A stretch of 41,808 nt of DNA from Paracoccaceae bacterium (GTDB taxonomy: Bacteria; Pseudomonadota; Alphaproteobacteria; Rhodobacterales; Rhodobacteraceae), in NCBI GenBank assembly GCA_019911965.1, contig JAIOJF010000041.1:1-41808 (forward strand). The letters run 5' to 3'. This document shows positions 1 to 41,808 of the stretch, in pieces. Numbering within the stretch: position 1 is the first letter of the stretch; each line of letters opens with the position of its first letter. The position numbers and the translations under genes are program-made. Under the pieces are notes generated by a model that saw only the letters and a list, made by a program, of their open reading frames with translations, was not told the DNA's origin and did not search any database.

Positions 1-305
1 ACCACCAATCGAACCAGTGCATAACCTCTGGCCTGTTCCCCGCCCACGCAGGGATGAACCGGCGCGGCCAAACCCAAGGGAAGCCAGGAAGGGCTGTTCC
101 CCGCCCACGCAGGGATGAACCGCCACAACCCTTGCCCCAACTGGGTCGCTGCTCCTGTTCCCCGCCCACGCAGGGATGAACCGAACCTCGACCTGCAAGA
201 CCTCGATGTGTCATGCTGTTCCCCGCCCACGCAGGGATGAACCGCCCAATGGGCGGCGGCACCTCTACCGTCGCGTCTGTTCCCCGCCCACGCAGGGATG
301 AACCG
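1..305 (+). CRISPR. Type I-E-like CRISPR array, leader-distal end
   Basis: Five identical 29-nt repeats lie at 33-61, 94-122, 155-183, 216-244 and 277-305. Each begins CTGTTCCCCGCCC and ends GGGATGAACCG. The four complete spacers between them are all exactly 32 nt. Bases 1-32 are the length of one more spacer, so the array very probably continues past the left edge. The 29/32 periodicity, the GTTCCCC start and the GGGATGAACCG end are typical of subtype I-E repeats. The repeat has an imperfect central stem (CCC.GC against GC.GGG). By the usual I-E orientation it is transcribed left to right and the leader and cas genes are off the left side. The last repeat is intact, with no degenerate terminal copy. 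Spacer targets cannot be determined here. Confidence 0.97.
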
Positions 306-822
306 GTGGCCGCAAATCGTGAGAATCCCTGGCAGCGCAGCATCAATGCGACGTTGGATACCTGAAAACGCGCATTGGCAGATGGCAAGGATGCCTTCGG
401 GCTGAATTGACCAGGTAGTCTCGCCATCCGACAAACGATCTCGCCGATGTCAGGTGCTGCTGCTTTTCAAACGAAATCCCGGCTGACCGAACCCGGCATG
501 TCCGAGCGCGTCTGAGTGAGTTTCCTTCGATTGATAGTTCCGCCACGCGAACGACACAGAAGGCCGACGAGGCTCGATGTGCCTGTCGTCGGGCAAACCG
601 CGGCCAAACAACCGCATGAAGTGTATGAAAAAGCGTGGCAATCGGGACCCTGCTTTTGCAGGAAGGCGGGGCGAAACGCTGTTCAGCCCGACGATAAAGC
701 ATTTCGCGTTAAACCTTAATCGCCAAACGCTGCCTGAAGTCTGCGATTTCAACGCGCTAGGCGACGTCGGATGCCCCAGATCAAAGGCAAAACGCGCTAG
801 CTCGCCGAACTACCGGATCGGT
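306..822. other. 517-bp gap between CRISPR array and tRNA; no convincing gene
   Basis: Open frames up to about 119 codons cross this stretch on both strands, but none has a good ribosome binding site, a recognisable motif or a hydrophobicity pattern that suggests a real protein. There are no further CRISPR repeats and no cas or transposase remnants that I can recognise. A 10-nt direct repeat, AACGCGCTAG, occurs at 751-760 and 791-800, near the 3' end of the tRNA gene. I see nothing else to support a feature. Confidence 0.5.
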
Positions 823-896
823 TGGAGCGGGTAACGGGAATCGAACCCGTAACTGAAGCTTGGGAAGCTTTCGTGATACCTTTTCACCATACCCGC
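823..896 (-). tRNA. tRNA-Gly (anticodon CCC)
   Basis: Read on the minus strand from 896, the gene has a seven-base acceptor stem GCGGGTA paired with TACCCGC. The anticodon stem GAAGC/GCTTC encloses the loop TTCCCAA, which gives anticodon CCC. The T arm has the GGTTCGAATCC core. A CCA end appears to be encoded (823-825), with discriminator base T at 826. The tRNA reads the GGG glycine codon. Its 3' end points towards the CRISPR array. Confidence 0.96.
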
Positions 897-909
897 GAAA
901 GGTGCCCGA

Positions 910-938
910 CAGGTAGGCGAGCGGCGATGAAAGGTCAA
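910..938 (-). promoter_or_regulatory. Likely promoter of tRNA-Gly
   Basis: On the minus strand TTGACC (938-933), a good -35 box, is followed by 17 nt and TACCTG (915-910), a weaker -10 box. Transcription would start about 7 nt before the mature 5' end at 896. The assignment rests only on consensus match and spacing. Confidence 0.45.
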
Positions 939-952
939 GGCCCGACAATGAT

Positions 953-981
953 GGCGGGCCGCCGGGGAAGGGCGGCCCGCC
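953..981 (-). terminator. GC-rich hairpin after the fasciclin gene
   Basis: GGCGGGCCGCC (953-963) and GGCGGCCCGCC (971-981) form a perfect 11-bp stem with a 7-nt loop. It lies about 30 nt beyond the stop codon of the minus-strand fasciclin gene and before the tRNA promoter, as expected for a terminator. On the minus strand there is no clean run of T after the stem, so it may terminate poorly or act mainly as an RNA 3' end stabiliser. Confidence 0.5.
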
Positions 982-1012
982 TCTGCTGCACATTCCCGCG
1001 AGGGAGGGGGGA

Positions 1013-1561
1013 TTACATCGGCAGCAGCACCGAGTCGACCACATGGATCACGCCGTTGGACTGGTTCACGTCCGAAATGGTGATCCGCGATGCCCGGCCG
1101 GCCTCGTCATAGATATAGAGCGTGTTGCCACGCACCTGGGCGCTGAGGGCATCGCCGGACACCGCGTTGAAATGGTAGAACCCATCGGCGCTGGCCCGTG
1201 CCTTGGCGGCGATATCGGCGGCACTCCACTTGCCGGCCACCACATGTGCGGTCAGCACCTTGGTCAGCATGGCCTTGTTCTCCGGCATCAGCAGGCTGGC
1301 AACGGTGCCGTCGGGCAGGGCATCAAAGGCGGCATTGACCGGCGCGAAGACGGTGAAGGGGCCGGGGCCCATCAGGGTTTCAACCAGACCGGCGGCCTTG
1401 ACGGCGGCAACCAGCGTGGTGTGATCGGCGGAGTTGACGGCGTTTTCGACGATGTTTTTGGTTTCAAACATCGCCGCCCCGCCGACATCGGGATTGGCAA
1501 GCGCTGCCGGTGCGGCCATTGCAAGGAATGCGGCGGCGACGAGGGTTGTGGTTCTGGTCAT
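1013..1561 (-). CDS. Secreted fasciclin (FAS1) domain protein
   Basis: This 182-residue protein has a clear signal peptide (MTRTTT, then a hydrophobic run ending AALA-NPD) followed by one FAS1 domain covering almost all the rest. FAS1 hallmarks are seen: NSADHTTLVAAVKAAGLVE, FTVFAPVNAAFDALP, and the C-terminal NGVIHVVDSVLLPM. FAS1 domains act as cell-surface or periplasmic adhesion modules. I chose the ATG at 1561 because GGAAG lies 7 nt upstream; a GTG at 1588 would add nine charged residues in front of the signal peptide. The gene follows the sigma/anti-sigma pair on the same strand after a 99-nt gap that carries an ECF-like promoter. Control by that sigma factor is therefore likely, as for the SigK-dependent FAS1 proteins MPT70 and MPT83 of mycobacteria. 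That comparison is inference. Confidence 0.9.
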   Translation of the reverse strand: MTRTTTLVAAAFLAMAAPAALANPDVGGAAMFETKNIVENAVNSADHTTLVAAVKAAGLVETLMGPGPFTVFAPVNAAFDALPDGTVASLLMPENKAMLTKVLTAHVVAGKWSAADIAAKARASADGFYHFNAVSGDALSAQVRGNTLYIYDEAGRASRITISDVNQSNGVIHVVDSVLLPM

Positions 1562-1612
1562 TTTGAACTTCCTTTTCTCGGTTTGCACCCGTTAACCGGG
1601 CTGGTATTCAGA

Positions 1613-1641
1613 GATACGCAGCCGGGTTCAGAAAAGTTTCA
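1613..1641 (-). promoter_or_regulatory. Possible ECF-type promoter for the fasciclin gene
   Basis: Within the 99-nt gap between the anti-sigma and fasciclin genes the minus strand reads TGAAAC (1641-1636), 17 nt, CGTATC (1618-1613). An AAC-type -35 and a CGT-type -10 at this spacing are the usual pattern of ECF sigma promoters. A second AAC (in CTGAACCC) lies between them, so the exact -35 is uncertain. The match is suggestive only. Confidence 0.35.
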
Positions 1642-1660
1642 GACCTTGCGAGATTTTTTT

Positions 1661-2359
1661 CTAAAGCGCGATAGCCGTGCCGACAGCCACCACCGGCCCG
1701 GTCGGCGCACCGCTGGGCGAACCGCCGAGCGGCTCGACACTGATGGCCAGGGTCACGCCGGGTGCGATCAGGCTGTGGTTCGCCGCAGCACTGGCGGGGG
1801 CGATGGCGGGCACGAGGCCCAGCGATCTCGGCGTGCCATCCGCCGGGATCACCCAGGCTTCAAAGCTGCGGTCATCCGGCGCGGGCGGGCCGCCGCTCTG
1901 CCGGATGGTCAAATTCCCGGTATCGGGATCGAACCGGGCCACGAAACTGCGCGAGCCATCCGGCGCGGTGATTGCCCCGATCAATGTCGGCGCAGGGGCC
2001 TGCGTCAGATCGGCCCCCAGCACTACGGCCAGCGCAAGGGATGCCGCCAATGCCGCGCCGCGCCAGAGGCCTGCGGAGGCCCACAACCGGCGTATAATTC
2101 CGTCGCGCGCGTGATCCGCAAACAGCCGTGCCTCGATACCGGCAAGGGCATCGGAGGGCGGTTTCACAGCGGTAAAGGCAGCATCCAGCGGCGCCAGCCG
2201 TTTGCTCCAGCCCGCCACCGCTGCGGCAAAGTCCGCATCGCGCCGCATCCGCGCATCCAAGGATTCCCGCGTTTCGGCATCCTGCACGCCCAGCACATAT
2301 TCCGCCGCCAGCAGGTCATCGCCGCCGATTGGATCGTCAGGTTCGGGCCGGTCACTCAT
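1661..2359 (-). CDS. Membrane anti-sigma factor, RskA-like
   Basis: This 232-residue protein starts at an ATG that overlaps the sigma factor stop codon by four bases (ATGA), so the two are translationally coupled. The N-terminal cytoplasmic part (residues about 14-52, LLAAEYVLG and then an acidic helix ending in AAAVAGWS) is the short anti-sigma motif of the RskA type. There is no HxxxCxxC zinc site. One transmembrane helix follows (about 98-117), then an extracytoplasmic domain with the RskA pattern (FVARFDPDTGNLTI, SFEAWVIPADG, APGVTLAISVEPLGG). It should hold the partner ECF sigma factor at the membrane until an envelope or oxidative signal releases it. The partner is inferred from position; the signal is unknown. 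Confidence 0.9.
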   Translation of the reverse strand: MSDRPEPDDPIGGDDLLAAEYVLGVQDAETRESLDARMRRDADFAAAVAGWSKRLAPLDAAFTAVKPPSDALAGIEARLFADHARDGIIRRLWASAGLWRGAALAASLALAVVLGADLTQAPAPTLIGAITAPDGSRSFVARFDPDTGNLTIRQSGGPPAPDDRSFEAWVIPADGTPRSLGLVPAIAPASAAANHSLIAPGVTLAISVEPLGGSPSGAPTGPVVAVGTAIAL

Positions 2360-2958
2360 CGTTCCAGACATTCCCTCAGCTTCAGGAGCGAGCGGCGCAG
2401 CCAGGTGCGCATCGTGTTCAGATTGATATCGAAATGCCCGGCCAGTTCGGCATAGGAAAAGCCTTCGATATAGGCGGCGCGCACCGCCGAGGCATGTTCC
2501 GGTGCCAATTCGCCAAGGCAAAGGTCGATCACCCGTCGCTGATCACCTGCCAGCGTGGCCTGTTCGGGCGTGGCGGCGGTATCGGCGATCTCGTCGGCGA
2601 AATCCAGCCCGGTGCGTTCAGGGCGGGCCGTGCGCAGGCGGTCAATGGCATGATTGCGGGCAATCGAAATCAGCCAGGTCATGCCCGCGGCCCGGTCCGC
2701 CCGGTAAGAACCGGCGCGTCGCCAGATTTTCACATATACGTCCTGCAAGGCATCCTCGGCATCGCTGCGGTTTTTCAGGATACGCAGCAAGGTACCGAAA
2801 AGTTTCTCCGACGACGCAGAATAAAGCGCGCGAAACGCCGTCCGGTCCGCCAGCGCCGTGCGGGCAATCAGGTTGGCGATGTCATCGTCATCGGGCAATT
2901 GGCGAATTCCGGTCCGGGTCTGATCCCGCCAGTATGAGGCGACTTGGCGCGATTGCAA
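2356..2958 (-). CDS. ECF (sigma-70 family) RNA polymerase sigma factor
   Basis: About 200 residues with sigma region 2 (LRILKNRSDAEDALQDVYV, then MTWLISIARNHAIDRLR) and region 4 (LGELAPEHASAVRAAYIEGF, YAELAGHFDINLNTMRTWLRR), the two-domain layout of ECF sigmas. The start is uncertain: no in-frame ATG precedes region 2. A TTG at 2958 gives the longest form; another TTG at 2898, nine bases after a weak GGA, would remove a 20-residue poorly conserved lead. The gene begins only 12 nt after the stop of the ferredoxin/ASKHA gene on the same strand, so it may receive read-through from the one-carbon cluster. The RskA-type anti-sigma partner makes it SigK-like (ECF19 type in some classifications), but that subgroup call is inference. 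Confidence 0.9.
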   Translation of the reverse strand: MQSRQVASYWRDQTRTGIRQLPDDDDIANLIARTALADRTAFRALYSASSEKLFGTLLRILKNRSDAEDALQDVYVKIWRRAGSYRADRAAGMTWLISIARNHAIDRLRTARPERTGLDFADEIADTAATPEQATLAGDQRRVIDLCLGELAPEHASAVRAAYIEGFSYAELAGHFDINLNTMRTWLRRSLLKLRECLER

Positions 2959-2970
2959 GGACGCGGCGCA

Positions 2971-5013
2971 TCAGTCCCGGCGACGGCGGCGGCGGGTGCC
3001 GTCACCGCCTTCGCCGCCGGTATTGAACGACGGCTCGGGCAGGGTCGTGACAAGGGCAAGTTCAGGAAACGGTTCAACCGCGTTCGGAATGGCGCTGGCA
3101 TTGATGAAATGCTCCTGAAAGCGCGGCTCGATGGCGGTTTCGACCTTGTGGATCCGGCGCACGGTCTCCTCGATCTCGGTGCGGGCATCGAGGTTCAGCA
3201 GGGCGATCCGCGCCCCGGTTCCGGCAGCATTGCCGGCACTCGTCACCTTGTCCAGCGGGCAATCGGGGATCATCCCCAGCACCATCGCATGCAACGGGCT
3301 GATATGCGCACCAAACGCCCCCGCCAGCACGATCCGGTCCACCGCGTCGACTCCGAACTTGTCCATCAGCAGCCGTGCACCGGAATAAAGCGCGGCCTTG
3401 GCCATCTGGATGGCGCGGATATCGCCGTTGGTAACGGTGATTTTCGGGCCACCTTCGGCGCTCTGGTCCCATAACAGGTAGGAATTGGTCCGCCCGTCCG
3501 GAAAACACCGCCCGGTGCCGGTCTGCTCGGCGCTGCCGATCAGCCCGCTGGCATCCAGCAGGCCCGCCATGCGCATTTCCGCCACCACCTCGATGATGCC
3601 GGAGCCACAGATGCCGGTTACACCGGTGGTGGCGATGGCCTCGGCAAAGCCGGGATCGTCGGACCAGAGATCGCTTCCGATCACCCGGAACCGCGGCTCC
3701 TTGCTGGCAGGATCGATCACCACGCGCTCGATCGCGCCGGGCGCGGCACGCTGGCCACTGGAAATCTGCGCGCCCTCAAAGGCCGGCCCGGTGGGCGAGG
3801 AACAGGCCAGCACGCGTTCGGTATTGCCCAGCAGGATTTCCGCATTGGTGCCGACATCGACCACCAGCATCAGATCGGCAGACCGGTTCGGCGCTTCCGA
3901 CAAAGCCACGGCGGCGGCATCGGCCCCGACATGGCCGGCGATGCAGGGCAGGATGTAGACATGTGCGGCAGGGTGGATTTCGAGATCGAGATCCGCCGCC
4001 CGCAGATCGAGCGCGTTCGAGGTGGCCAGCGCGAAGGGGGCCTGGCCCAGCTCATACGGGTCAATGCCGACAAACAGATGGTGCATCACCGGATTGCAGA
4101 CAATGACCGCATCGACGATCAGGCTGCGATCGACGCCGACATCGCCGGTCAACTGGGCGAACAGCGCATTCATGCCATCGCGCACGACGCGGGTCATCTC
4201 AAGCGCGCCGCCGGGGTTCATCATCGAATAGCTGACCCGGCTCATCAGGTCTTCGCCGAAGCGGATCTGCGGGTTCATGATGCCGGACGAGGCGACCACC
4301 TCGCCCGATTGCAGATCGCACAGATGTGCTGCGATTGTGGTGGAGCCAAGATCGACCGCCAGCCCGTAAATCGTGCCGTCATAATAGCCCGGCCAGATAT
4401 GCATGATCCGGGGCGGATTGTTGTGATCACTTAAATGCACCGCGCAGGTGACCTTCCATTCACCCTTGCGAAGCGCTTTCTGCAACCCTTGAAGAATGTG
4501 AAGATCGGCCTGCACATTGTTGATATTCCACTGGACTTTCAACGCATCGGCGAGGCGCTCCATGTCGCCGGAAGGATCGTGCATGTCGGGTTCCACCACC
4601 TCGACATAGAACAGCTTGACCGACGGGTTCATGGTGATCTGGCGGGCTTCGGCGCGTTTGCGCACCACCTGCTTGTGAACCTGGCTTTCCGGCGGCACGT
4701 CGATCACCACGTCGCGCTGCACCTGCGCCTGGCAGCCCAGACGCCGGCCCTCGATCATGCCGCGCTTGGATTTGTAGCGTTCCTCGACCGTGTTCCAGTC
4801 GCTCAGGGCACCCTCCGCCACGGTCACGCCATGCTTGGGAAATTCGCCGTAAGCCGGGGTGATCTGGCATTTCGAACAGATGCCGCGCCCGCCGCAGACG
4901 GAATCCAGATCGACGCCCAATTGCCGTGCCGCCTGCAGGATCGGCGTGCCCACCGGAAAGCGGCCACGCTTGCCCGAGGGGGTGAAGATCACGAGGGGGT
5001 CTTGATGTGCCAT
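2971..5013 (-). CDS. Ferredoxin/ASKHA-domain corrinoid reactivation protein (RACo-like)
   Basis: A 680-residue protein with an N-terminal plant-type [2Fe-2S] ferredoxin domain (ligands C40, C46, C49 and C94, pattern CX5CX2C...C), a middle linker domain, and a C-terminal actin-like ATPase domain (AVDLGSTTIAAHLCDL, LMLVVDVGTNAEILLGN, ITGICGSGIIEVVAEM-type loops). RACo-family proteins use ATP and low-potential electrons to reduce accidentally oxidised cob(II)alamin back to cob(I)alamin on methyltransferases. Length and domain order match the family. The ATG at 5013 was chosen because residue 1 then directly precedes the ferredoxin fold; the ribosome site is weak. The C-terminus ends in GGEGGDGTRRRRRRD, a low-complexity arginine tail. 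It is the last gene of the minus-strand one-carbon cluster. The corrinoid protein it would serve is not in this window. Confidence 0.9.
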   Translation of the reverse strand: MAHQDPLVIFTPSGKRGRFPVGTPILQAARQLGVDLDSVCGGRGICSKCQITPAYGEFPKHGVTVAEGALSDWNTVEERYKSKRGMIEGRRLGCQAQVQRDVVIDVPPESQVHKQVVRKRAEARQITMNPSVKLFYVEVVEPDMHDPSGDMERLADALKVQWNINNVQADLHILQGLQKALRKGEWKVTCAVHLSDHNNPPRIMHIWPGYYDGTIYGLAVDLGSTTIAAHLCDLQSGEVVASSGIMNPQIRFGEDLMSRVSYSMMNPGGALEMTRVVRDGMNALFAQLTGDVGVDRSLIVDAVIVCNPVMHHLFVGIDPYELGQAPFALATSNALDLRAADLDLEIHPAAHVYILPCIAGHVGADAAAVALSEAPNRSADLMLVVDVGTNAEILLGNTERVLACSSPTGPAFEGAQISSGQRAAPGAIERVVIDPASKEPRFRVIGSDLWSDDPGFAEAIATTGVTGICGSGIIEVVAEMRMAGLLDASGLIGSAEQTGTGRCFPDGRTNSYLLWDQSAEGGPKITVTNGDIRAIQMAKAALYSGARLLMDKFGVDAVDRIVLAGAFGAHISPLHAMVLGMIPDCPLDKVTSAGNAAGTGARIALLNLDARTEIEETVRRIHKVETAIEPRFQEHFINASAIPNAVEPFPELALVTTLPEPSFNTGGEGGDGTRRRRRRD

Positions 5014-5121
5014 GCGAAACCCGAGTGTTTTTCTTATGAATAACGCGATTGCCGGTCGGGGCAAGCTGAAAAGGCGGCCTTTGCTGGCCTGTCTGCGGCA
5101 TGGCGTGGCGGGGAAGGGCGA

Positions 5122-5219
5122 AAAATCGTTCGGGAACGATTTTCAAATCGATTGCCGGACTGAAAACCCTTCCTGAAGGGTTTTCGCGTGGCGGGGAAAA
5201 TCCTTGGAAAAGGATTTTC
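5122..5219. repeat. Three tandem perfect palindromes of the same design
   Basis: Three hairpins follow each other between the small gene and the ferredoxin/ASKHA gene. At 5122-5143 the arms are AAAATCGTTC/GAACGATTTT. At 5162-5185 they are GAAAACCCTTC/GAAGGGTTTTC. At 5196-5219 they are GAAAATCCTT/AAGGATTTTC. Each has a perfect 10-11 bp stem, a 2-4 nt loop and A-rich left and T-rich right ends, but the cores differ. The last one overlaps the stop codon (5218-5220) of the small gene. They read the same on both strands and could be bidirectional terminators, mRNA processing or stabilising elements, or copies of a dispersed palindrome family. I cannot tell which from one locus. Confidence 0.8.
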
Positions 5220-5466
5220 AGCAGACAAGTTGAATCGGGCGCGGATCGCAGACGATGATGAACTGGCCGCCGCATTCAGCCAAGTGATAGCCGCGGCGGC
5301 GCACCTCAAGCTCAAGCCGGGTGCGGCCGATCCGCGCTTCGACATCGCGGACGGCGCGGCGGACCACGCCGCCTTTTTCGGCCACGCGGGCGGTAAAAAT
5401 CTGTTGCAGCCACTTTTCAGGATCAAAGGTCTGGATGCGCCGGGTCATGGATCGAGACTGGCGCAT
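5218..5466 (-). CDS. Small conserved-looking protein of unknown function in the one-carbon cluster
   Basis: An 82-residue frame (76 if it starts at the ATG at 5448: MTRRIQTFDPEKWLQQIF). It is soluble, rich in charged residues, with a predicted helix (KWLQQIFTARVAEKGGVVRR), a basic centre (DVEARIGRTRLELEVRRRGY) and a C-terminal strand region holding two cysteines (LAECGGQFIIVC). I recall similar short proteins in other Rhodobacterales labelled as phosphoribosylanthranilate isomerase, but at this size and without a TIM barrel that label cannot be right. It sits between the methyltransferase and the ASKHA reactivase on the same strand, so a role in corrinoid or folate chemistry, or in regulating it, is reasonable but unproven. 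Neither start has a strong ribosome site. Confidence 0.75.
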   Translation of the reverse strand: MRQSRSMTRRIQTFDPEKWLQQIFTARVAEKGGVVRRAVRDVEARIGRTRLELEVRRRGYHLAECGGQFIIVCDPRPIQLVC

Positions 5467-5498
5467 TCAGGTTAACGAAAGGTTGCGCCGCCGGATCA

Positions 5499-6581
5499 TC
5501 ACGCCCGCCGACGCCGCCCCTCGCGCCGCCCGCGCGCACCGGCCTCGACCCCGCCCGCGGCAAGCGCCGGCTTGTTGAACCTGATCCACTCGCCGCCATG
5601 CGGATCGTTGTTGGTCAGGAAATTGGCGGCGCGGATCGCCTCCATCTCCTTGCCGGCGCGGGATTTCATTGAGCCCATGCCGAACAGGGTCACAAAGGTC
5701 TCGTCATCAATATCCTCGGGCAGGATGATACCCGAGGCCAGCACTTCGGCCTTTTTCTCGGCAATCGCCTTTTGCGTCACCGGCAGGGCGACCGGGTTCA
5801 TGATGGCGCTGGTCATACCGGCGGCCATTGCCATCGGCAGAAAGGCGTTGTTGATGCCATGCCGGTTCGGCAGGCCGAACGAGATGTTGGAGGCACCGCA
5901 GGTGGTGTTCACGCCCAGTTCCTCGCGCAAACGCCGCACCAGCGCGAACACCTGCAAACCGGCGGTTGCCATCGCGCCAATCGGCATTACCAGCGGATCG
6001 ACCACGATGTCATGCGCCGGAATGCCGAAATCGGCGGCGCGCTCGACGATCTTTTTCGCCACCGCGAAGCGCACGTCGGGGTCTTCGGAAATGCCGGTAT
6101 CGTCGTTCGAGATGGCCACCACCGGCACGTTGTATTTCTTCACCAGCGGCAGCACCAGTTCCAGGCGCTCCTCCTCGCCGGTGACGGAATTCAGCAATGG
6201 CCGGCCTTCGGCTGCCGCCAGGCCGTTTTCCAGCGCACCCGGCACCGAGGAATCGATGCAGAGCGGCACATCGACGACCGCCTGCACCTTTTCCACCAGG
6301 TCCTTCATCAGCATCGGCTCGACAAAGTTGTTGTCGGCATAACGCGGGTCTTCGGCCATCTTGTTGGTGAAGACGGCCCCGGAATTCACGTCCAGCACCG
6401 TGGCCCCGGCGGCAACCTGGGCGATGGCGTCGGCCTCGACCCGGCTGAAATCGCCCCGCTCAAGCTCGGCGGCCAGGATCTTGCGCCCGGTCGGGTTGAT
6501 GCGCTCGCCGATCACGCAGAACGGCTGATCGAAGCCGATGATCGCGGTGCGGGTTTTCGATTCGACAATGGTACGGGTCAT
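5499..6581 (-). CDS. Methyltetrahydrofolate:corrinoid methyltransferase
   Basis: A 360-residue TIM-barrel protein of the pterin-binding family (AcsE/MtgA/MetH-middle type). Family signatures are INPTGRKILAAEL near residue 29, ATVLDVNSGAV, VDVPLCIDSSVPGALENGL and PLLNSVTGEEERL, and later LGVNTTCGASNISFGLPNR. These form the folate pocket. It should move a methyl group between tetrahydrofolate and a cobalamin-carrying protein. The start at 6581 has GAAGGA 9 nt upstream and lies 13 nt after the reductase gene, so the two are one transcript. The C-terminus carries a glycine/arginine tail (GARGRREGRRRRA), like that of the ASKHA protein in the same cluster. The direction (demethylation feeding folate, or methyl donation) is not readable from sequence. 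Confidence 0.9.
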   Translation of the reverse strand: MTRTIVESKTRTAIIGFDQPFCVIGERINPTGRKILAAELERGDFSRVEADAIAQVAAGATVLDVNSGAVFTNKMAEDPRYADNNFVEPMLMKDLVEKVQAVVDVPLCIDSSVPGALENGLAAAEGRPLLNSVTGEEERLELVLPLVKKYNVPVVAISNDDTGISEDPDVRFAVAKKIVERAADFGIPAHDIVVDPLVMPIGAMATAGLQVFALVRRLREELGVNTTCGASNISFGLPNRHGINNAFLPMAMAAGMTSAIMNPVALPVTQKAIAEKKAEVLASGIILPEDIDDETFVTLFGMGSMKSRAGKEMEAIRAANFLTNNDPHGGEWIRFNKPALAAGGVEAGARGRREGRRRRA

Positions 6582-6594
6582 GTTCGGTAATCCT

Positions 6595-7518
6595 TCAGGC
6601 TTTTGCGGCCGGAACCGCGGCAGCGCCGCCGTTTTCGATGGCCCATGTCGCGTTGGTCTTGATCCCGCCCAGCGGGAAGAAATGCACATTGGTGATGTTG
6701 AAATCCGGGTTGGCCGCCTTGTGCGCCGACAGACCCAGCAGAAACTCGGACGGCTCGAACGGCATCAACAGCTTGGTCACATCCTTGGCGCGGCGCTGCA
6801 ACACCCGCAGCGAGGCCCCGACACCGCAGGACACCGCGAACTTGATCATGGTCTGCAACTTGGCCGGACCGGCCACGCCGATATGGATCGGCAGGGTGAT
6901 GCCCATCGCCGTCAGGCTGTTGGCCCATTCGATCACCGGCTTGTATTCAAAGCAGAATTGCGTGGCGATGGCCATTTTCGCATCGGTCTGTTCGGAAAAT
7001 CCCTGTTTCCAGGCCAGCGCTTCATCGACCAGCCTGCTGCCGCCCCTGGGGTCTATATCGCGGTTGCCTTCAGGATGACCGGCGACATGCAGATGGGTGA
7101 AGCCGGCCTTGTCGAACAGCCCGGATTCCAGCAATTGCATCGAGGAATGATAATCGCCGACAGGCGTGCTGACGCCCCCGGCCAGCAAAAGCGCCTGGCT
7201 CACCCCGGCCTCGCCCTGATAGCGCGCGATCCAGTCCGCCAGCGTCGCCTTGTCCTTGATGATCCGGGCGGGGAAATGCGGCATCGTCTCGAAGCCTTCG
7301 CCTTTCAGGCGCTTTGCCGTCGCCACCATGTCCTCGATCGGGGTGCCTTCCAGATGCGCGATGTAGACGCGGGTGGATTGCGGCAGCAAATCGCGGAAAT
7401 CCTCGATCTTTTCGGCGGTGCGCGGCATCACCTCGATCGAATAGTTCATCATGAAGGCTTCCAGCGCGGCATCCGGCTCGCGCACGGCCTCAATCTTCTT
7501 TCTGCCAAGCAATGCCAT
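6595..7518 (-). CDS. Methylenetetrahydrofolate reductase family protein
   Basis: A 307-residue single-domain protein resembling the MetF flavoprotein barrel: an N-terminal YSIEVMPRTAEKIEDF strand/helix, a His-rich folate-side segment (IAHLEGTPIEDMVATAKRL, then MPHFPARIIKD), LLLAGGVSTPVGDYHSS, and HLHVAGHPEGNRDIDPRGG. MetF-type enzymes interconvert 5,10-methylene- and 5-methyl-tetrahydrofolate. In this cluster the likely job is to oxidise methyl groups collected from the corrinoid pathway. It is diverged from housekeeping MetF, so it is probably a pathway-specific paralogue; I leave the symbol empty. The start at 7518 is supported by AAAGGA upstream. It is the second gene of the transcript, 17 nt after the gene for the small PF13769-type protein. 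Confidence 0.82.
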   Translation of the reverse strand: MALLGRKKIEAVREPDAALEAFMMNYSIEVMPRTAEKIEDFRDLLPQSTRVYIAHLEGTPIEDMVATAKRLKGEGFETMPHFPARIIKDKATLADWIARYQGEAGVSQALLLAGGVSTPVGDYHSSMQLLESGLFDKAGFTHLHVAGHPEGNRDIDPRGGSRLVDEALAWKQGFSEQTDAKMAIATQFCFEYKPVIEWANSLTAMGITLPIHIGVAGPAKLQTMIKFAVSCGVGASLRVLQRRAKDVTKLLMPFEPSEFLLGLSAHKAANPDFNITNVHFFPLGGIKTNATWAIENGGAAAVPAAKA

Positions 7519-7535
7519 CGTTGCGTTCCTTTCTG

Positions 7536-7835
7536 TCAGCCGTTCAGGCCGTCATTGGCAATCAATGCCTTGATCCTTGTGGTATCGTATTCGCGTTCCA
7601 GTCGCGCCGCCTCGGCGCGGGCAACCTCGGCGTCGCTGCCGTCCACCGAATAGGGTTCGGCCTTGCGCCAATCGGCCAGATAGGCATCGGAATCCTTCGC
7701 GCCGACCTTCATCGCACAGCGGTCTATCGCCTGCTCGAAACGTTCGGCCAATTGCACCTTGTGGCCGCGCCGACCCTTGCCGACGATGACCTGTGCCGGA
7801 ATATCCCGCCAGTAAACGATGGTGACGTCTGCCAT
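7536..7835 (-). CDS. Small 'virulence factor' family (PF13769-type) protein
   Basis: This 99-residue protein begins MADVTIVYWRDIPAQVIVGK and continues with a basic GRRGHKVQL loop, a helix with one cysteine (ERFEQAIDRCAMKVG), DAYLADWRKAEPY and a long C-terminal helix. It matches from memory the short family labelled virulence factor, which in Rhodobacteraceae is a regular member of this folate/corrinoid cluster. The name carries no proven function; a small helper of methyl transfer is more plausible than virulence. The ATG at 7835 has AGGGA 8 nt upstream; a longer form to 7889 would add an unconserved lead and was rejected. It is the promoter-proximal gene of the minus-strand cluster. Confidence 0.8.
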   Translation of the reverse strand: MADVTIVYWRDIPAQVIVGKGRRGHKVQLAERFEQAIDRCAMKVGAKDSDAYLADWRKAEPYSVDGSDAEVARAEAARLEREYDTTRIKALIANDGLNG

Positions 7836-7874
7836 GAGGCGATTCCCTGATCCCAGTTCCGGCGCCTTTCTATG

Positions 7875-7887
7875 GCGCATTATGCGC
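7875..7887. promoter_or_regulatory. Perfect 13-nt palindrome in divergent promoter region
   Basis: GCGCATTATGCGC is an exact inverted repeat centred on 7881, 40 nt before the start of the one-carbon cluster (minus strand) and about 150 nt before the ppx gene (plus strand). Its position in a divergent intergenic region makes a regulator binding site possible. I do not recognise the motif as the site of a named regulator. Confidence 0.3.
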
Positions 7888-8036
7888 ACGGCATGTGCAG
7901 TTTTCGACTTGGGACGCGGATTTAGCGACCTGTGCCGATCTGCCGCCGATCAGGCCCGCCCACGCCGTCAGGCAACTTGCAGTACGCCTTGTGGCAGGGT
8001 ACGCTTTTGGCAACAAGACGAAAAGGCCCGTTTCTG

Positions 8037-9170
8037 ATGACGGCCAGCACAGACATACCCGTTCGGCGGCTCCCGGATACGGTCGAGCCGCCGCAACCTC
8101 AGCCTGCCGGTAAGGTCGCGCTATATGCCGCGCTCGACCTTGGCACAAATTCGTGCCGGATGCTGATTGCCCAGCCATCGGGCAACCAGTTCCGCGTGGT
8201 CGATTCGTTTTCCAAGACGGTGCAGTTGGGGCGCGGGCTGGAACGCCACGGTTCGCTGTCGAACGCCTCGATCGGGCGCACCATTGCCGCGCTCAGAACC
8301 TGCCGCAACAAGCTGGAAATCCACGGCGTCAGCCGTATGCGCATGGTCGCAACCGAGGCCTGCCGGAGGGCATCGAACGGGGCTGAATTCCTGAAACGGG
8401 TGGCGGGCGAAACCGGCCTGACCCTGGAAATCATCCAGCCCGAGGAAGAAGCCTGCCTTGCCGTGGTCAGTTGCGCGCCATTGGTTGCCCCGGAAACCCG
8501 GCAATTGCTGGTGGTCGATATCGGTGGCGGCTCGACCGAACTGATCTGGCTGGATCTGTCGAAGATCGAACCCGGCGAGCGGGCGCAGGCGATCATGCGG
8601 CTGCGGGCCGGGTTCCGCCAGTCCTGCGCTTCCGCGCAGCAGCCGGTGGCGGCGGTGGTGGACTGGATTTCGGTGCCGGTCGGGGTGGCGACGCTGAAGG
8701 ACCAGTTCGACGATGTCGGCGAGGACAGCGCGCGGTTTGCCCTGATGTCGTGTTTTTTCGAGGAATGCCTCGACAATTTCCTGCCCTATCGCAATGCCGG
8801 GCCGGGGGATTGCCCGCCGGAGCCGGATTTCCAGATCATCGGCACATCGGGAACGGTAACAACGGTGGCGGCCTCGCATCTGGGCCTCCGGCGGTATGAC
8901 CGCAACAAGGTGGACGGCCTGTCGCTGACCAGCGCCGAGATCGATGCGGTGATCCGCAATTATCTGACCCTTGGCCCCGAAGGACGGCGGCGCGATCCGC
9001 GCATCGGGCGCGACCGTCAGGCGCTTATCCTGTCGGGCGTGGCCATCCTGCAGACCCTGATGCGGATCTGGCCGACCGAACGGCTGAGCGTTGCGGATCG
9101 CGGTCTGCGCGAAGGCCTGCTATATGCCCAGATGTGCGCTGACGGCGTATTGGCGGACGGAGCATTCTGA
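8037..9170 (+). CDS. Ppx/GppA family phosphatase (exopolyphosphatase or pppGpp hydrolase)
   Basis: A 377-residue protein of the sugar-kinase/actin fold. Two phosphate-binding loops are visible: [15 protein letters not shown] near residue 31 and [15 protein letters not shown] near residue 158, plus the adenosine-type motif [17 protein letters not shown]. There is no C-terminal HD domain, so it is the short form common in alphaproteobacteria. Family members hydrolyse polyphosphate ends or convert pppGpp to ppGpp; which one applies here is not readable. The start at 8037 follows AAAAGG, and the preceding 35 codons of open frame have no family similarity. rlmE follows after one base, so the two are co-transcribed. 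Confidence 0.92.
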
Positions 9171-9171
9171 C

Positions 9172-9909
9172 ATGGCGAAAACGGGCAACACCTCGGGGCG
9201 CGGGCAACGCGACCTGAAGGTCAAGGTCAAGACGGCGAAGGGAAGGCGGCTGGCCTCGACGCGCTGGCTGGAACGCCAGTTGAACGATCCTTACGTGCAG
9301 CGCGCCCGCAAGGAAGGCTACCGGGGCAGGGCGGCCTACAAGATCCTGGAACTGGACGACAAGTATCGGTTTCTGGTGCCGGGCGCGCGGGTGGTCGATC
9401 TCGGCTCCGCCCCCGGGGGCTGGTTGCAGGTGGCGGTGGCGCGGACCAATGCGCAGGGCGAAAAGCAGGGCAAGCGGGTCGGCTTCGTGCTGGGCATCGA
9501 CATTCAGGAGATCGAGCCGGTCGCCGGGGCCGAGATACATGTGCTGGATTTTCTGGATGACGGCGCGGACGACAAGGTCAAGGAATGGCTTGGCGGGCGG
9601 GCCGATGTGGTGATGTCGGACATGGCGGCGGCCTCGTCGGGGCATAAACAGACCGATCACCTGCGGATCATCTCGCTTTGCGAGGCGGCGGCGCATTTCG
9701 CCTTCGAGGTTCTGGAGCCGGGCGGCACCTTTGTCGCCAAGGTGCTGGCTGGCGGGGCCGAGGGTGAATTGCAGAAATTGCTGAAGCAGAATTTCACCAA
9801 AGTCGCCAATGTGAAACCACCCGCCAGCCGGTCGGATTCCAGCGAGAAATTCGTGGTGGCAACCGGGTTTCGCGGCATTTCCAGCGCGGATGCGGAAAAT
9901 GCGGAATAG
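9172..9909 (+). CDS. rlmE: 23S rRNA (uridine-2'-O)-methyltransferase RlmE (FtsJ)
   Basis: A 245-residue SAM-dependent methyltransferase that should methylate the 2'-O of the conserved A-loop uridine (U2552 in E. coli) late in 50S assembly. The SAM motif [15 protein letters not shown] is present, and the K-D-K-E catalytic set can be traced: K in [14 protein letters not shown] in VVMSDMA, K in TFVAKVL and E in DSSEKFV. An N-terminal basic extension ([18 protein letters not shown]) suits RNA binding. The ATG at 9172 starts one base after the phosphatase stop. Length is slightly above E. coli RlmE because of the basic N-terminus. Confidence 0.95.
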
Positions 9910-10347
9910 TTGCGATACGGCAAGCGAATTTCTGAAAATCATTTGTTTCATTGGCAATGATGTTCGATATTGATAACTATTTCTGACTTAGTCTCCGCGA
10001 AATCCGGTGCGGATCACGATTGTCGGAAAGACCCGCGCAACCCCCCTTTCCACAGCGAAATCGGGCGATCTTGGCCGATGGTGACATGACGCCCGACCAG
10101 TGAATCCGGCTTGGCTGCAACGCCGGTTCCCGACCGTCCGTGCGTTCAAAACACATGGAACCGGTCGTCCCTTGCGCCCGTCGAAAAATGCCGAAAATCC
10201 GCCGTCCGAAACGCCAGGCAAGTGACACCGGGGCGACGGGGGCTGAAATCGTAACACCCTTAAATATCATGTACTTATCATGTGTATTTAATGTGAATAA
10301 CCAGGATAAGTATGTAACACAAACGAAAGAAAGGATATTTTTTCGTC
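9910..10347. other. 438-bp convergent gap with an AT-rich patch
   Basis: The gap separates rlmE (plus) from the class IV aminotransferase (minus), so it contains only 3' ends. No clear intrinsic terminator is present. A short hairpin is possible at TCATTGGCAATGA near 9948. From about 10250 to 10345 the base composition drops sharply below that of the neighbours, with a direct repeat TATCATGT at 10265-10272 and 10276-10283 spaced by 3 nt. A frame across it has no ribosome site and no recognisable protein. An unannotated small RNA or a relic of transferred DNA cannot be excluded. Confidence 0.5.
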
Positions 10348-11259
10348 TCAGTTTTCCCGATACCCCCTAACCGGCGTCCTGAGCGGCCCGTTCGCCCGCC
10401 AGTCGCTATAGGTCTCGCGCAGGCGAAGGCTGACCGGCCCCGGCGCGCCATTGCCAAGGATGCGGGAATTGACCTGAACGATCGGCACCACCCCGCCACC
10501 GGTGGAGGACAGGAACACCTCGTCGGCCTCCAGAAACTCCGCCACCGGGATATCCCTGATCTCGGTTGGAATGCCCAGAGAATGCGCCACTTCCAGCGCG
10601 GTGCGCCGGGTGATGCCTTCCAGCACGCCGCTGGCAGGGGTCACCACCACGCCGTCGATAACCGCGAACAGGTTGAATCCCGGCCCCTCGGTGATGTTGC
10701 CGTCGCCATCCTTCAGCGCCACCGTGTCAAAGCCATCCTCAAGTGCTTCAAACAGGCCGGCGGTCAGATCGCCCCAATGGTAATTCTTGGCCCTGGGATC
10801 GACCGCGTTGGGGCTGATCCGCTCCGGCCCTTCGGCGATCTTCATGCGCGCGCCCCGTGCCACCACGTCATCGGCCAGCACGTTGACCCAGGGCACGATC
10901 CAGGCAAAGAACCGGTTCTCGCAGGTGCGCGGATCGCGCGAGCCCGGCACCCGCTGCATCCCCCGCGTGGCGACAAAGGCGCAATAGGCGTGCCTGAGGC
11001 CCGATGCAGCCGTGATCCGGTGCAGGATATCGGCAATGCCGTCGCGGGTGACATCAGGGTTCAGGTGCAGCTTGGCCAGCGAGGCCATGAACCGGTCCAG
11101 ATGATCGTCCAGCCGGAAAAACGCGCCATCCCAGACCCCGACCACATCATAGGTCGCGTCCGAACGGGTGAAGCCCCAGTCGGTGACGCTGATCGTTGCA
11201 TCGGCTATCGGCACGACCCGCCCGTTGATCCAGGCCGCCCCCTTGGCAAGATCGCTCAT
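10348..11259 (-). CDS. Class IV (PLP) aminotransferase, BCAT/D-amino acid transaminase type
   Basis: This 303-residue protein has the fold-type IV pattern: WINGRVVPIADATISVTDWG at the start, the catalytic lysine K158 in DPRAKNYHWGD, E191 in GNITEGPGFNLFAV, and the phosphate-binding turn GVLEGITRRTALEVA. Members transfer amino groups on branched-chain L-amino acids or on D-amino acids, or act as aminodeoxychorismate lyases. The substrate cannot be read here, so no symbol is given. Its ATG overlaps the ureohydrolase stop by four bases (ATGA), which makes it the third, translationally coupled gene of the crotonase/ureohydrolase operon. That suggests the amino group comes from, or goes to, a product of guanidino-group hydrolysis. 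Confidence 0.88.
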   Translation of the reverse strand: MSDLAKGAAWINGRVVPIADATISVTDWGFTRSDATYDVVGVWDGAFFRLDDHLDRFMASLAKLHLNPDVTRDGIADILHRITAASGLRHAYCAFVATRGMQRVPGSRDPRTCENRFFAWIVPWVNVLADDVVARGARMKIAEGPERISPNAVDPRAKNYHWGDLTAGLFEALEDGFDTVALKDGDGNITEGPGFNLFAVIDGVVVTPASGVLEGITRRTALEVAHSLGIPTEIRDIPVAEFLEADEVFLSSTGGGVVPIVQVNSRILGNGAPGPVSLRLRETYSDWRANGPLRTPVRGYREN

Positions 11260-12212
11260 CGCGCCGTCCTTTCGTGAAAGATGAAACCCAGGAAGTTCAG
11301 CAGCACCTGTGCCGCAAGGATTGAGGTGGTGCCGCTATGGTCGTAGTCCGGTGCCACTTCGACCAGGTCAATGCCGACGATCTCGTGTGCTTTCGCCACG
11401 CCTTGCAGGATTTCCAGCACCTCATAGTACAGGAACCCGCCGTGGCTGGGCGTGCCGGTGCCGGGTGCGATGGAGGGGCAGAAGCCGTCAATGTCGATGG
11501 TGACGTAAAGGCGCGCGCCTTTCGGGATGCGCCCCACCACCGCCGCCGCGCCCAGTTCGCGCACCTGCCGCACCGACAATATGTCCGACCCCATCGCCCG
11601 CGCCGCGTCGTAGCCCTCCCTGGCTGTTGACGACACGTTGCGGATGCCAAGCTGGGTCAGGCCCGTGACATAAGGTTTCTCGGCGGCGCGGCGCATCGGA
11701 TTGCCGTGGCCATGCGTAACCCCGTGGCGGATATCGACGAAATCCAGATGCGCGTCGATCTGCAGGATATGGATATCGCCCTGATCGTCGAACGCGTTCA
11801 CGCATGGGATATTGACCGAATGATCGCCGCCGATCACCACCGGCAGCGCCCCGGCGGCCAGCGCCTTGCGCACGCCAAATTCGATATTGGCATGGGATGT
11901 CACACTGTCGGTATGCACGATATCGGCATCGCCCATATCGACAATCGTCACGTCCTCGCCCAGATAGGTGGCGTCATCCTCGTGATCGTAAGCCCCGGCA
12001 TGGCCGAAGCTGAACAGGGTGGAGGCCTCGCGCACGCCGCGCGGGCCGAACCTTGCCCCGGCGCGAAACTGCGTGCCGGCATCGAAGGGCGCACCAAGGA
12101 TGGCGATATCGGCTTCAATCGCATCCCAATCGGCGATATAGGGCTTCTTGGCGAAGGTGGCGATGCCGACAAAGGGCAGGTTCAGCCGCCCGCTTTCATA
12201 TCCGTGGCTCAT
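11256..12212 (-). CDS. Agmatinase/ureohydrolase family enzyme
   Basis: A 318-residue dinuclear manganese amidinohydrolase. All metal ligands are present: H131 in VIGGDHS, D153, H155 and D157 in QIDAHLD, and D240 and D242 in VTIDIDGFCPS. The family cleaves guanidino compounds to urea and an amine. The loop after the last aspartates reads PGTGTPSHGGF, whereas typical agmatinases and guanidinobutyrases have TPEPGG or TPxxGG-like loops here, so the substrate may not be agmatine; speB is not assigned. GAGGA lies 5 nt before the ATG at 12212. It starts 7 nt after the crotonase stop and overlaps the aminotransferase start, so it is the middle gene of a tight operon. Confidence 0.9.
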   Translation of the reverse strand: MSHGYESGRLNLPFVGIATFAKKPYIADWDAIEADIAILGAPFDAGTQFRAGARFGPRGVREASTLFSFGHAGAYDHEDDATYLGEDVTIVDMGDADIVHTDSVTSHANIEFGVRKALAAGALPVVIGGDHSVNIPCVNAFDDQGDIHILQIDAHLDFVDIRHGVTHGHGNPMRRAAEKPYVTGLTQLGIRNVSSTAREGYDAARAMGSDILSVRQVRELGAAAVVGRIPKGARLYVTIDIDGFCPSIAPGTGTPSHGGFLYYEVLEILQGVAKAHEIVGIDLVEVAPDYDHSGTTSILAAQVLLNFLGFIFHERTAR

Positions 12213-12219
12213 GTCATCC

Positions 12220-13077
12220 TCATTTCGGTGCGTTGATCGGACGGTTCTGCGTCCAGTCGAAGGTGCCGTTGTCGCGTTCGCGGACCGCCTGTTTCCAGCC
12301 GACCGCCTCGGCGCGTTGCTTGAAATGGATGCCTTCGGGGGAATGGCGGGTGATACCGTCAAAGATCGTTGCCAGCCTTTGCGTGTTCATCAGCCCGGTT
12401 GATTCGATGGCCTGATTGATCACCATCTTCTGCATCGCCAGCTGATTGACCGGCACCGAGGCCATGCGATGCGCCAGCGCCTCGACCTCGTCATCCAGCC
12501 GCGCCGCGGGCACCGCTTTCAGGACCAGGCCCAGGCGTTCGGCCTCAACGCCCGAGATGCGATCGCCCGTGAACAGCATCCGCTTGGCGCGTTCCGCCCC
12601 CAGCCGGTAGACCCACATCGCGGTGGTCGGGCTGCCCCAGACCCGCGCCGGCATATAGCCGATCTCGGCATCCTCGGCCATGATCACAAGGTCCGAGCAC
12701 AGCGCGATATCGCTGCCTCCGGCCACCGCAAAGCCATGCACCTTGCAGATGACAGGTTTAAGAGCCCGCCAAAGCGACATGAAATGATTGGTGTTTTTCC
12801 ACATGAACTGGTAATCCCTGATCGGATCCCAGGGCATGTCCTGCGTGACATTGCCCGCGCCATTGCCCTCGGCGTAATAGGTCAGGTCATAGCCGGCGCA
12901 AAAGGCCCGGCCGGCACCGGACAGGACCATCAGATGCACGTCGGGGTCGGCATCCGCTTCGGCCACGGCGGCGGCGAGCAATTCCGGCACCTCGTCGTCA
13001 ATCGCGTTCATCACCTCGGGGCGGTTCAGCGTGATGCGACCAATCCGCCCGGTTTTCAGATATGTGACCTTCGGCAT
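12220..13077 (-). CDS. Enoyl-CoA hydratase/isomerase (crotonase) family protein
   Basis: A 285-residue crotonase-fold protein. The two oxyanion-hole segments are AGRAFCAGYDLTYY (near residue 60-73) and KVHGFAVAGGSDIALCSD (near 115-132). There is an insert with YYAEGNG and DMPWDPIRDY between them. Family members hydrate, isomerise or cleave acyl-CoA thioesters. The two catalytic glutamates of classical enoyl-CoA hydratase are not clearly both present, so the reaction is open. The ATG at 13077 has AAGGGG 8 nt upstream. It is the first gene of a three-gene operon with a ureohydrolase and a class IV aminotransferase and is divergent from the TehA-like gene. Confidence 0.88.
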   Translation of the reverse strand: MPKVTYLKTGRIGRITLNRPEVMNAIDDEVPELLAAAVAEADADPDVHLMVLSGAGRAFCAGYDLTYYAEGNGAGNVTQDMPWDPIRDYQFMWKNTNHFMSLWRALKPVICKVHGFAVAGGSDIALCSDLVIMAEDAEIGYMPARVWGSPTTAMWVYRLGAERAKRMLFTGDRISGVEAERLGLVLKAVPAARLDDEVEALAHRMASVPVNQLAMQKMVINQAIESTGLMNTQRLATIFDGITRHSPEGIHFKQRAEAVGWKQAVRERDNGTFDWTQNRPINAPK

Positions 13078-13185
13078 GGTTATTTCCCCTTGGAATCGCA
13101 GTAGCGATTGCGCATGTAGCGGCTGCGGCCCGGTCAGCCTTGCCGAAATCGCCCTGGATGCCAATCGTAAAAGACGGAGAACCAG

Positions 13186-14145
13186 ATGCAGGCCCAAACC
13201 CCCTTGTGGCGGCGCACGCCCCCGGCGATCTTTCCGGTGAGCCTTGGTTTTCTCGGGCTGGGACTGGCCTGGCGCAATGCCGGCGCCGCACTTGGCCTGC
13301 CGACGGAAATCGGGGATTTCCTGCTGGGGGCGGCGACGGTCTTTTACCTGTTTTTCCTGGCGCTGTTCGTAATGAAGCTGGCGGCGCGGCCAGGTGTGTT
13401 GCTTGAGGATCTGAAGACGCCGCCGTCACGCTCGGGCATTTCGGCGATGGCGATGGCGATGATCCTTCTGCCGGCAGTATTGCTGCAATTCGGGCTGGTC
13501 TGGGCCTGGCTGTGGTGGACCGGGGTTGCGCTGCATGTCGTCATCGCGCTTTTGGTGTTGCGGGTGATGTTTGCCGGCGCACCCGAGACCCGCGGCTTCA
13601 CACCGTTTCAATACCTCACCTTCGTCGGCCTGATCGTCGCCCCGATTGCCGGTGTGCCGCTGGGCCAGCAAGCGGCCAGTTTCTGGCTGTCGATGGCGGC
13701 GATGGTGGGGTTTGTCATCATTACAATCGGTTACGGACGCAAGTTGACGCGGGTTCTGCCGCCGCCACCGCTGCGCCCGTCGCTTGTGATCACATTGGCA
13801 CCTGTCAGCCTGTTCGGTCTGATGTTCGCGCAATATCAGGCGGAAATCTGGTTTCAGGCGTTCTACCTCCTGAGCTGGATACTGGCGCTGTTGCTGCTGA
13901 TCTCGGCCAGATGGCTGCTGTCGGCGGGCTGGACGCCGGTCTGGGGGGCGCTGACCTTTCCCATTGCCGCCTTCACCAACCTGCAGATCGTCGCCTTCAC
14001 GATGGGCTACGGCGTGGTCGCGCTGGCGGGTATCTGGCTCGGGCTGACCATCGGCACACCCTTGATCCTGTTCGTCGTCATCCGCGCCGCCCGCGCCTGG
14101 AGCCGTGGCGAATTGTCGAAAATGTCAGGTGCCGCGACCGCATGA
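13186..14145 (+). CDS. TehA/SLAC1-family (TDT) membrane transport protein
   Basis: A 319-residue integral membrane protein with about ten hydrophobic helices. The opening PPAIFPVSLGFLGLGLAWRN is the family signature of tellurite-resistance/dicarboxylate transporter (TDT) proteins, which include the anion channel SLAC1. A charged cytoplasmic loop follows the second helix (KLAARPGVLLEDLKTPPSRS). These proteins pass anions or weak acids across the inner membrane; tellurite resistance itself is often incidental. The ATG at 13186 has CGGAGA 7 nt upstream. guaB lies 80 bp downstream on the same strand, and I see no shared function. Confidence 0.85.
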   Translation: MQAQTPLWRRTPPAIFPVSLGFLGLGLAWRNAGAALGLPTEIGDFLLGAATVFYLFFLALFVMKLAARPGVLLEDLKTPPSRSGISAMAMAMILLPAVLLQFGLVWAWLWWTGVALHVVIALLVLRVMFAGAPETRGFTPFQYLTFVGLIVAPIAGVPLGQQAASFWLSMAAMVGFVIITIGYGRKLTRVLPPPPLRPSLVITLAPVSLFGLMFAQYQAEIWFQAFYLLSWILALLLLISARWLLSAGWTPVWGALTFPIAAFTNLQIVAFTMGYGVVALAGIWLGLTIGTPLILFVVIRAARAWSRGELSKMSGAATA

Positions 14146-14156
14146 AGCGCGGTTAG

Positions 14157-15680
<1,524 letters not shown>

Positions 15681-15726
15681 GCGCCACGCGCTGCCGTCGC
15701 CAAGTCACTGACGCCTGAGGACATTC

Positions 15727-16173
15727 ATGGAATACATGCCCCTGCATCTGGAAATCGCCCTTGTCAGCGTATTCGCGCAAGTGGCCCTGACCTTTTACGC
15801 GGTCTTGCGCATGGGGCTGGTGCGGCTGCGCTCGATCCGCGATTACGAGATCAGCCTGCACGAGATCGCCATCGACAGCACCAATTACCCGGAGGATGCC
15901 CGCAAGCACGCCAACAATCTGGCCAACCAGTTTGAATTCCCGATCCTGCTTTATGTCGCGGTGATGCTGGCGGTGGTGTTCGATGTCTCGTCGATGCCGT
16001 TCGCGATTTCCTGCGCGGGATTCGTTGTCAGCCGCTATTTCCACCGCTTCGTGCATGTCCGGCGGAATAATGTCAGGACGCGCTTCGTGGTGTTCCTGGC
16101 CGGGCTGGGGATGCTGGCTTTGGCCTGGATATTCCTCGGCTATGGGCTGGTGACGATTTCTTATACCGTTTGA
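15727..16173 (+). CDS. MAPEG family membrane protein
   Basis: A 148-residue protein with four predicted transmembrane helices (about 8-27, 76-92, 95-112, 123-145). The conserved MAPEG core ANQFEFPILLYVAVMLAVV and the helix with R/H residues VSRYFHRFVHVRRNN are visible. MAPEG proteins include microsomal glutathione transferases and leukotriene enzymes; bacterial members may conjugate glutathione to lipophilic electrophiles, but the substrate is unknown. GAGGA precedes the ATG by 6 nt. It lies 46 nt after guaB and could share its transcript. Confidence 0.85.
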   Translation: MEYMPLHLEIALVSVFAQVALTFYAVLRMGLVRLRSIRDYEISLHEIAIDSTNYPEDARKHANNLANQFEFPILLYVAVMLAVVFDVSSMPFAISCAGFVVSRYFHRFVHVRRNNVRTRFVVFLAGLGMLALAWIFLGYGLVTISYTV

Positions 16174-16240
16174 TACCAGCGAGTTACGGGCCTTGGTGAA
16201 TGTCGGTAATCTGTGATCACATTTGGCGAAAGGCGCAGGC

Positions 16241-17416
16241 ATGACACCGGCGGCACGTTGTGGCGCGGCGATTGTGATCCTGGATGCGATCATCGCCGGG
16301 GCGGCGGCGGAAAAGGCCCTGACCAACTGGGCCAGGTCCAGCCGCTTTGCCGGGTCGGGCGATCGCGCCGCGATCCGCGATATCGTCTATGACGGCTTGC
16401 GCCGGATGCGCTCGGCCGGGGCGGCGGGCGGTGGCGCGGATGGTCGTGCAATTGTGCTGGGGCTGTTGCGGCTGGCCGGCGAGGACCCCGATCAGGTGTT
16501 CACGGGCCTTGGCTACGCCCCGCCACCGCTGAGCGAGGCGGAGCGCCAGACACCCTTAAGCCCCGGAGACTGGCCCGAGGCGGTCCGCCTCGATATTCCC
16601 GACTGGCTGGAGGCCCCGCTGAAGGCCTCGCTCGGGGCGGATATTGGCCCGGTGCTGGAGCGGATGCAGACCCGCGCGCCGGTCTTCCTCAGGGTCAATC
16701 CGCGCAAGGCGACAGGCGATCAGGCGATCAAGGCTTTGGCAGCAGACGGGATCACCGCGCAGCCCTGCAATCTCGCCCCCTTCGCGCTGGAGGTCACCGC
16801 CAATCCCCGCCGGATTGCCAATGCGAGCGCCTATCGGGATGGCATGGTGGAATTGCAGGATGCGGCCTCGCAGGCCGTCATCGCGGCGCTGGATTTGCCC
16901 GGCACGGGGCGGATCCTGGATTATTGCGCCGGTGGCGGCGGCAAGGCGCTGGCGATGGCGGCCTGCAGCGATGCGAAGATCACCGCCCATGATGCCAATC
17001 CGGCGCGGATGCGCGATATCGCGCCGCGTGCGGCCCGGGCCGGGGCAAGCATCCGCATGGCCGAGACGCGCGATCTGGCCGCAATGCCGCCATTCGATCT
17101 GGTCCTGTGCGATGTACCCTGTTCAGGCAGCGGCGCCTGGCGGCGCGACCCGGGCGCGAAATGGCGGTTGAGCGAAGCGGACCTGCACGGGCTGTTGCGC
17201 ATTCAGGCGAATATTCTGGATCGCGCCGCCGATCTGGTGGCCATCGGCGGCAGCCTTGGCTACATCACCTGTTCGCTGCTGGATGCCGAGAATACAGCCC
17301 AGATCACCGCCTTTGCCGCACGCGACAAGCGGTTCCACCTGATCCTGCAGCACCGCTTCCTGCCGCTGGATGGCGGGGACGGCCTGTTCGTGGCGCAGCT
17401 TGGAAGGGTGGATTAA
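16241..17416 (+). CDS. RsmB/NOP-family RNA (cytosine-5-)methyltransferase
   Basis: A 391-residue SAM-dependent m5C methyltransferase. The SAM loop is ILDYCAGGGGKALAMAA. The two catalytic cysteines are in CDVPCSGSGAWRRDP and GYITCSLLDAEN, as in RsmB and the NOL1/NOP2/sun family. The N-terminal region (about 85 residues, helical, GSGDRAAIRDIVYDGLRR) is a shortened relative of the NusB-like domain of E. coli RsmB, so the exact target base in 16S rRNA or another RNA is not certain and no symbol is given. The ATG at 16241 has AAAGG 7 nt upstream and was preferred to an upstream TTG. Confidence 0.88.
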   Translation: MTPAARCGAAIVILDAIIAGAAAEKALTNWARSSRFAGSGDRAAIRDIVYDGLRRMRSAGAAGGGADGRAIVLGLLRLAGEDPDQVFTGLGYAPPPLSEAERQTPLSPGDWPEAVRLDIPDWLEAPLKASLGADIGPVLERMQTRAPVFLRVNPRKATGDQAIKALAADGITAQPCNLAPFALEVTANPRRIANASAYRDGMVELQDAASQAVIAALDLPGTGRILDYCAGGGGKALAMAACSDAKITAHDANPARMRDIAPRAARAGASIRMAETRDLAAMPPFDLVLCDVPCSGSGAWRRDPGAKWRLSEADLHGLLRIQANILDRAADLVAIGGSLGYITCSLLDAENTAQITAFAARDKRFHLILQHRFLPLDGGDGLFVAQLGRVD

Positions 17417-17442
17417 CGCTTGCTTGCAACCTGAAGATGTTG

Positions 17443-17458
17443 TTAACCTGATCGTAAC
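17443..17458 (+). promoter_or_regulatory. CtrA-like binding site upstream of cckA
   Basis: The sequence TTAA-N7-GTAAC matches the CtrA consensus TTAA-N7-TTAAC with one mismatch. It is centred about 55 nt before the cckA start codon. CckA sits at the top of the phosphorelay that activates CtrA in alphaproteobacteria, so a CtrA site here would form a feedback loop. The match alone does not show binding. Confidence 0.4.
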
Positions 17459-17504
17459 ACTGCCGGTGGGATGAAGGGGTAAGGAACAGTACGAAAGGCA
17501 ACAG

Positions 17505-19817
17505 GTGAGCGACGCCACAATGTTTCAGGACCGCGCCACGATGGCGGCGCACCGGCTGGCCCCGAAACTCTGGGTGCTGGCCTGGATCGGGCTGTTATTG
17601 CTGGTGCCGGGGCTGCTGGTGCCCGATACCACCATCGCGCTGGCCTTTTCCGTCAGCGCCACCACGCTGTTCGTGCTGGCCTTCGCCATTACCGGCCTCA
17701 ATCGCCGCTACCTGGCCTCGACCCGGCATTTCCACGAATCGCTGGATGTGTTCGTGCACAACGATTCCTCGCCCACCCTGTTCGCCGGCGAGGACGGCAT
17801 CATCAGCTACCTCAACCGCGCCGCCCAAACCCGATTTGGCGCGGCCGAGGGGCGCTCGCTGGTGATGCTGTTGTCGGCACATGCCGCCAATCCGGTGAAC
17901 GTGGTGTTCCGCCTGCAACAAAAGGCCCGCACCTTGCGGGCGGCGCGCGAAGATGTCGTAACCGAAAACGGCCATATGCGCCTGTCGGTGCATCATATCG
18001 GGCCGGATGGCTATATCTGGCGGCTGGAGGATCTGGCTGATTACCCGCCACCGGGGGGCGATTCGGGGTCGTCGGGCGGCTTGCCGCAGGCGCTGGTGGC
18101 GGAAAATGGTCGTATCCTGTTCATGAACCACGCCATGACAACGCTGGCGGGCCGCCGTGTCGGGCATCTGGACCGGTTGTTCAGCGATCTGCCGCTTCGC
18201 CCCAACGGCCTGCACCGGATCGACACTGCCGAAGGGGCCAAGACGGTGCGTGTCCATGAGATCAGGCGCGAATCCGGGCGGCGCGAGGTTTACCTGTTGC
18301 CGGTGGATCGCGCGGAAGAAGCCGCAGGCGGTGTTGGCCGCGCCTTCGAGGGCCTGCCGGTGGCGATGATCCGGCTGTCGGCGGATGGCAATGTGGCGGA
18401 TGCCAACCGCGCGGCGCGCAGGTTCCTGGGCCTCAATCCCGGCGAAAGCCCACCTCTGGCCGACCTCCTTCGCGGTCTTGGCCGCCCGATTGGCGACTGG
18501 CTGCACGATGCCGCCGAAGGGCGCACGCTGAACCGCCCGGAACTGGTTCAGGCGGCGCGGCGCGACCATGATGTCTACCTGCAGATCACCCTCAGCCGGG
18601 TGCCGGGTGGTGACACGCCGTCGCTGATCGCGGTGCTGAACGATGCGACCGAGCTGAAGACCCTGGAAGCGCAATTCATCCAGAGCCAGAAGATGCAGGC
18701 GATCGGGCAATTGGCCGGCGGCGTGGCGCATGATTTCAATAATCTTCTGACTGCGATTTCCGGCTATTGCGACCTGTTGCTGCTGCGCCATGACGAGGGC
18801 GATCCCGATTACGGCGATCTGGTGCAGATCAACCAGAACGCCAACCGCGCCGCCAGTCTGGTCAATCAGTTACTGGCATTTTCGCGCAAGCAGAACCTGA
18901 TGCCTGAACGGCTGGATCTGCGGGACCTGCTGTCGGACCTGTCGCATCTGCTGAACCGCCTGATCGGCGAGAAGGTGACCTTGAGCGTGGGATGTGCCGA
19001 AAAACTGACGATGGTGCGGGCGGACAAGCGGCAGCTTGAACAGGTGCTGATGAACCTGGTGGTCAATGCGCGCGATGCCATGCCCGCCGGTGGCGATGTG
19101 AGGATCGACGCGGAACCGCTTGAACTGACAGAGGAACTGCACCGCGACCGGGCGGTGGTGGGGGCCGGGAAATACGTTTCGATCCGGGTCACGGATACCG
19201 GCTGCGGCATCGCACCGGAACGTTTGGGCAAGATATTCGAGCCCTTCTACACCACCAAGAAAACCGGCGAAGGCACTGGCCTCGGCCTGTCGATGGTCTA
19301 TGGCATCATCAAGCAGACCGGCGGTTTCATCTTCGTGGACAGCGCGCCGGGGCAGGGCACCACATTCCAGATTCTGCTGCCGGCAGATGAAAGCCAGCCT
19401 GTCGAGGCACCAGCACCGCCCGCGCCTGAGGCGGTGCATCCGGCGAAATCCGGCGGCGTCGTGTTGCTGGTGGAAGACGAGGCCCCGGTGCGCAGCTTTG
19501 CCGCCCGCGCCCTTCGGATGCGCGGCTACGAAGTGCTTGAGGCCGCCAGCGCGGAAGAGGCATTGGCAACGCTCGACAATCCCGCCCTGAAGGTCGATGT
19601 GTTCGTCACCGATGTCATTATGCCGGGCAAGGACGGCCCGACCTGGGTGCGCGAGGCACTGGTGGCGCGCCCCGATGTGCGGGTGGTGTTCGTTTCCGGC
19701 TATGCCGAGGAATCCTTTGCCGATCACCAGTCGCGCATCGCGCATTCGGTATTCCTGCCCAAGCCGTTCTCGCTGCAGGAACTGGTCGACAAGGTGCGCG
19801 CCCAGATCGCGGCGTGA
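17505..19817 (+). CDS. cckA: Hybrid histidine kinase CckA
   Basis: A 770-residue hybrid kinase. Two transmembrane helices lie near the N-terminus (about 22-41 and 44-66). PAS-like regions follow (FVHNDSSPTLFAGEDGIISYLNRAA and GLPVAMIRLSADGNVADANRAARRFLG). The HisKA box AIGQLAGGVAHDFNNLLTAI carries H409. The ATPase boxes are LMNLVVNARDAMP, DTGCGIAPE and GTGLGLSMVYGIIKQTGG. A receiver domain closes the protein with D703 in FVTDVIMPG and K in VFLPKPF. CckA phosphorylates, through ChpT, CtrA and CpdR; in Rhodobacterales this controls motility, gene transfer agents and cell division. The start is a GTG with AAAGG 7 nt upstream; an ATG five codons later is an alternative. Placement next to recA and alaS is usual in the order. 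Confidence 0.95.
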   Translation: MSDATMFQDRATMAAHRLAPKLWVLAWIGLLLLVPGLLVPDTTIALAFSVSATTLFVLAFAITGLNRRYLASTRHFHESLDVFVHNDSSPTLFAGEDGIISYLNRAAQTRFGAAEGRSLVMLLSAHAANPVNVVFRLQQKARTLRAAREDVVTENGHMRLSVHHIGPDGYIWRLEDLADYPPPGGDSGSSGGLPQALVAENGRILFMNHAMTTLAGRRVGHLDRLFSDLPLRPNGLHRIDTAEGAKTVRVHEIRRESGRREVYLLPVDRAEEAAGGVGRAFEGLPVAMIRLSADGNVADANRAARRFLGLNPGESPPLADLLRGLGRPIGDWLHDAAEGRTLNRPELVQAARRDHDVYLQITLSRVPGGDTPSLIAVLNDATELKTLEAQFIQSQKMQAIGQLAGGVAHDFNNLLTAISGYCDLLLLRHDEGDPDYGDLVQINQNANRAASLVNQLLAFSRKQNLMPERLDLRDLLSDLSHLLNRLIGEKVTLSVGCAEKLTMVRADKRQLEQVLMNLVVNARDAMPAGGDVRIDAEPLELTEELHRDRAVVGAGKYVSIRVTDTGCGIAPERLGKIFEPFYTTKKTGEGTGLGLSMVYGIIKQTGGFIFVDSAPGQGTTFQILLPADESQPVEAPAPPAPEAVHPAKSGGVVLLVEDEAPVRSFAARALRMRGYEVLEAASAEEALATLDNPALKVDVFVTDVIMPGKDGPTWVREALVARPDVRVVFVSGYAEESFADHQSRIAHSVFLPKPFSLQELVDKVRAQIAA

Positions 19818-19962
19818 TCACGAATCCGCGGAGCCAGGCCATTCCTTTGGCGCTTATCGCCCTGTCAGAACCTATTTCGGTGACATCTCGTTCAGGCATT
19901 CATGTGTAAAAACATCAGACTGCCGGAAAAACTTCAACTGACATCCGAAGTAACCTCCGCTG

Positions 19963-19978
19963 TAAACCACTTCTTAAC
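19963..19978 (+). promoter_or_regulatory. CtrA-like site in the cckA-recA gap
   Basis: TAAA-N7-TTAAC matches the CtrA consensus TTAA-N7-TTAAC with one mismatch. It lies about 36 nt upstream of the -35 box proposed for recA. Such sites occur by chance in AT-richer gaps, so this is a weak call that gains some weight from the neighbour cckA. The remaining 145 nt after the cckA stop hold only weak short hairpins. Confidence 0.3.
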
Positions 19979-20013
19979 CTTGCCGCGAAATGCTGTGGTT
20001 GCGACGATTTATG

Positions 20014-20042
20014 TTGAAATGTTCTCTGTTTGATCTCATAAC
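20014..20042 (+). promoter_or_regulatory. recA promoter
   Basis: TTGAAA (20014-20019), a 17-nt spacer and CATAAC (20037-20042) give a good sigma-70 type promoter (5/6 and 4/6 consensus bases). Transcription would start about 20049, inside the SOS box, so a bound LexA would block initiation directly. A second half-related element, GTTC-N7-GATC (20021-20035), lies in the spacer and resembles a degenerate SOS box. Confidence 0.6.
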
Positions 20043-20047
20043 GTCGA

Positions 20048-20062
20048 GAACAAGAGGCGAAC
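20048..20062 (+). promoter_or_regulatory. LexA (SOS) box of recA
   Basis: GAAC-AAGAGGC-GAAC is an exact match to the alphaproteobacterial SOS box GAAC-N7-GAAC. It sits 51 nt before the recA ATG and overlaps the predicted transcription start. Its spacer AAGAGGC also acts as the likely ribosome binding site of a 12-codon ORF that starts at the next base. Confidence 0.85.
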
Positions 20063-20101
20063 ATGAGCAGTGATTGCCGCGACAACCCGGATATGAAATA
20101 A
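20063..20101 (+). CDS. 12-codon leader ORF upstream of recA
   Basis: An ATG directly after the SOS box opens a frame [12 protein letters not shown] and stop TAA. Its putative ribosome site AAGAGG (20052-20057) is 5 nt upstream. The stop codon (20099-20101) overlaps the AAGAGG (20100-20105) that serves recA, whose ATG is 11 nt beyond the stop. The geometry is that of a leader peptide whose translation could open or couple to the recA ribosome site. The frame differs from that of recA. It is too short for family evidence and may be fortuitous. Confidence 0.45.
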
Positions 20102-20112
20102 GAGGCCCCAAG

Positions 20113-21186
20113 ATGGCAACAGCACTTCTGGACTTCAGCGAAAGACGCGACATGGACAAACAAAAGGCGCTTGACTCGGCCCTCAGCCAGATCGAACGGA
20201 ATTTCGGCAAGGGCTCGATCATGCGGCTCGGGCGGGACGGCCCGGTGGCCGAGATCGAAGCCACCTCGACCGGCTCGATCGGGCTCGACATCGCGCTGGG
20301 GATCGGCGGCCTGCCAAAGGGGCGGATCATCGAGATTTACGGCCCGGAATCCTCGGGCAAGACCACGCTGGCGCTGCATTCGATCGCGGAAGAACAGAAA
20401 AAGGGCGGCATCTGCGCCTTTGTCGATGCCGAGCACGCGCTGGACCCGCTCTATGCCCGCAAGCTCGGGGTCAATCTGGACGAATTGCTGATCAGCCAGC
20501 CCGATACCGGCGAACAGGCGCTGGAGATTACCGACACGCTGGTGCGTTCGGGCGCAGTATCGATGGTGGTGGTCGATTCGGTGGCGGCGCTGACGCCGAA
20601 ATCGGAACTGGAAGGCGATATGGGCGATCACCAGGTCGGCGCCCAGGCCAGGCTGATGAGCCAGGCGATGCGCAAGCTGACCGGCTCGATCTCGAAATCC
20701 AAATGCACCGTGGTCTTCATCAACCAGATCCGCATGAAGATCGGCGTGATGTTCGGCAGCCCGGAAACCACTTCGGGCGGCAATGCGCTGAAATTCTACG
20801 CCTCGGTGCGCATGGATATCCGCCGCATCGGCGCGATCAAGGACCGCGACGAGGTGGTCGGCAACTCAACCCGCGTCAAGATCGTCAAGAACAAGGTGGC
20901 GCCGCCCTTCAAGCAGGTGGAATTTGACATCATGTATGGCGAAGGCATTTCCAAGACCGGCGAATTGCTGGACCTCGGCGTGAAGGCCGGCGTGGTGGAA
21001 AAATCCGGCTCATGGTATTCCTACGGCGACGAGCGGATCGGCCAGGGCCGCGAAAACGCCAAGATCTACCTGAAGGAAAATACCCGCACGGCGCTTGAAA
21101 TCGAAGACAAGATCAGGGCCGCACACGGGCTGGATTTCCACATGCCCGAAGGCGGCGACGAGGATGCTGATGTCGTCGAAGCCTGA
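20113..21186 (+). CDS. recA: Recombinase RecA
   Basis: A 357-residue RecA protein, the strand-exchange ATPase of homologous recombination and co-protease for LexA. The Walker A motif is GPESSGKTT (77-85). Other RecA signatures are [30 protein letters not shown], the DNA-binding loop 1 region [39 protein letters not shown] and [16 protein letters not shown]. The acidic C-terminus ([12 protein letters not shown]) is normal. The ATG at 20113 has AAGAGG 7 nt upstream; an in-frame extension from a TTG at 20074 would overlap the leader region and was rejected. Expression is expected to be SOS-controlled through the box at 20048-20062. Confidence 0.99.
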
Positions 21187-21769
21187 GAGGGATACCACGC
21201 GCGCCGGCCGACAAGCGGGCGGCGCGCCGGTGACACTGGCGGAACTGGCGGCCAAGCTGGCGGACATCATGGCCGCGCCGAAAGATGCGGCACCGGTTGA
21301 AACCCTGTGCCTGCGCCCGAATTACGGCCAGCGCGATTTCGTCGAGGAAATCACCGTCACCCGGGCAAACGGCATGCCGGGCGAGCGCTGGAACACCGCG
21401 CCCTGGATGCGGCTGGCCGATGGCAGCCCGGACCCGCGCATTCAGGTATCGATTCTGGGCCGGCGGGTGATGGATGCGGTCTGGCGTGACCGCGAGAATA
21501 CACCGCATCCCGGCGATCCGATCATCGCCGATATCGACACATCCGAGGCCAACATGCCCACCGGCCAGTTGCTGGCCATCGGCAGCGCGGTGCTGCGGGT
21601 GTCGGATGTGTTCAACGATGCCTGCGTCAAATGGAAAACGCGCTATGGCAAGGACGCAAAGGACTGGATCGTGCTGCCGGAAAATATCCCGCTTCGCCTG
21701 CGCGGCGTGCTGTGCGAGGTGGTGCAGGACGGGCGCATCCGGCTGGGCGATCCGATCCGCAAGGTCTGA
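21170..21769 (+). CDS. MOSC-domain-like protein
   Basis: About 199 residues. The second half has the pattern of a MOSC beta-barrel, the sulfur-carrier domain found in molybdenum cofactor sulfurases and Yii[42 protein letters not shown] with the conserved cysteine, and [20 protein letters not shown] at the end. An N-terminal helix ([16 protein letters not shown]) precedes it. The function, possibly sulfur or thiol transfer, is not proven. The start is uncertain: the ATG at 21170 overlaps the recA 3' end by 17 nt with GAGG at good spacing, while a GTG near 21229 would give a protein starting at the first helix. The overlap suggests co-transcription with recA. Confidence 0.75.
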
Positions 21770-21868
21770 GCGCGATCATCCGCGCCGCTTTTGACCGGTA
21801 GACAGGCCAGACATGCAGGGATAATAACCCCGGGAACCCTTTGATCGGCCCCGAGGACCCCTTCGCAC

Positions 21869-24529
21869 ATGGTCAGCCTGAACGATATCCGCGCCACGTT
21901 CCTGGATTATTTCCGCCGCAACGATCACGAGATCGTCGACTCGTCGCCTCTGGTACCGCGCAACGACCCGACCTTGATGTTCACCAATTCCGGCATGGTG
22001 CAGTTCAAGAATGTCTTTACCGGCGTCGAACACCGCGATTACACCCGCGCCAGCACCTCGCAGAAATGCGTGCGGGCGGGCGGCAAGCATAACGATCTGG
22101 ACAATGTCGGCTATACCGCGCGGCATCATACCTTCTTCGAGATGCTGGGCAATTTCTCGTTCGGGGATTATTTCAAGGAGCAGGCGATCCCCTATGCCTG
22201 GGACCTGCTGACCAGGGATTTTGGCCTGAACAAGGACCGCCTGCTGGTCACGGTATACCATACCGACGACGAGGCGGCGGCGATCTGGAAGAAGGTGGCG
22301 GGCCTGCCCGACAGCCGGATCATCCGCATCCCGACAAATGACAATTTCTGGATGATGGGCCCGACCGGCCCCTGCGGTCCCTGCACCGAGATTTTCTACG
22401 ATCATGGCGATCACATCTGGGGCGGCCCGCCGGGCAGCGCGGATGAGGATGGCGACCGCTTCATCGAGATCTGGAACCTTGTGTTCATGCAGTTCGAGCA
22501 GTTCGAGGACGGCACGAAAAAGGACCTGGCGGCGCAATCCATCGACACCGGCATGGGGCTGGAGCGGATCGGCGCCCTGTTGCAGGGCAAGCATGACAAT
22601 TACGACACCGACCTGATGCGCGATCTGATCGAGGCGTCGGCGCATGCCACCTCCAGCGACCCGGACGGGCCGGGGAAAATCCACCACCGGGTGATCGCGG
22701 ATCATCTGCGCTCGACCTCGTTCCTGATCGCCGACGGGGTGATGCCGTCGAACGAGGGGCGGGGCTATGTGCTTAGGCGGATCATGCGCCGCGCCATGCG
22801 CCATGCACATCAACTAGGGGCACAGGACCCGGTGATGCACCGGCTTGTGCCCGCGCTGGTCAAGCAGATGGGCCAGGCATTCCCGGAACTGGGCCGCGCC
22901 CAGACGATGATCGCCGAGACCCTGCTGCTGGAGGAGACCCGCTTCAAGACCACGCTGGATCGCGGCCTGAAGCTGCTGGACGAGGCGCTGGACGATCTGC
23001 CCGAGGCCGCGTCGCTTCCGGGCGACACCGCGTTCCGCCTGTACGATACCTATGGTTTTCCGCTGGATCTGACCCAGGACGCGCTGCGCGAGCGGGGCCG
23101 GGCGGTCGATGTTGCCGGGTTCGATGCCGCGATGGCGGAACAAAAGGCCAAGGCGCGGGCGGCCTGGTCCGGCTCGGGCGAGGCGGGCGAGGAAACCATC
23201 TGGTTCGAGATCGCCGAAGAACACGGCGTCAGCGAGTTTCTGGGCTATGACACCGAGATTGCCGAAGGCCAGGTGCTGGCGCTGGTCCGCGACGGTGCGA
23301 AGATCAACGTGGCCAGGGCGGGCGAGAAAGTGCAGATCGCGCTGAACCAGACTCCGTTTTACGCCGAAAGCGGCGGGCAGGTCGGCGATCAGGGCTGGAT
23401 CGTCGCCGAGGGCGGCAAGGTGAAGATCACCGATATGCGCAAGCGGGCCGGGGTGTTCGTGCATGTCGGCGAGGTCGAATCCGGCGAGATCAGGCCCGGC
23501 ATGGCGGCGGAACTGAAGGTCGATCACGCGCGGCGCACCGCGATCCGGGCCAATCACTCGGCCACGCATCTGTTGCACGAGGCACTTCGCCAGACGCTGG
23601 GCGACCATGTGGCGCAGCGTGGATCGCTGAATGATGACGAGCGCCTGCGCTTCGATTTCAGCCATCAAAAGGCGATGAGTGCGGCGGAACTGGCGCAGGT
23701 TGAAGCCGAGGTCAACGCCTATATCCGCCAGAACGCGCCCGTGGAAACCCGCATCATGACGCCGGATGCGGCGCGCGATCTAGGCGCGCAGGCCCTGTTC
23801 GGCGAGAAATACGGCGACGAGGTTCGCGTTGTCTCGATGGGCATCGAGGCAGGATCGGGGCGCGGCAGCGGTGGCAATACCTATTCCATCGAATTATGCG
23901 GTGGCACGCATGTTGCGCGCACCGGCGATATCGGCGGCTTCAAGCTGCTGGGCGAGAACGCCTCGTCCTCGGGCGTGCGGCGGATCGAGGCGCTGACCGG
24001 CGAAGGGGCACGGGCATATATGGCCGCCCAGGAGGCCGCGCTTGCGGCGGCGGCGGCCTTGTTGAAAGCCAAGCCGGCGGAATTGGCGGAACGGGTGCAG
24101 GCCCTGCTGGATGAACGCCGCGCCCTGCAGGGCGAGGTGGCCGATCTGCGCCGCCAGGTGGCGCTGTCGGGTGGCTCGGACGCGGCGGCGCCCGAGGCCG
24201 AGGCGGTGAACGGCGTGAACCTGCTGGCGCAGGTGCTGAGCGGCGTGTCGGGGCGGGATCTGAGGGGGTTGATCGATGCGCACAAGACGCGGCTGGGGTC
24301 CGGTGCGGTTCTGCTGATCGCAGAAACCGGCGGCAAGGCGGCGATTGCGGCAGGTGTCACCGATGATCTGGCCGAAAAACTGTCGGCGGTCGACATGGTG
24401 CGCCGGGCGGCGGAAGCGATGGGCGGCAAGGGTGGCGGCGGACGCGCCGATTTCGCGCAGGGCGGTGCGCCCGATCCCGACAAGGCGGCGGCGGCGGTCG
24501 CGGCGGTGAAATCTTTGCTGGAGGGTTAA
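21869..24529 (+). CDS. alaS: Alanine--tRNA ligase
   Basis: An 886-residue class II synthetase that charges tRNA-Ala. The catalytic core begins [12 protein letters not shown], with [14 protein letters not shown], the motif 2 region [16 protein letters not shown], and GMGLERIG for motif 3. The editing domain carries the zinc ligands HSATHLLH and ELCGGTHV, and the C-terminal C-Ala domain ends with [19 protein letters not shown], all in the usual order and length. There is no clear ribosome site for the ATG at 21869; the 99-nt gap before it shows no recognisable leader structure. The cckA-recA-alaS order is common in Rhodobacterales. Confidence 0.98.
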
Positions 24530-24531
24530 TG

Positions 24532-24816
24532 ATGGCGGTTTATGCGATTGTGCGGGTGAATGTCAAAGACGCGGAGGCCTATGGGCGCTATGCGGCGCTG
24601 GCCGGCCCGGCGGTGAAGAAATATGGCGGCGAGTTTCTGGCGCGTGGCGGCGATTACCGGATCATGGAGGGCAAGGACTGGTCGCGCAACGTGATCATCC
24701 GCTTTGCCGACATGGAAACCGCGCTCGGCTTTTATAACGGGCCGGAATACCAGGAGGCGCTGTCGCATGGCCTTCCGGCGGCGGATCGCGAATATGTATT
24801 CGTCGAGGGCGTCTGA
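24532..24816 (+). CDS. DUF1330 family small protein
   Basis: A 94-residue protein with a dimeric ferredoxin-like alpha/beta pattern: AVYAIVRVNVKDAEAYGRYAA, YGGEFLARGGDYRIMEG, VIIRFADMETALGFYN and EYQEALSHGL. These match the DUF1330 family of small stress-linked or possibly monooxygenase-like proteins with no fixed function. Of the two adjacent ATGs (24529, 24532) the second has GGAGGG at the better spacing of 6 nt. The gene follows alaS with the stop and start practically overlapping, so the two are coupled. Confidence 0.85.
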   Translation: MAVYAIVRVNVKDAEAYGRYAALAGPAVKKYGGEFLARGGDYRIMEGKDWSRNVIIRFADMETALGFYNGPEYQEALSHGLPAADREYVFVEGV

Positions 24817-24850
24817 GGCAGCTATTGCCTGCGGCGCGAGTATTTCTGCC

Positions 24851-24869
24851 AAAAAGAAGCCGTCTTTTT
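24851..24869 (+). terminator. Weak terminator-like hairpin after the DUF1330 gene
   Basis: AAAAAGA and TCTTTTT form a perfect 7-bp stem with a 5-nt loop AGCCG, 34 nt after the stop codon. The right arm doubles as the T tract. The stem is AT-rich, so terminator strength is doubtful. The rest of the 218-bp gap before icd is AT-rich around 24880-24905 and probably holds the icd promoter, but I could not choose boxes with confidence. Confidence 0.4.
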
Positions 24870-25034
24870 CAGGTTTCTTCATTTGTATACATTGGTACAC
24901 ATTGACTTGCGCCCACAGGTGATTTAGGCGGGGCGGCAATGGCGCGGACTGATACGGGGCTTTCCCGGCCAGCCGCGCGCGCCCGATCAGCAATGCCAGA
25001 TTTGCATCCGGGCCGAACCAGCGTGGAGACGACA

Positions 25035-27242
25035 ATGAGCATTGCAAAGACCGATACCCCCGACATCATCTATACCATCGTGGACGAAGCCCCGGAACTG
25101 GCCAGCGCCTCGTTGCTGCCGATCATCCAGGCCTATGCCGGGGCTGCCGGTATCTCGGTGGAAACCCGCAACATCTCGGTTGCCGGGCGTATTCTGGCGG
25201 CGTTTTCCGATCTTCTGCCGGAAGGCCAGCGGGTGGCGGACGATCTGGCGGCACTGGGCGATCTGGTGAAGACGCCCGAGGCCAATGTGATCAAGCTGCC
25301 GAACATTTCGGCTTCGGTGCCGCAACTGGTGGCGGCGATCAAGGAATTGCAGGCGCAGGGCTTTGCCTTGCCGGATTACCCCGAGGACCCGGCAAGTGAT
25401 GCCGACAAGGCGGTGCGCGCGCGTTATGACGCAATCAAGGGCAGCGCCGTCAACCCGGTGCTGCGCGAGGGCAATTCCGACCGCCGCGCCGCCAAGGCGG
25501 TCAAGGCCTATGCGATGGCCAATCCGCACCGCATGGGGGCCTGGTCGGTCGACAGCAAGACGCATGTTTCCGCCATGCCGGGCAATGATTTCTACGCCAA
25601 TGAAAAATCGGCAACGATTTCGCCCGTACAGGCCGGTGCCGCGAAGATCACCTTCACCGGCACCGATGGACGCGAGGTGGTTCTGAAGGACGGCCTGACC
25701 TACAAGGAAGGCACGATTGTCGATGCCACCTTCCTGTCGGCGGCGACCCTGCGCGCCTTCATCCGCGACGAGATCGCCGCGACCGCGCCCGGCGTGCTGT
25801 TCTCGGTGCATCTGAAGGCGACGATGATGAAAGTGTCGGACCCGATCCTGTTCGGCCATTTCGTCAGCGTCTATCTTGAGGATTTCATCGCCAAACACGG
25901 CCGGGCGCTGGACGATCTGGGCTGGAACCCCAATTCCGGCATCGGCGATCTGGAGGCGCGGATTGCCGGCAATGCTGCAATGCAGGCCGATCTGAAGGCG
26001 GCGCTGGCGGCCAGACCGCCGCTTTACATGGTGAATTCCGACAAGGGGATCAGCAACCTGCATGTGCCCTCGGACGTGATCATCGACGCCTCCATGCCCG
26101 CCGTTATCAAGGCCGGCGGCAAGGGCTGGGGCCCGGACGGGGGCGAGGCGGATGTGAAATGCTGCATCCCGGACAATTGCTATGCGCCGGTCTATGACGA
26201 GACGATCAGTTATTTCAAGGCGACGGGTGCGCTGGACCCGCGGACATGCGGATCGGTGTCGAATGTCGGGCTGATGGCGCAGAAGGCCGAGGAATACGGC
26301 TCGCATCCGACCACGTTCGAGATGGCGGGCGACGGCATGGTGCGCATCGTGCTGGCCAATGGCGATGTGCTGCACGAGCATCAGGTGGCCAAGGGCGATA
26401 TCTGGCGCTCGGCCAGTGTCAACAAGGCACCGATCATCGACTGGATCGCCCTGGGCATCCAGCGCACCAAGGCAACCGGCGCGGCGGCCTTCTGGCTGGA
26501 TGAAAACCGCGCCCATGATGCGGAAATCATCGCCTATGTGAAACCGGCGCTGGCCAAGGCGGGTATCGACATTCCGATCATGGCCCCGCGCGAGGCGACG
26601 CGCTTCACGCTGGAAACCATGCGCGGCGGCAAGGATTGCGTGACCATCACCGGCAACGTGCTGCGCGATTACCTGACCGATCTGTTCCCGATCCTGGAAC
26701 TGGGCACCTCGGCCAAGATGCTGTCGATCGTCAAGCTGATGCAGGGCGGCGGGCTGTTTGAAACCGGGGCCGGTGGCTCGGCACCCAAGCACGTGCAGCA
26801 ACTGGTCGAGCAGAACCACCTGCGCTGGGACAGCCTGGGCGAGTTCTGTGCGCTTGGCGAATCGTTCAATTTCCTGGCCGATGCACGCGGCAAGGCCAGT
26901 GCGGCGATCATGGGCCGGGCGGTGGAAGCCGCGACGCAGAAGGTGCTGGAAAACGGCAATTCGCCGGAACGCAAGGTCGGCACCAATGACAACCGCTCGA
27001 GCCATTACTGGTTCGCCCGCTACTGGGCCGAGGCATTGGCGGCGCAATCCGACGATGCCGCCCTGGCGGCGCATTTCGCGCCAATCGCGGCGGCCCTGGC
27101 CGACAAGGAGGCCGCGATCCTGGCCGAGTTGAAGGCGAACGAGGGCAAGCCGGTTGATCTGGGTGGCTATTACCATACCGATCCGGTGCGCACCGGCGCG
27201 GTGATGCGCCCGAGTGCGACGCTGAACGCGATCATCGGCTGA
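25035..27242 (+). CDS. icd: Monomeric NADP-dependent isocitrate dehydrogenase
   Basis: This 735-residue enzyme belongs to the monomeric isocitrate dehydrogenase class (IDH-II), which is unrelated in length to the 400-residue dimeric type. It converts isocitrate to 2-oxoglutarate and CO2 with NADP in the citric acid cycle. Seen motifs include [62 protein letters not shown], and [20 protein letters not shown] near the C-terminus. GGAGA stands 7 nt before the ATG at 25035. The frame is open about 96 bases further upstream, but that part shows no similarity to the family. Confidence 0.97.
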
Positions 27243-27264
27243 GACCGGCCCAAGGCAATCAGGC

Positions 27265-27289
27265 AGGGGCGGGCGCAGGCTCGCCCCTT
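27265..27289 (+). terminator. Terminator of icd
   Basis: AGGGGCG-GGC (27265-27274), loop GCAG, and GCT-CGCCCCT form a 10-bp stem including one G-T pair, 22 nt after the icd stop. It is followed by TGTCGTTTG, a moderately T-rich run. It lies between convergent icd and the VIT gene and may serve both. Confidence 0.6.
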
Positions 27290-27303
27290 GTCGTTTGCGC
27301 GCG

Positions 27304-28035
27304 TCAAACCGCCAGCAACCGGCCAACCGCGAAGGCAACCACGGCGCAGGTGCCACCCACCAGCACGGTTTCAAAGACGCAGCGCATCAGCGCCACGCCG
27401 GTGACATGCCATCGCAGCAGGCCAAGCCCGACCAGCGCGCCGAAAGTGGCTGTGATCGAGATAGTGAAGGTGTTCGTGGACGGCTCCAGAAAGAAATAGG
27501 GCGACAGCGGCACCGCGCCGAACAGAACGAAGGCCATGAACATGAACAGCCCCTTCAGCGCCGGGCTTTCGCCGGTGGTGTCGGCCATGCCCAATTCGTA
27601 AACCATCATGAAATCCGCCATCAGATGGGGATTGCGTTCCAGGATCGTGGTCATGGCGGCGGCATCGTCCGGGGCAACGCCGTGGCTTTTCAGGATGGTG
27701 ATGACCTCGGCGCGTTCAACCTCGGGGCGCTCGGCCATCTCGATCAGTTCCTGGCTGCGATGCGCGATGTAAAGATCGCGTTCCGAGCGCGAGGACAGAA
27801 ACTCGCCCAGCCCCATCGAGGTGCCGTCGGCCAGGATATTGGCAATGCCGAACAGCAAAACCGCCACGCCGCCGACCTGTGCCGCGCCATCGACGCCGAA
27901 ACCGGCAAAGCCCGCCACCACCGCGAAGGTGGTGATGATGCCGTCATTGCCGCCATAGACGATCTGTTTCAGATAATCCTGCAAATGCCCGATATTATGG
28001 GCTTCCTTGCGATGCTGCACGAGGTCGAGTGGCAT
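27304..28035 (-). CDS. VIT1/CCC1 family (vacuolar iron transporter-like) membrane protein
   Basis: A 243-residue protein with five hydrophobic helices. The family hallmark IVYGGNDGIITTFAVVAGFAG occurs near residue 25, followed by ILADGTSMGLGEFLSSRSERD, a cytoplasmic helical stretch rich in E and H (the likely metal-binding loop), and three C-terminal helices. Relatives export or store Fe(II) or Mn(II). The specific metal is not readable. The ATG at 28035 has GGAG 6-7 nt upstream; the longer frame to 28128 has no similarity. It is convergent with icd and lies downstream of the peroxiredoxin gene on the same strand, separated by a strong terminator. Confidence 0.88.
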   Translation of the reverse strand: MPLDLVQHRKEAHNIGHLQDYLKQIVYGGNDGIITTFAVVAGFAGFGVDGAAQVGGVAVLLFGIANILADGTSMGLGEFLSSRSERDLYIAHRSQELIEMAERPEVERAEVITILKSHGVAPDDAAAMTTILERNPHLMADFMMVYELGMADTTGESPALKGLFMFMAFVLFGAVPLSPYFFLEPSTNTFTISITATFGALVGLGLLRWHVTGVALMRCVFETVLVGGTCAVVAFAVGRLLAV

Positions 28036-28136
28036 GGGCGGCTCCGGGTCTGGCCCGGATGCAGGCGCAACCGGGTGGCCCCTCATACCATGCTGGCGAT
28101 TGCGGAAAAGCCCCTTCGATGGCCGCATTGCCCACG

Positions 28137-28166
28137 AAAAAGGCCCGCCGGTCGGGGCGGGCCTTT
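28137..28166 (-). terminator. Intrinsic terminator of the peroxiredoxin gene
   Basis: AAAGGCCCGCC and GGCGGGCCTTT (28139-28166) form a perfect 11-bp stem with a 6-nt loop. On the minus strand it is followed by a run of five T. It starts 22 nt after the peroxiredoxin stop. It is the clearest intrinsic terminator in the window. Confidence 0.85.
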
Positions 28167-28188
28167 CGGGTATTCCGGTGCGAGGGGC

Positions 28189-28728
28189 TTATTTGCCCTT
28201 GTTGGCCTCAAGCCAGGCCAGCACGGTTTCCGGCGAGGATTCGCCGTAAGGGTCCGCGCCGTGATTGTCTTCGCGACCCGGCTCTTCAAACCAGGCTTCG
28301 ATCACGCCGTCATTGATCACGGCCGCATAGCGCCATGAGCGGTAGCCGAAGCCGAGATTGGATTTCTCGACCAGCATGCCGATCATCCGGGTGAACTCGC
28401 CCGAGCCATCGGGGATCACCTTGACGTTCTTCAATTCCTGCGACTGCGCCCATTTGTTCATCACGAAAGAGTCGTTGACCGACATGCAGTAGATCTCGTC
28501 AACACCGGCGGCGGCGAACTTGTTCGCGTTATTCTCGTAACCCGGCAACTGGTAGGTCGAACAGGTCGGGGTGAACGCGCCGGGCAGCGAGAACAGTACC
28601 ACGCGCTTGCCCTTGAAATAGTCGGCTGTGGTCATGTCCTGCCAGCGATAGGGGTTGGTGCCGCCAATGCTTTCGTCGCGGACACGGGTCTTGAAGGTCA
28701 CGTCGGGGACGCGGATGCCTTTATGCAT
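28189..28728 (-). CDS. Peroxiredoxin, Prx5 (redoxin) type
   Basis: A 179-residue thiol peroxidase. The peroxidatic cysteine is C56 in [18 protein letters not shown], with the T-x-x-C active site of the Prx5 family. A second cysteine C81 ([11 protein letters not shown]) is a possible resolving residue. C-terminal [18 protein letters not shown] completes the fold. It reduces hydrogen peroxide and organic peroxides with glutathione, glutaredoxin or thioredoxin as donor. AAAGGA stands 7 nt before the ATG. It is divergent from lipA and followed by a strong terminator, so it is likely a single-gene transcript. Confidence 0.93.
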
Positions 28729-28949
28729 CGGAATATCCTTTCCTGCTTTGGTTCCGGTCAGGCCAGCCGGCCCGGCCTGTTTTTCGGATTCGTCTCCGGT
28801 CGTACTTAGAATTGTTCCAAACCGGTTTCAAGGCGGCCAATCACAGGCTTGCAGCGAATGCAGGGCGGGGTGGGCGAATTGGCAAGACAATCCGCCGCAC
28901 CCTGCCTATAACATGGCGCGAAAACCGATGGCTCGTCGCAAGGACCGAC

Positions 28950-29897
28950 ATGCGTGATCTGAAAATCCCCGAACAGCGCCACCCCGAAAAGGCGCATCGC
29001 CCGGACAATGCCCAGCCGAAGAAACCGGCCTGGATCCGGGTAAAGGCCCCGAACTCGGCGGCCTATAAACAGACCCGCGATATCCTGCGCGACAACAAGC
29101 TGGTGACCGTCTGCGAAGAGGCCGGCTGCCCGAATGTCGGGGAATGCTGGTCGCAGAGCCACGCGACGATGATGATCATGGGCGATATCTGCACCCGTGG
29201 CTGCACCTTCTGCAACATCGCCACGGGGCGGCCGCAGGCGCTCGATCTGTTTGAACCCGGGCGGGTGGCGGATGCAGTGGCCAAGTTGGGGCTGAAACAT
29301 GTGGTGATCACCAGTGTCGATCGCGACGATCTGGACGATGGCGGGGCCGAGCATTTCGCCCAGACCATCCGCGCCATCCGCAAGCGTTCGCCCGCAACCA
29401 CGATTGAAATCCTGACCCCGGATTTCCTGAAATGCGCGCCCGAGGCGCTGGAGGTGGTGGTGGCGGCCAGGCCGGACGTGTTCAACCACAATCTGGAAAC
29501 CGTGCCCGGCCTTTATCCCGGCGTGCGCCCCGGCGCGCGGTATTTCCATTCGCTGCGCCTGTTGCAGCGGGTGAAAGAGATTGATCCGACGATCTTCACC
29601 AAATCCGGCATCATGGTTGGTTTGGGCGAAGACCGGCAATCCGTGTTGCAGGTGATGGACGACATGCGTGCGGCGGATGTCGATTTCATCACCATCGGGC
29701 AATATCTGCAGCCGACGCCGAAGCATCACGTGATCGACCGCTTCGTCACCCCTGACGAGTTCAAGGGCTACGAGACTGCGGCCTATGGCAAGGGTTTCCT
29801 GATGGTCTCGGCCACGCCGCTGACGCGGTCATCCTATCATGCCGGTGACGATTTCGCGCGGCTTCGCACGGCACGGTTGGCTTCAATCAAGGGTTAA
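28950..29897 (+). CDS. lipA: Lipoyl synthase
   Basis: A 315-residue radical SAM enzyme that inserts two sulfurs into octanoyl groups on lipoyl domains. The auxiliary cluster cysteines are C55, C60 and C66 ([12 protein letters not shown]) and the radical SAM cluster is C81, C85 and C88 (CTRGCTFC). [20 protein letters not shown] and the C-terminal [10 protein letters not shown] (serine ligand region) are all as in LipA. The ATG at 28950 follows AAGGA by 5 nt; 46 codons of open frame upstream have no similarity. Its stop overlaps by 3 bases the stop of a small convergent membrane-protein gene. Confidence 0.98.
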
Positions 29898-30073
29898 CGG
29901 ATGATCCGGCGCAGGCCCTGATCCGGGGTCAGGCCCTCGGGCCAGCCAAACACCCGCTCGAAGCCGTACAGGCCAAGGGACAGGGCGATCACCACCAGGA
30001 TGACGATCAGCCGCCGGCCTTTCGGCGGGTTGCGGGCCAGCCGCGACAGGCGCAGCAGGTGGCGTGGGTCCAT
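29894..30073 (-). CDS. 59-residue single-helix membrane protein, unknown function
   Basis: Read on the minus strand from the ATG at 30073, with GGAG 8 nt upstream, the frame encodes 59 residues and ends at a TAA overlapping the lipA stop. It has a basic N-terminus ([20 protein letters not shown]), one hydrophobic helix ([17 protein letters not shown], about residues 22-38) and a polar C-terminus ([17 protein letters not shown]). The positive-inside charge pattern argues for a real inner-membrane protein with its C-terminus in the periplasm. I cannot name a family. It lies downstream of the cytochrome genes on the same strand, after a hairpin. Confidence 0.7.
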
Positions 30074-30118
30074 GACATGGCTCCGGTTGCATGCCGGGCC
30101 AGTCTAGGGCGGATCAGT

Positions 30119-30176
30119 GCGGCGATGAAACCAAATTCGCCGCTGCGTCAAAACGCCGGGCCTTGGGGCGGGCCCG
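30119..30176 (-). terminator. Two hairpins downstream of the cytochrome operon
   Basis: On the minus strand the diheme cytochrome stop (30180) is followed by a CGGGCC/GGCCCG stem (30157-30162 with 30071+100, that is 30171-30176) and then GCGTTTTG, a short T run. A second perfect 7-bp stem GCGGCGA/TCGCCGC lies at 30119-30125 and 30137-30143 with an 11-nt loop. The first is terminator-like; the second may belong to the 5' region of the small membrane-protein gene that begins at 30073. Confidence 0.45.
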
Positions 30177-30179
30177 CGA

Positions 30180-31088
30180 TCAGGGCGCGGGCAGGGCCTT
30201 GATATAGGCGGCAATGGCGGCGCGGTCCTCATCAGGCAATTGCGCGAGGTTCTGGATCACCTCGGCCATTTCCGCGCCGGCCGTGTCAAATTCCGGGGTG
30301 AAGCCGGTTTTGAGGTAAGCGGCGATATCCGCGGCGGACCAGTCCAGCCCGGCCAAGGCCGGTATCTTGCCCTTGCCGGAGGGATGAGGTGCGCCCTGCA
30401 ACCAGGCATCTTCAAGGGTTTGGCCGAGCGCGCCGCGCGGCGTGTGGCATTCGCCGCAATGGCCCAGCCCCTCGGCAAGTGCCTGACCGCGCCGCGCCTG
30501 ATCGCTCGGATCGCCGGTAAAGGCCGGGTCTTCGTTCAAAAACAGCAACTTCCACAGGCCAAGCCCGCGCCGGATATTGAAGGGAAACCCAACCTCATGC
30601 GGCGCGCTGGGGGTGGCCGATGGAGGCAGCGTATCCAGAAACGCCTTCAGATCGACGATATCAGCCGTCGAGGCGCGGATATAGGATGTGTATGGGAAGG
30701 CCGGGTAGTAATGCCTGCCATCGGGCGCGGTGCCGTAGCGCATCGCGTTGACCAGATCGTAAGCACTCCAGCCGCCGATGCCGTGGTCCGGGTCCGGCGA
30801 GATGTTCGGCGCGCGGAACGTCCCGAAGGGCGAGGGGAAGGCCATGCCACCGGCCAGAACCAGCCGCGCATCCCCTTCGGCGCTGGGGGCGGCGTGGCAG
30901 GCGGCACAGCCGCCAAGGTGAAACACCCGCTCGCCCCGCGCAGGATCGCCGTCCATCCCCGCCAGCGCGTCGGCATCCAGCCGCTGCGGCATGGTAAGAC
31001 CCCAGAACGCCGCGAAACCGGCAAGGCAAAGGCCCCCGAATGGAATCAGGAGCCTCCGCCATTTCGATCTTTCCGGTCGTGGCGTCAT
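30180..31088 (-). CDS. Membrane-anchored diheme cytochrome c
   Basis: A 302-residue protein with an N-terminal membrane anchor (about 14-33, after a basic RPERSKWRR) and two class I cytochrome c domains. The heme sites are CAACH (61-65) and CGECH (211-215). Each domain has its later methionine candidate (for example GGMAFPSPFGTF and GAEMAEVIQNL). The arrangement resembles the cytochrome subunit of periplasmic dehydrogenases (which carry three hemes) with one domain missing. It should pass electrons from a periplasmic donor to the respiratory chain. The ATG at 31088 overlaps the cytochrome c' stop by four bases (ATGA), so the two are coupled. Confidence 0.9.
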   Translation of the reverse strand: MTPRPERSKWRRLLIPFGGLCLAGFAAFWGLTMPQRLDADALAGMDGDPARGERVFHLGGCAACHAAPSAEGDARLVLAGGMAFPSPFGTFRAPNISPDPDHGIGGWSAYDLVNAMRYGTAPDGRHYYPAFPYTSYIRASTADIVDLKAFLDTLPPSATPSAPHEVGFPFNIRRGLGLWKLLFLNEDPAFTGDPSDQARRGQALAEGLGHCGECHTPRGALGQTLEDAWLQGAPHPSGKGKIPALAGLDWSAADIAAYLKTGFTPEFDTAGAEMAEVIQNLAQLPDEDRAAIAAYIKALPAP

Positions 31089-31549
31089 TCCGGTGCGCGG
31101 TAGGCCTTGTGGCACGCCCCGCAGGCCCCGCCAAGGGGACCCATCGCCGCCTGCAGGGCCTCAAGCCCGTTGCCTGCCGCGTCGTTCATTGCCGCCGTCG
31201 CCGCCGCCAGCGCCTGCGCCTTGGCACCGACATCGGCCATGTTGTCCCACAATTCCGGCAGGGCGCGGGTGTTGGAGACCGACATCGAATCGCTGCCCGG
31301 CACCCACATCGCACCGGCATTCAGCGTGCTGAGCAGCGCCAGATTGCCTGCTGCCGCGCTGGCCTGATCGGCGTTGTATTCGATCGCGCCCTTGGCCATC
31401 GCGCCAAGCTGGCCGAGGTTGAAGGCATAAAGGCGCATCTGCGATTGCCGCGCCTTGATGGCATCGGCCACCGCATCCTGTGCGGCAACCGGCCCGGCGA
31501 TCATCAGACCGGCCAGCGCCAGTCCCGCGAAACGTGTCATGATGGTCAT
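31085..31549 (-). CDS. Cytochrome c' (class II)
   Basis: A 154-residue periplasmic four-helix heme protein. A signal peptide (MTIMTRFAGLALAGLMIAG, cleavage near VAA-QDA) is followed by helices and the C-terminal heme site CGACH in GGACGACHKAYRAPE, the diagnostic position for class II cytochromes. Cytochromes c' bind NO and CO at a five-coordinate heme and are linked to NO resistance. GGAGG stands 5-6 nt before the ATG at 31549. It is the first gene of a two-gene operon with a diheme cytochrome and is divergent from a LysR regulator. Confidence 0.93.
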   Translation of the reverse strand: MTIMTRFAGLALAGLMIAGPVAAQDAVADAIKARQSQMRLYAFNLGQLGAMAKGAIEYNADQASAAAGNLALLSTLNAGAMWVPGSDSMSVSNTRALPELWDNMADVGAKAQALAAATAAMNDAAGNGLEALQAAMGPLGGACGACHKAYRAPE

Positions 31550-31636
31550 GTGATCCTCCCTGATGATGTTTTCTATGTGATACCTGTTCGCAAACGGTTA
31601 GTCTATTGGCTGAAATTGCAGGGATGATGTGCGAAA

Positions 31637-32530
31637 ATGCAAAAGAACGACAACTGGGACGATCTGCGCTTCGTTCTGGCCGTGGCCGATGCCGGGTCGG
31701 TCAATGCCGCGGCACAGGCCTTGCAGGTGAACCATGCCACGGTGCTGCGCCGGATCGCCGCGTTCGAGGACCGCCATGCCATCCGCGTGTTCGAGCGCGA
31801 TGCGCGCGGTTATCGCCCGGGCACCGGTACGGGCCGTCTGTTCGAGGCCGCGCGCGCGGTGGAAGCGGCAATGCAATCGCTGGAGCGGCTGGCCTCGGGG
31901 CAGGATTCGCGGCTGGCCGGGCAGGTGCGGCTGACCAGCACCGACACGTTCAGCCATGCGATGCTGCCGGATATTCTGGCGGCGTTTCACCGCCAGCACC
32001 CCGAGATCCGGGTGGAATTGCAGACCACCAACGCGCATCTGAGCCTGTCGCGGCTGGATGCCGACCTGACGGTGCGCCCGGCGCGGGAATTGCCGGAGGA
32101 TCTGGTCGGCAGCATCGCCGCAGAGCTTGGCTTCGGCATTTACGGCCGCCGCGACATCGTGGCGGACCAGCGCGAGGCGGCGCATGGAACGGCGCAATGG
32201 CTGGCCTCGGGCACATTGCTGGAACGCTCGCCGCCGGGGCAGTGGATGGCGGCCAATATCGCGCCTGAAACGGTGGTGGGGCGGGCCGATTCCTTTGTGA
32301 CGCTGGCGCTGATGGCGCGCGCCGGGATGGGGCTGGCGCTGTTGCCGTGCTGCCTTGGCGACGACGATCCGGGCCTCGTGCGGCTGAACGATGGTGCGCC
32401 GGCGCTGGTGGTCGATATCTGGGTGGCGGCACATCGCGACATGGCCGGGGTGCCGCGTATCAAGGCGCTGCGTGACTACCTAGTTGCGGCCCTGGGCGCG
32501 CGCCGCCGTTCGCTGATCGGGCGTTACTGA
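31637..32530 (+). CDS. LysR family transcriptional regulator
   Basis: A 297-residue regulator. The winged helix is at the N-terminus ([20 protein letters not shown], then [22 protein letters not shown], about residues 8-55) with the usual linker helix, and a periplasmic-binding-like effector domain ([20 protein letters not shown] to [19 protein letters not shown]). The [14 protein letters not shown] helix is characteristic of the subgroup with short effector pockets. It is divergent from the cytochrome c' operon across an 87-bp gap, so it may control that operon; the gap contains an imperfect inverted repeat around 31582-31598. The effector is unknown. Its stop overlaps the hpt stop by 7 bases (convergent). 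Confidence 0.92.
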
Positions 32531-33075
32531 TCGTCGCCATCGGTGAAACGGACCGCGCCGATATGTGGCAGGTTGCGGTTTCTCTGCGCGAAATCAATGC
32601 CGTAGCCGACAACGAAGCGGTCGGGGATTTCAAATCCCGTCCATGTTGCCTTGATCGCCACTTCACGCCTTGTCGGCTTGTCCAGCAGCGCGCAGACCTC
32701 GATCCGCGCCGGTTTGCGCGCCTTCAACAGGGTCAGGACATGTTTCAGCGTATGGCCGGTATCGACGATATCTTCCACCACCAGCACGTCGCGCCCGGCA
32801 ATCTCGCCGCGAAGATCCTTCAGGATGCGCACCTCGCGCGAGGAATGGGTGGCATCGCCGTAGGATGATGCCTCCATGAAATCCACTTCGACCGGCAGAT
32901 CGAGTTCGCGCACCAGATCGGCAATGAATACGAAGGAACCGCGCAACAGGCCAACCACCACCAGCTTGTTGGTATCCTGAAAATGCGCGGTAATCTCGCG
33001 GGCCAGCTCCTCGACCCGGGCGGCGATGGTCTTGGCCGAGATCATTTCGTCGATCACGTAAGGACGGGTCGGCAA
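32524..33075 (-). CDS. hpt: Hypoxanthine phosphoribosyltransferase
   Basis: A 183-residue type I phosphoribosyltransferase that salvages hypoxanthine (and often guanine) with PRPP. The PRPP loop is [14 protein letters not shown] (97-110), preceded by [18 protein letters not shown] and [10 protein letters not shown] (the flexible loop), and followed by [20 protein letters not shown], which binds the purine. The start is a TTG at 33075 with GGAGG 5 nt upstream; no ATG is in position before the conserved region (the first is at residue 11). It is convergent with the LysR gene and divergent from the COQ10-like gene. Confidence 0.95.
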
Positions 33076-33225
33076 GGGGGCCTCCGGGGTATGGTCTGTG
33101 CCGGTTTCAGGTTAGACGCCGCGATGGCACGAGCGCAAGGCATTTGCGGGCCGGAAAGGCTGCTTGTCTTTCCCGCCCCAAGTCGGCTATCCCCCCGGGG
33201 CAAAGCCCGTGACAAAAGCCGACCG

Positions 33226-33669
33226 ATGCCGACCCACGCCGAGAACCGCAGACTGCCGCATACGGCCCAGCAGATGTATGATCTTGTTGCCGACGTGGCG
33301 TCGTACCCGGATTTCCTGCCGTGGTGTGCGGCGGCGCGGGTGCGTGGTCGCAGCGAGCATGCGGCAGGCGAGGTGCTGGATGTCGATCTGGTGATCTCGT
33401 TCAAACTGTTTCGCGAGCGCTTCGGCAGCCGCGTCACCCTCAGACCCGCCGAAATGCGGATCGATGTCGAATATCTGGACGGCCCGTTCAAATACCTTAA
33501 CAACCACTGGACGTTCACGCCGGATGGCGATGGCTGCATCGTGGATTTTTTCGTCGATTTCGAGTTCCGCTCCGCCGTGTTGCAGGCGGTGATCGGGGTG
33601 GTGTTCAACGAGGCGATGCAGCGGATCGTGCGCGCCTTCGAGGCCCGCGCCAGGGTGCTGTACGGCTGA
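33226..33669 (+). CDS. COQ10/RatA-family ubiquinone-binding (SRPBCC) protein
   Basis: A 147-residue START-like protein. The pattern AQQMYDLVADVASYPDFLPWC near the start, VDLVISFKLFRERFGSRVTL, the FKYLNNHWTFTPDGDGCIVDFFVDFEF strand pair and the C-terminal helix MQRIVRAFEARARVLYG are typical of COQ10 and its bacterial relatives. In mitochondria COQ10 carries ubiquinone for respiration. The related E. coli protein was described as a ribosome-associating toxin (RatA), but toxin activity should not be assumed here. The ATG at 33226 was chosen because it directly precedes the conserved fold. It is convergent with tpiA, 11 bp apart. Confidence 0.9.
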   Translation: MPTHAENRRLPHTAQQMYDLVADVASYPDFLPWCAAARVRGRSEHAAGEVLDVDLVISFKLFRERFGSRVTLRPAEMRIDVEYLDGPFKYLNNHWTFTPDGDGCIVDFFVDFEFRSAVLQAVIGVVFNEAMQRIVRAFEARARVLYG

Positions 33670-33680
33670 TTGGTCCCCGT

Positions 33681-34430
33681 TCAGGCCCCGTTCAAGGCAG
33701 ATATGATCCGCGAAAAATCCTCGGCCTTCAGCGAGGCACCGCCGACCAGCCCGCCATCGACATTCGGCACCGCGATGATCTCGGCGGCATTGTCGGGGTT
33801 CATCGAACCGCCATAAAGCAGCCGCACTGAGCGACCGACGCCATTGCCGAACCGGTGTTCCAGCCGGTTGCGGATGAAATCATGCACTTCACCGATCTCG
33901 TCCAGCGTCGGCACCCGCCCGCTGCCGATGGCCCAGACAGGCTCGTAAGCGACCACCAGGTTCTCGCCAGTGGCGGCGTCCGGAAGCGAGGAAGCCAGTT
34001 GCCCGCCGATAATGTCCAGCGTATTGGCGGCGATGCGCTCGTCCTCGGTCTCGCCGATACAGACGATGGCGCGCAGACCCGCGGCCCAGGCGGCGCGGGT
34101 CTTGCGGCGCACCAGCTCGTCGGTTTCGCGGTAGGTTTCGCGGCGTTCGGAATGGCCGAGGATCACATATTCCGCCCCCGCATCGGCCAACATTTCCGCC
34201 GAGATATCGCCGGTATGGGCACCCGACTGGTTCTCGTGGCAATCCTGCGCGCCGATGGTCACGCAATTGTCGGCGCAAACCTTGGACATCGCGCGGATCA
34301 GGGTGGCGGGCGGGCATAACACGACCTCGGCTGCCGGGTCAGGCTGCGCTTCGGCCAGTTTCGCCACCTCGTCCAGCGCGGCGCGCAGGCCGTTCATCTT
34401 CCAGTTTCCGGCGGCCAGTCTTCGGCGCAT
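33681..34430 (-). CDS. tpiA: Triose-phosphate isomerase
   Basis: A 249-residue TIM barrel that interconverts dihydroxyacetone phosphate and glyceraldehyde 3-phosphate. The active-site residues are K11 in AAGNWKMNG, the histidine in [10 protein letters not shown] and the glutamate in [13 protein letters not shown], with the phosphate loop [14 protein letters not shown]. The ATG at 34430 has AAGGGA upstream and lies 11 nt after the TfoX-like gene stop, so it is translated from the same transcript. A TTG at 34445 would add five residues and is less likely. Confidence 0.98.
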
Positions 34431-34441
34431 CCCTGTTCCCT

Positions 34442-34765
34442 TCAAAGGCTGTCGAGCGCGCGCCTGGCCCAGTCGCAGGCGGCCTCGGGGTCGTCCAGCG
34501 CCGCGTCGGGCAGCGTCCAGTACCCCATGCTAGAGGTTTTTCCCGCGTCGGAAACCATGCTGAATTGCCGCGCACCGGCATCGGCCATTGCTTCGGCAAA
34601 TGCCCCCCTGGCCTTCAGGTATACCCGCCCGTCGCTGCCGAGAATGGCGAATATCTGGCCTTCGCAATAGATCGTCAGGCCGCCCATCATCTTGCGATGC
34701 GTAAGGGTTCCCAGCGGTGCGAACAAATCCAGCGCGAAGGCGATGTCGGCGTCGGAGACGCTCAT
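34442..34765 (-). CDS. TfoX/Sxy N-terminal-domain protein
   Basis: A 107-residue protein with the N-terminal TfoX fold only: [29 protein letters not shown] and [13 protein letters not shown] are the family pattern. In gammaproteobacteria TfoX/Sxy co-activates competence genes with CRP. Stand-alone N-domain proteins in alphaproteobacteria have no proven role. Its ATG overlaps the stop of the A-type iron-sulfur carrier gene (ATGA), and tpiA follows 11 nt downstream, so it is embedded in an operon with housekeeping genes. Confidence 0.85.
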
Positions 34766-35127
34766 GACCCCTGCGTCAGGCTTTCGTCGAACTTGATCGA
34801 TTCGCCGCAGCCGCAGGCCTCGGTCACGTTGGGATTGGAGAAATGGAAGCCGGATTCCAGCAGCGATGTGCGGTAATCGATCTCGGTTCCGAACAGGAAC
34901 ATCTGGGCCATTGGCGCAATCATCACCCGCGCGCCATCCTGTTCCACGACCTCGTCCAGGGGGTCAACCTCGGTCACGTAGTCCATGGTGTATTCCATGC
35001 CCGCGCAGCCGCCTTTCTTGACGCCGATGCGCAGGCCCTTGGTCTCGCCCCTGGCCATCAGCCGCGCGATCTGCGCCGCGGCCTTGGGGGTGATCGAGAC
35101 GGCCTGCTTGCCGGGGATGCTGAACAT
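34762..35127 (-). CDS. A-type iron-sulfur carrier (IscA/SufA/ErpA family)
   Basis: A 121-residue HesB/IscA family protein that carries nascent Fe-S clusters to target proteins. The three ligand cysteines are C41 (KKGGCAGMEY), C105 and C107 (EACGCGES). VSITPKAAAQIARLM opens the fold. The ATG at 35127 has AAGGA 8 nt upstream; the longer frame has a non-conserved lead. It lies 90 nt after sufT on the same strand and likely belongs to a Fe-S assembly transcript. SufA and ErpA cannot be separated by eye. Confidence 0.92.
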   Translation of the reverse strand: MFSIPGKQAVSITPKAAAQIARLMARGETKGLRIGVKKGGCAGMEYTMDYVTEVDPLDEVVEQDGARVMIAPMAQMFLFGTEIDYRTSLLESGFHFSNPNVTEACGCGESIKFDESLTQGS

Positions 35128-35217
35128 GGGTCTGGTCCTTCCTGATCCTGTCGCGGCAAATCTAGGCATTCGCGCGCATCAGGACAAGCGGTCGGCGCAC
35201 AAATCGCCGCAGCGGGG

Positions 35218-35580
35218 TCACATGAAGCCGAGTTCCAGCTTGGCCTCGTCGGACATCATGTCCATGCCCCATTGCGGTTCCCAGACCAGTTCCACGTTGA
35301 CCGTGCGCACACCTTCGACCATCAGCACCGCATCGGCCACCCAGCCGGGCATGTCGCCGGCCACCGGACAGCCCGGTGCGGTCAGCGACATGGTGATCTC
35401 GACATGGTTATCCTGGTCGATATCAATCGTGTAGATCAGCCCCAGATCGTAGATATTCACCGGGATTTCGGGATCGTGCACGGTGCGGCAGGCCACCACG
35501 ACATCGACATAAAGCGGATGCTCGGTCGAGGATTGCGGGATCAGGGGTGTGCCCTGGAACGTCTCGGTTTCTGCATTCAT
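35218..35580 (-). CDS. sufT: SufT-type MIP18/DUF59 iron-sulfur assembly factor
   Basis: A 120-residue DUF59 protein. The motif DPEIPVNIYDLGLIY (36-50) and the cysteine C71 in LTAPGCPVAGDMPGW are diagnostic. After an N-terminal tail of about 20 residues it is a single DUF59 domain. SufT helps maturation of Fe-S proteins such as lipoyl synthase and aconitase, especially under high Fe-S demand; lipA is encoded 6 kb away in this window. It is the first gene of the sufT/A-type carrier/TfoX/tpiA series. The suf core genes (sufBCDS) are not here. Confidence 0.88.
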   Translation of the reverse strand: MNAETETFQGTPLIPQSSTEHPLYVDVVVACRTVHDPEIPVNIYDLGLIYTIDIDQDNHVEITMSLTAPGCPVAGDMPGWVADAVLMVEGVRTVNVELVWEPQWGMDMMSDEAKLELGFM

Positions 35581-35588
35581 GATTACAC

Positions 35589-36979
<1,391 letters not shown>

Positions 36980-36982
<3 letters not shown>

Positions 36983-39454
36983 ATTCCGTTTCGGCCGCAG
37001 ATGCGATATCCCGACCGAGGCGGCGCGCGCCAGGTCCGGGTCCAGCGACATCGGGATATATTCGCCGCGCCGCCAGAGCTGCGCCAGATCGTCGTAATGG
37101 CGTGACAGGAAATGCCCGCTCTGACCCGTCGCGATGATGAAGACCGACGAATCGGGATCGGCGAAATCGTAAACCCCGCGATAGCCTGCGCCGTGGACAT
37201 TCAGATAGGGATTGTCGCCGGTGCCTTTGGTCTGGCCGCGCAGCAGCGTATTGTCACCGCCCGAGGTGGATTGCCGGATATTCACGAACCAGCCCAGCAG
37301 CGGGATGGCCCCAAGCGCCTCGTGATCGTGGGTGGCCTGATGCGCATCGCCCCAGCGCCAGCTTTCGATCCGCTCGCCATAACTGCGCACCAGCCCCGCC
37401 AGCGCGATATCCAGCGCGTTGCGGGCGATCTCGGTGCAGGTTTCGCGTGGCGTCGATTGCACCACATCGCACCAGATCGCGGCGCCGTCGACATCGCGGA
37501 ACACGCGTTCCAGAAACACCGGATCGGCATGGGTGAATTCCCGCGCCAGCGGGCCAAGCTCATCCTGTATCAGGCGCAGTTGCAGGGCACGCATCCAGGC
37601 ATTGAAGATCAGCGGTTCGGGCAGATGTTCGTTCATCTCGCCGTTCCATTCCGCCAGCAGCGCCAGCGCGTTCTGGCGCAGGCTTTCCGGGGTGCCGCTT
37701 ATCGGCACATCGGCGGCGAACCACAGATCGCGCGCCACCAGCGGCAGCAGGGCGCGGGCCGTGAAAGACACCTGATCCAGTTGTGCCTCGATGAAACTGG
37801 CGCGGGTATGCACCTCGCGGTTGCCCATCAGCTTTTTCAGCCGCTCGATGCGCTGCGTGTCGCCCCAGGAATAGCTGACATGATAGGGAAACGGCCAATC
37901 CACGATCTTGTTGTTGGTATTGGCAACGATGCCGCCCAAAGGATCGGTAAAACGCGGGTTGTTCTCGTAAGGCAGATAGCCCAGCCAGCGGTTTTCCATC
38001 AGCCAGCCTGGCGTCGGCAGGCGGCCCCGGCTTTGATGCCGGGCCTGCCGGTTGGCCATGCGCCCGATCATCTGGAAGGCGATCGAGGTGCGGTCGGCCA
38101 GCGTCAGGTTCATCGCCGGAGCGATATAAAGCGAGCCGGCCTCAATCGCATCCTCCACACTGCGCGCGCGCATCAGCCGCAAGGCCGCCGTCATCGAGGT
38201 ATCGCCGGGGTCCAGCGCCGTCCAGGACAGGCTCATCACATGGCCTTCAGGGGTGATCGCGCCCAGATCATGCAATGCGCCGTCCAGAACCGGGCCGTTT
38301 TCGGTCCAGCGCAGGGTGCGGCTGAGCGTGCCGCCGCCTTTCAGTGCGATAGAGATCTGTTCGCTGCGAAAGGCGCGGTAGCCTTCGGGCGTCAGGTATT
38401 CGTCCGGATTGTCGGGGTTCAGCTTTTCGATATGCAGGTCCTGATCGTCCAGATAGGACGCGGTCAGCCCCCAGCCCAGCACATCGCTGCGCCCGGTCAG
38501 GACGGCGGGGATGCCGGGGATGGTGCCGCCGATCACATCGCCGCTGTCCAGTTGCAGCCGCGCCAGCATCCAGATCGAGGGCGCGGAAAACGGCAGATGC
38601 GGATCATTGGCCAGCAAGGTGCCCTGACTGGCGGATCGCCCGACCGACGCCGCCCAGGCATTCGAGGCCCCCGCCGCGCCGTAGCCGGGCACCGGATCAA
38701 GGGAATCGCGCGGTTGCGATGCGGCGGCATGACGCATCAGGCCCGGGGCCAGCGCCGCATAGGGCGGCAGGGCGGCAATGCCGGGGCCGGGGGCGTCGGG
38801 CAGGATATCGCCAAGCCGCGCGGCGGATTCACCCAGCGCCAGCGAGGTGCGGGCGCGCAGGACCTCATCGCTCAAGTGCCCGCTCAGGCGCAGCGACATC
38901 AGCTTCAGGATGGCCAGCGAATCCGCTGGTTGCCAGGGCTGGATGCCGCCCGCGAACAGGAAGAACTCGGGCGCGCCGCGTCCCATCGCCTCGGTGCGGG
39001 TGGTTTCGACCCAGGCATTCACCCCGTCGGCATAGGCCTGCAACGCCATCTGTTCCGCCGGCCCCTGCACGCCGACACTGCTTTCGGCGAGGCGGTAAAG
39101 GTCAAGTCGGCGCAGGAAATCGTCAATCGCGATGGTGCGGTCGCCGAAAATCTCGCTCAGGCGGCCCTGGGCGGTGCGCCTCAGCAGCATCATCTGCCAC
39201 AGCCGGTCCTGGGCATGCACGAAACCGAGGCCGAAGAACACGTCGCGTTCGCGATCGGCGAAGATATGCGGCACGGAATGGTTGTCGCGGACGATCTCGA
39301 CCTCGCCCAGCGTGCCGGTGACAATGTAGTCGCGGCCATAATCCGGCAGCGATCGCCCGGCCAGGTAATAGGCCAGCCCGGCCGCCCCCAGCGACAATGC
39401 CGAAAGCGCGATGAATATCCTTAACAGCCAGCGGAAAGTTCGAGCCATGTCCAT
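36980..39454 (-). CDS. Penicillin acylase (peptidase S45) family N-terminal nucleophile hydrolase
   Basis: An 824-residue precursor with an N-terminal signal-anchor helix (about 9-29), an alpha part, and a self-cleavage site before S264 in GAGASNAW, where the new N-terminal serine becomes the nucleophile. Typical downstream motifs are LLANDPHL, GGTIPGIPAVLTGRSDVLGWGLT and PTPGWLMEN... region, with WNGEMNEHLPEPLIFNAW late in the beta part. The family cleaves amide bonds of penicillins, cephalosporins or N-acyl homoserine lactones; in marine alphaproteobacteria signal quenching is a reasonable guess, but the substrate is unknown. The residue before the serine is alanine where glycine is more common. 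No strong ribosome site; a second ATG lies at 39448. Confidence 0.92.
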
Positions 39455-39522
39455 GTTCGCTTGTTGACGCTGAACCTCTATCAGGCCAAATGAAGCTGAA
39501 CAAACAGATACCGGAGGATTTC

Positions 39523-40401
39523 ATGGCGAAAACGGCGTTTATCGGGCTGGGGGTCATGGGCTACCCGATGGCCGGTCATCTGAAGGCGGCGGGCCACGAG
39601 GTGACGGTCTATAACCGCAATCCCGCCCGCGCGGCGGCCTGGGTGAAACAGCATGGCGGCGCGTCGGCACCGACGCCTGCGCTGGCGGCGAAAGGCGCAG
39701 ACTTCGTCTTTGCCTGCGTCGGCAATGACGACGATCTGCGCGCCATTGCCACGGGGCCGGACGGGGCGCTGGCGGCGATGGGCAAGGGCGCGGTCTTTGT
39801 CGATCACACCACGGTGTCGGCGGCGGTTACCCGCGAACTGAACGCGGTGGCCGAAGGGCTGGGTGTGCATTTTGTCGATGCGCCGGTCTCCGGCGGGCAG
39901 GCGGGGGCGGAAAACGGGGCTTTGTCGGTGATGTGCGGCGGCGATCAGGCGGCTTACGGGCGGGCCGAGCCGGTCATTGCCGCCTATGCCAAGGCCTGTG
40001 CGCGGCTGGGCGACAGCGGGGCCGGGCAATTGACCAAGATGGTCAACCAGATCTGCATTGCCGGGCTGTTGCAGGGCCTGTCCGAGGGGCTGCATTTCGC
40101 CCAGAAGGCCGGGCTGGACGGCAAGGCGGTGATCGACGTGATCGCGCATGGCGCGGCGGGGTCGTGGCAGATGGCGAACCGCTACCAGACCATGCTGGAC
40201 GACAAGTTCGATTTCGGCTTCGCGGTGGACTGGATGCGCAAGGATCTGGGGATCTGTCTGGACGAGGCGGACAATAACGGGGCCAGCCTGCCGGTGACGG
40301 CGCTGGTCGATCAGTTCTACAAGGATGTGCAGAACCTTGGCGGCAATCGCTGGGACACGTCCAGCCTGATCCGCCGGTTGCGTGCGCTGGACGGGAACTG
40401 A
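39523..40401 (+). CDS. NAD(P)-dependent beta-hydroxyacid dehydrogenase (3-hydroxyisobutyrate dehydrogenase family)
   Basis: A 292-residue enzyme. The dinucleotide loop is FIGLGVMGYPMAGHL (6-20), the substrate motif VDAPVSGGQAGAENG (118-132), and the catalytic lysine K172 with N175 in GQLTKMVNQ. Members oxidise 3-hydroxyisobutyrate or reduce tartronate or succinate semialdehyde; the exact substrate is open. GGAGG stands 6 nt before the ATG at 39523, which decides the start over an ATG 33 bases upstream. It is divergent from the acylase gene and ends one base before the SYLF gene stop on the other strand. Confidence 0.92.
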   Translation: MAKTAFIGLGVMGYPMAGHLKAAGHEVTVYNRNPARAAAWVKQHGGASAPTPALAAKGADFVFACVGNDDDLRAIATGPDGALAAMGKGAVFVDHTTVSAAVTRELNAVAEGLGVHFVDAPVSGGQAGAENGALSVMCGGDQAAYGRAEPVIAAYAKACARLGDSGAGQLTKMVNQICIAGLLQGLSEGLHFAQKAGLDGKAVIDVIAHGAAGSWQMANRYQTMLDDKFDFGFAVDWMRKDLGICLDEADNNGASLPVTALVDQFYKDVQNLGGNRWDTSSLIRRLRALDGN

Positions 40402-40953
40402 TCAGCGCCGGATGCGCGAATACTTGGTGCCTTCCAGCGTCGCCCCGACATGCAGTCCGGCGCGGCCATAGATCACCGCGATCACCGGCGAGCGCAGGCG
40501 CGTGGTATCGGTGCCAAGATTGTCGCCATCGTCCTTGAACACATACTCGGCATCCGCCCCGATTTCCCAACCGGCGGAGTTGCGGAAATTCGCCAGCGCC
40601 TCCTGGTTCATGAAGAACACGGTATGGGCGAATTGCTGCAGCCCAAGCTGGAAGCCCCAGGAGCCTTGCGCGATTGAGTAGTAGTCAACCGGCGCATTGC
40701 CGATCAGCAAGGCCCCCTCGCCGTAAGCCCCGCCCCAGCCGAAACCGGCCTTGGTGACCGTCGGCATGACCAGCATGCCCGCCGCACGATCCGCCAGATC
40801 GCGCGAGCCGGGAACCTCGTCGAACATCTGTTGCAGGGCCAGGTCGACGCGGTAATCAATCCGCGCGCCCCGTGAATCGCCAATACCATTGCCGCAGGCG
40901 GCGACACTGCCAGCGGCACCGGCCAGAAAGGCGCGGCGGGTCCAGTTGTTCAT
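40402..40953 (-). CDS. SYLF (YSC84-type) domain lipoprotein, likely Tat-exported
   Basis: A 183-residue protein starting MNNWTRRAFLAGAAGSVAAC. It has a twin-arginine motif (R6 R7) and a lipobox ending at C20, so it is probably exported folded and lipidated. The rest is the SYLF/Ysc84 lipid-binding domain: AAGMLVMPTVTKAGFGWGGAYGEGALL, SWGFQLGLQQFAHTVFFMN and a C-terminal IYGRAGLHVGATLEG. Bacterial members have no settled function; the domain binds membranes in eukaryotes. GAGGA precedes the ATG by 7 nt. It is convergent with the dehydrogenase gene. Confidence 0.9.
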   Translation of the reverse strand: MNNWTRRAFLAGAAGSVAACGNGIGDSRGARIDYRVDLALQQMFDEVPGSRDLADRAAGMLVMPTVTKAGFGWGGAYGEGALLIGNAPVDYYSIAQGSWGFQLGLQQFAHTVFFMNQEALANFRNSAGWEIGADAEYVFKDDGDNLGTDTTRLRSPVIAVIYGRAGLHVGATLEGTKYSRIRR

Positions 40954-41160
40954 GGATGTATCCTCAATCACTGCTCTCGCCCGGTCTTAAGCGCCGGATC
41001 ACCCCTAGGTATAGATGATTCCTGTTCGATTGTCACCTTATACGCCAATCCTTCGGCGCATCGCCGCCGATTCCGCGCGATGGTGCCAGCATTTGCATTT
41101 TGCACGACTTTCGGCTTGTCTGGGCCAGACCTTTCCCGCCAACCGAACGGAGGCAGAACC

Positions 41161-41808
41161 ATGCCGGATTTCAGGGCTGCAGTTCTTGAGCATTGCACCA
41201 CCGCGCGACCATTTTCCGACAGCGCGCCGCTGGCGATGCGAATGATCCATGCCGATGGCCCGAAGGCGGGTGAGGTGCTGGTACGCATCCGCGCCGCATC
41301 GCTCTGCCGGTCCGATCTGTCGGTGGTGACGGGCGTCAGGGCCTGGCCGATGCCGATCGTGCCGGGCCATGAAGCCTCGGGCATTGTCGAGGCGGTTGGC
41401 CCGGAGGTTTCCGGCTTTGCCAAAGGCGATCAGGTGGTGCTGGTCTATCAGCCGTTCTGCGGCACATGTCCGTGCTGTTCGGCGGGGGACTTGCATCTCT
41501 GCGCACCGGGGCTGGCGGCGAACCGGGCCGGGGCCTTGTTGTCCGGCGGGCCGCGATTGTCTGACGGCGGGCAGGTGCTGCATCATCATATGGGCCTGTC
41601 GGCATTTGCCGAAATGGCGGTGGTGTCGCAGCATTCGCTGGTGAAGGTGCCGGATGATGTGCCCGCCGAGATCGCGGCGCTGTTTGGCTGCGCGGTGATG
41701 TGCGGTGCGGGATCGGTGCTGAACACCGCCGCCACAAGGCCCGGCGAAAGCATCGCCATCGTCGGGGTCGGCGGGGTCGGGGCCAGCGCGATCCTGGGCG
41801 CGGCGATG
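41161..41808 (+). CDS. Zinc-dependent alcohol dehydrogenase (MDR family), cut by the window edge
   Basis: 216 codons are visible with no stop, so the gene runs past the right edge. Catalytic zinc ligands are C49 (SLCRSDL) and H70-E71 (PGHEASG). The structural zinc site is C100, C103, C106 and C114 (CX2CX2CX7C). The Rossmann loop AIVGVGGVGASAILGAA is just reached. These features fit the medium-chain alcohol dehydrogenases that include class III and aryl-alcohol enzymes. GGAGG stands 8 nt before the ATG. The 207-bp gap before it shows no structure beyond this ribosome site that I could identify. Confidence 0.9.
   Translation, partial: MPDFRAAVLEHCTTARPFSDSAPLAMRMIHADGPKAGEVLVRIRAASLCRSDLSVVTGVRAWPMPIVPGHEASGIVEAVGPEVSGFAKGDQVVLVYQPFCGTCPCCSAGDLHLCAPGLAANRAGALLSGGPRLSDGGQVLHHHMGLSAFAEMAVVSQHSLVKVPDDVPAEIAALFGCAVMCGAGSVLNTAATRPGESIAIVGVGGVGASAILGAAM

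Follow-up and report, generated by a model that had tools for sequence, protein, structure and literature searches.

The recA gene sets the level of recombination and the SOS switch. In Mycobacterium tuberculosis, recA is transcribed from tandem promoters, one LexA-dependent and one LexA-independent. A second, LexA-independent promoter would follow the same logic as the promoter P2 that we propose below, although the sequences are unrelated, the regulators differ, and the second promoter here is one that we only infer. In Rhodobacter sphaeroides, LexA and RNA polymerase reportedly bind the recA promoter together, and LexA is said both to stimulate and to repress. The LexA boxes of that promoter are reported to be direct repeats, GTTC-N7-GTTC in type, as at the locus described here, and the same work is said to mention no TTGC-N15-TRTGRAATAAG element, the sequence that concerns us most. 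The R. sphaeroides recA/LexA work (Tapias et al. 2002) is cited in PMC6182141 and PMC8565304.

We examined the corresponding recA leader in the window, by which we mean the whole stretch of 41,808 nucleotides that was analysed. Its features are as follows.

20014..20042, forward strand: promoter P1 (TTGAAA at 20014-20019, a 17-bp spacer, CATAAC at 20037-20042)
20021..20035, forward strand: putative second, imperfect LexA-like box, GTTC-N7-GATC, within the P1 spacer
20048..20062, forward strand: LexA (SOS) box GAACAAGAGGCGAAC, an exact GAAC-N7-GAAC
20063..20101, forward strand: 12-codon frame ATGAGCAGTGATTGCCGCGACAACCCGGATATGAAATAA, judged incidental from the variation of its start codon and frame among relatives
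20073..20102, forward strand: bipartite element ATTGC-N15-ATGAAATAAG, conserved in sequence and spacing
20074..20079, forward strand: TTGCCG, the -35-like part of the proposed P2, with TTG in 99-100% of 139 leaders
20092..20102, forward strand: TATG-A-AATAAG, the extended -10-like part of the proposed P2, 17 bp from TTGCCG
20100..20105, forward strand: recA ribosome-binding site AAGAGG, assigned by sequence and overlapping the -10-like part; AAGG in most leaders
20113..21186, forward strand: recA, 357 aa, with its ATG at 20113

The promoter, the exact LexA box and the 12-codon frame had all been called in the initial annotation and are present at these positions, as is the reported overlap between the stop of the frame (TAA, 20099-20101) and the ribosome site of recA (AAGAGG, 20100-20105). 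Rfam gave zero matches in 19900-20200 up to an E value of 10, and at gathering scores a single tRNA in the whole window. Since a TTG at 20074 shares the reading frame of recA, an ORF of 370 residues can be read from 20074 to 21186. We considered an N-terminal extension of RecA from this TTG and rejected it: the three possible frames relative to recA are taken by 67, 38 and 34 of 139 leaders. Because the frame from this TTG varies in relatives, a gene annotation that starts there is probably wrong.

To place the leader among its relatives we used two sets of sequences. The first comprised 152 distinct leaders, 37 from named records (L031-L067) and 115 from genomes within the window's family, where most genera contributed a single genome. 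Membership of the named records in the window's family or in Rhodobacterales was assigned by recA similarity and title; one exact duplicate was taken out, and some genomes may be conspecific with named records. We looked at 148 of 185 recA-bearing genomes (30 + 100 + 18), and the anchor was missing for 2 of 210 recA loci. The second set held 70 leaders from other families and orders, 5 of 75 recA loci being without the anchor. In a further, fresh sample, 108 of 114 family rows and 46 of 56 class rows were used, the rest having been removed by hand with no recorded rule, and one line was lost at the length filter.

P1 was recognised by its profile in 129 of the 152 leaders, and an exact GAAC-N7-GAAC box was found in 136. 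The window's own genome contains 127 matches to this box pattern and 68 to the reversed one; the box is meaningful at recA by its place and not by its mere existence, since the recA leaders of 136 of 152 relatives have it. Of the 129 leaders whose P1 was recognised, 93 have GTTC-N7-GRTC within the P1 spacer and a single one has the perfect GTTC-N7-GTTC; we read the former as a putative second, imperfect LexA box. By the sequence criterion, then, the recA promoter bears a box of the GTTC-N7-GTTC type, as expected of a LexA-controlled promoter in the Alphaproteobacteria, and P1 with its LexA box or boxes agrees with what is reported for R. sphaeroides recA. The proposal of the initial annotation that LexA acts at the promoter start is in keeping with these positions, which would put LexA at the P1 spacer and the start region. 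In the profile of the window's family, P1 (TTGAAA, then TCYCATA) resembles both sigma70 promoters and, by comparison with the RpoH consensus, those of the heat-shock sigma factor RpoH.

The DNA that lies beneath the 12-codon frame is conserved as a bipartite element, (R)TTGC-N15-TRTGRAATAAG, also written (R)TTGC-N15-TRTGRAATAAGG, at 20073-20102. When the halves were searched independently they lay 15 nt apart in 129 of the 152 leaders and 16 nt apart in 3. At fixed spacing, 139 leaders scored above the threshold and 13 below it, with the middle of the spacer nearly free. The most constant positions among the 139 are TTG (99-100%), TG (100%) and, numbered as in the promoter reading below, the A at -11 (99%); several A positions are near-invariant. 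Of 394 family genomes, 263 contain a match to a pattern that joins the LexA box to the element, and 67 of 385 genomes drawn from the class match a variant with GAAC-N7-GTAC, both with a reversed-pattern or equivalent control of 0; these counts are of matches anywhere in a genome. Of the 70 leaders from other families, 36 exceeded the highest score among 70 shuffled controls (each leader shuffled once), 7 of them at spacing 16 and 29 at spacing 15; in two of the 29, L107 and L100, the match is the LexA-overlapped promoter. In the window's own genome the exact element pattern occurs once, before recA; one-mismatch matches number 3, as they do in the control. From this conservation we conclude that the element is almost certainly a real cis-signal, and that it probably serves as a second on-switch or a leader control element of recA. 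The comparison agrees with the initial annotation's picture of a tightly packed stretch between box and gene, which is under strong constraint. We found no account of this element in the titles and abstract openings of a body of literature that includes few subscription papers, and the word recA is absent from the main texts of PMC3616915, PMC4842269, PMC10117765 and PMC4287350.

Two groups of leaders depart from the pattern. In Ruegeria-like leaders (for example L044, L167 and L176) the left half, ATTGCCGCC, is unchanged and the right half reads GTGACA-AAAGG, not RTGRAATAAGG, with the recA start further downstream. In Bradyrhizobium-type leaders (L092, L097, L102 and L105) the LexA-overlapped recA promoter begins ATTGCGAAC, with a TTGC -35 part, and ends GTACATT, and the downstream element is degraded (TTTGTCC...CATAAGG).

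As to what the element does, we tentatively favor a second promoter, P2. Its core would lie just 3' of the LexA box and consist of a -35 part (TTGCCG), a 17-bp spacer, a TRTG extension and a -10 part (AATAAG) that would serve as the recA ribosome site too. P1 would then give a LexA-controlled transcript led by the ribosome site, and P2, with a start predicted near 20109-20111, almost at the recA ATG, would give a basal supply of near-leaderless recA mRNA. The 15- or 16-nt spacing of the conserved halves translates into a promoter spacer of 17 or 18 bp, and the element has both the TTG at -35 with a 16-18 bp spacer expected of sigma70 promoters and the TG at -15/-14 and A at -11 of the extended -10 class (100% and 99% of the 139 leaders, respectively). 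T at -12, in contrast, is avoided (about 1% of the 139 leaders, 0 of 108 and 0 of 46 in the fresh sample, the position being free in the latter patterns). For this reason we term P2 promoter-like and do not class it as a sigma70 extended -10 member. Outside the family the fourth base of the -35 part is C or, in several hits (for example L283, L282, L091 and L235), A; the class-wide search that gave 67 of 385 genomes admitted A or C alone there and is thus no test of this base. Of the best hits upstream of 28 tRNA genes in the window's own genome, 22 carry TTG(A/C); 24 have T at -12 and two have T at -7, under a scoring that favours TTG and TATAAT-like hexamers, T at -12 included.

The placement of the LexA box also bears on P2. 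The distance from box to TTG is narrow, at 10-11 nt in 99 of 128 leaders (the best 2-nt bin), whereas that from P1 to the box drifts, its best 2-nt bin holding only 49 of 118; this difference counts in favor of P2. We also looked for helical phasing of box and element. It appeared in a first sample of 33 long distances (R 0.46, p about 0.001) and did not repeat in a fresh mixed sample (26 distances, p 0.74). A split by family, made after the mixed result was known, gave V 0.41 (p 0.014, n = 14) for the window's family alone and V -0.31 (n = 8) for other families at one per genus; the long-gap sample (26 of 394 genomes) draws on nearly the same genomes as the count of 263 of 394, so the two are not independent.

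Extended -10 motifs of the TGnTA form have been reported for leaderless mRNAs in another alphaproteobacterium, Bradyrhizobium japonicum (PMC4842269). As in the promoters of those leaderless genes, P2 would have TGn before its -10 hexamer and a start near the AUG; unlike them (their hexamer starts T, A), it avoids T at -12. Several points count against P2. G stands at -7 in 88% of the 139 leaders, and the predicted P2 transcript would be without the ribosome site conserved beside it. Counted to the start of TTG, 19 of 32 leaders from other families have the R of RTTGC 10-13 nt past the LexA box. This would place it near where transcription from the LexA-overlapped promoter, which has a TACATT-like -10, is expected to begin, and P2 has no need of such a coincidence. 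A promoter would also leave unexplained a hairpin tendency in the spacer of the window's family.

That tendency is the basis of the next reading, in which the element is an RNA leader: a small stem-loop in the P1 mRNA, directly before the recA ribosome site, that would tune translation or mRNA life. In the proposed stem, AUUGC pairs with GRAAU around a G-R mismatch, and in the window's family there is a variable upper stem. Family leaders fold more stably than copies whose spacer halves were swapped between species (also among divergent representatives, n = 22, z -4.2, 0/200), an excess that was repeated in the fresh family sample (n = 19, z -4.4; n = 32, z -3.6) and that, in windows shifted along the leader, was strongest in the register of the element (z -3.1, n = 39). 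A control set of 55 alaS leaders gave z values of -2.2 to +1.9 over nine windows, seven of them negative. In 46 of 64 cases the mRNA strand gives the better fold, and in 16 its complement does; the conserved block ends at the ribosome site; and the presence of A or G, but not T, opposite the U agrees with the exclusion of T. Because the hairpin tendency in the family's spacer is replicated, the RNA leader is a close rival to P2. Against it, other families show no fold signal (n = 27, z -0.9; n = 46, z -0.5), and one subset of the family shows a reduced signal (n = 27, z -1.9, 6/200). The 36-nt stretch of the window itself forms a weak fold (-3.2 kcal/mol), and that of L112, from the same genus, does not fold. 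Only 3 of 139 leaders have a standard pair in place of the G-R mismatch, the lower-stem columns are without clear covariation, some other families have A opposite the G, and several registers occur with none dominant. A fixed 15-nt spacer is itself unusual for a hairpin. We consider the RNA leader somewhat unlikely as an account of the shared element; the hairpin is possibly an addition specific to the family. We rank the promoter-like reading first for the shared element because the ends of the element stay conserved in leaders, those of the window's own genus included, whose hairpin is weak or missing.

Less probable again is an operator, in which a protein other than RNA polymerase would bind inverted half-sites, RTTGC/A and TGRAAY, about 21 bp apart, as a second control on recA beside LexA. 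The fixed spacing around a nearly free spacer, the near-palindromic column profiles of the halves and the narrow distance to the LexA box would all suit such a site. We consider it improbable all the same: a single exact site in the genome, before recA, is unusual for a regulator, the binding protein is hypothetical, and the match to promoter geometry would have to be a coincidence.

There remains the 12-codon frame. The initial annotation had proposed that the spacer of the LexA box serves as its ribosome site and that its translation tunes recA. Comparison with relatives does not support such a leader peptide. Of the 136 leaders with an exact box, 7 have an ATG immediately after it. In the window's genus 3 of 9 members have it, the others having ATC, ATA, TTC or ACG. 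In the 39 leaders with AT after the box, the third position is C 18 times, A 8 times, G 7 times and T 6 times; without an excess of G, the frame is no commoner than chance. The distance from the box to TTGC is 10 nt in 48 and 11 nt in 51 of 128 leaders (58, 54 and 16 by remainder modulo 3), and because the two distances are about equally common, the reading frame differs between relatives. GAGG is found in the LexA spacer of 54 leaders that lack the ATG and of 4 that have it, and the peptides of the seven ATG-bearing leaders differ beyond close relatives. Conservation of the short frame in close relatives, the comparison on which the initial annotation had staked its proposal, is thus absent. 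From these comparisons the frame is very probably incidental, a by-product of DNA signals: the LexA box, the TTGC block and the TRTGRAATAAG block would by chance combine into a start codon (ATG), an open frame and a stop (TAA) in this species. A regulatory leader peptide, in whose favor stand the intact frame, its SD-like AGAGG and the overlap of its stop with the ribosome site of recA, is highly improbable given the scarcity of the ATG and the shifting frame, and the length of exactly 12 codons in five of the seven ATG-bearing leaders is explained by the fixed conserved blocks around it.

Two other short frames were considered and rejected: an 8-codon GTG frame (GTG ATT GCC ... TGA), of which both GTG and TGA are variable in the profiles, and a minimal RTG-NNN-TAA frame, since the T of its stop is kept in only 82% of the 139 leaders. 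A report on the trpL leader peptide of Sinorhizobium meliloti (PMC10117765) likewise describes a short frame directly before a gene; unlike trpL, as given there, the recA leader varies in start codon, frame and peptide. In the same titles and abstract openings as above, no alphaproteobacterial recA leader peptide is described.

Returning to the promoter-like reading, a broader version of it would hold that many Alphaproteobacteria have a second recA promoter whose -10 is the DNA of the ribosome site, so that LexA-controlled and constitutive, near-leaderless mRNAs arise from one 60-bp region with LexA at a fixed distance. We regard this generalization as doubtful. The conserved signal between the LexA box and the recA start codon is itself common among Rhodobacteraceae and also occurs in other families of the Alphaproteobacteria. 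Such a signal would mean that recA expression in these bacteria receives a second input, beyond the usual picture of a LexA box plus a promoter.
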